A stretch of 64,000 nucleotides of DNA from Nitrospirota bacterium (GTDB lineage: Bacteria; Nitrospirota; Thermodesulfovibrionia; Thermodesulfovibrionales; JdFR-85): NCBI GenBank assembly GCA_015492645.1, contig WGER01000031.1:1-64000 (forward strand), written 5' to 3'. Under the pieces are notes generated by a model that did not search any database, was not told the origin of the DNA, and saw only the letters and a list, made by a program, of their open reading frames with translations. Positions 1 through 64,000 of the stretch are shown here, piece after piece; position 1 is the first letter of the stretch; each line of letters begins with the position of its first letter. The translations under genes and the position numbers were made by a program.

Positions 1-2
1 GC

Positions 3-143
3 TATGACCCTGTATTTGTGCCAGATGGTTATGATAAGACCTTTGCTGAACTGGGGCCTGAGATAAAAAATCGGATAAGCCACAGGGCGAAGGCGATTGC
101 CAAATTCAAAGAGTTCCTGAAGGGGCTTCTGCCGAAAGAGTGA
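3..143 (+). CDS. rdgB: RdgB/HAM1-type XTP/dITP diphosphatase, C-terminal fragment (truncated by window start)
   Basis: Partial frame reads [41 protein letters not shown], typical HAM1 C-terminus; stop overlaps the next start. Confidence 0.85.
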
Positions 144-1906
144 GGGCCTGTGTAGAGAGATTAACTAAGAAGGTCTATCTCTTCAAACTCGGCCCCCACA
201 CCTCCCTTATTATTATGGCATTTCTGATCGGCCTGCTTAGTGGTGGTGCAAACATGCTCTTCCGCGGGTGTCTGGAACTGTCCAGGGCCTTTATCTTTGA
301 AGGGATGGGAAACCTGTTCGGTGTACATAAAGGGGGTATCCACAGGATTTTAACCCCTCTTTTGCCTGTCACAGGTGCACTGCTTTTGATACCCCTTGCC
401 TATAGATTTCCAGGTGAGGTCTATGGCTATGGCTTCCCTGACTTTCTTGAGAAGGTGAACCTGAAAGACGGAATTATAAGGTTAAAGAGCATCATTGTCA
501 AATTGGTTGCCCCCTCTCTTACCATAGGATCGGGGGGATCTGCAGGGGTTGAGGGTCCCATCGCACAGATCGGCGGGGGTATAGGTTCCCTGGTGGGGCA
601 GGCGTTTCGTGTCTCTGGTAACAGGATGAAACTATTGATTGCCGCAGGTGCAGCCGGGGGTATCGCGGCAACATTTAATGCCCCAATTACGGGTGTCATG
701 TTTGCTACCGAGATTGTCCTCCTTGGTAACTTTGAACTAACCTCCTTTGGTGCAATTGTGGTATCCGCAGGGATGGCCACAGCCATATCCAGGGTGTACT
801 ATGGGGCCAGTCCAGTATTTGCTGTCCCGGAGTATGCATTGAGAGGGCTCTGGGAGACACCCTTTTATCTTCTTCTGGGCCTTGTGGTAGGACCACTGGC
901 AGTGGTGTATATAAAGGTCTTTTACCTTGTTAAGGAGTTCTTTGAGAGGAAAAATCTCAGTGTATACGTAAAGCCTGTGGTAGGCGCCTTTTTAGTAGGT
1001 GTCATAGGAGTGTTTTTTCCTCAGATCCTCGGAGACGGATATGAGTATATTGAGAAGGCCTTTAGGGGAGAGATGGTCTTTAAGATGATGGTTGTACTCG
1101 TCTTTCTGAAGATACTCGCCACATCACTGACCATTGGCTCAGGGGGAGCAGGTGGTGTGTTTGCCCCTTCTCTGTTTATTGGTGCGATGCTTGGAGGTGC
1201 CTTCGGTGCACTGGTACACAGGTTGTTTCCGGAATACACATCATCTGCAGGTGCCTACTCAATGGTTGGTGTGGGTGCCTTTCTTTCAGCGGTCACACAT
1301 GCCCCTCTTACAGGTATGTTCCTATTACTGGAAATGACAGGCAATTATAAGATTATAATCCCCATTATGTTTGCCACCACTATTGGAACCTTTGTTGCGC
1401 ACAGGCTTCTGAGGGAGTCTATAGATACCTATGAACTTGCCAGGAAGGGTGTCAATATCCATTCTGGCAGAGAGGTGTCCATACTCAGTTCCATCAAGGT
1501 TAAGGATGTAATGAGGAGAGACTTTATAACAGTGAGGGACAGGGTAAATCTCAGAGAGTTTATTGATATGGTAATCTCCAGTGGTGGGGGTTTTTATTAT
1601 CCTGTTGTGAACTCCAAGGGTGAGATGGTGGGGATAATCTCCCTGCAGGATGTCAGAAAGGTCCTTTTCGAGGATTATATAAAGGAGATAGTTACAGTGG
1701 GGGAACTTGCAACAGAGGATGTCCTTGTATTGAGGCCGGATGATGACCTCCTTACTGCCCTCCACCATTTTGCAGAAATGGATATAGATGAGATACCTGT
1801 AGTTGCCCCGGATAACCCTAAAAAGGTGGTAGGGATGCTCAGGAGAGGAGATGTCCTTTCTGTATACAACAGGGAGTTGATAAGACACTCAACAGAGAGT
1901 GCATGA
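140..1906 (+). CDS. ClC-family chloride channel/transporter with C-terminal CBS pair
   Basis: [16 protein letters not shown] and [16 protein letters not shown] motifs; C-terminal CBS-like repeats. Confidence 0.92.
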
Positions 1907-1909
1907 AAC

Positions 1910-2665
1910 TTAGGCATTCGATATATGGGTGCTCAATTTCAGATACAGAAAATACTCCACATTGCCCTTTTTCTGGCCATGCACTGAGGAGGGCATCTGC
2001 CCGAGAACCTGAAAGCCAAGTACCTTTGACAGTTCCATCACCTTCTCTACTGCCTTCAGTCTCTTTTTTTCGTCCCTCACCACACCTCCCCTTTCCACCT
2101 CCTCAGGCCCCACTTCAAACTGTGGCTTTACAAGAGCAAGGACCTCTCCCTCTGGTTTTAAAAACTCCTTTGCCTTTGGAAGGACCTTTTCAAGGGAGAT
2201 GAAGGAGACATCAATGGTTATGAGGTCCATCTCTTCAGGGACTTTATCTCTGGGTAGATGCCTGATATTCGTCCTTTCAAGGACCACTACCCTTGGGTCC
2301 TGCCTCAGACTCCAGTGCAATTGCCCATAGCCCACATCCACTGCATAGACCCTTTTAGCCCCATGCTTGAGGAGGCAATCAGTAAAACCACCGGTTGAGG
2401 CCCCTATGTCCATTGCCACTTTGTCCCGCACATCCAGAATAAACTTTCTCAATGCCTCCTCTAACTTCAGCCCTCCACGGCTCACATAGGGCAGTGTCTC
2501 CTTTACTGTTATCTCTGCATCCAGAGAGACCATATGGCCTGGTTTTGTTACAGGATGGCCATTTACAAGGACCTGTCCCTCTATTATCAGCGCCCTTGCC
2601 TTCTGTCGGGATTCCACAAGGCCTCTTTCTGTTATTAAGACATCAAGTCTCTTTCTGGCAGGCAT
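1910..2665 (-). CDS. tlyA: TlyA-family rRNA (cytidine-2'-O)-methyltransferase (S4 domain + FtsJ-like)
   Basis: MPARKRLDVLITERGLVESRQKARALIIEGQVLVNG S4 domain, MDIGASTGGFTDCLL SAM motif. Confidence 0.92.
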   Translation of the reverse strand: MPARKRLDVLITERGLVESRQKARALIIEGQVLVNGHPVTKPGHMVSLDAEITVKETLPYVSRGGLKLEEALRKFILDVRDKVAMDIGASTGGFTDCLLKHGAKRVYAVDVGYGQLHWSLRQDPRVVVLERTNIRHLPRDKVPEEMDLITIDVSFISLEKVLPKAKEFLKPEGEVLALVKPQFEVGPEEVERGGVVRDEKKRLKAVEKVMELSKVLGFQVLGQMPSSVHGQKKGNVEYFLYLKLSTHISNA

Positions 2666-2724
2666 GGAATCCTTTGTGGGTACTATCTGAGTCTTTCTAT
2701 AGCCTTTTGAATTTCTTCAATGAA

Positions 2725-2856
2725 TCATCCTGTCTTTTTCACCCTTGAGCCGAACACCACCACCTTTTTCACTTCTTTCACATTAGAAAGTGCCTTATGT
2801 ATGGCCTCAAGGGCTGCCTCCTCTGTGGGAAGAGACAATATCAAAGGCCTTTTCAT
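2725..2856 (-). pseudogene. Remnant of a minimal nucleotidyltransferase (MNT) N-terminus
   Basis: Manual translation MKRPLILSLPTEEAALEAIHKALSNVKEVKKVVVFGSRVKKTG*; VVVFGSR resembles the MNT GS motif, then stops prematurely. Confidence 0.4.
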
Positions 2857-3007
2857 ATAGGTAGTTTAAAACAATAAAAGATCCCATGTAAACAAAGGGC
2901 CATACCTCCTATATCCTCTATTCCCTAATAATCAGGCACTATGCCTTCTGCAACTATTGGCAATTAAGCAGAAGTGGGTATATTTAGGCACATATATTGT
3001 AAATGGT

Positions 3008-3223
3008 TCAGAGAGGATGAGGTGGATATACTGGAGGGTAAGGGACAATATTTCTTGCGACAGTCTTTATCTCTTCATAATTTTCAAAAACCTTCTCTTT
3101 TGAGGATAATAAATCAAAAAATGCCAGTTCTTCCTCGCTCAGGAAAAGACTCTTCCCCTCCTCCCGGCTCTTTCTTATCTCTTTTGCTATTTCTATAAGT
3201 TCATCTAATGATATCCGCCGCAC
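3008..3223 (-). pseudogene. C-terminal remnant of type I restriction enzyme HsdR (DUF3387-like)
   Basis: ISLDELIEIAKEIRKSREEGKSLFLSEEELAFFDLL resembles the DUF3387 tail of HsdR; no helicase/nuclease portion present. Confidence 0.5.
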
Positions 3224-3270
3224 TTAATAGTCTCACATTGTATTTTTCAATTATCTTTTTTACCAGTGTT

Positions 3271-3434
3271 CCAAAATAACCTCCGAGAGTATACACAGGC
3301 GGTGTACCGAGTAGCAGAGGTCGGATATCAGAGGTCAGAAGTCGGAATTTTCCTTAGTTTTCTGATCTCTGACTTCAGACTTCTGACCTCTGTTTTTAGG
3401 CATACCGCCTGTGCCTCAATCCTATTTGGGACAG
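3271..3434 (+). repeat. MITE-like element, family 1 copy A
   Basis: CCAAAATAACC...GTATACACAGGCGGTGTACCG...CATACCGCCTGTGCCTCAATCCTATTTGGGACAG ends; hairpin core of GAGGTCAGAAGTC-type repeats; related copies at 32252 and 58931. Confidence 0.85.
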
Positions 3435-3498
3435 ATATGCTTTTTTAGCATTTCATATAAGGAACCGATATCTAAAAGGATTATTTTCAAATAGGCTC

Positions 3499-4125
3499 TT
3501 AGAGCAGAAGGCTTCTCAGGAAAATGATGACTGGAAAGATTATGTAATCCGTTATCCTGAGAAAGATCAGACCTATAAGGATGAAGAAGCCGTAAGGCTC
3601 AAGTCGGCTGTAGGCTATTGCCTGTTTATATGGCAGAACTCCCATCAGTATCTTGCTTCCGTCAAGGGGTGGTACAGGCAGGAGGTTGAACACAGCAAGC
3701 CCAATATTGAGTGTAACACTCAGTTTGAGCATCATCCCCATAGGCAGCAATACCTTATCAACAAGGGGGCCTGATCCCAATGGCATGTTCACGAGGAGCC
3801 TGAATAGTATCGCTGACACCACAGCCACCAAAAGGTTTGAGGCTGGACCAGCCAGACTCACCCATATCATGTCCCTTTTGGGGTCTCTGAGATTATAGGG
3901 ATTTACAGGTACTGGTTTGGCCCATCCTATCATCCTGGTGAAGACAAAGACGAGGGTCCCTATCGGATCGAGATGCTTCAAGGGATTCAGAGTGAGTCTT
4001 CCGGCCATCTTTGCAGTAGGGTCACCCAGCCTGTAGGCAACAAGTCCATGGGCGAGTTCATGGACTGTTACTGCCAGCAACATGGGTGGTGTGAGCAGGA
4101 CTATGATAAGCAGTATATCTCTCAT
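3499..4125 (-). CDS. Site-2 protease family (M50) membrane metalloprotease
   Basis: VTVHELAHGLVAYRLGDPTAKMAGRLTLNPLKHLDP HExxH motif, NLLPVPPLDGSKIL. Confidence 0.92.
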   Translation of the reverse strand: MRDILLIIVLLTPPMLLAVTVHELAHGLVAYRLGDPTAKMAGRLTLNPLKHLDPIGTLVFVFTRMIGWAKPVPVNPYNLRDPKRDMIWVSLAGPASNLLVAVVSAILFRLLVNMPLGSGPLVDKVLLPMGMMLKLSVTLNIGLAVFNLLPVPPLDGSKILMGVLPYKQAIAYSRLEPYGFFILIGLIFLRITDYIIFPVIIFLRSLLL

Positions 4126-4317
4126 CCTTAATCATAACCCATCCTGAGGAGGGATTTCAAACGTCCTACTTTAACGGAGGGCGGCAAGAATTTTTCTATA
4201 ATGGATTTGTCCCCTCTTTAAAGTTGTCCTTTGTTCAATTAACCCTCAGTTCAGCAGTTGAAGCCCTCCTGATGTCTCTTTTTAGACAGGGCCATAAACT
4301 TGTATCTTTAGTCTCTG

Positions 4318-4531
4318 CTGTCCAAAATAATCTGTGACAGATGAACGCAGGCGGTATGCCGAAGAAACAGAATTTAGGACACCTTTGAGAAATAAGGTTT
4401 TCCACCTGCCAGAGCATTTGAGTTACTTTAAAAAAGACAATGCCCCATAAAAAGGTTAGCCTCCCTTAAATCCTGTCCATTAATTCTGTTTCTGAGGTAT
4501 GCCGCCTGCCTGTTACACCTATTCTGGACAG
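4318..4531 (+). repeat. MITE-like element, family 1 variant (copy D) with a different interior
   Basis: CTGTCCAAAATAATCTG start and ATTCTGGACAG end; inner arms gcaggcggtatgccgaagaaacagaattta / taattctgtttctgaggtatgccgcctgc. Confidence 0.7.
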
Positions 4532-4551
4532 ATATGATCTTTAGTGTATTT

Positions 4552-4983
4552 TCATGTTTTCTTTTTCCTCATGTAGAAACCGAGTATTAGGACAACGAAA
4601 AAGGCCACAACTGACCAAAGAAGTGCATATGAAACAAAACTGGAAAGAACTCGGTACGGTTTTCCATTAACAAAATAGGTCCAACTTCGTTTTTTTTTCA
4701 TAATCTCATCACCAATCTGGATTCGCTTCCATAGGTCACCACTTTCAGGAATAAAGATTCGGTCGTTTTTATCGGTTTTCACGTAAAATCCGGCTTTTCG
4801 AAAGACGTCTTGAATATATCGCCTACGCGCTCGCACGATATGCTTAGAGACAACCTTGCCCGAACCGTGTGTGTTATATACCCATGCCCCATCCCAGAAG
4901 AGAAAAACAACGAAAAGGAGCAATGCAACAAAAAAAGCTCCTGGTACCGTCCACGGGTCGAACCACGGATTTCGATTCGACAT
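4552..4983 (-). CDS. Hypothetical membrane protein (two predicted TM segments)
   Basis: 143-aa ORF with hydrophobic N- and C-terminal segments; no family recognised. Confidence 0.55.
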   Translation of the reverse strand: MSNRNPWFDPWTVPGAFFVALLLFVVFLFWDGAWVYNTHGSGKVVSKHIVRARRRYIQDVFRKAGFYVKTDKNDRIFIPESGDLWKRIQIGDEIMKKKRSWTYFVNGKPYRVLSSFVSYALLWSVVAFFVVLILGFYMRKKKT

Positions 4984-5385
4984 TTTCTCCTCTTATTTTT
5001 ATTGTTTATTTATTCTAAATTTATTTTATAAAATTTTTCAAGAATTCTCACAAAATCCCTTTTATAATCACTCTTCGAAAACGCTAAACCGCCTCAACCC
5101 TTCTGAATTCGGAAGCCATTTTCACCGCACCCTCTCAAAGCCTTGCCTGTCAAGGTTTCAGGAGGCCACTTGCGAGAACCTCCCACATTTTAATTTAACA
5201 GGGGTCTAATAACGACTGGATTTTTCTTTTGATAAAATCGAACAAATCTTTTCTTTCTCAAAAAACAGGGCTATACATGGCATCAAAACCCGACGGTTTT
5301 TGTCAAACCATTTATCCGAGTGTTTGACCTCAGAGTTGGATTATTGATAAACTGAGAAAGTACCACCAAGCGGGAAGGAGGCAAT

Positions 5386-6132
5386 ATGCCCACTGTAGAG
5401 GAAAGGGTAGAGACACTGGAGAGTCTTCTGGGGCAGTTTATAGTGCATACAGACATTGCCCTGAGGAGGCTTGAGCGTCAGATGGAGGAGTTCAGGCGTG
5501 AGGCAGAGAAAGACAGACAGGCTATAAGGGAAGAACTCAGGACATATAAAGAAGAGGCAGAGAAAGACAGACAGGCTATAAGGGAAGAGCTCAGGACATA
5601 TAAGGAGGGATCTGAACGCCAGATACAGGCGATGAGGCATGAGATGAAGGAAATGAACAAGCGGTGGGGAGAGATTGCCAACAAGATGGGCACACTGGTG
5701 GAGGACATAGTTGTGCCGAACATAAAGGCTGTGGCGAGGGAGTTTTTTGGGTGTGAAGACATAGAGTTTTTTGGTATAAGGATAGAAAAGAGGCATCCTG
5801 AGACAGGGCAGAAGAGGGAGTTTGATGTGATAGCAGTATGTAGTGAGAGGGTGATATTGAACGAGACGAAGAGCACTCCGCGGCAGAACTACATAGATGA
5901 TTTTGTGGAGTTTGTGAAGGAGGGGAGGTTTTTTGAGTATTTTCCAGAGTACAGGGGGAGGGAGTTGGTGCCAGTGTTTGCCTCGTTGTATATGTCAGAG
6001 GAGGTGGTGAGGCAGTTGACGAAGAATAAGATATATGCGATGGCGATGAGGGAGGGCACCATGGAGATTCTTAACCCGGGCCTTAAGGCACAGGCCAAAA
6101 GTTCCAGAAAAACCCGCATGAAAAAATCCTGA
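5386..6132 (+). CDS. Coiled-coil protein with PD-(D/E)XK nuclease-like domain (DUF3782-like)
   Basis: N-terminal heptad-like coiled coil; EFDVIAVCSERVILNETKS gives D...ExK core; 18-aa tandem duplication. Confidence 0.7.
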   Translation: MPTVEERVETLESLLGQFIVHTDIALRRLERQMEEFRREAEKDRQAIREELRTYKEEAEKDRQAIREELRTYKEGSERQIQAMRHEMKEMNKRWGEIANKMGTLVEDIVVPNIKAVAREFFGCEDIEFFGIRIEKRHPETGQKREFDVIAVCSERVILNETKSTPRQNYIDDFVEFVKEGRFFEYFPEYRGRELVPVFASLYMSEEVVRQLTKNKIYAMAMREGTMEILNPGLKAQAKSSRKTRMKKS

Positions 6133-6258
6133 AGGTGCCAGAAACCTACCCTTCCGAAAATTGCCCTTAGACTTAAACTACAAATTTTGAAAGGCGACAC
6201 CACAAGTGCCTTGACCAATGTAATGACGTTTCACCCATCAGGTGAAAAAGATTGAAGG

Positions 6259-6403
6259 AGGCGGGCAGTGCTGGTGAGGCATCAAATTCAGCGATACCTT
6301 AAGTGCAGAGGCCAGTGTCACAACCTCTGTGTCTGAAGAGGGTTACAACCTCATGTAATAAAATCTATCGCATAATTTGTGTCCGAACCAGCACTGCCCG
6401 CCT
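6259..6403 (+). repeat. Inverted-repeat element with perfect 17-bp ends
   Basis: AGGCGGGCAGTGCTGGT (6259-6275) and ACCAGCACTGCCCGCCT (6387-6403). Confidence 0.65.
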
Positions 6404-6410
6404 AAGGAAT

Positions 6411-6515
6411 CCGTCGCATAAATCCTGTTTTGAGGCAGTCCCTCTGCCCCAAAAAATCTCTGATTTTGTGGGGATCCCCTGCCGTTAAAACAACTATTTC
6501 TAACGGCATTCTACG
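6411..6515 (+). repeat. Family 2 repeat with hairpin core
   Basis: GTCGCATAAATCCTGTTTTGAGGCAG... core CCCCAAAAAATCTCTGATTTTGTGGGG (6447-6473); related to copies near 19.1, 19.4 and 38.6 kb. Confidence 0.7.
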
Positions 6516-6607
6516 GGACACTTTTTCTGCCTTGACTAAAACCCTGCAATTCTGCTAAAGTTAAACTCGTGTTTTTGATTATTCTTCAATCTTAAGAGAG
6601 GAAGACT

Positions 6608-7039
6608 ATGGCTGCTAAGAAGAAGGGGGCTAAACCTCGAAAGAGGTGCAAGGAAGACAAACAGCAGAGTTCTGAAGACCGTCAGAGAAGAATCCTGGAG
6701 ATCAGAAAGAGGTTGGTTGAAGAAAGGGAGAGACTCCTTCAGGAGGCAGAAGCAGCACTCAATACCCTGCCGGAGGAGGGGGCAGCCTTCCCGGATATGG
6801 GTGACCAGGCGACTGCAGATCTTGACAGGAGTTTCATGTTGAGATTGAGAGGCAGAGAGCAGAAACTCCTGAAAAAAATAGAACTTGCTATAGAGAAGAT
6901 CGACAATGGCACATACGGAATCTGTGAGGTCTGTGGCTGTGAGATAGGGATAAAGAGGCTGGAGGCGAGGCCTGTCACCACCATGTGTATAGACTGTAAG
7001 ACCGAGCAGGAAGAAGAAGAAAAACTGAGAGAGGTCTAA
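6608..7039 (+). CDS. dksA: DksA/TraR-family zinc finger regulator
   Basis: CEVCGCEIGIKRLEARPVTTMCIDCK zinc finger. Confidence 0.9.
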   Translation: MAAKKKGAKPRKRCKEDKQQSSEDRQRRILEIRKRLVEERERLLQEAEAALNTLPEEGAAFPDMGDQATADLDRSFMLRLRGREQKLLKKIELAIEKIDNGTYGICEVCGCEIGIKRLEARPVTTMCIDCKTEQEEEEKLREV

Positions 7040-7749
7040 AGGCCCTTTATATATCTTACTAAGGAACGGATCTGATCGATGGTCAAGGGGCCACCCTTTA
7101 TTGTTCCAAATCCGGGCATTGGTGTGCCAGGTACACCTTCCTCAATTGCCTTCCTGAGGACCTCTTCCGGTAGTCTCCTCAATTTGTCAACCGGACTTGC
7201 TATTTTGCCCCTCTGGTGACACATGAGACAGTCTGCCCAGAAGAGTTGAGCTCCTGATTTCCCTATGCCTCTGTCCACATGACACTGCCTGCAGGGTGTC
7301 CTGAAGATCTGGTCTGCCGGATAATTGAGGGTATGATACACATCTATAACATCTGCATACAACTTTATTACAACCAGGGGCCTTCTGGGATCATTGCTCT
7401 GGATCTGGACGGTCTTTGTTATCCTCCCCCTCTTTCCTTTTGTCTCCACCTTCACCTCGATCTCTGTTTCTCCACCAGGGCCTATGTGGTCTGAACTGAC
7501 CACAGTTGCAGTACAGCCTCAGGAGGAGGTCACCTTCTGGATTACCAGTGTCTCGGTCCCTATATTGAAGACCTTAAAGGTGTGTTCAAGGACATCGCCC
7601 TGCTTGACCTCTCCAAAGTCGTACTCTTCCTCCGAAACCATTATCTCAGGACCCTGTGCATGAGAGGTACCTATAGCAGATAGGAAAAAGGAGACGGAGA
7701 GCACAAATAGCACTATAGATTTAATATGAGTTACCACCTCTCCTCTCAT
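7036..7749 (-). CDS. DUF1573-domain + c-type cytochrome (two CXXCH) exported protein with in-frame UGA; candidate selenoprotein
   Basis: ORFs 7519..7749 and 7036..7503 are one reading frame interrupted only by TGA at 7521-7519: ...FNIGTETLVIQKVTSS-[UGA]-GCTATVVSSDHIGPGGETEIEVK...CRQCH...CLMCH...MPGFG; N-terminal signal peptide. Confidence 0.75.
7485..7504 (-). promoter_or_regulatory. Candidate bacterial SECIS stem-loop
   Basis: UGUGGUC-AGUUCA-GACCACA, 7-bp perfect stem; loop G is 23 nt after the UGA. Confidence 0.6.
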
Positions 7750-7808
7750 AAATACCTCACCTATCTGTTAATATACTATATAGTTACAGTATTTCGCAAA
7801 GGTGTGAT

Positions 7809-9185
7809 ATGGCAGATATACTTGTAGTGGATGATGAACAGAGACAGAGAAGTATCCTCAAGACGATCCTCTCTGAAGAGGGCTACAGGGTATATGAGGC
7901 CTCTACAGGAGAAGAGGCCCTCAAGATTCTGAAGGAGAGGGCCCCTGACCTGGTCCTCACTGACCTGAAGATGCCAGAGATGGACGGACTGCAGTTGTTG
8001 AAAAAGATAAGGGAAGCAGGGGGGAACCAGCCACCGGAGGTCCTCATAATGACCGCCTATGGGACCATCGCCTCTGCCGTGGAGGCAATCAAAAACGGTG
8101 CCTTTGATTACCTCACAAAACCCCTTGATAGAGAGACCCTCCTCATAAAGATAAGACAGGCCCTCCAGAGACAGCAACTGCTGAGGGAGAATATCTCCCT
8201 GAGAGAGGCCCTGTATGATAAGTTCAGTCTGAATGGATTGGTAGGCCGGTCCACCTCCATGCAAAATGTGATAGAGATGGTAAAGAAGGTGGCACCGACC
8301 AATGCCACTGTACTCATAGTGGGCGAGAGCGGGACAGGAAAGGAACTTGTGGCAAGGGCGATCCATTACCTGAGCCCCCGCAAAAGCAGGCCCTTCACTG
8401 CAATAAACTGTGCGAGTATCCCAGAAAGCCTCCTTGAGAGCGAGTTGTTTGGCTATGAACCCGGTGCATTCACTGGGGCCACCACAAAAAAGAAGGGGCT
8501 TTTTGAGGTCTCTGATGGTGGTACAGTATTCTTAGACGAGATTGGTGATATGCCCCTGCAGTTGCAACCAAAACTGTTAAGGGTCCTTCAGGATGGCGAG
8601 TTGAGGAGACTCGGAGGTCAGTCCCCAATAAGGGTTGATATCAGGGTGCTGGCTGCCACTCATCAAGACCTGGAGGACCTGATAGACAGGGGTCTGTTCA
8701 GAGAGGACCTCTACTACAGGCTCAGGGTCTTCACCATAAAGCTGCCTCCACTCAGAGAGAGGAGAGAGGATATCCCTCTTCTTGCAGAACACTTCCTGCG
8801 TAAATACAACCAGGAATTCGGTAAAAGGATAGAGGGCTTCTCCCGGGATGCGATGGAAGCGCTCAACAGATATCACTGGCCTGGCAATGTAAGGCAACTG
8901 CAGTCAGTGATTGAAAGGGCTGTGATAATATGTGATTCCGGCCTCATAGAACTCTCACATATAAAAGATGAACTCATAGAGAGGAAAAAAGGGGTAATAG
9001 ATATAGAGATACCTGATGAGGGGATAGTCTTTGAAGAACTGGAGAAGGAGTTGCTGAAGAAGGCGATGCAGAAGGCTAATTATGTTGCAAAGAGGGCCGC
9101 TGAACTGCTCGGGATGAGTTACAAGACCTTCTGGTACAGGTGGGAGAAATTCGGGCTGGGCAAAAAGGCCGACTCTGAGGAGTGA
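7809..9185 (+). CDS. Sigma-54-dependent response regulator (NtrC family)
   Basis: Receiver DLVLTDLKMPEMDG, AAA+ GESGTGKE and GAFTGA, C-terminal HTH. Confidence 0.95.
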   Translation: MADILVVDDEQRQRSILKTILSEEGYRVYEASTGEEALKILKERAPDLVLTDLKMPEMDGLQLLKKIREAGGNQPPEVLIMTAYGTIASAVEAIKNGAFDYLTKPLDRETLLIKIRQALQRQQLLRENISLREALYDKFSLNGLVGRSTSMQNVIEMVKKVAPTNATVLIVGESGTGKELVARAIHYLSPRKSRPFTAINCASIPESLLESELFGYEPGAFTGATTKKKGLFEVSDGGTVFLDEIGDMPLQLQPKLLRVLQDGELRRLGGQSPIRVDIRVLAATHQDLEDLIDRGLFREDLYYRLRVFTIKLPPLRERREDIPLLAEHFLRKYNQEFGKRIEGFSRDAMEALNRYHWPGNVRQLQSVIERAVIICDSGLIELSHIKDELIERKKGVIDIEIPDEGIVFEELEKELLKKAMQKANYVAKRAAELLGMSYKTFWYRWEKFGLGKKADSEE

Positions 9186-9223
9186 GTCTGAAAGGGATGC
9201 GGTCTTTTATGCTATAATTTGAT

Positions 9224-10372
9224 GTGATTTTGGATAAAAGAGGAGGAGCAATGAGTGAAAATCCCCTGTTGAACCTTCAGAAGTATGGGCAGAGTTTCTG
9301 GTATGACAACATCAGCCGGAGCATAATCAACTCTGGTGAACTGAAGAGGATGATTGAGGAAGAGGGTCTGAGGGGGGTCACATCCAACCCCACCATATTC
9401 TACAAGTCGCTCCAGGCTTCTGCAGACTACGATGAACAACTGAAAGAACTGGCCACCAAGGACCTCTCTCCAAAGGAGATATTCTACGAACTTGCCATAA
9501 AGGATATACAGGATGCCTGTGACCTCCTTCTGGAGGTGTACAGAGACAGTGGTGGTGACGATGGTTATGTGAGCATAGAAGTTGATCCCCATTATGCCTA
9601 TGATACTGAGAGAACGATACAGGAGGCAGAAGAACTGTACAGGAGGGTAGACAGGGAGAATGTGATGATAAAGGTGCCTGCAACAAAGGAGGGACTGAAG
9701 GCGATAGAGGAACTCCTTTACCGGGGAGTCAATGTTAATGTTACACTCCTTTTTTCCATCCACAGGTATGACGAGGTTATCGATGCCTATCTCAGGGCAC
9801 TTGAAAGGAGACTAACTGATGGCAGACCCCTTGATAAGGTGGCCTCTGTTGCCAGTTTCTTTGTCAGCAGGGTTGATACCCTGACGGACAGGTACCTTGA
9901 GGAGAGGTTAAAGGCTGAGAGTGACGAACAGATGAGGCAGAAAATAAAGGGCCTTATGGGGAAGGCAGCAGTGGCAAATGCAAAAATGGCCTATCAGGTC
10001 TTCAAGAGGCACTTCTCATCAGACAGGTTTCTGAAGTTAAGGTTAAAGGGGGCAAGGGTCCAGAGACTGCTATTCGGGAGCACGAGTACAAAGAACCCGA
10101 AGTACAGTGATGTCCTTTATGTAGAGGAGTTAATAGGTCCAGGCACTGTTAATACCATGCCGGACGCCACCTGGAGGGCCTTTAAGGACCATGGCAGGGT
10201 GGCAAGGACCCTTGATCACAACCCCTCTGAAGCAGAGGCCGTCTTGAAAGAGATAGAGGCCCTCGGGATAAGTCTACAGAAGGTAACCAGTGAACTGGAG
10301 GAAGAGGGGGTGAGACTCTTTGCGGAATCTTTCGACTCTATACTCCGACTCATCGAAGAAAAGACCCGATAG
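9224..10372 (+). CDS. tal: Transaldolase
   Basis: LRGVTSNPTIFYKSL, VMIKVPATKEGLKAIEELLYRGVNVNVTLLFS. Confidence 0.95.
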   Translation: MILDKRGGAMSENPLLNLQKYGQSFWYDNISRSIINSGELKRMIEEEGLRGVTSNPTIFYKSLQASADYDEQLKELATKDLSPKEIFYELAIKDIQDACDLLLEVYRDSGGDDGYVSIEVDPHYAYDTERTIQEAEELYRRVDRENVMIKVPATKEGLKAIEELLYRGVNVNVTLLFSIHRYDEVIDAYLRALERRLTDGRPLDKVASVASFFVSRVDTLTDRYLEERLKAESDEQMRQKIKGLMGKAAVANAKMAYQVFKRHFSSDRFLKLRLKGARVQRLLFGSTSTKNPKYSDVLYVEELIGPGTVNTMPDATWRAFKDHGRVARTLDHNPSEAEAVLKEIEALGISLQKVTSELEEEGVRLFAESFDSILRLIEEKTR

Positions 10373-11120
10373 AGAGAGGCTCTTAGAGGAGCCTTATCCA
10401 GGACATCTAAGTCGCTGGTGTACCCCTTTTCTGCTAATACTGGTCTTTACATTCTCATCCTGTGCCACCCCTGGCAGTGATAGAGTCAAAGAGGCAGAGG
10501 CCCATTACAGACTCGGGATATCCAGCATGAAGGAGGGGAAACTCCAGAACGCCTTTGTAGAACTCCAGAAGGCGATAGGTCTCAACCCTGCAGACAAGCG
10601 TGCCCACTACGCACTTGGGCTCATCTACCAGGAATTCGGTGAGTATGAGAAGGCCGAGAACTCTCTGAGAAGGGCGATAGAGATTGACCCTCAGTACTCA
10701 GAGGCATTTAACTCCCTGGGTGTCCTGTATATGAAGACAGGACGGTGGAAAGAGGCAGAGGAGGCCTTTAAAAAGGCGCTCCAGAATCCCCTGTATATGA
10801 GTCCGGAAAAGGCGCTTACAAATCTTGCCATGTTATACTATCGTTTGAATAAACTCTCTCTGGCAGAGGTCTATTTTAAGAAGGCCCTTAGAAGGGTGCC
10901 TGATTTTCCGAGGGCCTATTATGGACTCGCCCTCTGTTACAATGCAATGGGCAGATACGGCGATGCCGCTGAGGCACTCCAGAAGGGTATGAAGGTAGAT
11001 CCCAGGATAGAGGGTGATCAGGAGAGGGCAAGACAGTACTTTACTGAACAGAGACTGAAGGCACTCACTCAGGAGGAGGCCCAGGACTACTCAGACCTTC
11101 TGGAGATACTCTATTATTAG
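10320..11120 (+). CDS. TPR-repeat lipoprotein (PilF/PilW-like)
   Basis: Lipobox FSSC and successive TPR motifs; start uncertain (overlaps tal). Confidence 0.8.
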   Translation: MRNLSTLYSDSSKKRPDRERLLEEPYPGHLSRWCTPFLLILVFTFSSCATPGSDRVKEAEAHYRLGISSMKEGKLQNAFVELQKAIGLNPADKRAHYALGLIYQEFGEYEKAENSLRRAIEIDPQYSEAFNSLGVLYMKTGRWKEAEEAFKKALQNPLYMSPEKALTNLAMLYYRLNKLSLAEVYFKKALRRVPDFPRAYYGLALCYNAMGRYGDAAEALQKGMKVDPRIEGDQERARQYFTEQRLKALTQEEAQDYSDLLEILYY

Positions 11121-11128
11121 GAGTTTAG

Positions 11129-11395
11129 ATGGGAAGCGTAGAGGTGACAATCCTTGGCCAGAAGTACAAGATCAAGGGGGATGCCCCTGATGAGTATATC
11201 ATAAAACTGGCCGAGTTTGTAGACTCAAGGGTGAGGGAGGTGCTCCAGAAGAATCCCAATACTGCCCCTCTGAAGGCCACTATAGTTGCTGCCATCAACA
11301 TAGCAGATGAACTGTTTAAGATGAAGGAATCCCAGCAGAGATTCACAAAACAGATAGAGAAAAAGACAGATGAACTGGTGAGACTCTTCGAATAA
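11129..11395 (+). CDS. zapA: Cell division protein ZapA
   Basis: MGSVEVTILGQKYKIKGDAPDEYIIKLAEFVD. Confidence 0.85.
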   Translation: MGSVEVTILGQKYKIKGDAPDEYIIKLAEFVDSRVREVLQKNPNTAPLKATIVAAINIADELFKMKESQQRFTKQIEKKTDELVRLFE

Positions 11396-11407
11396 GGAGG
11401 ACAGGAT

Positions 11408-12244
11408 ATGATAAGGTTCTTCGAAAGGGACCCCTATTCACCGATCCAGTATGTATATGAAGTTGAAAGGGTCCTGTATAAGGGTAAGTCCCAGTATCAG
11501 GAGATCATGGTTATTGAGAACCCCTATTTCGGGAAGATACTCATACTTGACGGTGTTGTACAACTCACTGAGAGAGACGAGTTCTTCTATCACGAGATGC
11601 TCGTGCATGTGATAATGCATTCCCATCCAGAGCCGAAGAGGGTGGTGGTGATCGGAGGAGGTGATGGGGGTGCTGTGAGGGAGGTCCTGAGGCATCCAAC
11701 GGTGGAGGAGGTCTTTTTTGTAGAACTGGACAGAGAGGTGACAGAGGTCTCAAAGAGGTTCTTCCCAACGGTCTCTTCAGGTGTTGACGACCCAAAGGTG
11801 AAGACCCATAATATGGATGGTGCAGAGTTTGTAAAGAATCGCAACCAGGAGTTTGATATAGTTATAGTGGATTCTACGGACATCATAGGCTTTGCAAAGA
11901 GCCTCTTCACTGTTGAGTTCTTCAGGGCAGTGAAAGAAGCCCTCAAGGCAGAGGGGATGTTTGTGACACTCTCAGAGTCACTCCACTTCCACAGGGAACT
12001 CGTACTGGATGTGCAGGACACCCTGAGGCTGGTCTTTCCTATAGTTGATCTCTACACCGCACCCATAGCCACCTATGCCGGAAACTGGTGGACCTTCTCC
12101 TGTGCATCAATGTCTCTCGACATGAGGCAGATGAGGAGGGAACCTGTAGAAGGGACCAGATTCTACTGCCCTGAGGTGCACCACCAGGCCTTTTTACCCA
12201 AGGGGCTCTATGAGAGGTTGCTGAAGAGGGAACTGGACTGGTAA
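11408..12244 (+). CDS. speE: Spermidine (aminopropyl) synthase
   Basis: LILDGVVQLTERDEFFYHEMLVHV, VVVIGGGDGGAVREVLRHPTVEEV. Confidence 0.93.
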   Translation: MIRFFERDPYSPIQYVYEVERVLYKGKSQYQEIMVIENPYFGKILILDGVVQLTERDEFFYHEMLVHVIMHSHPEPKRVVVIGGGDGGAVREVLRHPTVEEVFFVELDREVTEVSKRFFPTVSSGVDDPKVKTHNMDGAEFVKNRNQEFDIVIVDSTDIIGFAKSLFTVEFFRAVKEALKAEGMFVTLSESLHFHRELVLDVQDTLRLVFPIVDLYTAPIATYAGNWWTFSCASMSLDMRQMRREPVEGTRFYCPEVHHQAFLPKGLYERLLKRELDW

Positions 12245-12930
12245 TGGCCTTTGAAGCGATCGGTATAGACCTGTCTATTGCCTCAAGAGAGGTGATCACT
12301 CTCCTGCTCCAGGACCCTCCTGATGAGGGGATCCACAGAGAGATACTCCAGGCAAACCTCGGGCGACCCGAGATACTCAAACTCCTTTACGACCATCCCT
12401 CAACACCTGAGGATGTCCTGAGGGAGGTAGCATCTCAACTCCATCTTCCCGTGAAGACCGAGACAGAAATACAGGAGGCAAGGAGGGAGTTTTTCAGAGA
12501 GGAAAGGGCGGAGGAGAGGGCAAAGTCGATATTTCAGATGATAAGGGGGCTGAGTGTGGGTGAGAAGATCCAGTTGGCCATAAAGGGGGGTAAGGAGGTG
12601 AGGAGTGTACTCTTGAGAGACTCCAACAAAGAGGTGGTCCTCAAGGTCCTGGAAAATCCAAAGATCACGGAGTCGGAGGTGGAGATGGCCGCAAGGAATC
12701 CACAGATACCAGAGGAGGCCCTCAGGTATATTGCCAAAAAGAGGGACTGGATCAGGCGTTACTCTATAGTCCTTTCGCTCGTCTCCAACCCCAAGACACC
12801 TCCCGGGATCTCCATGCAGTTTATAAATCAGTTGAGGACACATGATCTGATAATCCTTGAGAAGAGCAAGAACATCCCGGAGGCAGTCAGAAATGCCATA
12901 AAGAGATATCTGAAGATGAGAAAGAAGTAG
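12244..12930 (+). CDS. Helical-repeat (LRV/HEAT-like) hypothetical protein
   Basis: Repeated NPxxPxEVL-type helical units. Confidence 0.6.
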   Translation: MAFEAIGIDLSIASREVITLLLQDPPDEGIHREILQANLGRPEILKLLYDHPSTPEDVLREVASQLHLPVKTETEIQEARREFFREERAEERAKSIFQMIRGLSVGEKIQLAIKGGKEVRSVLLRDSNKEVVLKVLENPKITESEVEMAARNPQIPEEALRYIAKKRDWIRRYSIVLSLVSNPKTPPGISMQFINQLRTHDLIILEKSKNIPEAVRNAIKRYLKMRKK

Positions 12931-12932
12931 AG

Positions 12933-14087
12933 ATGCAGTTCAGCATATCCATCAGTACCCCTGAAGAGGTTATTCCACCTGAAACCTGGGAGAGGGTCCT
13001 CAATTTCCTGGCCCGCACGGACAGAAGGACCCCCTACCTGTTGATTGATGAGAGAAGGCTGAGGGAAAATTGCAGGAGGATAGGCAGGGGTATAAAAAAT
13101 TCGAGGGGATTTTATGCGATGAAGGCAAATCCAGATCCCAAGGTGGTCAGGGTAGTGGCAGATGAGGGCCTCGGATTTGAGATAGCCTCTGAGGGTGAAC
13201 TGGATGTCCTGAAGAGTATCGGCCTCACTGCAGAGAGGATCATATCCAGCAACCCGGTGAAAAGCCCCGAGTTTATAAGGGATGCCTACTCCTATGGAGT
13301 GAGACTCTTTGCCTTCGATTCTGCTGAAGAACTCGAAAAGATTCAGGCCCTTGCCCCTGAATGCAGGGTATATGTGAGGCTCTCGGTGCCAAACGAGGGG
13401 AGTGAGTGGCCACTCAGTAAGAAATTCGGGGTAGAACCCCCTGAAGCGGTTGCGCTCCTGAAGGAGGCACAACGGAGGGGCCTCAAGCCTGTAGGGATCA
13501 CCTTTCATGTGGGCTCTCAGTGCAGAAACATATACAACTGGAGTACTGCACTCAGTAAGGTCTTCACTGTCTGGAGACAGGTTGAAAAGGAGGGCATCCA
13601 GTTAAAAATACTCAATATAGGTGGTGGATACCCCATCAGATATACGAAGGAGGTTGTAGAGATAGAGGAGATTGAGGCGGTGATCAATCAGACCGTCTTC
13701 TCACAGTTCCCTGCACACATAGAGGTCCATCTGGAACCCGGCAGGGCGGTTATTGGAGATGCAGGGGTGTTCATAACAAGGGTGATAGGAAAGGCGAAGA
13801 GGGCAGATGAAAACTGGCTCTATCTCGATGTAGGTGTATTTAATGGGCTGATGGAGAGTATCGGTGGGATAAGGTATTCCTTCGTTGTCGGAAGCAGGGC
13901 AAGGCCCAAGAAATGGACAATTGCAGGTCCCAGTTGTGATAGTTTTGATGTAATAGCAAGGGATGTGTATCTACCTGAACCCAATATCGGGGATATTGTG
14001 GTGATACCCTCTGCAGGGGCCTATACCATATCCTATGCCTCTGAGTTTAATGGCTTCCCGATACCAGAAACGGTATTGCTGGAGTAA
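12933..14087 (+). CDS. Fold-type III PLP-dependent decarboxylase (ornithine/lysine decarboxylase-like)
   Basis: FYAMKANPDPKVVRVVADEGLGFEIASEGEL, LNIGGGYPIRY; adjacent to speE. Confidence 0.85.
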   Translation: MQFSISISTPEEVIPPETWERVLNFLARTDRRTPYLLIDERRLRENCRRIGRGIKNSRGFYAMKANPDPKVVRVVADEGLGFEIASEGELDVLKSIGLTAERIISSNPVKSPEFIRDAYSYGVRLFAFDSAEELEKIQALAPECRVYVRLSVPNEGSEWPLSKKFGVEPPEAVALLKEAQRRGLKPVGITFHVGSQCRNIYNWSTALSKVFTVWRQVEKEGIQLKILNIGGGYPIRYTKEVVEIEEIEAVINQTVFSQFPAHIEVHLEPGRAVIGDAGVFITRVIGKAKRADENWLYLDVGVFNGLMESIGGIRYSFVVGSRARPKKWTIAGPSCDSFDVIARDVYLPEPNIGDIVVIPSAGAYTISYASEFNGFPIPETVLLE

Positions 14088-14107
14088 TAGAAAAAAAGGA
14101 GGAAGAC

Positions 14108-15511
14108 ATGATCCTGAATGAAGAAACAGAACTGAGAGACCTCTTGAAAGATACAGTAGACACAGAGAGAGGACAGGTCCTTGATCCAGAGGCGGTCAGG
14201 GAGAAGATAATCGATGTCCTGGTGTGGACGGCTGTATTTTCAGATAGTCCGTCTCTGAGGGCCAGGACAAAGAAACTGATATGGCAGATTGCCCATAATA
14301 CAGGCACCACCGCTTCATCAATACATCACCTCTATATGGCCATGGGGAAGGGCCTTCAGCCCGCCTTCACGGTACCTGCAATGAATATCCGGTGTATCAC
14401 TTATGATGTTGCCAGGAAGGTCTTCAGGGTCGCCAATTCTCTTCAGGCAGGTGCCTTCATCTTCGAACTGGCAAGGTCTGAGATGGGATACACAGATCAG
14501 TCTCCATGGGAGTACACCACCTGTGTGCTTGCTGCAGCGGTTAAGGAGAACTACAGGGGTCACGTCTTTATTCAGGGTGATCACTTTCAGGTAAACCCTC
14601 ACAGGGACCTGAATTCAGAGATCGCCTCTCTCAAATCCTTGATCAGAGATGCCTTGGATGCAGGTTTTTACAATATAGATATAGACGCCTCAACCATGGT
14701 TGACTACTCCCGCAGGACAGTCTCTGAGCAGCAGGCGATGAACTACACCCTGACCGCCCAACTGGCCGCCTTCATCAGGGAGCATGAACCCGAGGGCGTG
14801 GTGGTCTCCATAGGTGCGGAGATAGGCCATATTGGGGGGAAGAACTCCACGGTAGAAGAGGCGGAGGCCTTTATGGAGGGCTTCCTGAGAGAGTTCCAGC
14901 GGCTCTGTCCATCAGGACCGGGTCTTTCAAAATTGAGTGTCCAGACAGGCACCACCCATGGAGGTGTCCCTCTGCCTGATGGGACAGTGGCGGAAGTGAA
15001 ACTCGACTTTTCTGTACTGAGGGATATCGGGGCCCTTGTCAGACAGAGGTATGGTCTGTCCGGTACTGTCCAGCACGGTGCCTCGACACTGCCTGAGGAA
15101 CTGTTTGATCTATTTCCGGAGAATAACTGTTCAGAGATACACCTCGCCACAGGCTTTCAGAACATAATGTTTCAGTATGCACCTGAGCCACTGAGAGAGG
15201 AGGTTTATGGATTTTTAAAGGACAGGCACAGGGATGAATGGAAGGAGGGGATGACAGAGGAACAGTTCCTCTACAAGACCAGAAAGAAGGCCTTTGGACC
15301 TTTCAAGAGGAGGTGGTGGGAGATGGATCCCGAGGAGAAGACCCCAATCTTAGATGCCCTTGAAGAGAGGTTTCGTCTGTTATTTAAGAAACTGAGGGTA
15401 GAGGGGACACACCAGGTGGTAAATAGATATGTGGTCTCTCCAGTGGAGCAGAGATTCTCACCGAGGGAGGACTGGAGTCCCGGCAGGGAGAGTCCCGAGG
15501 GCTCCGATTAA
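14108..15511 (+). CDS. Class II fructose-bisphosphate aldolase family protein
   Basis: FIQGDHFQVN, VVVSIGAEIGHIGGKNST, LSVQTGTTHGGV. Confidence 0.8.
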   Translation: MILNEETELRDLLKDTVDTERGQVLDPEAVREKIIDVLVWTAVFSDSPSLRARTKKLIWQIAHNTGTTASSIHHLYMAMGKGLQPAFTVPAMNIRCITYDVARKVFRVANSLQAGAFIFELARSEMGYTDQSPWEYTTCVLAAAVKENYRGHVFIQGDHFQVNPHRDLNSEIASLKSLIRDALDAGFYNIDIDASTMVDYSRRTVSEQQAMNYTLTAQLAAFIREHEPEGVVVSIGAEIGHIGGKNSTVEEAEAFMEGFLREFQRLCPSGPGLSKLSVQTGTTHGGVPLPDGTVAEVKLDFSVLRDIGALVRQRYGLSGTVQHGASTLPEELFDLFPENNCSEIHLATGFQNIMFQYAPEPLREEVYGFLKDRHRDEWKEGMTEEQFLYKTRKKAFGPFKRRWWEMDPEEKTPILDALEERFRLLFKKLRVEGTHQVVNRYVVSPVEQRFSPREDWSPGRESPEGSD

Positions 15512-16870
15512 CTCGCCCATCTCTTTCTCTTTACCCACCACCACAACCACTGGTGCATCTGGCCTCAGATATCTCCTTGCGACTCTGAGGACATCCTCTC
15601 TTGTTACTGCATTGATCAGTTCTGGATACCTCATGTCATAATCGGTGCCAAGGCCAAAGAAATCGGTCAGCACAAGGAAGTTTGCAATCTTTGAGATGGT
15701 GTCAATCCTCCGTGGAAAACTGCCCGTGAGAAAGGCCTTTGCGTCTGCCAGTTCTTCCTCTGTCACCCCCTCTGTCTGGATCTTTTTCATCTCCCGAAGG
15801 ATTATCTCAATAACTCTCTTTGCCGAGGAGTTCTTTGTCTGGACCCCGACCTGAAAGACCCCCACATCCTTATTGCTTGAAAAGAAACTATGTACATCAT
15901 AGGCGAGGCCAAGATTGTCCCTGATTTCATGCATCAGCCTTGAGGCAAAGCCACCACCACCCAGTATATAGTTCATTATACTGACAGCATAGTAGTCGGG
16001 ATGGCTCCTTTTGATCCCTTTATGCCCGACAATGATATTGGCCTGAGTGAGGTCACGGTTGATCACTATCAGTCTGGGCCTCTTTAATTCAGTCACCTCA
16101 ACAGCACCCCTCTTGGTGTCCTCTCTGCCCGCAGGTATCCATCCGCTGAAGTAATCATCCAGATACCTGAGCAGGTCATCCCTGTCTATATCACCAGCAA
16201 CTGCCATGATGGTATTGTCCGGCCTGTAGTGCCTCTGATAGAACCCCACCACATCATCTCTTGTGATCCTTCTGAGGGAGTCTATCTCACCCTCAACCAG
16301 TCTCCCATAGGGGTGTGAACCATAAACCGCCTTTCTGAAGGCCCTTGAGGCGACAAAGGAGGGCTCCTCCTCTGCCTGTTTCAGGGAATCAATTATTATC
16401 TGCCTCTTTCTGTCAAGTTCTTTCTGCAGGAAGGCAGGTTTAAGGAGCATCTGTCTGAGGAGTTCCATCGCCTTGGGAAGGTTCTTTCTCAGGGTCTTCA
16501 TGCTGATCATCGCATAGTCTCTCTGCTGAGATACAGACAGTTCCAGACCGAGGAACTCGACCGTTTCTGCAAACTCCTCAGCAGACAGTTCCTCCGTCCC
16601 CTCTGTGAGCAGTTCTGCCACCAGGTTTGCCAGGCCTGCCTTTTCTGCGGGCTCATCCATCACAGAGACCCTGACCAGTACAGACACGCCCACCACCGGA
16701 AGATACCTCATGGGTGAGTAAAAGACCTTTAAGCCGTTTTTGAGGTGTAGTGTTTCTGCAGGAACCGCTTCTGCCCTCTCAACACCTGCCGTAAGTGATC
16801 CCAAGGAAAGGAGAAGCATCACTGTAACGAGATATCCGGAAAAACTCCTTTTCTCATGAAGTATTCTCAT
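15458..16870 (-). CDS. M16-family (insulinase-like) protein lacking HxxEH
   Basis: M16 fold sequence (LKNGLKVFYSPMRYLPVVGVSVLVRVSVMDEPAEKAGLANLVAELLTEGTEE); zinc motif degenerate. Confidence 0.85.
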   Translation of the reverse strand: MRILHEKRSFSGYLVTVMLLLSLGSLTAGVERAEAVPAETLHLKNGLKVFYSPMRYLPVVGVSVLVRVSVMDEPAEKAGLANLVAELLTEGTEELSAEEFAETVEFLGLELSVSQQRDYAMISMKTLRKNLPKAMELLRQMLLKPAFLQKELDRKRQIIIDSLKQAEEEPSFVASRAFRKAVYGSHPYGRLVEGEIDSLRRITRDDVVGFYQRHYRPDNTIMAVAGDIDRDDLLRYLDDYFSGWIPAGREDTKRGAVEVTELKRPRLIVINRDLTQANIIVGHKGIKRSHPDYYAVSIMNYILGGGGFASRLMHEIRDNLGLAYDVHSFFSSNKDVGVFQVGVQTKNSSAKRVIEIILREMKKIQTEGVTEEELADAKAFLTGSFPRRIDTISKIANFLVLTDFFGLGTDYDMRYPELINAVTREDVLRVARRYLRPDAPVVVVVGKEKEMGELIGALGTLPAGTPVLPR

Positions 16871-16891
16871 ATCCTCTTAATTCCTCCTCTG

Positions 16892-18256
16892 TCATTCTAT
16901 CTCATACTCCCTGATCTTTGTCAGCAGGGTCTTGTAACTCACCTTTAACTCCTCTGCCGCCCTTGTCTTGTTCCAGCGATGTCTCTGCAGGGCCTTCAGT
17001 ATTCTCTGCCTCTCAGCATATCTGATCGCTGCCTTTGTTGTCTCCTCAAGCGGGCCCTCCATGGGGAAGATATCCTCTTGCTGGACCTCGAGTTTGAGCA
17101 TGGTGATATGTTCAGGGAGTATCTCATCACCCTCTGCCAGGATCATGGCCCTCTCAATCGTGTTCTCCAGTTCTCTTACGTTCCCCTTCCAGGAATAACT
17201 CATCAATATCTCCATCGCCTTTGGACTTATCCTCTTCTCTTTTACTTTCATCTCCCTTGCATACTTTTTTACAAAATGCTCGGCGAGCAGAGGGATATCC
17301 TCCCTTCTTTCCCTGAGGGGTGGTATCTCTATTGGAAAGACATTGAGCCTGTAGAAGAGGTCCTCCCTGAACCTGCCGTTTTCAACCCTTCTCTTTAAAT
17401 CGGCATTGGTGGCTGCAATGATCCTTACATCTACCTGTATCTGGGCTGTCCCTCCCACTCTCTCGATTATCTGGTCCTGCAGGACCCTGAGGAGTTTTGC
17501 CTGCAGTGCGGTGTCGAGTTCAGATATCTCATCCAGAAATACCGTACCCTTGTCAGCCAGTTCAAACTTACCGGGTTTTCTGGTAGAGGCCCCTGTGAAG
17601 GCACCCCTTTCATGGCCAAAGAGTTCACTCTCAAGGAGTTCCCTCGGGATAGCAGCACAGTTTATGGGTAGAAAGAGATTGTTCCTTCTGGGGCTGAGCA
17701 GATGTATGGCCCTTGCAAGCAGTTCCTTGCCCGTCCCGCTCTCGCCAAGGAGCAATACAGTAGATTTGGTAGGGGCAACCTTTCTCACCTTGTCCATTAC
17801 CTCGATCATCTTCTGGCTCTTGCCTATGATTGTGGGTGTGCCTGTCCTTTCAGCAATCTCCTCCTTCAGCAGGAGATTCTCCCTGTACAGTCTCCTCCTC
17901 TCCATCGCCCTATGGATAAGGACCACCAGGTGATCAATATCAAAGGGCTTTGTGATGAAATCATAGGCACCCTCTTTCATAGCCTGGACAGCCGTCTCAA
18001 TAGAGCCATAGGCAGTCATAATGATCACAGGTGTATCCGGGGATTCCTTGAGTGTTGCCCTTAGTACCTCAAGACCATCCCTGTCCGGCAGTTTGAGATC
18101 AGCAAGGACAATATCAGGGGTCTCTTTCTGGACCATCTCTATCGCCTCAGATGCCCTTGAGGCCAGCAGACACTGAAAACCCTCTGCCTGCAGGGTGGTC
18201 TTCAACATCTCTGCCATGGACGCCTTATCCTCGACAATCAGGACCACACCCTTCAT
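16892..18256 (-). CDS. Sigma-54-dependent response regulator (NtrC family)
   Basis: Receiver DIVLADLKLPDRDG, GESGTGKE, GAFTGA, Fis HTH. Confidence 0.95.
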   Translation of the reverse strand: MKGVVLIVEDKASMAEMLKTTLQAEGFQCLLASRASEAIEMVQKETPDIVLADLKLPDRDGLEVLRATLKESPDTPVIIMTAYGSIETAVQAMKEGAYDFITKPFDIDHLVVLIHRAMERRRLYRENLLLKEEIAERTGTPTIIGKSQKMIEVMDKVRKVAPTKSTVLLLGESGTGKELLARAIHLLSPRRNNLFLPINCAAIPRELLESELFGHERGAFTGASTRKPGKFELADKGTVFLDEISELDTALQAKLLRVLQDQIIERVGGTAQIQVDVRIIAATNADLKRRVENGRFREDLFYRLNVFPIEIPPLRERREDIPLLAEHFVKKYAREMKVKEKRISPKAMEILMSYSWKGNVRELENTIERAMILAEGDEILPEHITMLKLEVQQEDIFPMEGPLEETTKAAIRYAERQRILKALQRHRWNKTRAAEELKVSYKTLLTKIREYEIE

Positions 18257-19038
18257 AGGGTTGCCTCTTTGAGGGCCTCTTTACAGGAACAACCCCTGGG
18301 GCCCTTCAAAAGCGGGATATAGATGGAGAGTATCTGTTTTATCCGTTCAGTGCAGGCCCCCATCGTCTCTATAACCTCTGTGGTGGTGAGAGGCTTGGAG
18401 GTTATGCCTGCTGCATAGTTTGTAACCACTGCCAGAAGGAGATAACAGATCTGGAGTTCCCGTGCCAGACAGGCCTCTGGCATCGCCGTCATCCCCACCA
18501 TGTCAGCCCCCATGGTCCTGAACATCTCTATCTCGGCCCTGCTTTCCAGGCGGGGGCCTTCTGTGCAGATATAGGTGCCTCTTTTTAGAAGCCCCAGCCC
18601 TCTCTCCTCGGACAGTTTAGTAAGGACCTCTCGCATCTCAGGACAGAATGGCTCAGTAAAGTCTATATGCACCACCTCTGGACCATCGTAAAAGGTGGTC
18701 TGCCTGTTGTGTGTGAAGTCTATTACCTGATCTGCCACCACTATTGTTCCAGGGGTTAGGAGCCTGTTTATGCCACCCACCGCGTTTACCGCTATGATCC
18801 TGTCAACCCCGAGTTCTTTAAAACCCCAGATATTTGCCCTGTAATTCACCCTATGAGGGGGGATGTTATGTCTGCTCGAATGACGTGGTAAGAAGGCGAC
18901 CTCTATACCGTCTATCTCTCCAAGGATATACTCATCAGAGGGCTCTCCATAGGGAGTGTCTACCTTCAAAGACCTCTTGAGAGTAAAACCTGGCAGATTG
19001 TATAACCCGCTACCACCAATTACTCCAATCATCTCCAA
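18253..19038 (-). CDS. mtnP: S-methyl-5'-thioadenosine phosphorylase
   Basis: IGVIGGSGLYNLPGF, VAFLPRHSSRHNIPPHRVNYRANIW. Confidence 0.95.
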   Translation of the reverse strand: MEMIGVIGGSGLYNLPGFTLKRSLKVDTPYGEPSDEYILGEIDGIEVAFLPRHSSRHNIPPHRVNYRANIWGFKELGVDRIIAVNAVGGINRLLTPGTIVVADQVIDFTHNRQTTFYDGPEVVHIDFTEPFCPEMREVLTKLSEERGLGLLKRGTYICTEGPRLESRAEIEMFRTMGADMVGMTAMPEACLARELQICYLLLAVVTNYAAGITSKPLTTTEVIETMGACTERIKQILSIYIPLLKGPRGCSCKEALKEATL

Positions 19039-19132
19039 TCACAAACCCTTTAATTAACTAATACCTTAAAAAAAAGGCCTTTCCTTTTTCAAGAAGCACC
19101 TTTTCAGAGATGCCGATCTCGATCAAAACTCT

Positions 19133-19225
19133 GGAAGGCGGCAGGAACTCAGCCCCACAAAATCTCTGATTTTGTGGGGACCCTCCCTGCCACAAAAAAC
19201 AATTATTTCTACGGCAATTCTGTGA
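19133..19225 (+). repeat. Family 2 repeat with perfect 12-bp-stem core hairpin
   Basis: CCCCACAAAATC-TCT-GATTTTGTGGGG at 19153-19179; downstream cacaaaaaacaattatttctacggcaattc matches the copy at 6.4 kb. Confidence 0.75.
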
Positions 19226-19237
19226 TATACCGAGTTA

Positions 19238-19265
19238 TTGACAGATTTTTTGATAATTCTATAAA
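19238..19265 (+). promoter_or_regulatory. Sigma-70-type promoter for tRNA-Thr
   Basis: TTGACA - 16 bp - TATAAA, 14 bp before the tRNA 5' end. Confidence 0.65.
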
Positions 19266-19279
19266 ATTCAATTAGATGA

Positions 19280-19355
19280 GCCACCGTAGCTCAGTTGGTA
19301 GAGCAGCTGATTTGTAATCAGCGGGTCGGGGGTTCGAATCCCTTCGGTGGCTCCA
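19280..19355 (+). tRNA. tRNA-Thr (anticodon TGT), CCA encoded
   Basis: Cloverleaf GCCACCG...CTGAT-TTTGTAA-TCAG...GGTTCGAATCC...CGGTGGC-T-CCA. Confidence 0.95.
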
Positions 19356-19433
19356 TTGAGATATATAAATTTAGTATTTCTTTCAGGTGTCCACATAGGT
19401 GTGTATTCCTCCTTTATCATCTTTTGATTAAAA

Positions 19434-19500
19434 ACTGTCGCATAAATCCTGTTTTGAGGCAGGGATCCCCGCCGTAAATACAGTCCTTTCTGACGCAAAC
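19434..19500 (+). repeat. Family 2 repeat lacking the core hairpin
   Basis: ctgtcgcataaatcctgttttgaggcagggatccccgccgtaaatacag aligns to 6411-6490 minus the hairpin. Confidence 0.65.
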
Positions 19501-19506
19501 CTGGAA

Positions 19507-19545
19507 GATAAAAAAACTTGTTTTGTCAACAGGAGTTTTTTTATC
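19507..19545 (+). terminator. Perfect 12-bp inverted repeat just upstream of aroK (terminator/attenuator-like)
   Basis: GATAAAAAAACT ... AGTTTTTTTATC. Confidence 0.5.
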
Positions 19546-19554
19546 ATTTCTATC

Positions 19555-20088
19555 ATGAAAAAGAGGAACATCATCTTGATCGGTTTTATGGGGACAGGAA
19601 AGACCACCGTGGCCCGTCTCCTGGCAGACAGACTTCAGATGGAGTTTATCGAAATGGACTCACTTATAGAGGAAGAAGAAGGTCTCAGCATTAGAGAGAT
19701 ATTTGAGCGATATGGGGAGGATTACTTCAGAGAGAAAGAGGCAGAAGTGGTCAGAAGGGTCTCTGAGATGGAGGGTGTGGTGGTCTCCACAGGGGGAGGA
19801 GTGGTCCTGAAGAGAGAGAATATGCAGAGGTTGAGAAGAAAGGGGGTCATTGTCTGCCTTACTGCCTCAGTGGAAGAGATCCTCCAGCGGACGGGAAGAT
19901 CCAAGACAAGACCCCTTTTGAATGTGAGGGAACCGGAGAAGAGAATAAGACAACTCCTTTCTGAGAGGGAACCCCTGTATGCCCAGGCTGACCTGGTTGT
20001 ACAGACAGACCACCTCAGCCCTGAGGAGGTTACTGACAGGATCGTGTCTGCTGTGGAAGGGATGATATTACGTACCAAGAAAGTCTGA
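19555..20088 (+). CDS. aroK: Shikimate kinase
   Basis: IILIGFMGTGKTTVARLLADRL, STGGGVVL. Confidence 0.93.
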   Translation: MKKRNIILIGFMGTGKTTVARLLADRLQMEFIEMDSLIEEEEGLSIREIFERYGEDYFREKEAEVVRRVSEMEGVVVSTGGGVVLKRENMQRLRRKGVIVCLTASVEEILQRTGRSKTRPLLNVREPEKRIRQLLSEREPLYAQADLVVQTDHLSPEEVTDRIVSAVEGMILRTKKV

Positions 20089-20109
20089 AATCATGTAAAG
20101 GAGGACGGG

Positions 20110-21615
20110 ATGAAGAAGCGTGAGCAATGGAAGTCCCAGATTGGTTTCCTGCTTGCTGCTGTAGGCTCTGCCATAGGGCTCGGAAATATCTGGAGGTTCA
20201 GTTATATGGCCTACTCCTATGGTGGTGGTGCATTCCTGATCCCCTATTTTACAGCCCTCCTTACTGCAGGGATACCTTTGATGATCCTTGAGTTTGCTAT
20301 TGGTCATGAGAGGATAGGCTCAGCACCACTGGCATATGCAAGGATTCACAGAAACTGGGAATGGCTCGGATGGTGGGCTGTCATCTTTGTGATGTTCGGG
20401 ATTGAACTCTACTATACAGTGATAATCTCCTGGTGTGTGAATTACTTCCTGCTGTCCTTCAACCTCGGATGGGGGCAGGATCCCAATGCATACTTCTTCC
20501 AGAAATTTTTGGCCATAACAGAGGCCCCTGGACAGATTGGAGAGGTCAGGACTCCAATACTCTTCGGTCTTATAGCAGTCTGGTTCATAAACTGGATTAT
20601 TGTTTACAGGGGGGTCCAGAAGGGCCTTGAACTGGCGAACAAGATATTTATGCCAATGCTTTTTGTCCTGACGGCGATACTGGTCTTCTGGTCTGTCAAC
20701 CTGGAAGGGGCCTCTCTGGGATTGAAGGCATATCTAACACCTGATTTCAGTAAACTGTCAAATCCAAGGGTCTGGATAGACGCCTACAGCCAGATATTCT
20801 TCACCCTGAGTCTCGGGTTCGGGATCATGATAGCCTATGCAAGTTATTTACCAGAAAGATCTGATATAACAAAGAATGCCTATCTTACGGCATTCATAAA
20901 CTGTGGCTACTCCCTTTTTGCTGGGTTTGCAGTATTCTCGGTACTTGGTTTCATGTCGTATACACAGGGCAAACCCATCTCAGATGTGGTTGCCCAGAGC
21001 ATCGGGTTAGCATTTGTGGCCTATCCGAAGGCCTTGAGCCTGATGCCAGGAGGCAACCTCTTCGGGGTTATATTCTTTCTCTGTCTGGTTGTTGCCGGAG
21101 TATCATCCTCTGTGTCCATTATAGAGGCATTTGCCTCTGCAATGATTGACAAATTCGGTTTCCCGAGAAAGGTCCTTGTGAGCATACTATGTATCCTTGG
21201 GTTCCTTGGCTCCATTATGTTCACCACACAGGCAGGATTGTTCTGGCTCGACATTGTTGATCACTTTCTCACAAACTATGGACTTGTCGTTGTCGGGATT
21301 GCAGAGTGTATCCTCGCAGGCTGGCTCTTTGATGTTACCATTCTTCAGCGACATGTCAACAGGGTCTCATCTATAAAACTGGGCAGGGGATGGATCGTTC
21401 TCATCAGGTATTTTGTACCACTGGTCCTCGGAGTAATGCTTATTGGTTCAATAAGGAACGAGGTGATAGAGCCCTATGGGGGCTATGGATGGGCTGCAGT
21501 GGCCCTGATAGGTGTAAACTGGGTGTTACTCACTATACTCGCCTCAGTGGTGATTGCTATGAGACCCTGGAGGACAAAGGAGAGAGAGAAGAGGGGCAGG
21601 GGGCACACGCGTTAG
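20110..21615 (+). CDS. Sodium-dependent neurotransmitter:sodium symporter (NSS) family
   Basis: WKSQIGFLLAAVGSAIGLGNIWRFSYMAYSYGGGAFLIPYF. Confidence 0.95.
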   Translation: MKKREQWKSQIGFLLAAVGSAIGLGNIWRFSYMAYSYGGGAFLIPYFTALLTAGIPLMILEFAIGHERIGSAPLAYARIHRNWEWLGWWAVIFVMFGIELYYTVIISWCVNYFLLSFNLGWGQDPNAYFFQKFLAITEAPGQIGEVRTPILFGLIAVWFINWIIVYRGVQKGLELANKIFMPMLFVLTAILVFWSVNLEGASLGLKAYLTPDFSKLSNPRVWIDAYSQIFFTLSLGFGIMIAYASYLPERSDITKNAYLTAFINCGYSLFAGFAVFSVLGFMSYTQGKPISDVVAQSIGLAFVAYPKALSLMPGGNLFGVIFFLCLVVAGVSSSVSIIEAFASAMIDKFGFPRKVLVSILCILGFLGSIMFTTQAGLFWLDIVDHFLTNYGLVVVGIAECILAGWLFDVTILQRHVNRVSSIKLGRGWIVLIRYFVPLVLGVMLIGSIRNEVIEPYGGYGWAAVALIGVNWVLLTILASVVIAMRPWRTKEREKRGRGHTR

Positions 21616-21715
21616 ATCAAAGTCTGTAAAAGATGTCCTGGGGGCGTTGACAAAGAAGATCTATTTAGATATAATATCCCAGATTTTAAATTTTAAAAAA
21701 TAAAAAGGGGATGAA

Positions 21716-22126
21716 ATGCAGAGGCGCGGTTTTTTAAAATTACTGGCTGCTTTTTTTACAAGTATCCTGAGCGGTTCCTTTCTTTACTCCTTTCTGAGAT
21801 ATCTGGCTCCCCCTTCAAAGTCCAGTGAAGCATCAAAGATTATAGTCGCCAAGGCAGAGGTCGCAGAAGGACAGGCGAAGGAGATAATTATCAACAATAC
21901 CCCTGCAATCGTCATCAATCGTCCGGGGAAAGGATATATTGTCCTTTCAAGGGTCTGCACCCATCTTGGTTGTCTTGTGAAGTATGAACCAGACAGGAGC
22001 AGACTCTTTTGTCCCTGCCATGCTGGTGTATACAATCTGGATGGGAAGGTGATTTCTGGACCTCCACCAAAACCACTACCCAAGTTTCCCTTCAGGGTGG
22101 AGGGTGAAAATATAGTGATAGGGTGA
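21716..22126 (+). CDS. Rieske [2Fe-2S] protein
   Basis: CTHLGC ... CPCHAGVYNLDGKVISGPPPKPL. Confidence 0.93.
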   Translation: MQRRGFLKLLAAFFTSILSGSFLYSFLRYLAPPSKSSEASKIIVAKAEVAEGQAKEIIINNTPAIVINRPGKGYIVLSRVCTHLGCLVKYEPDRSRLFCPCHAGVYNLDGKVISGPPPKPLPKFPFRVEGENIVIG

Positions 22127-22129
22127 TTT

Positions 22130-23224
22130 ATGTGGAAAGGTATCGTTGAATGGCTTGAGGTAAGGATTGGACTGAAGGACTTTCTTAGGGAACAGTTTAC
22201 AGAGTATCGAGTCCCTCCTGATATCAATATCTTTTACACCTTAGGGATAGTGGCCTTCTTTGCTTACATAATTCAGGCTGTAACGGGCTTCTTCCTGCTC
22301 CTTTATTACATCCCTCACTCTGAACATGCCTTCCAGAGTGTGCAGCATATCATGACCGAGGTCCCTTACGGATGGCTTATAAGATTAATGCATGTAGTGG
22401 GCAGCAATTTGATGGTAGCGGTCGTCTTTCTTCATCTGATATCTGTATTTATAATGAATAGTTATAAGAAACCGAGAGAATTGACATGGGTTGTTGGGGG
22501 GTTACTCCTTTTAACCACCCTCACCTTCTGCCTTAGTGGATATCTACTGCCATGGAGTCAATTGAGTTTCTGGGCCACCACTATAGTGACCAATCTACCC
22601 ACAGCCTTCCCCTACCTCGGCGACTGGCTCGCATATCTGCTGAAGGGTAGCGAACAGGTATCAGGTACTACCCTCAATAGATTCTTTGCCCTGCATGTCG
22701 CATTTCTTCCACCTATTCTTGTAACCCTTTTTGGTTTACATCTGTTTCTGGTAAGAAGGATTGGAATATCCAGGCCGCCTTTCAGTAAGAACTATCCCCC
22801 TCCATCATCATGGACGCAATACAGGCACGAGGAGTATCCTGAAGGAATCCCCTTTTATCCCTCCTTCTTTATAAAGGAGATGTACATGGTTGTCCTTTAT
22901 ATGGTGATAATGTTCTTTGTAATAACCTTTATGCCTACCCTGTTTTTACCAGAGGAGGCGAGTATCCCTGCTGATCCCTATACTACCCCTTTACATATAA
23001 AACCTGAATGGTATTTCCTCGCACCCTATCAGATGTTGAAACTCATTCCAAACAAGTTTCTGGGTATCAGCATCCAGTTGGTGCTCCTTTTTATCTTTCT
23101 CTTCTGGCCCTTTTTCGATACCTCCGATGAGAGAGACATTAGGAAACGGCCTTTACTGCTTACTGTATTCTTTCTGACAATTGGTGTCTGGATAATTCTT
23201 ACAATATGGGGTAAGTACTCATGA
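22130..23224 (+). CDS. Cytochrome b (bc-type complex)
   Basis: LMHVVGSNLMVAVVFLHL, GYLLPWSQLSFWATTI, LHIKPEWYFLAPYQML. Confidence 0.95.
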   Translation: MWKGIVEWLEVRIGLKDFLREQFTEYRVPPDINIFYTLGIVAFFAYIIQAVTGFFLLLYYIPHSEHAFQSVQHIMTEVPYGWLIRLMHVVGSNLMVAVVFLHLISVFIMNSYKKPRELTWVVGGLLLLTTLTFCLSGYLLPWSQLSFWATTIVTNLPTAFPYLGDWLAYLLKGSEQVSGTTLNRFFALHVAFLPPILVTLFGLHLFLVRRIGISRPPFSKNYPPPSSWTQYRHEEYPEGIPFYPSFFIKEMYMVVLYMVIMFFVITFMPTLFLPEEASIPADPYTTPLHIKPEWYFLAPYQMLKLIPNKFLGISIQLVLLFIFLFWPFFDTSDERDIRKRPLLLTVFFLTIGVWIILTIWGKYS

Positions 23225-24066
23225 AAAGGATTTTGGTATTATTAGTTATTTTCACTGTGACAGGAGTTGCTTCTGGTGGTTTTAAAGAAAAGTTCATTGA
23301 GGAATTTGTGAAGAAACCCTGGGGTGCTCCACCCTCACAGGAGAGTGTGTGTATCTCCTGCCATACCTCTGATCTGATGAAAGAAGAGTTTAAAGAGATA
23401 GTGAGACAATGGAGACAGAGTTGGCATGCAAAGAACAATATATCCTGTCATGACTGTCATGGTGGTGATCCAAAGGATGAGAAGATGGCAATGAGTGAAG
23501 AGAGGGGATTTGTGGGTGTGCCTTCCTATACTGAGGTGCCAGAGTTCTGTGGAAAGTGTCATGCAGGGGTACTCGAGAATTACTATAAAAGCGGCCATGG
23601 TATGGCCTTAAAGAATGATGGCACAGGGCCAAATTGTGTAATCTGTCATGGCTCTCATCAGATACAGAGGGCCACCATTGATATCATAAATGAGAAGAGG
23701 TGTAGCCAGTGTCACACCTATGAAAGGGCGAAGATAATGAAGCAGGCCCTGTTTTCTACCGAAAAAAAGATCACAGATTTATACGATGCTATTGAAAGAT
23801 TAAAGAAAAAAGGGATTTATACTGAAGAACTCTACAAAGAGGTATTCAGAACGGAGGCCGACTTCAGACTCCTCTTTCATGAGGTGAATGTCTCCCTGAT
23901 AAAAGAAAGCACCGATGACTTCTTAAAGAGACTCTCTAAGATCGAAGAAAAAACCGCCCGTCTCTTTTCAGAATTGAGGTTCAGACAGAACTTCTCGGCC
24001 TTCATTATGCTACTGCTGGCAGGACTTGGTATCGTGATCTTTCTTATCTCAAAGAGAGGTCCCTGA
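23221..24066 (+). CDS. Multiheme c-type cytochrome, NapC/NirT-like, five CXXCH motifs, C-terminal TM
   Basis: CISCH, CHDCH, CGKCH, CVICH, CSQCH. Confidence 0.88.
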   Translation: MKRILVLLVIFTVTGVASGGFKEKFIEEFVKKPWGAPPSQESVCISCHTSDLMKEEFKEIVRQWRQSWHAKNNISCHDCHGGDPKDEKMAMSEERGFVGVPSYTEVPEFCGKCHAGVLENYYKSGHGMALKNDGTGPNCVICHGSHQIQRATIDIINEKRCSQCHTYERAKIMKQALFSTEKKITDLYDAIERLKKKGIYTEELYKEVFRTEADFRLLFHEVNVSLIKESTDDFLKRLSKIEEKTARLFSELRFRQNFSAFIMLLLAGLGIVIFLISKRGP

Positions 24067-24538
24067 TAAGGGCCACCTCATCGCACTCAGGGAACCTGTG
24101 ACACCTGAGACAGTCTCCCCAGATCTTCTGAGGGAGTTCCCCCTTGTCAATCTCCTTAAATCCCAATGTCTTGAAAAACTCAGGATTATATGTAAGGACA
24201 AAGACCCTCTTTACCCCCAGTCTCTTTGCCTCGGAAAGGGCCCTCCTGGCAAGTGCCCTCCCGATGCCCCTCTTTTGGGCATCCATCTTTACTGCAAGTG
24301 ACCTCAATTCTGCAAGGTCATCCCAGAGGATATGAAGTGCACAGACACCAACAACCCTTTCTCCATCTTCACATACGAAGTGGTCACGGATATTTTCATA
24401 TATCTCGTTCAATGATCTGGGTAATAACTGTTCCTTTTTTGCGAATTGGTTTATAAGGGAATGGATCTCCTTTGCATCACGCACTGTGGCCTTCCTTATC
24501 CTATAATCCGTGGCCATTGTATCCAAACTCCACCGCAC
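24044..24538 (-). CDS. GNAT N-acetyltransferase (ArgA-like)
   Basis: IRKATVRDAKEIHSLINQFAKKEQLLPRSL, AQKRGIGRAL. Confidence 0.85.
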   Translation of the reverse strand: MRWSLDTMATDYRIRKATVRDAKEIHSLINQFAKKEQLLPRSLNEIYENIRDHFVCEDGERVVGVCALHILWDDLAELRSLAVKMDAQKRGIGRALARRALSEAKRLGVKRVFVLTYNPEFFKTLGFKEIDKGELPQKIWGDCLRCHRFPECDEVALIRDLSLR

Positions 24539-25046
24539 GGAGGTTATCCTGAAGCCTTAAGCGATGTCTCTCCGGCAGTGTCATCTCAAGTGCCTTTTTC
24601 ATAACTTCAGGGTTTTCAAGTCCTGTAAGTCTCAGGTATGCCCCAAGGAGGACCATATTGGCATATCTCACCGACCCAACCCTTGCCGCCACCTCCGATG
24701 CCCTCACAGGGACCACCCTGTATCTGCCGGAGGATATGGTGATATCTCCTTTAATAAGTGAGGCATCATATATCAACGTCCCATCCCTTTTGAGCCTTTT
24801 CACAAACCTGTTCAGTGATGGAGAGTTCAAGACTATCAGGTAATCGATCTCTCTCACTATTGGAGAACCGACAGGTTCATCTGAGACAACCACGGTACAG
24901 TTGGCTGTACCTCCTCTCATCTCAGCCCCATAAGAGGGGAACCATGTCACGTGTCTGTCCAGTAGCATCGCCACCGTTGCTATAACCCTGCCGAGGAAGA
25001 GGACCCCCTGTCCTCCTGAGCCTCCTATGAGTATCGCCTGCTCCAT
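24501..25046 (-). CDS. 2-oxoacid:ferredoxin oxidoreductase gamma subunit
   Basis: IGGSGGQGVLFLGRVIATVAMLLDRHVTWFPSYGAEMRGGTANC. Confidence 0.9.
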   Translation of the reverse strand: MEQAILIGGSGGQGVLFLGRVIATVAMLLDRHVTWFPSYGAEMRGGTANCTVVVSDEPVGSPIVREIDYLIVLNSPSLNRFVKRLKRDGTLIYDASLIKGDITISSGRYRVVPVRASEVAARVGSVRYANMVLLGAYLRLTGLENPEVMKKALEMTLPERHRLRLQDNLRAVEFGYNGHGL

Positions 25047-25781
25047 TTATATATCCTTAAGGATGCCAACCGGATAGACAGATTTCATCTGTCTGTCTAT
25101 CCACTGGATCGCCTCTGTGGGATGCATATCCCAATCAGTGGGACAGGGAGAGAGGACCTCCAGAAAGGAGAATCCCCTATTTTCTAACTGGTACTGAAGG
25201 GCCTTTGTCATCATCCGCTTTGTCTCTTTCACCCCTTTCACACCATCAATGGCAGTCCTGCAGACAAAGACGGCACCTTCGATCTGGGCAATGATCTCTG
25301 CCACCCTGAGTGGATAGCCATGGACCATGGGGTCTCGTCCAGATGGGGTGGTAGAGGTCTTCTGCCCCAGGAGTGTTGTCGGGGCCATCTGTCCACCTGT
25401 CATGCCATAATTGGCATTGTTTACAAAGATTACAGTGAACCTCTCTCCTCTGTTTGCGGCATGGATTATCTCTGCCATACCTATGGAAGCGAGATCACCG
25501 TCTCCCTGATAGGAGATTATGACCCTATCAGGCATCAGCCTCTTCAGGGCAGTTGCTACTGCTGGAGGCCTGCCATGGGCACACTCAATCACATCAAAGT
25601 TGAAATAATCATATGCAAAGACCGCACACCCAACAGGCGCTATCCCTATGGTCCTGCCCCTTACGCCCAGGTCCTCCACACACTCAGCAACGAGTCTGTG
25701 CAGTATACTGTGGCCACAGCCGGGACAGAACCTGAAGGGCCTCTCCTTTAATGCCTCAGGCCTTCGGAATACCCTTTGCAT
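25047..25781 (-). CDS. 2-oxoacid:ferredoxin oxidoreductase beta subunit (TPP-binding)
   Basis: RFCPGCGHSILHRLVAE, GDGDLASIGMAEIIHAANR; start chosen at MQRVF. Confidence 0.92.
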   Translation of the reverse strand: MQRVFRRPEALKERPFRFCPGCGHSILHRLVAECVEDLGVRGRTIGIAPVGCAVFAYDYFNFDVIECAHGRPPAVATALKRLMPDRVIISYQGDGDLASIGMAEIIHAANRGERFTVIFVNNANYGMTGGQMAPTTLLGQKTSTTPSGRDPMVHGYPLRVAEIIAQIEGAVFVCRTAIDGVKGVKETKRMMTKALQYQLENRGFSFLEVLSPCPTDWDMHPTEAIQWIDRQMKSVYPVGILKDI

Positions 25782-27168
25782 CCTTCTGTCTGTCGTAGAG
25801 ATAGACCCTCCCCTTACCCTCCGCCTTCGCCCTGTACATCGCCATGTCTGCGGCATAGAGGAGCTCCTTTTCGGTGCTTCCGTCTTCTGGAAACCCTGAG
25901 ACCCCCCCGCTTATTGTTATATTGATCACCCTTGCCCTGTCTCCAGTAGCAGAATTCAGAAATTCAAACTCGGTCTCTGAAATACTCTCACATATCCTCT
26001 CGGCAACTGTAAGGGCCTCCTTTTTCGATGTCTTTGGGAGAATAAGTACAAACTCCTCACCACCATATCTGGCCACTATGTCGGCCTTACGGGACTTCTG
26101 AAGAAGGGTCCTGCCGAACTCCTGAAGGATCATATCTCCTGCCTGATGCCCGTAGGTGTCATTGATGGCCTTGAAATTGTCTATATCAAAGACAACCACC
26201 GCAAAGTTCTCACCATATCTCTTGGCCCTCTGGAGTTCCGTTTTAAGGGTCATGTAGAAATATCGCACATTATAGAGTCCTGTCAGGGGATCGGTTATGG
26301 AGAGTTTCTTTGCCTCATTGTAGAGCCTGAACTTCTCTACAATCAGGGAGACATGATTACCTATGAGATTTATAAGCGAGGCGAGGTCAAAATCAAAGGT
26401 GCTGGGCATCCTGGAGCCGAGTATCAGGTATCCATCTATCTTACCTGAACTCATCAACTGCCTGATCATCACAAAGGAAAGGCCTTCCTCCTGGAATACT
26501 CTATAGTGATGTACATCTGTCTCGTCTATGACCGCCATTGGATACTTTTGAAAGGATAGTCGTCTCAATACCTCTCGTTCAAATACACCTTCATCGATCC
26601 TCTTCAGAAATCGTGGTGAAAGACCGGAACTGGCCACCACTCTAAGAGTATCTTCTTCCAGGAGTACTATCATCCCTATCTCATACTCGGCAAGCATCAA
26701 GACCCTGGTAAGGAGGTCTTTAAAGAACTCCGCTCGGTCCATGGAGGAGATGAAGGTCTCAGAAAGGGTGTTTATAATCATCAATTCCCTGTTTCTCCGG
26801 ACAAGGTCCTCCTCTATTTTGATGTACAGAGTTATCTCATAGAGGCAGACACTGAAGTAATACCCTTCTCCATTCTGGCTCACTACAACTTCATACTGCT
26901 TTCCACCGATGTTTATCCTTTCCTTTATCTGTGTGCCGGTTGCCTTACACCTGAGAAAGAGCCTCCAGAGTGCATCTGAATCGAGTTCACGGATATGCTT
27001 TCCCTTTACAGGGGATTCTCTGGCAAAGATCTCTTCAAATGCCTCGTTACAATTGACGATGTTACCGATGTAATCGACAACTGCGAATGGAAAGACTATG
27101 AGCCCGCTGTCGAGACTTATGAGGCCTTCAGACCCGCTCCCTTTTACCACCACTCCTCTCCTGTCCAC
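25756..27168 (-). CDS. PAS/GAF-GGDEF diguanylate cyclase
   Basis: DPLTGLYNVRYFYMTL, ARYGGEEFVLILP. Confidence 0.92.
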   Translation of the reverse strand: MDRRGVVVKGSGSEGLISLDSGLIVFPFAVVDYIGNIVNCNEAFEEIFARESPVKGKHIRELDSDALWRLFLRCKATGTQIKERINIGGKQYEVVVSQNGEGYYFSVCLYEITLYIKIEEDLVRRNRELMIINTLSETFISSMDRAEFFKDLLTRVLMLAEYEIGMIVLLEEDTLRVVASSGLSPRFLKRIDEGVFEREVLRRLSFQKYPMAVIDETDVHHYRVFQEEGLSFVMIRQLMSSGKIDGYLILGSRMPSTFDFDLASLINLIGNHVSLIVEKFRLYNEAKKLSITDPLTGLYNVRYFYMTLKTELQRAKRYGENFAVVVFDIDNFKAINDTYGHQAGDMILQEFGRTLLQKSRKADIVARYGGEEFVLILPKTSKKEALTVAERICESISETEFEFLNSATGDRARVINITISGGVSGFPEDGSTEKELLYAADMAMYRAKAEGKGRVYLYDRQKDAKGIPKA

Positions 27169-27172
27169 TTAC

Positions 27173-28441
27173 TCATAGGACCTCATCTGGAAGGGCGATC
27201 CTGCCCATGACAGCAGAGGCAGCCGCCACCGCAGGACCTGACAGGTATACCTCACTTTCAGGATGTCCCATTCTTCCAACAAAGTTACGGTTTGTTGTGG
27301 CAATGGCCCTTTCACCCCTGGCAAGGATTCCCATATGCCCGCCGAGACAGGGACCACAGGTGGGTGTGGAGACAACTGCGTCTGCCTCTATAAAGGTCTC
27401 TATGATGCCCTCCTTCAGGGCCTTCCGGTAGATCTCCTGGGTGGCAGGTATCACTATCATCCTCACATTGGGGTTCACCTTCTTTCCCCTTATCACTCTC
27501 GCAGCCTCCTCAAGGTCTTCATACCTGCCGTTAGTACAGGAACCTATCACCACCTGGTCAATGCTTATATGCGTCAACTCCCTTGCGGGCCTCACATTCG
27601 ATGGCAGGTGAGGACAGGCCACAAGTGGCTCTATCTTCGAGGCATCGTATTCTCTCACCTCGATATATTCTGCCTGCGGATCTGATTTATAGAGATTATA
27701 GGGCCTTCTGGCCCTCTGTCTTACATACTCCTCCGTTATCCCATCAGGCACAATTATACCTGATTTGCCACCCGCCTCTATGGCCATGTTACACATCGTG
27801 AGTCTTGCATGCATTGGAAGGGCACTGATTGTTTCACCTTCAAACTCCATGGCCCTGTAAAGGGCACCATCCACTCCTATATCACCAATGGTATGTAAGA
27901 TGAGGTCTTTGCCACTGACCCACCTCTGGAGCCTCCCGTAGTAAATAAACTTCATACTCTCTGGCACCTTAAACCAGCACTCACCCGTTGCCATAGCAGA
28001 GGCAACATCAGTGGAGCCAACACCTGTTGCAAATGCCCCGAGGGCCCCGTAAGTACAGGTGTGACTGTCTGCACCGATCACGAGGTCTCCAGGCAGTACC
28101 AGCCCCACCTCAGGCAGAAGGGCATGTTCAATACCCATCCGACCCACTTCAAAATAATGCACGATTCCGTGTCTTTTGGCGAACTCCCTCATCATCCTGC
28201 ACTGTTCTGCAGCCTTTATGTCCTTCTGGGGGGTGAAGTGGTCTGGTACAAGGGCAATCCTCTGTCGATCAAAGACATCACCTGCCCCGATTCTCTCAAA
28301 CTCCTTTATGGCAAGCGGGGCGGTTATATCATTGGCAAGTATCATGTCCACTCTTGCGATTATCAGTTCACCTGGATGTACCTCTTCTCTACCAGCATGA
28401 ACTGCAAGTATCTTCTCTGTTATTGTCATTGGTCTCGGCAT
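27173..28441 (-). CDS. leuC: 3-isopropylmalate dehydratase large subunit
   Basis: [25 protein letters not shown]-type motif, [33 protein letters not shown]. Confidence 0.93.
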
Positions 28442-29968
28442 CTATACACCTCGCTGAGGCTCCCTCTTCTTCCCCTCAAGTTTGTTGAGGGCATTTACAT
28501 AGGCCTTTGCAGAGGCGACTATGATATCCGTATCCGAGCCATATCCCCTCACAGTCCTCCCGTCCCTCTCCAGGGTCACAATCACCTCACCAAGGGCATC
28601 TGTACCACCTGTGATGCTCTTCACCTCAAACTTCTCGAGATGGCTGTCGGTCTCGGTGAGACGTGCTATCGCCTTGTAGGTAGCATCTACAGGACCGTCA
28701 CCGGTGGCAGTGGTCTCTCTCTCTTCGCCTCTGATCTCCATCCTCACCTTGGCGGTGGGCCTGGTCCCGGTGCCACTGGAGACCTTCAGGTCAATCAACT
28801 TAAAGACCTCTCTTACCCTCTTCACTTCCTCAGAGACAAGGGCCTCAAGATCATCATCAAAGATGTACTTCTTCTGGTCACAGAGTTGTTTGAATCTCTG
28901 AAAGGCATGGTTGAGTTCTTCCTCGCTCAGTTCATATCCGAGTTCCCTCAGTCTCTCCCGGAATGCGTGACGGCCGGAGTGCTTGCCAAGAACGAGTTTG
29001 CTCTGGGGGATACCGACCATCTCTGGCCTCATAATCTCATAGGTGGACCGTTCCTTCAGGAAGCCGTCCTGGTGAATCCCTGCCTCATGGGCAAAGGCAT
29101 TAGCCCCCACTATCGCCTTATTCGGCTGGACCACCATGCCGGTGAGTTTTGATACCAGCCTGCTGGTCTTGTAGATCTCCTCAGTAACAATCCCGGTATC
29201 AGCCTGGAAGTACTGGGGTCTCACCTTCAGCGCCATCACGATCTCCTCCATCGCAGCATTGCCTGCCCTTTCACCAATGCCGTTAATGGTACACTCAACC
29301 TGTCCGGCCCCTTTAAGGATTGCCGTAAGGGAGTTTGCCACTGCCAGTCCCAGATCATTATGGCAATGTACGGATATGGTCGCCTTATCCACATTTGGCA
29401 CCCTGTTCATCAGGTATTCGATCAACTCGCCAAACTCCTGGGGGATGGCATAACCCACCGTGTCAGGAATGTTGACAGTCTTTGCGCCTGCCCTGATCAC
29501 CTCCTCAGTCACCCTGCAGAGAAAGTCCCGGTCACTCCTTGTCGCATCCTCGGCAGAAAACTCCACATCGTCGGTGTACTGACGGGCCTTTTTCACGGCT
29601 GCAACTGCGGCGTCAAGGACCTCCTCTCTTGTCATCCTCAATTTGAACTTCAGGTGGATGTCCGAGGTGGCTATGAAGGTATGAATCCTGCCCTGCTCAG
29701 CGGGCCGGAGTGCTTCAGCAGCCCTTTCAATATCCACGTCCTTCGCCCTTGCAAGGGCTGCAATGGTGACCCCTTTTATTTCCTCTGATATCCTCTGTAC
29801 AGCCTCAAAGTCCCCTGGAGATGCAACAGGAAAACCCGCCTCAATAATATCCACATTTAGACGCACCAACTGGCGTGCCACATGCAGTTTCTCATCCACA
29901 TTCATGGAGGCGCCAGGGGATTGTTCCCCATCCCTCAGAGTGGTATCAAATATCTTTATATACCTCAT
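28442..29968 (-). CDS. leuA: 2-isopropylmalate synthase
   Basis: [33 protein letters not shown]. Confidence 0.95.
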
Positions 29969-30684
29969 CAGTGTCTTGCCCTCTTTCTCCTGTTATAGAG
30001 AAGGTATATGTTCTCTATTATACCCCAAAGAAGATATAGCATTGCAAAGGAGAAGAGGGCTAAAGGTGGATGAACCACCAAGATATAAAGGACCAGAAGA
30101 AAGGACACAAGGACCCAGAAGGGTTTCCTCTTTGTCAGGTCTAACTCCTTCATCCCGTGAAATCTGAGTGTACTGACCATAAGGAGAGAGAGGATCCAGG
30201 CAAGCATCAGGATAAGGAGATTCTTGCCAGGAGGTTCTAAAGAAAAACTGTGATAGAAGATCACCACAGAGGCGACTATTGTGGCTGCTGCTGGTATGGG
30301 CATCCCAGTGAAGAAGCGTTTCTCCTCCGAAAGCATCTGTACATTGTATCTGGCAAGTCTCAGTGCCCCACAGGCCGCAAAGAGAAAGGCGGTGGCAATC
30401 CCTACTCTTCCATACTCATTGAGGGACCATGTGTAGAGCAGCAGTGCTGGGGCAACTCCAAAGGCCACGATATCACTGAGTGAGTCCAGTTCAAGGCCGA
30501 ACTTCGTGGTGGAACTGGTCATCCTTGCCACCCATCCATCCAGCCCATCGAAGACCATAGCAATCAGTATCGCCCATGCCCCCATCGTGAAGTCACCCCT
30601 CAGGGCCATCACAATAGCGTAAAAACCAAAGAACATCCCGCAGAGTGTGAGACCATTGGGTAACAGGTATACGCCCTTTTTCAT
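29968..30684 (-). CDS. pssA: CDP-diacylglycerol--serine O-phosphatidyltransferase
   Basis: [38 protein letters not shown]. Confidence 0.93.
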
Positions 30685-30695
30685 TGGGCCTCCTC

Positions 30696-31340
30696 TCAGC
30701 CAGGGACCTCCAGATGAAGGTCTCCGGTATTGAGATTTACGATGGCAAGGGGGGTCTCTCCGGCCTTCACCTGCATCCCTTCCTTTACCAGTATCTGAAT
30801 TTGTGATGGGAGTCTAACATCCACCCTTGAGCCGAGCATAATCAGCCCAAATCTTTCTGCCCTTCTGAGGGTGTCGCCCTCTTTCACCCTGCATACTATC
30901 CTCCTGGCGAGCACCCCTGCCACCTGTCTTATCAGTATCTGACCAAAGGGTGTGCTGAGAGTGATCTCGGTATTCTCATTTTCAAAGGATGCCTCATCAA
31001 GATATGCTGCCTTAAACCTTCCTGGATTGTGTACTATCCTCTCCACCACCCCATCGCATGGTGCCCTGTTCACATGCACATCAAAGAGTGACATGAAGAT
31101 ACTCACCCAGTGACCGTTTTCATTGTGTTTAACAGAGACGACCCTGCCATCTGCCGGACAGACGAGGAGACTGGTATCTGGAGGCGGGATTCTTTCAGGG
31201 TCACGAAAGAAATAAAACAGAAACAGAATAAGACCGAGACCTGGTATCACCAGAGGCCATAATCTGAGCAGAAAGGATACCCCTGAAATAATAAGCAGGA
31301 GAAGTATAATCCTCTGACCTTCCTTTGCGATCCTGAACAT
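30696..31340 (-). CDS. psd: Phosphatidylserine decarboxylase
   Basis: FFRDPERIPP, DVHVNRAPCDG, LIMLGSRVDV. Confidence 0.92.
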   Translation of the reverse strand: MFRIAKEGQRIILLLLIISGVSFLLRLWPLVIPGLGLILFLFYFFRDPERIPPPDTSLLVCPADGRVVSVKHNENGHWVSIFMSLFDVHVNRAPCDGVVERIVHNPGRFKAAYLDEASFENENTEITLSTPFGQILIRQVAGVLARRIVCRVKEGDTLRRAERFGLIMLGSRVDVRLPSQIQILVKEGMQVKAGETPLAIVNLNTGDLHLEVPG

Positions 31341-31371
31341 CTATGAATTATACCAAATGAGGGCTCCTTTA

Positions 31372-32238
31372 TTAGTAGTATCGCCCTGGATCATCTTCCT
31401 CTTCATCCTGGAATATAAGTCTCCTCCGACGCCTGAGGATGCAGACTCCTGCCACCGTAAGGAGTGCTCCTGTAATAAAGAGGATCTCATAGAGATGCTC
31501 TGAGATAAAACGGACATAAAGCAAAGGAGAAAAGAGTGTCTTCTGCCATTCCTGCTCCAGTCCTTTTAAGGTCTCACCATAGACCACTCTGATTGCCTCC
31601 TCGAGGGGCTCACCATCCCGCAGAAGAGAAAGGAGGCGGACCACACCCTCTGGCCCTTTCTTCTTAATCAGATACTCAACAAAGTCTCTGCTTTCTTGAT
31701 AGGCAAGGACAATAAGGGATGACTGGGAAGGGAACCTGGTGAGGGATTCCAGTGGTATGAGGGTCTTTGACCTTGCTGCCCTTAGAAGCCTCTCTTTTCC
31801 CTGAAAACTGATCAACTCTGAAATACCAGAAGATGCCCACTGGCAGAACCCCTCATCAAGCCATCGCGGCGCCCTGCCTCTGGATGCCTGATGGAGGTAG
31901 AGATGACAGAGTTCGTGTTTTATTGTGCTTTGAAGTGTCTCATAGGAGCGCATCCTGGAGTAATTTATGACAATCCTGTTCTGAGATGGCATCGCAAAGG
32001 CAACATATAGAGGCCCGGCAAATCTCTGAAACTCCCTGTCTCTGGTGATATAGACCTCTATGTTATTTCCGAGACCCTCCTGGAATATCAACGAGAGTTG
32101 TCTGTCAGCCTCTTCGGCCAGTCTTCTAACCTCTGGCACTGTAGCCACCAATTCTTTATGGCTATGAATGGTAAATTCACCTGTAGAGATGCTGAAGATG
32201 CTGATAAGAATTATCAGAGCCCCTGCCAGTGTCCTCAT
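31372..32238 (-). CDS. Peptidase MA-like (HExxH-type) exported protein
   Basis: TIKHELCHLYLHQASRGRAPRWLDEGFCQWAS; start moved to MRTLAG because the upstream codons are repeat-derived. Confidence 0.8.
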   Translation of the reverse strand: MRTLAGALIILISIFSISTGEFTIHSHKELVATVPEVRRLAEEADRQLSLIFQEGLGNNIEVYITRDREFQRFAGPLYVAFAMPSQNRIVINYSRMRSYETLQSTIKHELCHLYLHQASRGRAPRWLDEGFCQWASSGISELISFQGKERLLRAARSKTLIPLESLTRFPSQSSLIVLAYQESRDFVEYLIKKKGPEGVVRLLSLLRDGEPLEEAIRVVYGETLKGLEQEWQKTLFSPLLYVRFISEHLYEILFITGALLTVAGVCILRRRRRLIFQDEEEDDPGRYY

Positions 32239-32251
32239 TTTAATATTATAT

Positions 32252-32408
32252 AGGATTAAGGCACAGACGGTATGCCAAAAAACAGAGGTCAGAAGTCTGA
32301 AGTCAGAGGTCAGAAAACCAAGGAAGATTCCGACTTCTGACCTCTGATATCCGACCTCTGCTATTCGGTACACCGCCTGTGTATACTATTGCAGGTGATT
32401 TTGGACAG
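32252..32408 (-). repeat. MITE-like element, family 1 copy B
   Basis: Reverse complement reads CTGTCCAAAATCACCTGCAATAGTATACACAGGCGGTGTACCG...GGCATACCGTCTGTGCCTTAATCC; same core orientation as copy A. Confidence 0.85.
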
Positions 32409-32566
32409 CAGTGATATTATGGACAAATAGAAGTATTTATATCAGCATACCTGCCAGCGCCGTCGCCGATGTAACTGGCTTTATCCATTTGTGGAAAGGC
32501 AAACCGTTTGAGCGGCTCGAGTTTTGACCGAAAGTCAAAGGACAAAACAGGCTCTAACGCGGATCC

Positions 32567-32595
32567 TTGCTAAAAAAATGAAAATTTTGTATAAT
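32567..32595 (+). promoter_or_regulatory. Sigma-70-type promoter with extended -10
   Basis: TTGCTA - 17 bp - TATAAT, preceded by TG. Confidence 0.65.
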
Positions 32596-32653
32596 TCAAA
32601 CATAAAAAACCTGCAAGAAGCAGGTTGTAATCCCTATGAAAGGGGGTGTAGTG

Positions 32654-32716
32654 ATGAAGATAAGAAAGGTCGAGAGGCTTTCTTCAGGTACTTGTAAGTG
32701 TAAATCCTCATGCTAA
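32654..32716 (+). CDS. Candidate small cysteine-rich peptide (20 aa; 26 aa from an upstream ATG)
   Basis: MKIRKVERLSSGTCKCKSSC*; AGGGGGT-like RBS, upstream promoter, downstream hairpin. Confidence 0.45.
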   Translation: MKIRKVERLSSGTCKCKSSC

Positions 32717-32743
32717 GAGAATCGGACCACAATACCTGAAAGG

Positions 32744-32768
32744 CCCCCTCCCGGTAATGGTGAGGGGG
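32744..32768 (+). terminator. GC-rich hairpin downstream of the small ORF
   Basis: CCCCCTC CCGGTAATGGT GAGGGGG followed by a T-rich stretch. Confidence 0.5.
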
Positions 32769-32955
32769 TAATCTTTATTTCCAGACCTTGGTGGATGGTT
32801 TATATTCTTTGTCTTTAAATCTATCCAAAACTGTAGTGAGTGGCAGTGGCTCCCCACCCGCCGAGCACCAATTTCTATAGACAATTTACAGGAAACAAAA
32901 TTGTATTTTTTTGTTCTCTTCGTGTAGATTAATGGTGTAGGAGACTGACGACAAG

Positions 32956-34770
32956 ATGGGAGTAAGGGCCATCTCAAGAGTGGATCCTTTCCTCGAGAGG
33001 CTTTATACAGTGCCTGAGGCCCCTGGGGTTTACATCTTTAAAGATAAGAGGGGAAGGGTCCTGTACGTGGGTAAGGCGAAGAACCTCAGGGCACGGCTGA
33101 GGAGTTACTTTCAGCCCTCAGCAGAACTGACACCCAGGATAGAGGCGATGTTGAGAAAGGTTGATGACTTCTCCTTTATTGTTACAGATACAGAACGGGA
33201 GGCACTCGCCCTTGAGGCATCCCTGATAAAACAGCAGAAACCGAGATACAATATCGTTCTCAGGGACGACAAGAACTATCCCTATCTCAAACTATCAAGA
33301 CAGGAGCAATGGCCCACCCTTGAGGTGGTAAGAAGGATCGGTAGAGATGGTGCAGAGTACTTCGGTCCCTATATACCCGCATCTTCTGTGTGGGAGACAC
33401 TCGCCTTTGTGAGGAAGCACTTTGGGATCAGGCCATGCAGATACAGGCTGGACAGACCCAGGAGACCCTGCATTCAGTACCAGATGGGGCGATGTCCTGC
33501 TCCCTGTGCAGGTCTGATCTCCAGACAGGAGTATATGAAGGCAGTTGATGAAGTGGTGAGGTTCCTGAGGGGAAGGAAAGATGAACTCCTAAGTGAATTG
33601 GAGAGAAAGATGTGGAGACTGTCTGACGAGATGAGGTTTGAGGAGGCAGCAAAGGTTAGAGACAGATTAAAGGCACTGAAGAGGGCCTTTGAATCTCAGA
33701 AGGTGGTCTCCTCAGAGCCGAAGGATATAGACATTATAGGAATGAGCAGACAGGGTGAAGAGACTCTGGTGGTGGTCTTCTTTGTGAGGTCAGGGATAAT
33801 GATAGGTATGAAGGACTTTCTTCTGAGAGAGACCTCCCATTTAGATGATAGAATGCTTCTTGCAGAGTTCATAAAGTACTTCTATGCAAAGGAGATGGTG
33901 ATGCCAGAGAGGATAGTGGTCCCCATAGAACCTTCTGACAGGAGGGTCCTTGAGGCATGGCTTGCAGACAGGAGATCAACAGGCGTACAGATCAATACTC
34001 CTCAGGAGGAAAAGGAGGAGGAGTTGCTCCAGATGGCACAGACGAACGCCTCCATGATCCTGTCCACACGACTGGGTGCCCCGACAGAGGCAGTACTCAG
34101 GTCCCTCAGGGACAGGCTCCACTTAACAAGGATACCTCACAGTATCGGTGGCTTCGATATCTCCACCATCTATGGTAGTTTCTCAGTGGGTGCCTTCGTC
34201 TGGTGGGAGGATGGAGAGTTTAAAAAGGACAGGTACAGACACCTGAAGATCCGGGAGGTGAAGGGTATCGATGACTACGCGATGATGAGAGAGGTCCTCA
34301 GGAGGATCCTTCTTAAACTGGAGGACCTGCCAGACCTCATCCTGGTTGATGGTGGGAGGGGACACCTCGAGGTGGCCTTAGAGGTGGCATCAGAGGTCCT
34401 TGGTGATGCCGTGGGCGAGGTAGAGATTGTATCTATTGCCAAATCGCCAGACAGGGTGTTTCTGCCAGACGGAAGGGTGGAGCCTGCAGATGACCCGGGG
34501 GCAGAGGCGATTCTGCTGAGGAGGATAAGGGATGAGGCCCACCGTTTCGCTATCAGTTTTCACAGGAGACTGAGGGGCAAAGAGGCCCTTGCCTCACCAC
34601 TTGAAAGGATTAAAGGGATCGGGAAAAAGAGGAGACTCGCCCTGCTGAGGAGATTTGGCTCTGTTGAGGCCATAAGAAAGGCAACTGTGGAGGAGATCGC
34701 CGAGACAGAGGGTATGAACAGGCCTCTGGCGGAGAGGGTACTCAGGGAACTCAACTCAGGTAGTGTGTGA
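32956..34770 (+). CDS. uvrC: Excinuclease ABC subunit C
   Basis: GVYIFKDKRGRVLYVGKAKNLRARLRSYF GIY-YIG domain, LVDGGRGHL. Confidence 0.96.
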   Translation: MGVRAISRVDPFLERLYTVPEAPGVYIFKDKRGRVLYVGKAKNLRARLRSYFQPSAELTPRIEAMLRKVDDFSFIVTDTEREALALEASLIKQQKPRYNIVLRDDKNYPYLKLSRQEQWPTLEVVRRIGRDGAEYFGPYIPASSVWETLAFVRKHFGIRPCRYRLDRPRRPCIQYQMGRCPAPCAGLISRQEYMKAVDEVVRFLRGRKDELLSELERKMWRLSDEMRFEEAAKVRDRLKALKRAFESQKVVSSEPKDIDIIGMSRQGEETLVVVFFVRSGIMIGMKDFLLRETSHLDDRMLLAEFIKYFYAKEMVMPERIVVPIEPSDRRVLEAWLADRRSTGVQINTPQEEKEEELLQMAQTNASMILSTRLGAPTEAVLRSLRDRLHLTRIPHSIGGFDISTIYGSFSVGAFVWWEDGEFKKDRYRHLKIREVKGIDDYAMMREVLRRILLKLEDLPDLILVDGGRGHLEVALEVASEVLGDAVGEVEIVSIAKSPDRVFLPDGRVEPADDPGAEAILLRRIRDEAHRFAISFHRRLRGKEALASPLERIKGIGKKRRLALLRRFGSVEAIRKATVEEIAETEGMNRPLAERVLRELNSGSV

Positions 34771-36662
34771 TGGCAAAGATACTGGTGGTAGAGGACAGTC
34801 CCTACCAGCAGCAACTGATCAAGGAGAGTTTCAGGGCCTCATCTCCCTCAGACACCGTCCTTTTTGCCTCTTCAGCAGAGGAGGCGGAGAAGATACTGGA
34901 GGAAAACCCTGATATTGACCTCCTCTTTGTGGATTACCTGCTTGAGGGGCAGAATGGTGTTGCTTTCACCAGACACCTCAGGGCAGAGGGGTGCGAGGTC
35001 CCTGTGGTGGTTATGACGGCCTATGGGAGTGCCGCACTGGTCATGGAGGCGATGAAGGCAGGGGCCTATGACTACATCGTGAAGGATAAAGACTATCACC
35101 TTATCCTGCCTGAGGTTGCGAAGAAGACCCTGGATGCCTACAGGGCTTCAAAGGAATCCCTGCATCTGTACAACCTCCTGCTGGAATTTTCTGATCTCCT
35201 CGTGGAGACCTCATCCTATATAAGACAGATGAATGCCATGGTGGATTTAGGGCCAACACTCCAGATGTTTCTCAGGGCTGCTATGGGCATATCCAAGGCG
35301 GATTCAGGTGTGCTCTTTGTAAGCCAGACACACGGTGAATTGAGGTTGTATACAGATAAGATTGAGGTTAAGGAGGACGATATAGAGCCGCTTACAGAGG
35401 TAAAGGAGCCAATCCATGGAGTCTTAAGAGATAGTGATTTACTCAAGATAAAAGGTGCAGAGGGCTGGTCTTACAGTTACTATCCCCTCCGTTTCGGAGT
35501 CTCTGCCTCTGGTGGACTCCTCCTGCTGTTCAGAAGTGGTGAGAAGATGTCCCTGTCAAGACACACGGTGGTTGAACTCTTTGTTGATACTGCTACCGCC
35601 TCCGTGATGGCCAGCCTCCTCTTTGAGAGGGTGGCCGAGAGCAACAGACTCTGGCAGGCCACCATAGACTCCATCTGTGACCCCATTGTACTGGTTGATT
35701 CAGAAGGCAGGATACTCAGGTGCAATCGCCCCTTTGCAGATATGATAAATATACCGATAAAGGAGTGTGAAGGGTTGAGGATAGAGGACCTTGAAGGGGT
35801 GGAGATTGAGATCTTTAGAGAGGTCCTGAAGAAGGGCCAACATGGTTCAGAAGAGATAATGAAAGGCGGAAGGGTCTATCTGGTTGACGTCTATACTGTA
35901 TCAGTGAAGAATGAAGAGGTCAAGACGATTATACTAAAGGATACCACCGAACACCACAGGATGAAGGAGCAGTTCTATTTTACAGATAAACTCACCTCTC
36001 TCGGGAGGATGATAGGCGGGGTGGCCCATGAGATAAACAACCCCCTTACAGGTATAATGGGATACACTGAACTTTTGATGAGGAGGATCAATGATCCAGA
36101 ACATCAGAGGATGCTCAACAACATTTACACCTCTGCAGAGAGATGTCGTAAGATAGTGGAGAGCCTGCAACAGTTCGCAAGTCAAAAACCGGTACAGTAC
36201 AGGTCCGTCAATCTGAATGACCTCCTTGAGAGCACCATACTTTTGAGGGAACACTGGCTCAAGAATGCCCAGATAGAGGTGAGAAGGAACTACGCCGATC
36301 TGCCCTTTATAGAGGCAGATCCCCAGCAGTTACAACAGGTCTTCCTGGATATGATATTGAATTCAGAGTATGCACTTCAGCACTCAGGGAAGAAGGAGCG
36401 GTACATAGAATTGAGGACATACTACAACCCTGAAGAGGAAGTGGTTATAGCAGAGGTGACCGACAATGGCACTGGCATACCAGAGGAAGAGCTCCCAAAG
36501 ATATTTGACCCATTCTTCACCACAAAGGAGGTAAATGAGGGGACAGGCCTCGGTCTTTCAATCGCCTACAGCATAGTAAAGGATCATGGTGGAAGTATTG
36601 AGGTGGAGAGCACCCCTGGCGAAGGGACCACCTTCCGGGTAAGACTGCCGAGGAGGAGATGA
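34770..36662 (+). CDS. Hybrid sensor histidine kinase (N-terminal receiver, PAS, HisKA, HATPase)
   Basis: [80 protein letters not shown]. Confidence 0.93.
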
Positions 36663-37765
36663 TAAAGCGGACAGGGATAGCCACAATGCCACTGCATGGG
36701 GGTAATGCCCCTGTCTGGCTCTTCCAGAGGATGACCTCTCTGGTGGGCGTGATAATGGAGACACTCTGTATTGAATTCGGGCCCAGGGAGTTGCTGAGGA
36801 GGCTCTCTGATCCTTACTGGTTCCAGAGTCTTGGTTGTGTGGTGGGTTTTGACTGGCACTCAAGCGGTCTGACAACCACCCTTACAGGTGCCATGAGAGA
36901 GGCCCTCAAGGAGAGGTCAGACCTGGGGCTATTTGTCGCAGGAGGAAAGGGGAAGACCTCTCTGAGGACCCCTCAGACCCTCCTTGAGATAGGTGACAGG
37001 GAGGGATTACCCACTGAACGGCTTATCAGGATATCCAAACTGACAGCAAAGGTGGATAATTCCGCAGTACAGGATGGCTACAGGCTGTACCACCATGTGA
37101 TTGTCTTCACAAGAGGGGGGCACTGGGCAGTCATACAACAGGGACTCTGTGATGAAGACTCCACCGCCAGGAGGTATCACTGGCTCGGTGAAGGGCTCAC
37201 CTCCTTCGTTGAGGAACCTCACACCGGGATACTCGCCCAGCGGAGGGCCTCTACCCTTAACCTGGTGGCAGCAGAGAGCGATGAGATCAGAAGGCTCATC
37301 ACAGAACTGTCAAGGAGACCACCTGAGAAGAATATCAAAGAACTGAAGGAGTTGATGAATAGACCCCTCTCCTCTCACCTCAACATGCCCCGCAGGCACT
37401 ATCAGATCCTGCAGAAAGATATCAATCCCGACAGGTTTTACACAGTCCTGACCAGGACCTACGAACAGCAGCCAGAGGACTTTGAGAGGCTACTCGAGAT
37501 AGAAGGTGTTGGACCAAAGACACTAAGGGCCCTTACCCTTATCTCGGAACTCATCTATGGTAAGGAGGCCTCCTACAGGGACCCCGCAAGGTTCAGTTAC
37601 GCGGTTGGCGGTAAGGACAGGATACCCTATCCTGTGGATGTCTGCACCTATGACCGTGTTACGGACGCAATGGAGAGGGCGATAAAAAGGGCAAAGGTGG
37701 GTCAGAGGGAAAGGCTGGAGGCACTGAGAAGACTACACAGGTTCTACACCAGAGGAGACATCTGA
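36659..37765 (+). CDS. DUF763 domain protein
   Basis: GIATMPLHGGNAPVWLFQRMTSL, GPKTLRALTLISELIYG, RFSYAVGGKDRIPYPVD. Confidence 0.85.
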   Translation: MIKRTGIATMPLHGGNAPVWLFQRMTSLVGVIMETLCIEFGPRELLRRLSDPYWFQSLGCVVGFDWHSSGLTTTLTGAMREALKERSDLGLFVAGGKGKTSLRTPQTLLEIGDREGLPTERLIRISKLTAKVDNSAVQDGYRLYHHVIVFTRGGHWAVIQQGLCDEDSTARRYHWLGEGLTSFVEEPHTGILAQRRASTLNLVAAESDEIRRLITELSRRPPEKNIKELKELMNRPLSSHLNMPRRHYQILQKDINPDRFYTVLTRTYEQQPEDFERLLEIEGVGPKTLRALTLISELIYGKEASYRDPARFSYAVGGKDRIPYPVDVCTYDRVTDAMERAIKRAKVGQRERLEALRRLHRFYTRGDI

Positions 37766-37766
37766 G

Positions 37767-38540
37767 ATGTCTGACACCCTGGAGCACAGGCTCGCAAAGG
37801 CTTTGGAGATCATCAGGAGGTGTCATTATCTGGTTGCCTTCACAGGGGCCGGCATCTCTACTGAAAGCGGGATACCTGACTTCAGAGGACCTGGTGGTAT
37901 CTGGACAAGGTACAGGATGGTCACCTATCAGGAGTTTATAACAGATGAGAACGCAAGAAAAGAATACTGGCGGATGAAGTACGAACTCTACAGGGACTTC
38001 TCAAGGGCGAGACCCAATAGGGCACATCTTGCACTTGCAGATCTACAGAGGATGGGCATTCTGAAGACGATCATAACACAGAATATCGATGGACTGCACC
38101 AGGATGCTGGTTGCCCACCTGAGACGATTATTGAACTGCACGGAAATGGTAGGCGGGCCTTCTGCATGGGGTGTCAGAGACAGTACGGGATTGAGGAGGT
38201 ATACGAAATCCTTCCCAAATCGGGATTTGATCCGCGGTGTAAGGACTGCGGAGGGCTTATTAAACAGGCAGTGGTGATGTTTGGTGAGGCGATGCCCCAG
38301 GAAGCGATGATGAGGGCCCTGGAGGAGGCGAGGAGATCTGACGTGATGCTTATGATAGGCTCCTCTCTACAGGTAGAACCTGCCGCGTCTGTACCGAGAG
38401 TAGCATATCAGACAGGCACAGTTCTGATCTTTATCAACAAAACGGAGACCCCCTATGACGGAATGGCCACCCTGCTATTCAGGGAGTCAGCAGGGGATGT
38501 CCTCACACCAATTGTAGAGAGGCTCAGAGAGATGCCCTGA
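37767..38540 (+). CDS. cobB: Sir2-family NAD-dependent protein deacylase
   Basis: TGAGISTESGIPDFRGPGGIW, ITQNIDGLHQDAGC, zinc cysteines. Confidence 0.95.
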   Translation: MSDTLEHRLAKALEIIRRCHYLVAFTGAGISTESGIPDFRGPGGIWTRYRMVTYQEFITDENARKEYWRMKYELYRDFSRARPNRAHLALADLQRMGILKTIITQNIDGLHQDAGCPPETIIELHGNGRRAFCMGCQRQYGIEEVYEILPKSGFDPRCKDCGGLIKQAVVMFGEAMPQEAMMRALEEARRSDVMLMIGSSLQVEPAASVPRVAYQTGTVLIFINKTETPYDGMATLLFRESAGDVLTPIVERLREMP

Positions 38541-38572
38541 TCTACCTTACATGAGATCTAATGTGTATACCC

Positions 38573-38660
38573 TGATTTGCCTCTGCCCCACAAAATCAGA
38601 GATTTTGTGGGGACCCATGCCGCCTTCCAGAGTTTTGAATTTTATCGGCAATTTAGGAAG
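38573..38660 (+). repeat. Family 2 repeat with core hairpin, loop in opposite orientation
   Basis: CCCCACAAAATC-AGA-GATTTTGTGGGG at 38586-38612. Confidence 0.65.
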
Positions 38661-38735
38661 ATAGTTGATCGGTGCTGGAGTAAAGGAGTAAAATTTTAGA
38701 GTCCATTAAAGGAACCAAACTCAGGAGGTAAGAGT

Positions 38736-39992
38736 ATGCAGATAAGGCAACTTGTGGTTGAGAAGGCGAAGAGTGCTAAAGATGCTTCCCGGAGGCTACT
38801 GAGCCTGGGAACAGATGTGAAAAACAGGGCCCTGCTCAGGATGGCAGATTACATCCTCGAGCAGAGAGAGGCGATCAAGGAGGCGAACCAGAGGGATGTG
38901 GAGTACGCGAAGGACAGGGGCCTCAGCAGGGCCTTGATAGACAGGCTCACCCTTACGGATAAACGGATAGAGGAGATGGCCGGGGCCCTGAGAGAGGTTG
39001 CCTCCCTGCCCGATCCTGTGGGTGAGATAATCCGTATGTGGCAGAGGCCAAACGGGATGATGGTCGGCAGGATGAGGGTCCCCATTGGAGTGATAGGGAT
39101 AATCTATGAGGCACGACCGAATGTTACGGTGGAGGCCACCTCACTCTGTCTGAAGGCCGGCAATGCGGTTCTACTGAGAGGGGGCTCTGAGGCGATAAAC
39201 TCAAACCTGGCGATTGTCCAGGTCCTCAGACAGGCTGCCTCTGAGTCAGGGGTGCCAGAGGATGCAATATCCTTCATAGATGTGACAGACAGAACCGCAA
39301 TTATGGAGATGATCAAATTGGAGGGGTTGGTTGACCTCGTCATCCCGAGGGGTGGAGAGGGGCTCATAAGGACCGTAACAGAAAACTCCAAGGTCCCTGT
39401 GCTTAAGCACTACAAGGGGGTCTGCCATGTCTTTGTTGACAGGGATGCAGACCTCAACATGGCAAAGAAGATATGCCTGAATGCAAAGGTCCAGAGGCCA
39501 GGCACCTGTAACGCTATGGAGACCCTCCTGGTGGACGAACCGGTGGCAGAGAGGTTTCTTCCGGAGATGATACAGGTGTTCAGGGACCACGGTGTGAGGA
39601 TAAAGGGGTGTGAAAGGACCAGGACGATTGTGGGTGGACTTGAAGAGGTGAAGGAGGAAGACTACTTTCAGGAGTACCTGGACCTTGTGTTGAATGTAAG
39701 GGTTGTGAGGGATATGGAGGAGGCGATTGAGCATATCAGCAGATATGGCTCCGGACATACGGACGCGATTGTGACCCAGAACTACCAGAGGGCTATGCAG
39801 TTTCTGAGGGAGGTGGACTCCTCCGCGGTCATGGTGAACGCATCTACAAGGCTGAATGATGGAGGACAGTTCGGTCTCGGAGCGGAGATAGGCATCTCCA
39901 CCGACAAGGTGCATGCGAGGGGGCCCATGGGGCTCGAAGAACTGACAATCACAAAGTTTATAGTACTTGGCAATGGACAACTGAGACAATGA
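38736..39992 (+). CDS. proA: Gamma-glutamyl phosphate reductase
   Basis: [36 protein letters not shown]. Confidence 0.96.
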
Positions 39993-42421
39993 GACTCTTC
40001 CTCTATGACATCGACTACAGGGAACATCGGGGCAGTATTTACATCATCCTCTATGGCCGTACCGAAGATGGAGCATCAGTTGCGGTTTATGATACCTCCT
40101 ACAGACCCTACTTTTATGTCCTTCCTTCCGATGTCTCAAAGGCCGAAAAGGAGATAAGGGAGGTACTGAAGAAAAAGAGGTTCCCTGTGGGGGAGATAGT
40201 CCAGGAGAGACTCCTCTGGATGGGGCAGGAGAGGACCTTTCTGAAGATATACTGCCCGAGACCCCAGGATACGACCAAGGCAAGGGATATCATAAAGATG
40301 CTTGAGAAAGAGAGGGGGGGCAGTGGCTCTGTCATTGACGAATACGAGTACCAGATCGGGTTTTACAGGTCCTATCTGTTCGACAAGGGCATCTCCTGTA
40401 TGCAGTGGGTGACAGTGGAAGGAGAGGAGATATCCTCTGATATAGATGCTGACAGGGTGCTACAGGCGGACAGGGTTGAACCGGAGGGATGGGATGTCTT
40501 GAGGATGCCAGGGCCGAGGGTCCTCGCCTTTGACACAGAGGTGGTGGAACAGAAGAGGGGCCAGAGGTCCCTTGTGATGGTCTCTCTCTACTCAAGAGAC
40601 CAGCAACGGGTAATCACCTATCAGAAAGGGGCCTATCCTGAGTATGTGGAGGTGGTGGAGGACGAGAGGGCACTTATAGAGAGGTTTGTGCAGTTCATAC
40701 AGGAGTATGACCCTGACATAGTGGTTGGATACAACTCTGATCTCTACGACTTTGATGTGATAAGGGAGAGGGCCTCTGCACTGAAGACAGACCTGGGGCC
40801 CCTTTCACGGGACAACTCAGGGGTGACCCTTGCGAAGAGGGCGAGGTTCTCCACTGCAAGACTGAAGGGAAGGGTCCATATTGACATATTCAACTTCATA
40901 AATAACATCCTCGCCCCTATGCTCCAGACAGAGGTGCTCACACTCGATTCGGTCTCCTCGGAGATACTGGGTGATGAGAAGATAGAGATGGAGTATCACG
41001 AGATAGTGGAGGCATGGCAGAAGGGCAAGGATCTGGGAAGGCTCGCCACATACTGCCTGAAGGATTCGGAACTCACCTTCAGACTCTCTGAGGTACTGCT
41101 ACCCCAGATATTCCAATTGACGCAACTGGTCTGCCAGAGCCTCTATGATACCTCAAGGATGACCTACAGTCAGTTGGTGGAGTGGTTTTATTCCAAGAAG
41201 GCAAAACAGACTAGGAGGGTGATCCCGAACCAGCCAAAGTTCGACGAGATCAAGAGGAGACAGAAGGAGACTTATACAGGAGGATATGTGAAGGAGCCTC
41301 TGGCGGGTATGCATGAGGGGGTGGCTGTGATTGATTTTGCATCCCTCTATCCATCCATAGTCTCTACCTATAACATCTCCATAGAGACGCTCAATTGTGA
41401 ATGTTGTAAGGGCGATGGGCACAGTGTCCCTGAGATGCCCTATCACTTCTGTAAAAGGAGGGAGGGGTTTGAGTCATCCATAGTTCGGGAACTCCTCATG
41501 GAAAGGGAGAACCTGAAGAAAGAGATGAAGAATTTCCCAAAGGACTCTCCTGAGTACCACCTCTACGATACCAGACAGAAGGCCGTCAAGACCATAGCGA
41601 ATGCCAGTTACGGATACTATGCCTTCCCGGCAAGTAAGTGGTACAGCAAGGAGTGCGCTGAGTCAATCACCGCCTATGGTAGATACTGGATAAAGAGGAT
41701 AATGGATGAGGCAGAGGCCAGGGGCTTCACCCCCGTCTACGGGGATACTGACTCCGCCTTTCTCCTGATGGATGGAAGAAAGGACGATGAACTCCTCGGT
41801 TTCCTTGAGGAACTGAACTCCTCTCTGCCCGGTATAATGAAGGTGGAACTGGAGGGTTTCTATCTGAGGGGCCTCTTCATACCTAAGGAGGTAGGGGGAG
41901 GTACAGCAAAGAAGAGATATGCCCTCGTGGACAGAGAGGGTAACCTCAAGGTGAGGGGGCTGGAGAAGGTGAGGAGGGACTGGTCCATGATTGCCAAAAG
42001 GACACAGGAACGTGTGCTGAGGATGGTCCTTAATGAGAAGGACATAGATGGTGCTGTCAGGTATGTGAGAGAGACGATACAGAGGATAAGAGACCTCAGG
42101 GTCTCCCTGAGGGACCTGGTTGTATATGAACAACTATCAAAGCCGATTGAGCAGTACAAGCAGACATCTCCCCATGTGGAGGCGGCAAAGAAACTGAGAG
42201 ACCAGGGGATTACCCTCAACCCTGGCAGTGTGATCGGATACGTGATCACAAAGGGCACTGGATCTCTCAGCAAAAGGGCCGTCCCTGTAGAGTTTGCTGA
42301 TCTGAGAGATGTTGACACAGACTACTACATCCAGAACCAGATACTGCCTGCAACCCTCAGGATCCTGAAGGTCCTCGGGGTAAAGGATGAAGAGTTTACC
42401 GCCCAGACCTCTGTATTCTGA
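39989..42421 (+). CDS. Family B DNA polymerase (archaeal-type) with intact 3'-5' exonuclease motifs
   Basis: [68 protein letters not shown]. Confidence 0.93.
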
Positions 42422-42424
42422 GGT

Positions 42425-43255
42425 CTATCCCTTCTCAGATACCTTCCTGTGTCTTGGTATGGGGATGTACTCCACTGTTGGCTGTTGCCTCACAGGCTGT
42501 CTGTAAAGGCTCATCAGTTGATATACCTCTGGAGGCATCTCCGTGCTCACATGCAGACCAAGGGCCTTTGCCTCTTCATATGTAATGGGATAGTCATGGG
42601 TCCAGCGACCTTCTGACAGTACTGTGGCAATCTCTTCTGCCTTCTCAGGTGGATATTTATCCGCCAGGAGTGTGAGTACCTGTCTCTTCAACTGGTTTAA
42701 GGCCTTCTGGCCTATATCGGCATAGATAAGGGTCCTGTCGTCCAGTTCTGCCAGGGGCTTTTCCTTAACCACCTTTGCCAGTGAAGCAGCAGGATACTCA
42801 CCTATCTGTGGGTCAACAGGACCGAGCACTGCATGTTCTCCCATTACTATCTCATCGGCGGCAAGTGCTATAAGGGTTCCCCCTGACATGGCATAATGAG
42901 GTACAAAAACCGTGACCTTCCCCTTATGCCTCTTTATTGCATAGGCTATCTGATATGATGCAAGGACGAGACCTCCCGGTGTGTGCAGGATCAGGTCCAC
43001 AGGCATGTCAGGATCAGTCATATGTATGGCCCTTATCACCTCTTCAGAGTCATTGATGTTGATATAGCGCATTATCGGAAATCCCAGAAGACTCATGGTC
43101 TCCTGTCTGTGGACCATAAGTATCACCCTGGAACCCCTCTTCTTTTCTATCTTGGATATAAGTCTCTGTCGTGCAGACTCAAGGAGCCTCTGTCTTATCA
43201 CAGGCTGAATCGCTGTGATCAGGAAAAAGAGCCATAGAATATTAATCAGGTCCAT
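42425..43255 (-). CDS. SDH-type (DUF114) Clp-fold serine protease
   Basis: VDLILHTPGGLVLASYQIA, VPHYAMSGGTLIALAADEIVMGEHAVLGPVDPQ. Confidence 0.88.
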   Translation of the reverse strand: MDLINILWLFFLITAIQPVIRQRLLESARQRLISKIEKKRGSRVILMVHRQETMSLLGFPIMRYININDSEEVIRAIHMTDPDMPVDLILHTPGGLVLASYQIAYAIKRHKGKVTVFVPHYAMSGGTLIALAADEIVMGEHAVLGPVDPQIGEYPAASLAKVVKEKPLAELDDRTLIYADIGQKALNQLKRQVLTLLADKYPPEKAEEIATVLSEGRWTHDYPITYEEAKALGLHVSTEMPPEVYQLMSLYRQPVRQQPTVEYIPIPRHRKVSEKG

Positions 43256-43267
43256 CGGTTACCTCCT

Positions 43268-43990
43268 TTATATGTCTAAATATATCTCATCGGCGAAGTA
43301 CCGCCTGTAGGAGTGGCCCTTTTTTCTGAATACAGGTAACAGGAACATCCCAACTACAAATCCCCCTATGTGTGCCCACCAGGCGATCCCGCCCCCCTCC
43401 GAGGGTGACAGTAGAGAAAACGCGCCCGAGAATAACTGGCTGACAAACCAGACCCAGAGATAGACGAAGGCCGGAATCTCAATAAAGTAGGGAATAAAGA
43501 AGATGGGGATCAGGGTGATTACCCTTGCAAAGGGGAACATGAGAAAGTAGGCCCCCATCACACCTGCTATAGCCCCTGAGGCACCGATAGCGGGCACAGT
43601 GGAGTGGATGTTAAATATATAATGGGTGATACTTGCTGCAACCCCGCAGAGGAGGTAAAAGACAATGAACCTGAAGTGACCGAGACGGTCTTCCACGTTG
43701 TCGCCAAAGAGATAGAGGGTCCACATATTACTGATAAAGTGCATCCAGCCACCGTGTAAAAACATATTCGTCAGGAATGGCCAGTAGTTGTCAACAGGCA
43801 GTCCCCAGAGTATCGCCCATTCGGGATGGGAGTATCTTGCAGGCACCACACCAAAATGGTAGAAGACCTCCTTCAGTGTCTCCTCAGGCAGGGACAACTC
43901 AATCAGAAACACAACGGTGTTTATTACTATTATCGTCCAGGTGGCCCATGGAAACTCCCTGCTCGGTACCGTGTCCTTTATTGGGAACAT
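43268..43990 (-). CDS. Rhomboid-family intramembrane serine protease
   Basis: GASGAIAGVMGAYF, WAHIGGFVVGMFL. Confidence 0.93.
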   Translation of the reverse strand: MFPIKDTVPSREFPWATWTIIVINTVVFLIELSLPEETLKEVFYHFGVVPARYSHPEWAILWGLPVDNYWPFLTNMFLHGGWMHFISNMWTLYLFGDNVEDRLGHFRFIVFYLLCGVAASITHYIFNIHSTVPAIGASGAIAGVMGAYFLMFPFARVITLIPIFFIPYFIEIPAFVYLWVWFVSQLFSGAFSLLSPSEGGGIAWWAHIGGFVVGMFLLPVFRKKGHSYRRYFADEIYLDI

Positions 43991-44206
43991 CCCTCAAACC
44001 TCCAGAACCATGTCTTGAATAAAATATTAGTCAATCCTGTCACTTATATGCAAGCAGTCATTCAGGTTCCGGATTGCTGAAAAATCCAGATCTCCGTGCT
44101 ATCCCTGATTCGTCTTTAGAACTCGGTAGTGCCCACTAAAAACTAAATATTTTCCATCTGTTTTAACGGAGACTATTGAGGGGATTTAAATCTGAAAGGA
44201 GTAAAG

Positions 44207-45076
44207 TCAGTCTCTTAACCTCACAAGCATGTTGTCAATGAGCCGTGCAGGCCCTATTATGACTGCTATAGCAAGGAGTACCTCTGAGCCACTGTAGTCT
44301 TCACGCTGCCTCTGTGACAGGTCTTCAAGACTCTCCGGGTCATAGACCGATGCATACTGGATCTCCTTTACATGGGGCTCTGAACTGAGGGTTTCTACCA
44401 TAAGTGTCTTCACGGTCCCAAAGTCCTCACCTCTCTCCAGTGCCTCCTTTGCCCTGAGGAGCGTCCTGTAAATCACGGTGGCAGAGCGTCTCTCTGACTC
44501 TGACAGGTACTGGTTTCTTGAACTCATTGCAAGACCATCTACTTCACGGACAGTGGGACAGGTGATTATCTGGACATCCATATTCAGGTCTCTCACCATC
44601 CTCTTGATAATAAGGGCCTGCTGATAGTCCTTTAACCCGAAATATGCCCTGTGAGGCATCACGATATTAAACAACTTGGTCACCACTGTCGCCACGCCCC
44701 TGAAGTGGCTTGGTCTGAAGAGACCACAGAGATGGTTGGAGAGTCCTTCCACCTCCACATATGTGGAGTAACCTTCAGGATACATCTCCTCCACAGATGG
44801 AAAGAACAGTATATCGACTCCAAGGGACCTCAGTTTTTCAGAGTCACCCTCAAGGTCCCTGGGGTATCTCTCATAGTCTTCTGTGGGGCCAAACTGTGTT
44901 GGGTTAACAAATATGCTTACCACCGTGGTATCGTTTTCTTCCTTACACCTCCTAATGAGACTTAGATGACCTTCATGGAGTGCACCCATAGTAGGCACAA
45001 ATCCAATCTCCTTGCCCTCCCTTCTCAAGGCCCTTGAGGTCTCCTGCATCTGTCCTATATGTTCAATCACTTTCAT
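44207..45076 (-). CDS. panC: Pantothenate synthetase
   Basis: IGFVPTMGALHEGHLSLIRR, FVNPTQFGPTEDYERYPRD. Confidence 0.96.
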   Translation of the reverse strand: MKVIEHIGQMQETSRALRREGKEIGFVPTMGALHEGHLSLIRRCKEENDTTVVSIFVNPTQFGPTEDYERYPRDLEGDSEKLRSLGVDILFFPSVEEMYPEGYSTYVEVEGLSNHLCGLFRPSHFRGVATVVTKLFNIVMPHRAYFGLKDYQQALIIKRMVRDLNMDVQIITCPTVREVDGLAMSSRNQYLSESERRSATVIYRTLLRAKEALERGEDFGTVKTLMVETLSSEPHVKEIQYASVYDPESLEDLSQRQREDYSGSEVLLAIAVIIGPARLIDNMLVRLRD

Positions 45077-46133
45077 CCTGTGTCTCTTCTGCCATTATGA
45101 GGGAGAGGAGGTGATTCACCACCCTCTCCTCTGGCACCTTTCCGAGGACCTTGCCATGTCTGAAGATCAGGGCCTCACCCCTTCCACCAGCCAGACCAAA
45201 GTCTGCCTCCCTCGCCTCACCAGGTCCATTCACCATACATCCCATTACAGCCACCCTGTAGGGTCTATTAACATCCCTCAGGGACCTCTTTACCTCTCTT
45301 ACAAGACCCTGGATATCCACCTTGCATCTACCACAGGTGGGGCAGGAGTAGACCTCAACCCCCCTTTCCCTTATACCGAGGCATGAGAGAATCCTGTAGG
45401 CAGTCTCCACCTCAACCCAGGGAGGTGCCGTGAGAGAGACCCTGATTGTATCGCCTATACCTTCATAGAGGAGTATCCCCAGCCCAACACTGCTCCTGAT
45501 CAGACCCTCTGGTGGAGGTCCCGCCTCAGTTATCCCTATATGCAATGGATAATCAAACTCCTCTGAGAATGCCCTGTAGGCCTCAACAGTCAGAGGTACA
45601 GAGGTCCCCTTCAGAGAGACCTTTATCAGATGAAAATCCAGTTCCTCAAGGGTCTCTATCTGTCTGCGGGCGGCCTCAACAAGGGCCTCAGGCGTTGGAT
45701 GACCATACCTCTTCAGGATGTCCTTTGGCAGAGAGCCTGAATTGACACCAACCCTTATCGGTACCCCCCTCTCCTTCGCCACGGTTACCACCTCCTTCAC
45801 CTTCCATGAGGCCCCAATATTGCCAGGATTGATCCTCAATCCGTGAACACCTGCCCTGATGGCACCGATCGCAAGTTTCCAGTCAAAGTGTACATCTGCT
45901 ATGATGGGGATCTCCGTCCTGGTGAGTATGTACTTGAGGGCCTCCACAGATTGCTCATCTGGTACCGCCACCCTCACTATCTCACAACCAGCCCTCTGGA
46001 GCCTCCTTATCTGCCTGATAGTTGCCCTGGTATCAGTGGTGAAGGTCTTTGTCATGGATTGTACCACCACAGGTGCATCCCCTCCAACGGGTACATCACC
46101 AATCCTCACCTGTCTCGTTCTTCTCCTCTTCAT
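45063..46133 (-). CDS. ispG: 4-hydroxy-3-methylbut-2-enyl diphosphate synthase
   Basis: VVVQSMTKTFTTD, LRINPGNIG, SCPTCGR. Confidence 0.95.
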   Translation of the reverse strand: MKRRRTRQVRIGDVPVGGDAPVVVQSMTKTFTTDTRATIRQIRRLQRAGCEIVRVAVPDEQSVEALKYILTRTEIPIIADVHFDWKLAIGAIRAGVHGLRINPGNIGASWKVKEVVTVAKERGVPIRVGVNSGSLPKDILKRYGHPTPEALVEAARRQIETLEELDFHLIKVSLKGTSVPLTVEAYRAFSEEFDYPLHIGITEAGPPPEGLIRSSVGLGILLYEGIGDTIRVSLTAPPWVEVETAYRILSCLGIRERGVEVYSCPTCGRCKVDIQGLVREVKRSLRDVNRPYRVAVMGCMVNGPGEAREADFGLAGGRGEALIFRHGKVLGKVPEERVVNHLLSLIMAEETQDESD

Positions 46134-46233
46134 AAGGATATTTTAGCATTTCTATCACTGAGTATGCGTCAGATCAGGATCGGCAAATCTGGGTATGCGG
46201 AATTTATTGACTTTTTATGTTATATTAAAGATT

Positions 46234-47811
46234 ATGAAAAAGATAGAGATATACGACACCACATTGAGAGACGGAACCCAGGCCGAGGATATAACCTTCA
46301 GTGTGGAGGATAAACTCAGGATCACCGAGAAACTTGACGAACTGGGAGTACACTTTGTTGAGGGTGGCTGGCCCGGCTCCAACCCCAAAGATGCAGAATA
46401 CTTCAGAAAGGTAAAGAAACTCCCTCTCCACAACACAAGGGTTGTGGCCTTTGGCAGCACCCACAGGGCATCCCTCCCCGTAGACAGGGACCCGAATATA
46501 AGGGCACTGCTGGATGCAAACACAGGGGCTATCACGGTGTTTGGCAAGACCTGGGACTTCCATGCCACCCATGCACTGAAGGTGAGTTTAGAACGGAATC
46601 TGGAGCTGATCCATGACACCCTGAGTTATTTAAGGCCAGAGGTTGACCTCCTCATCTTTGATGCAGAGCACTTCTACGATGGCTACAGGGCGAACCCTGA
46701 ATACGCCCTGAAGTGCCTCATGGTAGCCCAGGAGGCAGGGGCGGACAGGATCGTCCTCTGCGATACAAATGGCGGGAGTCTCCCCCACCAGGTCTCCGAG
46801 ATAACTAGGAAGGTGAAAAAGGCCCTCAAGACCCCCATCGGGATACATGCCCATAATGACACTGATTGTGCTGTTGCAAACTCCATTATGGCGGTAAAGG
46901 CCGGAGCAGTGCATGTGCAGGGGACCATCAATGGACTGGGTGAAAGATGCGGTAACGCCAATCTCTGCTCCATAATCCCGAATCTACAGTTAAAAATGGG
47001 GCTCAGGTGTATTTCCGATGAACAGTTAAGAAAACTCCGGGAGGTCTCACGTTTTGTGAACGAACTGGCCAACCTCAGGCATTTCAAGCGTCAGCCCTAT
47101 GTGGGTGATAGTGCCTTTGCCCACAAAGGTGGTGTCCATGTCTCAGCGATTGAGAAGCACCCTGAGACATATGAACATATAAGACCTGAACTGGTTGGCA
47201 ACTCAAGAAGGATACTCATCTCTGACCTTGCAGGTAGAAGCAATATCCTGAGGAAGACCGAGGAGTTCGGTATACTCCTGAAGAAGGACTCTCCACTGCT
47301 TGCTGAGATACTGCATCAGGTGAAGGAACTGGAGAATCAGGGCTTCCAGTTTGAGGCAGCCGAGGCATCCTTCGAACTCCTTGTCAAGAAGATAATGGGG
47401 CTCCACAGGAGGTTCTTTGATCTTATAGGATTCAGGGTCATAGTGGAAAAACGGTCTGAGACTGAGGAGCCGATCAGTGAGGCAACCATAATGGTGAGGG
47501 TGGGGGGGCACATTGAGCATACAGCAGCCACAGGTAATGGTCCAGTGAACGCCCTTGATAATGCCCTCCGCAAGGCGCTCGAGAAGTTCTATCCTGAACT
47601 GAAACAGGTCAGGCTCTATGACTACAAGGTGAGGGTCCTCACTGCTGGCAGGGGAACAGCAGCCAAGGTGAGGGTCCTGATCGAGTCCGGCGATGATGGC
47701 AGTAGATGGGGTACCGTGGGTGTCTCCGAGAACATTATAGAGGCCTCCTGGCAGGCACTTGTTGACAGCATTGAATACAAATTGATGAGAGAAGAGATGG
47801 GTCAGGGATAA
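46234..47811 (+). CDS. cimA: Citramalate synthase
   Basis: [46 protein letters not shown]. Confidence 0.93.
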
Positions 47812-47812
47812 G

Positions 47813-48337
47813 GTGCGGACTGAGAAAAAGCCGGTGATAGAGGCACTGCTCTTCGTCGCAGGTACCCCCCTCTCACTAAAGGAACTTCAGAAACTCACCG
47901 GTCTTCCTAAAGGAGAGATCCAGACCCTGATTTCAGAACTCCAGGCGGAGTATACCCGGAGGGGCTCAGGTATAAGGATCGTGGAGGTGGCAGAGGGATA
48001 CCAGATGGTGACCGCCCCTGAGGTGGCTGAGTGGATAAAACCCCTGAAAGGTGGACAGGCAGGCGCCAAACTCTCCCGGGCCGCCCTTGAGACCCTCGCA
48101 ATAGTGGCATATCGTCAGCCAATTACAAAGGCAGAAATAGAAGAACTGCGAGGGGTAAATTCTGATGCCGTGATAAAGAGCCTCCTTGAGAAGAGACTCA
48201 TCAGGGTCGTGGGTAAGAAGGAGGTGCCCGGCAGGCCCCTGCTCTATGGCACCACTAAGGAGTTCCTCCTCTACTTCGGACTGAAGGACCTCTCAGAGTT
48301 GCCAGAGATCGAGGAACTCGCTCCTGGAGAACTCTAA
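47813..48337 (+). CDS. scpB: Segregation and condensation protein B
   Basis: IEALLFVAGTPLSLKEL, LAIVAYRQPITKAEIEELRGVNSD. Confidence 0.93.
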   Translation: MRTEKKPVIEALLFVAGTPLSLKELQKLTGLPKGEIQTLISELQAEYTRRGSGIRIVEVAEGYQMVTAPEVAEWIKPLKGGQAGAKLSRAALETLAIVAYRQPITKAEIEELRGVNSDAVIKSLLEKRLIRVVGKKEVPGRPLLYGTTKEFLLYFGLKDLSELPEIEELAPGEL

Positions 48338-48840
48338 TACTCAATCCCCTCTCTTGCCTTCAGCCCCTTCTGATGGGGGTGCTTTATCGCCTTCATATAG
48401 GTGACATAATCAGCCACCTCTATCATCCTGTCAGTCGCACCCCTGCCTGTGAGGACCAGTTCCGTCTGACCGGGAAACTGTTTGATAAACCGGATCGCCT
48501 CCTCTTCCTCCAGCATCCCGCTGTTCAAGAGGTTGTTGAATTCGTCTATCACAACCATATCATAATTATGTGCATCAGACAGGAGTTCCCCAAGTATCTG
48601 CCTCACTCTTATGGCCACCCTGTCCCTGTCTATTTCAGGGGAAAAGAGCGGTGATGGCACATCCCTGTATCTCTTCACCTTGATGGAGAGTGCCTCCATC
48701 AGTTCGGTCTCCCCTCCCTCAGCAGTGGTCTTCATCACCTGCACGAATAGGACCCTCAACCCCCTGCTCTTTGCCCTGAGGGCGAGTCCCACAGCAGCAG
48801 TCGTCTTCCCCTTGCCCTCACCTGTGTAGATGTGTATCAC
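48334..48840 (-). CDS. cobO: Cob(I)yrinic acid a,c-diamide adenosyltransferase
   Basis: MIHIYTGEGKGKTTAAVGLALRA. Confidence 0.93.
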   Translation of the reverse strand: MIHIYTGEGKGKTTAAVGLALRAKSRGLRVLFVQVMKTTAEGGETELMEALSIKVKRYRDVPSPLFSPEIDRDRVAIRVRQILGELLSDAHNYDMVVIDEFNNLLNSGMLEEEEAIRFIKQFPGQTELVLTGRGATDRMIEVADYVTYMKAIKHPHQKGLKAREGIEY

Positions 48841-49288
48841 CCAGTTTCTCCCTTATGCATTTAAGTGTATCCCTGTAGATGGCCTCCCTTTCTGGCCGCT
48901 CCTTCAGGGCCTGCTGTATAAGGGCCTCCGCCTCTTTGAGCCTTTTGCCAAGGGTGCAGTAAAGCCATGCAAGGTTGTTCATCGCATCAGGGGCCACACT
49001 GGAGTGTCTCATCGCCTTCCTGTAGAACATCTCGGCATCCTCATATCTTTTAGTCCTGTAACAGAGGTTGCCTGCTGCAAGCAGGGCCTCGGGGACACTG
49101 GCAGAGGCCTTTCTGTAGTGCTCAAGGGCAAGTTCATATTCGCCCCTCCTTTCATAGACATAACCCAGACTGAGGTGTTCCTCCGGGGTAAGTGGATCAA
49201 CCTCCTTTACCACCTTTACCCCACTACAGCCCACAGAAAGGATGATCAGTAGCAGGAGAAATCTCTCTGCCCTGCTGACCTGCACCAT
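48818..49288 (-). CDS. TPR-repeat lipoprotein
   Basis: LSVGC lipobox and TPR units; start set at MVQVS. Confidence 0.75.
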   Translation of the reverse strand: MVQVSRAERFLLLLIILSVGCSGVKVVKEVDPLTPEEHLSLGYVYERRGEYELALEHYRKASASVPEALLAAGNLCYRTKRYEDAEMFYRKAMRHSSVAPDAMNNLAWLYCTLGKRLKEAEALIQQALKERPEREAIYRDTLKCIREKLGDTHLHR

Positions 49289-49821
49289 CAATCTCCTGCC
49301 TTTATCAGGAGGCTCCAGTAACCTGTCCTCCTCCATATTCTCAGAAACCTCTCGTACGGGATGAAATGGTTTCTCCTTGTATCGGTATGGACAAGCACCC
49401 CTTCCTCCGAGTACCCAGTGACTACCAGGAAGTGGTTCTTCTGTAGACCTGCTATCCCGTAGTCAACCATTACGATGAGCGGGATCCCCTCATCCAATCT
49501 CTCTTTCAGGTCTCTGAGGCCCCCTCTGTAGAGCCTCGCCTCAAGGCCATGCCTTTCGGCATAAAGCAGCAGGTCAATACTCAATGTGCCCTTCAGTCTT
49601 GGATTATAGACCTCGGCTGCCACGTCCTCTATGGTTGTCACCTGTCCCCAGTAGGAAAGTACTGAGGCCAGTGCAGAGGCACCACAGAGCCCCCCCTCAT
49701 AGGGGTAGAAGGGGACATCAAGCAACACATCTGTCCCTCTGCCCCTCTCAATGGTGGCTGAGCACCCGGCCAGCAGGAAAAGGAGACAGAGGGCCAGTCC
49801 TTCAGCCTTCAACCACCACAA
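49288..49821 (-). CDS. C39-like cysteine peptidase lipoprotein (PA2778-like)
   Basis: DVPFYPYEGGLCGASALASVLSYWG; HFLVVTGYSEEGVLVHTD. Confidence 0.8.
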   Translation of the reverse strand: MWWLKAEGLALCLLFLLAGCSATIERGRGTDVLLDVPFYPYEGGLCGASALASVLSYWGQVTTIEDVAAEVYNPRLKGTLSIDLLLYAERHGLEARLYRGGLRDLKERLDEGIPLIVMVDYGIAGLQKNHFLVVTGYSEEGVLVHTDTRRNHFIPYERFLRIWRRTGYWSLLIKAGD

Positions 49822-50188
49822 TCCTGTGTCCGGTAAGTTGTAGGAGTATCACCACCAGTATGGCTATTACCAGGAGGGTGACCAGAAGACCAAGACCGCT
49901 GTCACCACCTACCCTTATCCCATCCAGTTGACTTACGAGGTGATGCAGTTGATCATCATCGAGTCCCTTTAGCCTCTGCATCACCTCCTCTTCTGTTAGC
50001 CCAACTGACCTCAGTTTTTCCTTCAGGATCTTTGTCTCAAGAAGTTTCTGCAGTTTCAGGAGGTCTGCCTCTCTGTCCATCTGAGTGGCGATGAGGGTCT
50101 CTGTGTCAACAAGTGCAGAGGTTGCAGAGGTGACAGATGAGAAGATGCTGAAGGTGAGAGCAACTACCAGGGCGATGAATCTCCTCAT
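49802..50188 (-). CDS. PA2779-like small exported membrane protein
   Basis: IATQMDREADLLKLQKLLETKILKEKLRSVGLTEEEVMQRL...LLVTLLVIAILVVILLQLTG; neighbour of the PA2778-like gene. Confidence 0.75.
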   Translation of the reverse strand: MRRFIALVVALTFSIFSSVTSATSALVDTETLIATQMDREADLLKLQKLLETKILKEKLRSVGLTEEEVMQRLKGLDDDQLHHLVSQLDGIRVGGDSGLGLLVTLLVIAILVVILLQLTGHRIVVVEG

Positions 50189-50208
50189 AATACACCTCCT
50201 ATTTTTAT

Positions 50209-52116
50209 TTAAGGACCTCCTCTAAAAGGGGTCCCGCCTGGCCTTCTCATCTCATCTATCTCCTTCTTGATGGTCTTAATCCTGTCCTGAAAGTCCCTGA
50301 GTATCCTGTCCACATCCTCCTCTGACCTGATTATATGGGGTGTGACCATCACAATCAACTCGGTTTTTACATCTTTCTCATTTGTTGTCCTGAAGAGGCC
50401 CCCTAGCAGAGGTATATCACTCAACAAGGGCACCCCGCTCTGGGAGGTTGTCTTTTTTGTTGAGATGAGGCCGCCTATCAGGAGTGAGTGCCCGTCCTTT
50501 ACCACACCTGTGGTCTGGGCCCTTCTGGTAATAAAACCCTGAAAGTCCTGATCCGCCACTTTATAGGTCTGCCCAGGACTGCTGAATTCCTGACTTATCT
50601 TGAGTGTCACCTTACCCTTTTCACTTATATGGGGTGTTACTGTGAGTATGATACCCGCGGTCCTGTACTGAATCTGACCTGTAGAGACAAGGGTGGTAGC
50701 GCCGGTGCCTGTGGCTGGCTGCTGGGTCAATCCTGTTGCTATTGGTATCTCGTCGCCTATCTCAATCTTCGCCTCCCTGTTGTCAAGTGCCAGGATATGG
50801 GGACTCGCAAGGACATTAAGGGCACCTCTGGATACAAGGAAGTTTATTATCGAGTTCACCTGTGTTGCATTGAGCACACCGGAGACGATGGTGGAAAAAC
50901 CACTGCTCTGTACTGGCAGGATCTTGCCCTCTTCAGTTGTGCCGAAGAGACCACCCTGTCCTATATTCACATTCTGGACCGTCACACTCGTACCACCGAA
51001 CTTCTTCAATAACCACTCCAGTCCATAACGTGTACTGTCAGTGAGCGTTATCTCTCCGATAAGGACCTCTATCAGGACCTGCTTTGGAGGTATATCCAGT
51101 TTCTTCAGTGTCTGAAGTATCGTGAGATAGTCAGAGGGGCTCGCCTTTATGATCAGGGCATTTATGTCCTCATAGGCAGTAATAGTAATCTCGCCCCTCA
51201 CCTCTCCAGGCAGGGCCCCCACCACAGTGGGCTCCACCTGCTGAGGGGTCTTTTTTCTTGCGGGTACAAATCTTGCCTGTGGTCCTTTTCTGACAGGGAC
51301 CTTTCTCTCATTCCTGGCATACAACTGCTTCAGTACCTCTGCGAGTTTCTTAGCCTCGCCATTTTCAACATAATACACAAATGTCCTGATGTTTTCCCTA
51401 TCAGAGGGGGGTATGTCAACAGCCTCAAGGATCTTCATGATCTTCACGAGTGCATGGGGTCTTGCCGTGACAATAAGCAGATTAGTAGGCTCATAGACAA
51501 TGATGTCAGACCCCTTAGGGATCAATCCCCTTAACAGGGAGGCGGCATCAGAGGCCCTTACATACTCCAAGGGGATAATCTGGGTTACGAAGGTGGAATC
51601 AAGGACCATCTTCACCTCTCTGCCCTTCTGTACCTCGGTCGGCTCGGTCTTTGCTGTGCCGATTGGTACGATCTTGTACACAGGTCCATCCTTCACAGCA
51701 GTGAGTCCGTTTAACTCAAGTATGCTCTGGAAGACCTGAAAGAGGTCCCTGTAGGGGAATTTTCTATAAGACTGGATGGTCACCTTGCCGGATATTCCTG
51801 GCGATAACAAATAATTGATTCCGAGCAGTTCGCCGATAGTGGATATCACCGTCTGGATGTCGGCATCCTCAAAGTTGAGCACAATGTACCTCTGTTCTTT
51901 CTCACCTTCCACCCTCACAGGTTCCTGGGGTTTCTTTATCACCTTCTCTGGTCTCTGAGGGACTGCCTCTTCCGGTGGTTCAGGGAGTTTCAGTACCTCT
52001 TCTGCCTCCTCTCTCACCTCAGGAGGCCCGGATGGGGTGGCCTCTGGTCTTATCACCTCTTTCCTGGCACAACCCGCAAGAAGGGTGAGAAAGAGGAGAA
52101 AACAGAGGACTCTCAT
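50209..52116 (-). CDS. gspD: Type II secretion secretin
   Basis: NFEDADIQTVISTIGELLGINYLLSPGISGKVTI; secretin core VLIGGLISTKKTTSQSGVPLLSDIPLLGGLF. Confidence 0.95.
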   Translation of the reverse strand: MRVLCFLLFLTLLAGCARKEVIRPEATPSGPPEVREEAEEVLKLPEPPEEAVPQRPEKVIKKPQEPVRVEGEKEQRYIVLNFEDADIQTVISTIGELLGINYLLSPGISGKVTIQSYRKFPYRDLFQVFQSILELNGLTAVKDGPVYKIVPIGTAKTEPTEVQKGREVKMVLDSTFVTQIIPLEYVRASDAASLLRGLIPKGSDIIVYEPTNLLIVTARPHALVKIMKILEAVDIPPSDRENIRTFVYYVENGEAKKLAEVLKQLYARNERKVPVRKGPQARFVPARKKTPQQVEPTVVGALPGEVRGEITITAYEDINALIIKASPSDYLTILQTLKKLDIPPKQVLIEVLIGEITLTDSTRYGLEWLLKKFGGTSVTVQNVNIGQGGLFGTTEEGKILPVQSSGFSTIVSGVLNATQVNSIINFLVSRGALNVLASPHILALDNREAKIEIGDEIPIATGLTQQPATGTGATTLVSTGQIQYRTAGIILTVTPHISEKGKVTLKISQEFSSPGQTYKVADQDFQGFITRRAQTTGVVKDGHSLLIGGLISTKKTTSQSGVPLLSDIPLLGGLFRTTNEKDVKTELIVMVTPHIIRSEEDVDRILRDFQDRIKTIKKEIDEMRRPGGTPFRGGP

Positions 52117-52592
52117 TTCAGTTCCTCCACCTGTTTGAAGGTGAGTTCCAGGGGGATATCACCATACATCAGCCCCACCGTACGGTCATCAATCCTCATG
52201 ACCTTCACCTCTCCGACGCTCTCCCCTGTCTTCAGTCTCACCGGTTTTTTCTCCCCGATCTGAAGTATCGCTATGTATTCACCATACTGATTATAAACTA
52301 TTCCTTTCAGTACAATCTCTTCCCTCGGGACCTCCTCGTGTGGTACCTCCTCAGGCACTATCTCCGGCTCAGGGGGAGGCTCCCCCCTGCCTGGTACAAA
52401 GAGGTTCTTCTGTACCACAAGGCCCACCCAGTCCTCCGGTGGTTCTGTAGGTGAAGGTATCTCTATCTCTGTCTTCACCCTTTCGGGAGGCCTGAACTGT
52501 CCGGGTCTATAACTGAGAGCAGTGTAAAGAGAATAGGAGGCATAGGCAAGATAAATAAGGCAGAGAACCAACAAGAGGTGATATCTCTTCAA
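52113..52592 (-). CDS. GspC-like protein
   Basis: N-terminal TM, GspC-type domain VLKGIVYNQYGEYIAIL; operon position. Confidence 0.65.
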   Translation of the reverse strand: MKRYHLLLVLCLIYLAYASYSLYTALSYRPGQFRPPERVKTEIEIPSPTEPPEDWVGLVVQKNLFVPGRGEPPPEPEIVPEEVPHEEVPREEIVLKGIVYNQYGEYIAILQIGEKKPVRLKTGESVGEVKVMRIDDRTVGLMYGDIPLELTFKQVEELK

Positions 52593-53113
52593 CTGTTCAC
52601 CTCCCTCATACTGAACCCTCTTATCTCCATCTCTACCCTCAACTGTCCCGGCTCCTTCACATTCATCTGCCTGATCTTCAGATACTCTATCTCAATGAGA
52701 TATCTCTCTGTACAGAGTGAGTTGAGGAACTCCACCACTGCCTTCAGATCTCCGGTGAAGGTCAACTGCAGGGGATAGACAATCAGGGTCTCTGTGTCTA
52801 CCGGTTCAAGTGGTCTCAGTGAAATTGTCTTCAGCCCTGCACTGTCAAGGCCCGACCTCACCAGTTCCTGCAACTGGACCCCCCCTCCTTTCAGCAGCCC
52901 TTTCTTCAGATCCTCAAGTTTGTCTGTGGCCGCCCTGAGGGCCTTCCCTATGACATCACCCTCAGCCAGTATCGATTCATACCTTTGAAGCCTCTTCTGT
53001 TTCTGAAACAGTTCATCCTCCATCAGGGGTATACGGGACTGTAGTGTCTGGACAACCAGAAAGACTGCCACGACGACTGCCACAGCCACCAGGAGGGTCT
53101 GCCTCTGTCTCAT
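52589..53113 (-). CDS. GspM-like protein
   Basis: N-terminal TM + PilO/GspM-like domain; operon position. Confidence 0.65.
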   Translation of the reverse strand: MRQRQTLLVAVAVVVAVFLVVQTLQSRIPLMEDELFQKQKRLQRYESILAEGDVIGKALRAATDKLEDLKKGLLKGGGVQLQELVRSGLDSAGLKTISLRPLEPVDTETLIVYPLQLTFTGDLKAVVEFLNSLCTERYLIEIEYLKIRQMNVKEPGQLRVEMEIRGFSMREVNS

Positions 53114-54324
53114 CTCTTCACCTTCAACCTTATATTGAACTGTTCCCCTTCATCTCTGGTTACAATGGGTGACAGGAGTTTCATCTCAGCGAATATAGCA
53201 GATCCCTGAAGTGACTTCAGTGTTTCCAGGGCATCTCCTGCATATCCCCTTATCTCCACCCTGTCTCCCTCGTATTTCAGGTACTGAAGCCATGCATCAA
53301 GAGGTACCCTCTCAGTCAGTTCCCTCAGAATAACCACCCCTTTGAAGGTCCTCTCCCTTACCGCTGTGAGTTCTTTCAGTTGTCCTGAGACCCTTCTGAA
53401 CCGTTCACTGTCATCCAGAAGGGGTAGTGCCTTTTGCTCAAGGGTTGAGAGTCTCTGTTCTGTATCTCTCAGTGCCAGATGGAATCTCCAGTAGGGAAGG
53501 AGCCCTGAGAGGAGGTGGATTACAATGGCGAGTGCTAACAATACAGTGGCCACCTTTGTAATTGTCGCTTCTGCCACTAAGGGCCTGGGCAAAAACTCAA
53601 TACTCAGGGGCGACCCTGTCGGTGCCTTTGTAAGGACCTCTCTCTCATCAATGGGCACCCTCCTTGGTTGTTCAAGGGCTGTCTCCATTCCTGTGGGTAT
53701 GTAGAAGTCGGCATCATGGGGGAGGTCCCTGAGCAGTATCTCAAGTGCCTTTGCCCTCTTCAGTTCCGAGAGTCTCTTCTCTTTAAAGCAGGCGATCTGC
53801 AGGTATTCGGACTCTCTGTACAGAAGACATGAGTGCCTCTCTGAAGAGATGTACTTCCTCTGGAAATAGCCTGCCACCTCGGTAAAGTAGGGCCTCAGGG
53901 AGATGACCCGCACACCAGCCTCCTCTGCCAGGCTGAAATACTCCTCTGCCTTTGCCCTTGAAAGGGCTGCTGCGATGACCCTGCTCCCCTCTTCTGTCCG
54001 ATCAATCACCCTGAAACCGAAGAGATACTCCTCCAGGGGTAGAGGCAGTGTGTCCTCCATCTTAAAAGGTACCGCCCTTGCTATGTCTGAGGACCTCTTT
54101 AAGGGGAGTGTGAAAAAATCGGATATGGTATGGTAGAAGGGGAAGAGGATTATAACGCCCTGCAGAGGATATCTGGCCCCCTTTTCCCTGAGGGTCTCCT
54201 TCAATGCATCAGAACCATCTTCCACGACAGCCTCATCCACCACTATGGATTTCAGCAGTCGGGACTTGATGATCAGTAGTCTATGCCGTTTTTCGCTTAT
54301 CCTTAGTACTGCTATAAATGACAT
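53110..54324 (-). CDS. GspL/PilM-PilN-like protein
   Basis: VPFKMEDTLPLPLEEYLFGF; C-terminal PilN-like region. Confidence 0.7.
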   Translation of the reverse strand: MSFIAVLRISEKRHRLLIIKSRLLKSIVVDEAVVEDGSDALKETLREKGARYPLQGVIILFPFYHTISDFFTLPLKRSSDIARAVPFKMEDTLPLPLEEYLFGFRVIDRTEEGSRVIAAALSRAKAEEYFSLAEEAGVRVISLRPYFTEVAGYFQRKYISSERHSCLLYRESEYLQIACFKEKRLSELKRAKALEILLRDLPHDADFYIPTGMETALEQPRRVPIDEREVLTKAPTGSPLSIEFLPRPLVAEATITKVATVLLALAIVIHLLSGLLPYWRFHLALRDTEQRLSTLEQKALPLLDDSERFRRVSGQLKELTAVRERTFKGVVILRELTERVPLDAWLQYLKYEGDRVEIRGYAGDALETLKSLQGSAIFAEMKLLSPIVTRDEGEQFNIRLKVKR

Positions 54325-55231
54325 CTTCTCTCCAGTAGAGCACCTCTGCCTTAAAGCCTCTTATATGGGGCCTCCTCTGAACCACTGCATGAATATTATA
54401 ACCAATATCAGAGTTCTTATAATGACCTGAAACCTCTATACTGAATACAGTGGAGGCCGTCTTGTTAAATCCCTTTGACGCGAATACACCAGGAATCACC
54501 CTCAGCCCTCCAATTTCAGGATCTCTGTACCTCATCACCATCTCTATATCAGGTTCAGGGATCCCCATTAACCTCATTATCCTCTCACTGGCGGTGTTTA
54601 TGTTTATCCCTCCTGTGCCGTAGGTGGTGATATAGGACAGCAGTGGCGGGTGTTCCTCTGAGCCATAGAGGACGTCCCTGCCAAACCCCTTTACAAGGAG
54701 GAGTTCCCACGGGGTGTCAAGGGGCTGATTCTTTGATGTGTAGCCCAACCCCCTGTAGTACTCGTCTTCCGCTCCATTGAGCCTATGTGCATCGTCCGGG
54801 TCTATCCAGTCCTTCAGGCTGTCCACCATCTCATCCACCCTCTCAGGGGGGTATCCGAGAGACAGCAGCAACCCCCTCAAGAGGTCATCCCTCAGAAAGT
54901 TCAGGTTTACCTTGGCGTCCTCAGGCGTGATCCTCACCTCAGCCACCCCATCGGTGAACTCTATCCTCGCTGGCAGGGGTCTGCTCTCTCTGTCAAGGTG
55001 GAGGAGGCCCTTGCGGTCAAGAAAGTCTACTGCTGGGTCTCTGTCTGAAAGCAGATACTTGAGGGCCTCATTGTATCCCCTGAGCGCAATCGCATAGGAG
55101 AGGGTCTTCTCCTTGTAGTTACGTGTCATTGCTGTGTTCAGCCTGTTTGAGAGGACAAATGTTGAGGCGACTACAATAAGGAAGACCATTGTCCAGAGGA
55201 CCATCAGGAGGGCATATCCGGCTCTGTTCAT
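54281..55231 (-). CDS. gspK: Type II secretion minor pseudopilin GspK-like
   Basis: MNRAGYALLMVLWTMVFLIVVASTFVLS, DLKDWIDPDDAHRLNGAEDEYY. Confidence 0.88.
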   Translation of the reverse strand: MNRAGYALLMVLWTMVFLIVVASTFVLSNRLNTAMTRNYKEKTLSYAIALRGYNEALKYLLSDRDPAVDFLDRKGLLHLDRESRPLPARIEFTDGVAEVRITPEDAKVNLNFLRDDLLRGLLLSLGYPPERVDEMVDSLKDWIDPDDAHRLNGAEDEYYRGLGYTSKNQPLDTPWELLLVKGFGRDVLYGSEEHPPLLSYITTYGTGGININTASERIMRLMGIPEPDIEMVMRYRDPEIGGLRVIPGVFASKGFNKTASTVFSIEVSGHYKNSDIGYNIHAVVQRRPHIRGFKAEVLYWREDVIYSSTKDKRKTA

Positions 55232-56901
55232 ACTATCTCTGTCTGTGTGACACGGAGGACCTCATCCAGCGTGGTAATCCCCTTTGTGGCCTTAAGTATC
55301 CCATCCTGTCTCAGTGTCCTCATGCCAAGTGCTATCGCCCTCTCCCTCAATTCTGCCGCTGTGGCCTTCTCCATTATCATCTCCCTTATCTCGTCATTGA
55401 CCACAAGCAACTCGAAGATCGCTATCCTCCCCCTGTACCCTGTACCTGAACACTCACTGCATCCCCTGCCCCTGTAGAGGCTCTCTTCTGTAAGACCGAA
55501 CTCCTCCCGCAACTCCCTCGGGACCTCATATGCCTCCCTGCAACTGGTACATACCCTCCTCACGAGCCTCTGTGCCACCACACCTATGAGGGTTGAAGAG
55601 ACAAGGTAATTCTCAACACCCATGTCCATCAGCCTCGTAATCGCTCCAGGGGCATCGTTCGTATGGAGTGTACTGAACAGCAGGTGACCTGTAAGGGCCG
55701 CATGGATTGCTATTGAGGCGGTCTCCAGGTCCCTGATCTCTCCCACCATGATAATATCGGGGTCCTGCCTGACTATATGCCGGAGACCTGTGGCAAAGGT
55801 CAGCCCTATCTTTGGCCTCACATTTATCTGGGTCACCCCCTTGAGCATATACTCAACCGGTTCCTCTATGGTGATGATCTTCTTCTGGGGGGTGTTTATT
55901 CTATCAAGAGACGCATATAGAGTGGTGCTCTTTCCGCTACCGGTAGGACCTGTTATCAGTATCATACCATAGGGCTGCTGGATCAGCCTCTGGTAAAGCC
56001 GGAGGAGGTGGTCATCAAAGCCGAGGTTCTCGAGTGTGATAAAGGAGGATTCCCTATCCAGCAGTCTCATCACAATGCTTTCACCGTGCACACTGGGCAG
56101 TGTAGAGACCCTGATATCTATCTCCCTGTCTGCAAAGGTACCCTCGATCCTGCCATCCTGTGGCATCCTCCTTTCGGCGATATTCATGGAGGCCATCAGT
56201 TTTATCCTTGAGGCGACTGCAGGATGCATCCTCAGGGGCAGGGCCTCCTTCTCATGGAGTATCCCGTCAATCCTGTATCTGACCCTGAGATACCCCTCCT
56301 CTGGTTCTATATGGATATCACTCGCCCTGTCCCTGACAGCGTTCTCGATCAGGAGGTTCACCAGTTTTATAATCCCCTTCTCCTGGGCGAGGTCACGGAG
56401 GTGGTCCAGTTCCTCAGGGCTCTCAGGTGTAATATCCTCCTGTACATCTGCTATCACCCTCCTCATCGTCGCCTCTCTTGAGGCAAAGGCATTCTCTATA
56501 TGTCTCAGGATCACCTCACGCCTTGCCAGAAGGGGTATCACCCTGTAACCAAGACTCGCCTCCAGCACCTCAATCACATCAGCCCTCTGGGGTTCTGGGA
56601 TAGCCACATAGAGGGTGTTGTGTTCTAATCTTATCGGAAAGACCTCATGCCTCTTCAGAAACTCATAGGAGAGGTTTTCAAGAGGAAGGTCAGGCGGGAA
56701 GTCGGCATCACGGGCGATCTGCATCCTGTGCTGTAGTGCAAGGGCCTCAAGGAGGTGCTCATCCTTCAGATTCATCTCGGACAGTATCTCCCCTACCCTC
56801 CTTTTATGCCCCTCCTGTCTCTGGACCTCAAGGGCCCTCTGGAGTTCTTCTTCAGTAATATAGCCCGCCTCTACCAGTATCTCACCCAGTCTCTTCTGCA
56901 T
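55228..56901 (-). CDS. gspE: Type II secretion ATPase
   Basis: Walker A GPTGSGKSTTLYASL; GEIRDLETASIAIHAALTGHLLFSTLHTNDA; four-Cys zinc motif. Confidence 0.95.
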   Translation of the reverse strand: MQKRLGEILVEAGYITEEELQRALEVQRQEGHKRRVGEILSEMNLKDEHLLEALALQHRMQIARDADFPPDLPLENLSYEFLKRHEVFPIRLEHNTLYVAIPEPQRADVIEVLEASLGYRVIPLLARREVILRHIENAFASREATMRRVIADVQEDITPESPEELDHLRDLAQEKGIIKLVNLLIENAVRDRASDIHIEPEEGYLRVRYRIDGILHEKEALPLRMHPAVASRIKLMASMNIAERRMPQDGRIEGTFADREIDIRVSTLPSVHGESIVMRLLDRESSFITLENLGFDDHLLRLYQRLIQQPYGMILITGPTGSGKSTTLYASLDRINTPQKKIITIEEPVEYMLKGVTQINVRPKIGLTFATGLRHIVRQDPDIIMVGEIRDLETASIAIHAALTGHLLFSTLHTNDAPGAITRLMDMGVENYLVSSTLIGVVAQRLVRRVCTSCREAYEVPRELREEFGLTEESLYRGRGCSECSGTGYRGRIAIFELLVVNDEIREMIMEKATAAELRERAIALGMRTLRQDGILKATKGITTLDEVLRVTQTEIV

Positions 56902-57985
56902 GCCTGTAAATCCTCCTCCTAGACCTGCCCATGGTGGTCATGATCTCATAAGGGATGGTGCCTGCTGCCCTGGCGATCTCCTCAACACCTATCATCTCAC
57001 CACCTTGGACCCCAAGGAATACCACCTCCTCTCCCTCATCCACCTCCTCTAAATCCGTGAGGTCCACCATTGTGAGGTCCATGCATACCCTGCCAACCAC
57101 AGGGACCCTCCGTCCCTTCACCAGTACTGAGAAGTTGTTGGATAGTGATCTCGGAACACCATCGGCATAACCAGCAGGTACAACCCCTATCAGGCTCTGT
57201 CTTGTGGTTATGAATGTCCTGCCATAACTGATGCTTGTGCCCTTCTTCACCCTCCTTATATCAGCAATAAATGACCTTACAGTCATCACCTGTCTGATAT
57301 CCATTGCCTCTGTCTGGAGTCCGCCATAGAGCATCAGCCCTGGCCTCACCATATCCATATAGGACTCTGGCAGGTTCAATATGGCATGGGAGTTTGCAGC
57401 ATGGCAGATGAGGGGCCCCACCCTCTGTATGAGATACTCCCTGACCTGAAGGAGGGTCCTTATCTGTCTTATAGAGTATTCCCTCTCCTCGGAGTCAGCC
57501 TCAGGGAAGTGGGTCATCAGACCCACTGGTTGAAGCCCTTCCAACCGTAGGACCTCTTCTATCTCTGTCTGAACAGACTCACCATTGAGACCCACCCTCC
57601 CCATACCCGTATCTATATTCAGATGGACACGGAGTTTCCTGTTCCTCCTCAGGGCGATCTTTGATAGTTCCCTTGCAAAGTGTATACTGTTAATAACGGG
57701 TATAAGGTCCCTGTCAAGAAACTCTTCAGAGGCATCACGCTCAAACAGCACCAGTATATCTGTATTGATGCCGGATTCTCTCAGTTCAAGTGCCTCTGAA
57801 AGGAAGGCAACTGCAAACAGGTCCACACCTGCATTCTGTAAGGTCTTCGAAACCTCAACGGCCCCGTGTCCGTAGGCATCTGCCTTTACAACCGCTATTA
57901 TTGGCCTTTTGACCCTCCTTTTAATCTCTGTCAGGTTGTGAAGGAGATGGCGGAGATCGATCTCTAAGAGGAGTCCCCTCTGCAC
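56882..57985 (-). CDS. alr: Alanine racemase
   Basis: IAVVKADAYGHGAVEVSKTL, VCMDLTMVDLTD. Confidence 0.95.
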   Translation of the reverse strand: MQRGLLLEIDLRHLLHNLTEIKRRVKRPIIAVVKADAYGHGAVEVSKTLQNAGVDLFAVAFLSEALELRESGINTDILVLFERDASEEFLDRDLIPVINSIHFARELSKIALRRNRKLRVHLNIDTGMGRVGLNGESVQTEIEEVLRLEGLQPVGLMTHFPEADSEEREYSIRQIRTLLQVREYLIQRVGPLICHAANSHAILNLPESYMDMVRPGLMLYGGLQTEAMDIRQVMTVRSFIADIRRVKKGTSISYGRTFITTRQSLIGVVPAGYADGVPRSLSNNFSVLVKGRRVPVVGRVCMDLTMVDLTDLEEVDEGEEVVFLGVQGGEMIGVEEIARAAGTIPYEIMTTMGRSRRRIYRHAEETG

Positions 57986-58021
57986 CTAAGTCAGGACTCA
58001 ATGGTTTTGCTTTTGTGATGA

Positions 58022-58234
58022 CTAAGCCTTTTCATTGGTTGTCTCGGCCGACTCTGTCTTGTCAACAGGTTTCTTGGGTGTAACATCTATCTCGTCAGGT
58101 TCACTCGTCGCCTTCTTGAAGTTCTTTATGGCCTGTCCTATTCCTCTTCCTAACTCGGGCAGCCTGGATGCACCAAACAGAATCACCACAATTATCAGCA
58201 CTATTATCAGTTCCTGTGTGCCTAATCCAAACAT
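58022..58234 (-). CDS. tatA: Sec-independent translocase TatA/E
   Basis: [42 protein letters not shown]. Confidence 0.95.
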
Positions 58235-58899
58235 GGTTGACCTCCTATCTGTTTTTTGTACTCCTCCAGTGTATTTATATTAACAAAATTCTTGAGATCA
58301 GGGTCTATCTTTTTTATCTCCTCCTCTGGAATAATATGACACCTCACCTTCCCCAGGAACTCCAGCATCTGGACCCTGCCCTGGGTAAGGAGATCTCCGA
58401 TCTCACCTATCAGTGATCTGTGGTACAGTCCAAAAAGGGGGTGTATGGTACCCCCTGCCTCACAGACCACCACCTGTGCATCAGTAGGGACATTTATAAT
58501 ATATTCGATTACGGTCTTTTTGATAAAGGGCATATCTGAGGCTACCACAAAGAGCCATTCGGTAGTTATGTTCAACAGACTGGAGAATATCCCGCTTAAA
58601 GGACCGGCTCCCCTGTAGAGGTCACCTATCATGGGCAGGCCAAGGTAGAAGAAGTGCTCAGGTGTATTGGTGCTGATCAGGACATCCCTGAAGAGTTCCT
58701 TCAATATCCCTGTGGTCCTTTCAATGAGCCTCTGGTTGTCAACCCGCATCAGGGCCTTTACTATTGGAAACCTCCTGTTTGAACCGCCTGCAAGCACCAC
58801 AGCAGAACTCCCCTTTTGACTCTGGAAGACCTCTGTGTGCCCTGTATCTCCTGCCATATTGTTATTATAACCACATCTGTCCAGAAGAGGTGAGTCCAT
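58222..58899 (-). CDS. mobA: Molybdenum cofactor guanylyltransferase
   Basis: [36 protein letters not shown]. Confidence 0.9.
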
Positions 58900-58930
58900 A
58901 GGTTCTCTGTAATTACTCCACCATCAAATA

Positions 58931-59094
58931 CCTCAATAACCTGCGATAGTATACACAGGCGGTGTACCGAAGAACGGAGGTCAGAAGTCCGAAGTCAGAG
59001 GTCAGAAAACTAAGGAAAATTCCGACTTCTGACCTCTGAGATCCGACCTCTGTTTTTTTGCATACCGCCTGTGCCTCAATCCTGTTTTGGACAG
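58931..59094 (+). repeat. MITE-like element, family 1 copy C, with inverted core
   Basis: Ends GTATACACAGGCGGTGTACCG...GCATACCGCCTGTGCCTCAATCCTGTTTTGGACAG in the same orientation as A; core 58975-59052 is the reverse complement of the A core. Confidence 0.85.
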
Positions 59095-59176
59095 ATCTGA
59101 ACCAGAAGTTAAACGGTAATCTACGGTCTAATACGCCTGTTTTATAATTGAATAACTAATATGGTAAGATGGTGAT

Positions 59177-60679
59177 ATGGAGAAAGGCAGTGAAAAGGCA
59201 ACATCCCTTCTGAATTCAGACAAAAAAGGCATATCTATCCAATCACCAGAACAGGCCCCTGATGATATCGGCCCTCTCAGGGGACAGAGATTTCTGCTCT
59301 TTGACATACATCACCAGTCTCTCAGATCACTGAAGGAGGCGCTTGAGGTCTCAGGGGCAGAGGTATATGCCGCAACAGAAGAAGCATCCTTGAGGAATAT
59401 AATAGAACGGGCGAGATTTGATTTCCTGATCTACGGCGTACAGGAAGGAGAACCACTCCATTCAGGACTGTTTAAGGTCTTCAAGGATCGGAATCCCTCT
59501 GGACAGGTCTTTTTACTCCTGCCACATATCTATTACGGGATCTCTGAAGAAGATGAGATAACCTCCCTTGTGGATGACTACTTCTTCAAACCGATTGACC
59601 CGAAGAGATTCGTTCTCACCCTTCAGAGCCTTTACGGCAGGGCAACACTGCTTGACCACTCCATCTCACCGGTTGACCCCCTTGTGAGCCAACTCCATCC
59701 CTACATCCTCTTCAGGAGTTCTGAAATGAAGAGGGTCCTGGCCCAGTTACCAAGGATTGCTGCCTCTGATCAGACTGTCCTCATCTCAGGTGAGACAGGT
59801 ACAGGGAAGGAACTTGTGGCAAGGGCGATACATTTCCTCAGTCCCCGTGCAGGAGGTCCCTTTGTCGCAATAAACTGCGGCGCCATACCAGACACCCTCA
59901 TAGAGGCCGAACTATTTGGCCATGAAAGGGGTGCCTTTACAGGTGCCCTGAGGAGACATCGGGGCAAGTTTGAACTCGCCTCAGGCGGTACCATCTTTAT
60001 GGACGAGATTGGAGATATGGCCGTTTCACTCCAGGTGAAACTCCTGAGGGTGCTTGAAGAGGGCGTCTTTTACCGGGTCGGAGGAGAGTCTCCTATAAAG
60101 GTGGATGTGAGGGTGATAGCGGCAACCCGGAGGGACCTGAGAAAGGCGATGGAGAAGGGGCTCTTCAGGGATGACCTGTACTGGAGACTCAATGTGCTGA
60201 GAATACATCTGCCACCCCTCAGGGAGAGGGTGGAGGATATCCCGCTTCTGGCACTCTACTTCCTGCAGAGGGCCTTTACAGATATGGGTTATCCCCCACC
60301 TTATCCACACCTGTCTGCTGGTACAATTGATCTCCTTGAGAAACTCCCCTGGCACGGAAACGTGAGGGAATTGAGAAACCTGATGACCAGGGTTGCCACC
60401 CTTATGCCTGACAGGACAGTCAGGGTCCTGCCACTGCATATACTCCCCCACCTGGACGAGGTTATAAGCCATCTGAGGCCTCCTGTTAATACCCAGGACC
60501 ACCTCCCACCAGGGGTCTTCATACCCATCGGGACCCCCCTTCGACAGGCAGAGGAGATGCTGATCAGGGAGACACTCCGTTACACCAAGGGCAACCGTTC
60601 AAGGGCAGCCCGCATCCTGAAGATAAGCATCAGGACCCTCAGGAGAAGGATTAAATCCATAGGACAAAATGACCTATAG
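59177..60679 (+). CDS. Sigma-54-dependent transcriptional activator with degenerate receiver domain
   Basis: GETGTGKELVARAIHFLS, GAFTGA, Fis-type HTH; N-terminus FDFLIYGVQEG lacks the usual phospho-acceptor Asp. Confidence 0.92.
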   Translation: MEKGSEKATSLLNSDKKGISIQSPEQAPDDIGPLRGQRFLLFDIHHQSLRSLKEALEVSGAEVYAATEEASLRNIIERARFDFLIYGVQEGEPLHSGLFKVFKDRNPSGQVFLLLPHIYYGISEEDEITSLVDDYFFKPIDPKRFVLTLQSLYGRATLLDHSISPVDPLVSQLHPYILFRSSEMKRVLAQLPRIAASDQTVLISGETGTGKELVARAIHFLSPRAGGPFVAINCGAIPDTLIEAELFGHERGAFTGALRRHRGKFELASGGTIFMDEIGDMAVSLQVKLLRVLEEGVFYRVGGESPIKVDVRVIAATRRDLRKAMEKGLFRDDLYWRLNVLRIHLPPLRERVEDIPLLALYFLQRAFTDMGYPPPYPHLSAGTIDLLEKLPWHGNVRELRNLMTRVATLMPDRTVRVLPLHILPHLDEVISHLRPPVNTQDHLPPGVFIPIGTPLRQAEEMLIRETLRYTKGNRSRAARILKISIRTLRRRIKSIGQNDL

Positions 60680-60727
60680 GACATTTTGTCCTATCTCTAT
60701 TCCACTCACTGTAGGCCAAAATGTCCT
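60661..60727 (+). promoter_or_regulatory. Three 15-bp palindromic sites (putative upstream activator sites)
   Basis: AGGACAAAATGACCT (60661-60675), AGGACATTTTGTCCT (60678-60692), AGGCCAAAATGTCCT (60713-60727). Confidence 0.75.
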
Positions 60728-60780
60728 GCCATTATTATCGGTCAGGAGATAACCGATTGACTTTTAATAATATTTTGAAT

Positions 60781-60796
60781 TGGCACAATTTTTGCT
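60781..60796 (+). promoter_or_regulatory. Sigma-54 -24/-12 promoter
   Basis: TGGCAC-AATTT-TTGCT, consensus match with correct spacing. Confidence 0.88.
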
Positions 60797-60843
60797 AAAT
60801 AGATGATTGGAAAGGGGTATTCCCTGAACAAAAATGGAAGGAG

Positions 60844-61305
60844 GTGATTCAGATGCTCTTGAGGGACATTGAGAGGGTCTTTGACCCCTGGCGTGAATTT
60901 GAGAGGATAGAAAGAGAGTTGAGAAGGATGGAGAAGGAGATGGACAGACTCCTGGCAGAGGTGGGTTTTGGAGTGCGTGAGGAGTATCCACCTGTAAACC
61001 TCTGGACAAATGAAGAGGGCGCGATTGTTACTGTGGAGTTGCCAGGTGTAGAACCTGAGGATGTGGATATCACGGTGGTGGGCAGGAGGCTCACACTGAA
61101 GGGGACAAGAAAACCTCTCGCTTCTGATGGTGTGAGATTTCACCTCAGAGAGAGGTGGGATGGCGATTTCACAAGGAGTATAGAACTGCCCTTCAGAGTT
61201 GAGCCTGCCAAGGTAGAGGCGAAGTACAGGAATGGGATACTCTACATAACGCTTCCAAGGGCAGAAGAGGAAAAACCGAAGAAGATAACAGTGCAGACCT
61301 CCTGA
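60844..61305 (+). CDS. Hsp20/alpha-crystallin small heat shock protein (1)
   Basis: Alpha-crystallin domain: VTVELPGVEPEDVDITVVGRRLTLKG...RNGILYITLP. Confidence 0.93.
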   Translation: MIQMLLRDIERVFDPWREFERIERELRRMEKEMDRLLAEVGFGVREEYPPVNLWTNEEGAIVTVELPGVEPEDVDITVVGRRLTLKGTRKPLASDGVRFHLRERWDGDFTRSIELPFRVEPAKVEAKYRNGILYITLPRAEEEKPKKITVQTS

Positions 61306-61318
61306 GGGGCCTTGCCCC
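61306..61318 (+). terminator. Short intergenic hairpin GGGGC-CTT-GCCCC + TTTT
   Basis: Perfect 5-bp stem followed by TTTT. Confidence 0.4.
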
Positions 61319-61348
61319 TTTTCAGACACCGGGAAAGGAGGTGAACCT

Positions 61349-61723
61349 ATGGCAAGGGAATTGGCCAAAAGGACTGCCGAGCCTGTGAGAGAGAGGGCGA
61401 TAAGACCAGATGTTGACATTATAGAGACTGATACAGAGTATCATCTCTATGCAGACCTGCCCGGGGTGAGTGAGGATAATCTGGATGTGACACTCGAGAA
61501 AGAGGTGCTCACAATAAAGGGAAAGGCAGAGGAAGAGATACCTGCAGGGTACAACCAGAGGTGGGCTGAGTATGTCACAGGCTGGTACGAAAGGAGACTC
61601 CGGATAACCGAGGAGGTGGACAGAGAAGGTATTAAGGCGACGCTGAAGAACGGAGTATTGAAGGTGGTGCTCCCGAAGGCCGAGGCTGCAAAGGCAAAGA
61701 AGATACAGATCGCCCATGAATAA
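61349..61723 (+). CDS. Hsp20/alpha-crystallin small heat shock protein (2)
   Basis: YHLYADLPGVSEDNLDVTLEKEVLTIKG...KNGVLKVVLPK. Confidence 0.93.
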   Translation: MARELAKRTAEPVRERAIRPDVDIIETDTEYHLYADLPGVSEDNLDVTLEKEVLTIKGKAEEEIPAGYNQRWAEYVTGWYERRLRITEEVDREGIKATLKNGVLKVVLPKAEAAKAKKIQIAHE

Positions 61724-61740
61724 CCCCTGCATTGCAGGGG
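61724..61740 (+). terminator. Intergenic hairpin CCCCTGC-ATT-GCAGGGG
   Basis: Perfect 7-bp stem between hsp20 genes. Confidence 0.4.
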
Positions 61741-61756
61741 GAATATCAGAAAGGAG

Positions 61757-62251
61757 GTGAGGGAGATGTCCATCAGGGACCTTGTACCCATAAGGAGAAG
61801 GGGTGGCCTGAGGAGATGGGAAGAACCATTCAGGAGCCTCTTTGAAGAGATCGAGGACATCTTTGACAGGTTCTTTGGTGAGTACGAGATAGAACCCTTA
61901 AGGGAGAGATGGGGGGCATTCACACCGAAGTTGGACTTTGTGGAGGATGAAAAGGAGTATCGCATCACTGCGGAGATCCCCGGTCTGGAGGAGAAGGATA
62001 TTGAAGTAACGATGGACGAGAACTCCATCACTATAAAAGGTGAGAAGAAGGAGGAGAAAGAGGAGAAGGCGAAGAATTACTACTACAGAGAGAGGAGGTT
62101 CGGTTCCTTCGTGAGGACATTGCCGCTGCCGGAAGATGTGGACAAGGACAAGGTGGAGGCCAAGTTCAAGAATGGTCTTCTCACCCTCAGGCTGCCCAAA
62201 TCCAAGGAGGCCACCAAGAGCGTGAAAAAGATTGAGGTGAAGAAGGCCTGA
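61757..62251 (+). CDS. Hsp20/alpha-crystallin small heat shock protein (3)
   Basis: YRITAEIPGLEEKDIEVTMDENSITIKGEKK...KNGLLTLRLPK. Confidence 0.94.
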   Translation: MREMSIRDLVPIRRRGGLRRWEEPFRSLFEEIEDIFDRFFGEYEIEPLRERWGAFTPKLDFVEDEKEYRITAEIPGLEEKDIEVTMDENSITIKGEKKEEKEEKAKNYYYRERRFGSFVRTLPLPEDVDKDKVEAKFKNGLLTLRLPKSKEATKSVKKIEVKKA

Positions 62252-62257
62252 CCTGCT

Positions 62258-62278
62258 GGGTGCCCCCTGGGGGCACCC
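62258..62278 (+). terminator. Terminator hairpin GGGTGCCCC-CTG-GGGGCACCC + TTTC
   Basis: Perfect 9-bp stem. Confidence 0.65.
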
Positions 62279-62305
62279 TTTCATCACACATAAGGGGTGT
62301 AGACT

Positions 62306-62800
62306 GTGGAGAGAAAGAAGGTTGAGTTCTATTTCTGGATACATGAGTACATGAGAAAATATGTGGAGTTTACGATGGACCTCATACTCGTGGGGCTTCT
62401 TGCTGTTGCCTTTATATTTATCATCAAGACGATATACAACCTCGGTGTATCACTACTTGGTGAACCAAAGATATCCTATGTAATATCCGAAATAATGTTT
62501 ATTTTTATACTCATAGAGGTGGTGAGACTCCTTATACTTTATCTGCAGTTTCACAGGGTTGCTATTGATACAATGGTCGAGATAGCCATCGTCTCTGTCC
62601 TGAGAGAGGTCATCCTGAACGGGGTCCTTCATACTGAACCGATCGTACTGGGTGCGGCCTCATTGCTCATTCTGGTTCTGATGCTCCTGCTGAGACACGG
62701 TAATCTCCGATACACAGGCCCCGAACTGTATACCGAATACAGACCCTTCTTCGGGAAAGGGCAAAAACCCAAACCATTAGACACTGAAGATATCTTTTAA
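62306..62800 (+). CDS. PsiE-like membrane protein
   Basis: 164 aa with four hydrophobic segments; phosphate-starvation-inducible E-like pattern. Confidence 0.65.
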   Translation: MERKKVEFYFWIHEYMRKYVEFTMDLILVGLLAVAFIFIIKTIYNLGVSLLGEPKISYVISEIMFIFILIEVVRLLILYLQFHRVAIDTMVEIAIVSVLREVILNGVLHTEPIVLGAASLLILVLMLLLRHGNLRYTGPELYTEYRPFFGKGQKPKPLDTEDIF

Positions 62801-62886
62801 TAACATCTCCTCCTCCTTCTTCTGCTTGACGAAATTCCAATAAAGGTGGATTTTGTATATAATGAGATGTCAGTGGTGATCTCAGA

Positions 62887-63570
62887 ATGGGCAAGACAAT
62901 AGAGGACAAGAGGTTAAGAAACAGAATTGCTGTCTTTGAGGATAGAAAAGAAGCAGGTCTTCTCCTCTCTGAAAAATTAAAGGAATACAGAGATGCCGAT
63001 GCCCTCGTACTCGCCATACCTGCAGGAGGGGTGCCTGTTGCGGCAGAGGTGGCCAGGAAACTAAACCTCCCTCTGGATCTGGTTGTTGTCAGAAAGATAC
63101 AGATACCCTATAATCCAGAGGCGGGATTTGGTGCAATGGCCCCAGATGGAGAGGTGATTCTCAACAGAGAACTCCTGAGCAGACTGAGGTTAACTGGAAT
63201 GGAGATAGAGGGTCAGATTGAGAAGACAAGAGAAACCATATCCAAGAGGGAGAGGGCTTTCAGACAGGGGAAGCCCTTTCCATTACTGAAGGGCAGAGTC
63301 GTTATTATCATCGATGATGGCCTTGCGTCAGGCTATACAATGCTTTGTGCGATAAGGTTTGTAAGAAAGGGCGATCCTTTAAAGATCGTTGTGGCTGTTC
63401 CAACTGCTCTTAAGAAGACTGTCGATCTTATCAGTGCCGAGGCAGATGAGGTAGTCTGCCTAAATATCAGAACAGCGGTCCCCTTTGCCGTAGCAGATGC
63501 GTACAGGAACTGGTATGATCTATCGGATGAGGAGGTGTTGGAGATCTTGAAGGATTTCCAGAGCAGATGA
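62887..63570 (+). CDS. Phosphoribosyltransferase family protein
   Basis: LALAIPAGGVPVAAEVARKLNLPLDLVVVRKI-type region; VVIIIDDGLASGYTM PRPP motif. Confidence 0.88.
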   Translation: MGKTIEDKRLRNRIAVFEDRKEAGLLLSEKLKEYRDADALVLAIPAGGVPVAAEVARKLNLPLDLVVVRKIQIPYNPEAGFGAMAPDGEVILNRELLSRLRLTGMEIEGQIEKTRETISKRERAFRQGKPFPLLKGRVVIIIDDGLASGYTMLCAIRFVRKGDPLKIVVAVPTALKKTVDLISAEADEVVCLNIRTAVPFAVADAYRNWYDLSDEEVLEILKDFQSR

Positions 63571-63677
63571 GTGCCTCTTCCTGCTTGAGGGGTATGATAT
63601 TAATCATAGCAGTGTTCTATCTCAAAGATATATCTTACAAGTAGAAAGGCTGACACACTGTTAAAGGAGGTAGACAT

Positions 63678-64000
63678 ATGGACAGGTTTGTAAGAAATTT
63701 CATCATAATGAGCATCGTCTATCTGATGATAGCCTCAGTTATAGGCGTTCTGATGGCCCTCTCACCCGGTTTTATATCACTCAGGTATGTACACTCCCAC
63801 CTGATGTTGCTGGGGTGGGTTACCATGATGATCTATGGGGTTGGGTATCACATCCTGCCTCGATTTGCAGGGAGACTCATACAACAGAAGACACTCTGCG
63901 AATTCCAGTTTTATCTTGCTAATGTTGGTCTGATAGGACTCGTGGTCTTCTACACCCTTGCCCTTAACAGCCCGGAGGTGTCTGTCTACAGGACCCTTGC
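63678..64000 (+). CDS. Heme-copper oxidase subunit I-like (cbb3/NorB-like), truncated by window end
   Basis: Manual translation MDRFVRNFIIMSIVYLMIASVIG...YVHSHLMLLGWVTMMIYGVGYHILPRFAG. Confidence 0.8.
   Translation, partial: MDRFVRNFIIMSIVYLMIASVIGVLMALSPGFISLRYVHSHLMLLGWVTMMIYGVGYHILPRFAGRLIQQKTLCEFQFYLANVGLIGLVVFYTLALNSPEVSVYRTL

Follow-up and report, generated by a model that had tools for sequence, protein, structure and literature searches.

The window analysed here is a stretch of 64,000 nucleotides from a Nitrospirota genome (G000; 2.43 Mb in 91 contigs). On its minus strand, two open reading frames, 7519..7749 and 7036..7503, form one frame at 7036-7749 whose sole break is a TGA triplet at 7521-7519. 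Re-reading of the frame gave the same joined protein of 237 residues as the preliminary description of this DNA had reported. We annotated 7036..7749 (stop included) as the complete coding sequence of a DUF1573-diheme cytochrome c selenoprotein of 237 amino acids, with selenocysteine (Sec) as residue 77. A Shine-Dalgarno-like AGGTGAGG is located just 5' of the ATG at 7749.

The features of the protein, all on the minus strand, begin with an N-terminal signal peptide (residues ~1-31, 7657..7749), recognized in the sequence and modelled as a helix at residues 2-27, from which the periplasm is the predicted destination. It is followed by a DUF1573 domain (residues 38-126, 7372..7638; PF07610, E 3.8e-24, 85 bits against a cut-off of 26.1) with a HYDIN/ASH/PapD-like Ig fold. 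DUF1573, a domain of unknown function, is spread over many phyla and frequently contains an SCGCT motif. Around codon 77 (7519..7521) the sequence reads TSS-U-GCTATVVSS, giving a Sec-Gly-Cys (UGC) motif at residues 77-79 (7513..7521). The C-terminal part contains heme-binding motifs CRQCH (residues 153-157, 7279..7293) and CLMCH (residues 174-178, 7216..7230) and a Cytochrome_CBB3 domain similar to cbb3-type subunit III (residues 164-234, 7048..7260; PF13442, E 5.2e-9, 36.7 bits against a gathering threshold of 27). The signal peptide, DUF1573-like domain and heme motifs of the preliminary description were thus recovered by sequence and by Pfam. All 26 aligned homologues retain both CxxCH motifs and an MP motif without change, which suggests that the C-terminal part binds two c-type hemes. 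Nearly invariant His139 (7333..7335) is a candidate distal ligand of heme 1, and Met211 of the MP motif (7117..7119) of heme 2, so that one heme would probably have bis-His and the other His/Met ligation.

An AlphaFold2 model built on the 26 homologues (mean pLDDT 91.5, pTM 0.67) places the UGC motif, in agreement with the alignment, in a turn between predicted strands 68-75 and 80-84. The best fold match of the N-terminal domain was 2QSV (E 4e-10, 25% identity), which was also matched by sequence search, and HYDIN/ASH/PapD-like Ig folds were matched as well.

Two plus-strand genes flank the fusion gene. A convergent DksA/TraR-type gene (6608..7039), which overlaps the fusion stop by 4 bases, is a conserved neighbour in the window's family and is probably unrelated to the mechanism of the fusion. 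A divergent NtrC-type response regulator gene (7809..9185) has homologues adjoining the fusion in three close relatives (L071-L073), making four genomes with this arrangement. Neither neighbour is informative on function.

Decoding of the UGA at codon 77

Two open stretches joined by a TGA are not rare in the window, where eight such frames of at least 230 codons were counted compared with 0-1 in shuffled sequences, and therefore the claim for Sec rests on comparison. Six other frames of this kind were dismissed as selenoprotein candidates because no selenoprotein-like motif surrounds the TGA. The TGA-joined frame at 21704-23221 looks like a gene end with the next gene following in frame, an ATG lying two codons past the TGA, and is not a selenoprotein.

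A full-length fusion with a single TGA at the codon 77 site was found in 37 of 197 relative genomes, and fusions without the TGA have Cys at this site wherever the full-length sequence was read. Among the 26 aligned homologues, the column contains TGA in 22 and TGC in the remaining four, with no other codon. Since the TGA is common to many independent assemblies, a sequencing error, which had been considered at the outset, is ruled out. The dN values ranged from 0.04 to 0.40, with dS far higher in every pair, and were alike 5' and 3' of the TGA. Purifying selection is therefore comparable on both sides of the UGA, bearing out the earlier argument that the open frame past the TGA speaks against decay.

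Starting 15 nt past the UGA, a SECIS-like hairpin (7485..7504, minus strand; columns 18-37, numbered from the first base of the TGA) has a 7-bp stem and an AGUUCN apical loop. In 31 sequences, six of the seven pairs show two-sided changes and the hairpin is 94.5% paired; the covariation of 0.438, compared with 0.225 in shuffles, was reached in 0 of 500 shuffles, and the signal was lost when the partner was shifted by 1-3 columns. The loop AGUUC has a G within its first two positions. All 33 loci use AGT for the Ser in the loop, and so do 22 of 22 aligned genes, whereas AGT makes up 11% of the other Ser codons of those genes.

The source genome encodes a tRNA-Sec with a TCA anticodon, SelB (385.6 bits), SelA (633.4 bits) and SelD, the last from a gene with one in-frame TGA of its own. 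The preliminary description had read the UGA as Sec and had proposed a search for selA, selB, selC and selD and an alignment of homologues; all four genes were found, and the alignment showed only UGA or Cys at codon 77. The features expected of a bacterial selenoprotein, namely an open frame past the UGA, a SECIS hairpin, Cys homologues, and SelA, SelB, SelD and tRNA-Sec(UCA), are present together. With this machinery, the UGA/Cys-only site, the hairpin and the selection in its support, Sec at residue 77 of the fusion is very likely.

A frame that is open except for one stop is what a fresh nonsense mutation usually looks like, and the TGA could have been a true stop followed by a relic, or a sequencing error. 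Such decay or error is refuted by the comparative data: the same TGA in 37 genomes, the covarying hairpin and a dN far lower than dS on either side of the TGA are beyond chance, and the Sec machinery is complete, which leaves this reading a negligible probability. It is also highly improbable that the UGA is decoded as some other amino acid, either as Cys by a tRNA-Sec-like tRNA-Cys or through general UGA reassignment. A long-armed tRNA-Cys of this type is present in the source genome, and in some deltaproteobacteria selC*-type tRNA-Cys can have a UCA anticodon (PMC7609411). However, the anticodon here is GCA, which reads UGC/UGU; a proper tRNA-Sec(UCA) is present with SelA, SelB and SelD, and the remaining frames joined across a TGA in the window resemble normal gene ends.

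Several other Sec-related genes were observed in the source genome. The tRNA-Cys mentioned above (G000:C19:14446-14537; L002:1501-1592), with its GCA anticodon and long variable arm, scores 63.4 bits with the tRNA-Sec model and agrees with the selC*-type tRNA-Cys previously reported from Nitrospirae (PMC7609411). SelD, whose gene with the in-frame TGA is at G000:C82:106424-107338 (L067), is probably a selenoprotein itself. On contig G000:C23, a second DUF1573 selenoprotein candidate of ~480 amino acids (L056:1919-3361, plus strand) combines a carboxypeptidase-regulatory-like domain with two DUF1573 domains, each with an in-frame TGA (URLCT and UKRAT) and an AGUUC hairpin. Related two-TGA proteins are found in genomes G003, G004 and G006; a 2026 review lists one Sec for the DUF1573 selenoprotein family (PMC13188914).

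Sec and Cys forms across Nitrospirota

Across the phylum (395 genomes), only the window's class had the UGA form, and the fusions of families f22, f23, f25 and f28 lack the TGA and have Cys where the site was read. The scan of genome contigs was based on a 12-row alignment with patterns that favour SCGCTA Cys forms, so that it says little about Sec forms elsewhere. On a tree of 61 fusions, made by a quick method and with some Cys rows on long branches, three Sec/Cys changes were needed compared with 18.7 in shuffles. Of the 37 genomes with the UGA form, 36 gave a SelA match, compared with 5 of the 16 genomes from other Nitrospirota families that have the Cys form (Fisher p 6e-7, without correction for relatedness). 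The one UGA-form genome without a SelA match, G098, is 89% complete. Within the window's class SelA is nearly universal (175 of 197 genomes), which makes a co-occurrence test there uninformative; the contrast emerged only against other Nitrospirota families.

Some variants were noted alongside. Two loci of family f25 (L195 and L196) have the motif TCVY, in which the first Cys is kept and the second is absent. Many single-domain or tandem DUF1573 genes of the 197 relative genomes carry a TGA at the same site, and G046, G073 and G088 are near-complete genomes with TGA-bearing DUF1573 genes and no SelA match.

Gene context and proposed function

Clues to function came from the Cys forms. Of 13 Cys-form orthologues, 9 have a DsbA-like gene immediately upstream with overlapping start and stop, the junctions being ATGA, GTGA or a one-base overlap; these 9 belong to two families (6 of 6 f28 loci and 3 of 4 f22 loci). 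These partner genes encode DsbA-like thioredoxins (PF13462/PF01323) with a CPHC or CSHC motif; no DsbA-like neighbour was present in the examined Sec-form loci. DsbB was found in none of 22 sampled fusion-bearing genomes and VKOR was lacking in 20 of the 22, counts that cover fusion-bearing genomes only. DsbB is missing from many anaerobes. The Cys forms that overlap a DsbA-like gene, in a set of fusion genomes without DsbB and mostly without VKOR, are what is new here on function, and they give a likely thiol-redox context to the Sec-Gly-Cys motif, which the preliminary description had held to be plausibly redox-active.

Other gene arrangements were seen near fusions and DsbA-like genes. The source genome encodes DsbA-like proteins, one of which (G000:C41:22600-23115; L203) has an in-frame TGA, giving UPHC instead of CPHC, and adjoins a diheme cytochrome c peroxidase-like gene; this protein is a possible partner of the fusion. 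In an unclassified MAG, a Cys-form fusion (L084:5911-8630) lies directly upstream of genes for iron-sulfur and FAD/NAD subunits, with NiFe-hydrogenase-like genes further along. Hydrogenase-like genes are also located near the fusion in L074, L075 and L079, with the DksA gene in between.

The gene pairs, the motifs, the rhodanese and chemotaxis-receptor genes beside a Cys-form paralogue, the absence of DsbB in the 22 sampled genomes and that of VKOR in 20 of them together point to thiol chemistry coupled to heme. We propose, with a probability of about 0.5, that the fusion is an exported selenoprotein that relays electrons between periplasmic thiols and hemes, with a DsbA-like thioredoxin as the favoured partner. 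The UGA would be read as Sec via tRNA-Sec(UCA), SelB and the downstream hairpin, and the Ig-like DUF1573 domain would present the Sec-Gly-Cys pair in a turn, where it may cycle between selenol-thiol and selenenylsulfide in a two-electron step. The two c-type hemes suggested by the invariant motifs of the fused C-terminal part would take one electron each; a heme count of two matches the two electrons of one dithiol. In this manner the fusion would couple periplasmic thiol/disulfide chemistry to one-electron cytochrome transfer. Electrons are envisaged to pass from the DsbA-like thioredoxin through the UGC or CGC pair to the hemes, as the Cys-form gene pairs suggest, and the fusion could be a soluble substitute for DsbB or VKOR, perhaps reoxidising its DsbA-like partner. 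Both the partner of the Sec form and the direction of electrons are inferred. More tentatively, these Nitrospirota may use the fusion as the missing reoxidant of DsbA-like thioredoxins; the relay would be soluble, built on a selenol-thiol or dithiol pair and joined to a diheme cytochrome.

A different substrate is conceivable, although we consider it doubtful: the selenoprotein might act on persulfide, polysulfide or a similar sulfur or selenium compound, and not on protein thiols, with Sec or Cys binding or attacking the compound and the hemes accepting or donating the electrons. A reactive chalcogen on an Ig-like fold beside cytochrome c is loosely reminiscent of SoxY/SoxXA, and SoxX is weakly matched by 3 of the 26 members. 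One distant Cys form stands in the run with iron-sulfur, FAD and NiFe-hydrogenase-like genes, and a Cys-form paralogue group adjoins genes for a periplasmic rhodanese and a chemotaxis receptor. The rhodanese pairing, however, belongs to the paralogue and not to the Sec clade, and the closer Cys-form families pair with the DsbA-like thioredoxin instead. The relay might also run in reverse, from the cytochrome through the UGC pair to a peroxide, a metal or an oxidised protein, in repair or detoxification. Sec often serves in reductive or peroxidatic chemistry, and the Sec-containing DsbA-like (UPHC) gene of the source genome lies beside a peroxidase-like gene, but no peroxidase or reductase gene is conserved beside the fusion in the examined loci, and we regard the reverse direction as unlikely.

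Comparison with known systems

Sec in DUF1573 is already known from the OS_HP2 family, which was listed from work on Olavius algarvensis symbionts and has been detected in ocean metagenomes (PMC2398784, PMC9312934, PMC13188914). OS_HP2 (NF041425, PF07610) shares with the fusion the same domain, the UGC motif and the exchange of Sec and Cys. All 26 aligned homologues matched NF041425 at E<=0.001, and the window protein scored 86.8 bits, below the curated cut-off of 100. What the fusion adds is the diheme cytochrome c part, which is unmentioned for the OS_HP2 family in the selenoprotein reviews consulted. In these reviews, PMC13188914 among them, DUF1573 is a table row, and a fusion of Sec-DUF1573 with diheme cytochrome c is not named (the 2007 OS_HP2 source paper lies outside this scope). 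Of the unusual combination of DUF1573, heme and Sec put forward in the preliminary description, the diheme fusion thus stands as the less usual part, whereas Sec-DUF1573 was known. The fusion illustrates how Sec genes escape annotation: its score does not reach the NCBIfam cut-off, and ordinary gene calling truncates it at codon 76. The ExtKL family and an octaheme cytochrome of the tetrathionate reductase family are c-type cytochromes listed as selenoproteins (PMC13188914), but they are other families for which no DUF1573 domain is named. The crystal structure 2QSV, of a DUF1573-like protein of P. gingivalis, shares the Ig-like domain; the match does not include the heme part.

With DsbB and VKOR the fusion would share the proposed role of passing electrons from DsbA-like thioredoxin to the respiratory chain. 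DsbB and VKOR are quinone-linked membrane proteins, whereas the fusion is predicted to be exported and heme-based and has no sequence relation to them; its domains are DUF1573 and cytochrome c, outside PF02600 (DsbB) and PF07884 (VKOR), so that the analogy is functional only. In the mitochondrial Erv1-Mia40 system, a cysteine pair takes up electrons from a disulfide carrier and passes them on to cytochrome c. The likeness to the fusion, a cysteine pair that delivers to cytochrome c, is again an analogy only: Erv1 has FAD and a separate cytochrome c, whereas the fusion has its pair on an Ig-like domain joined to the cytochrome. The Sec motif with two hemes, and Cys forms tied to a DsbA-like gene, give the motif a testable function in thiol/disulfide electron transfer. 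If this is true, electrons from disulfide formation would be delivered directly to c-type cytochromes, giving a third type of solution alongside those of DsbB and VKOR.
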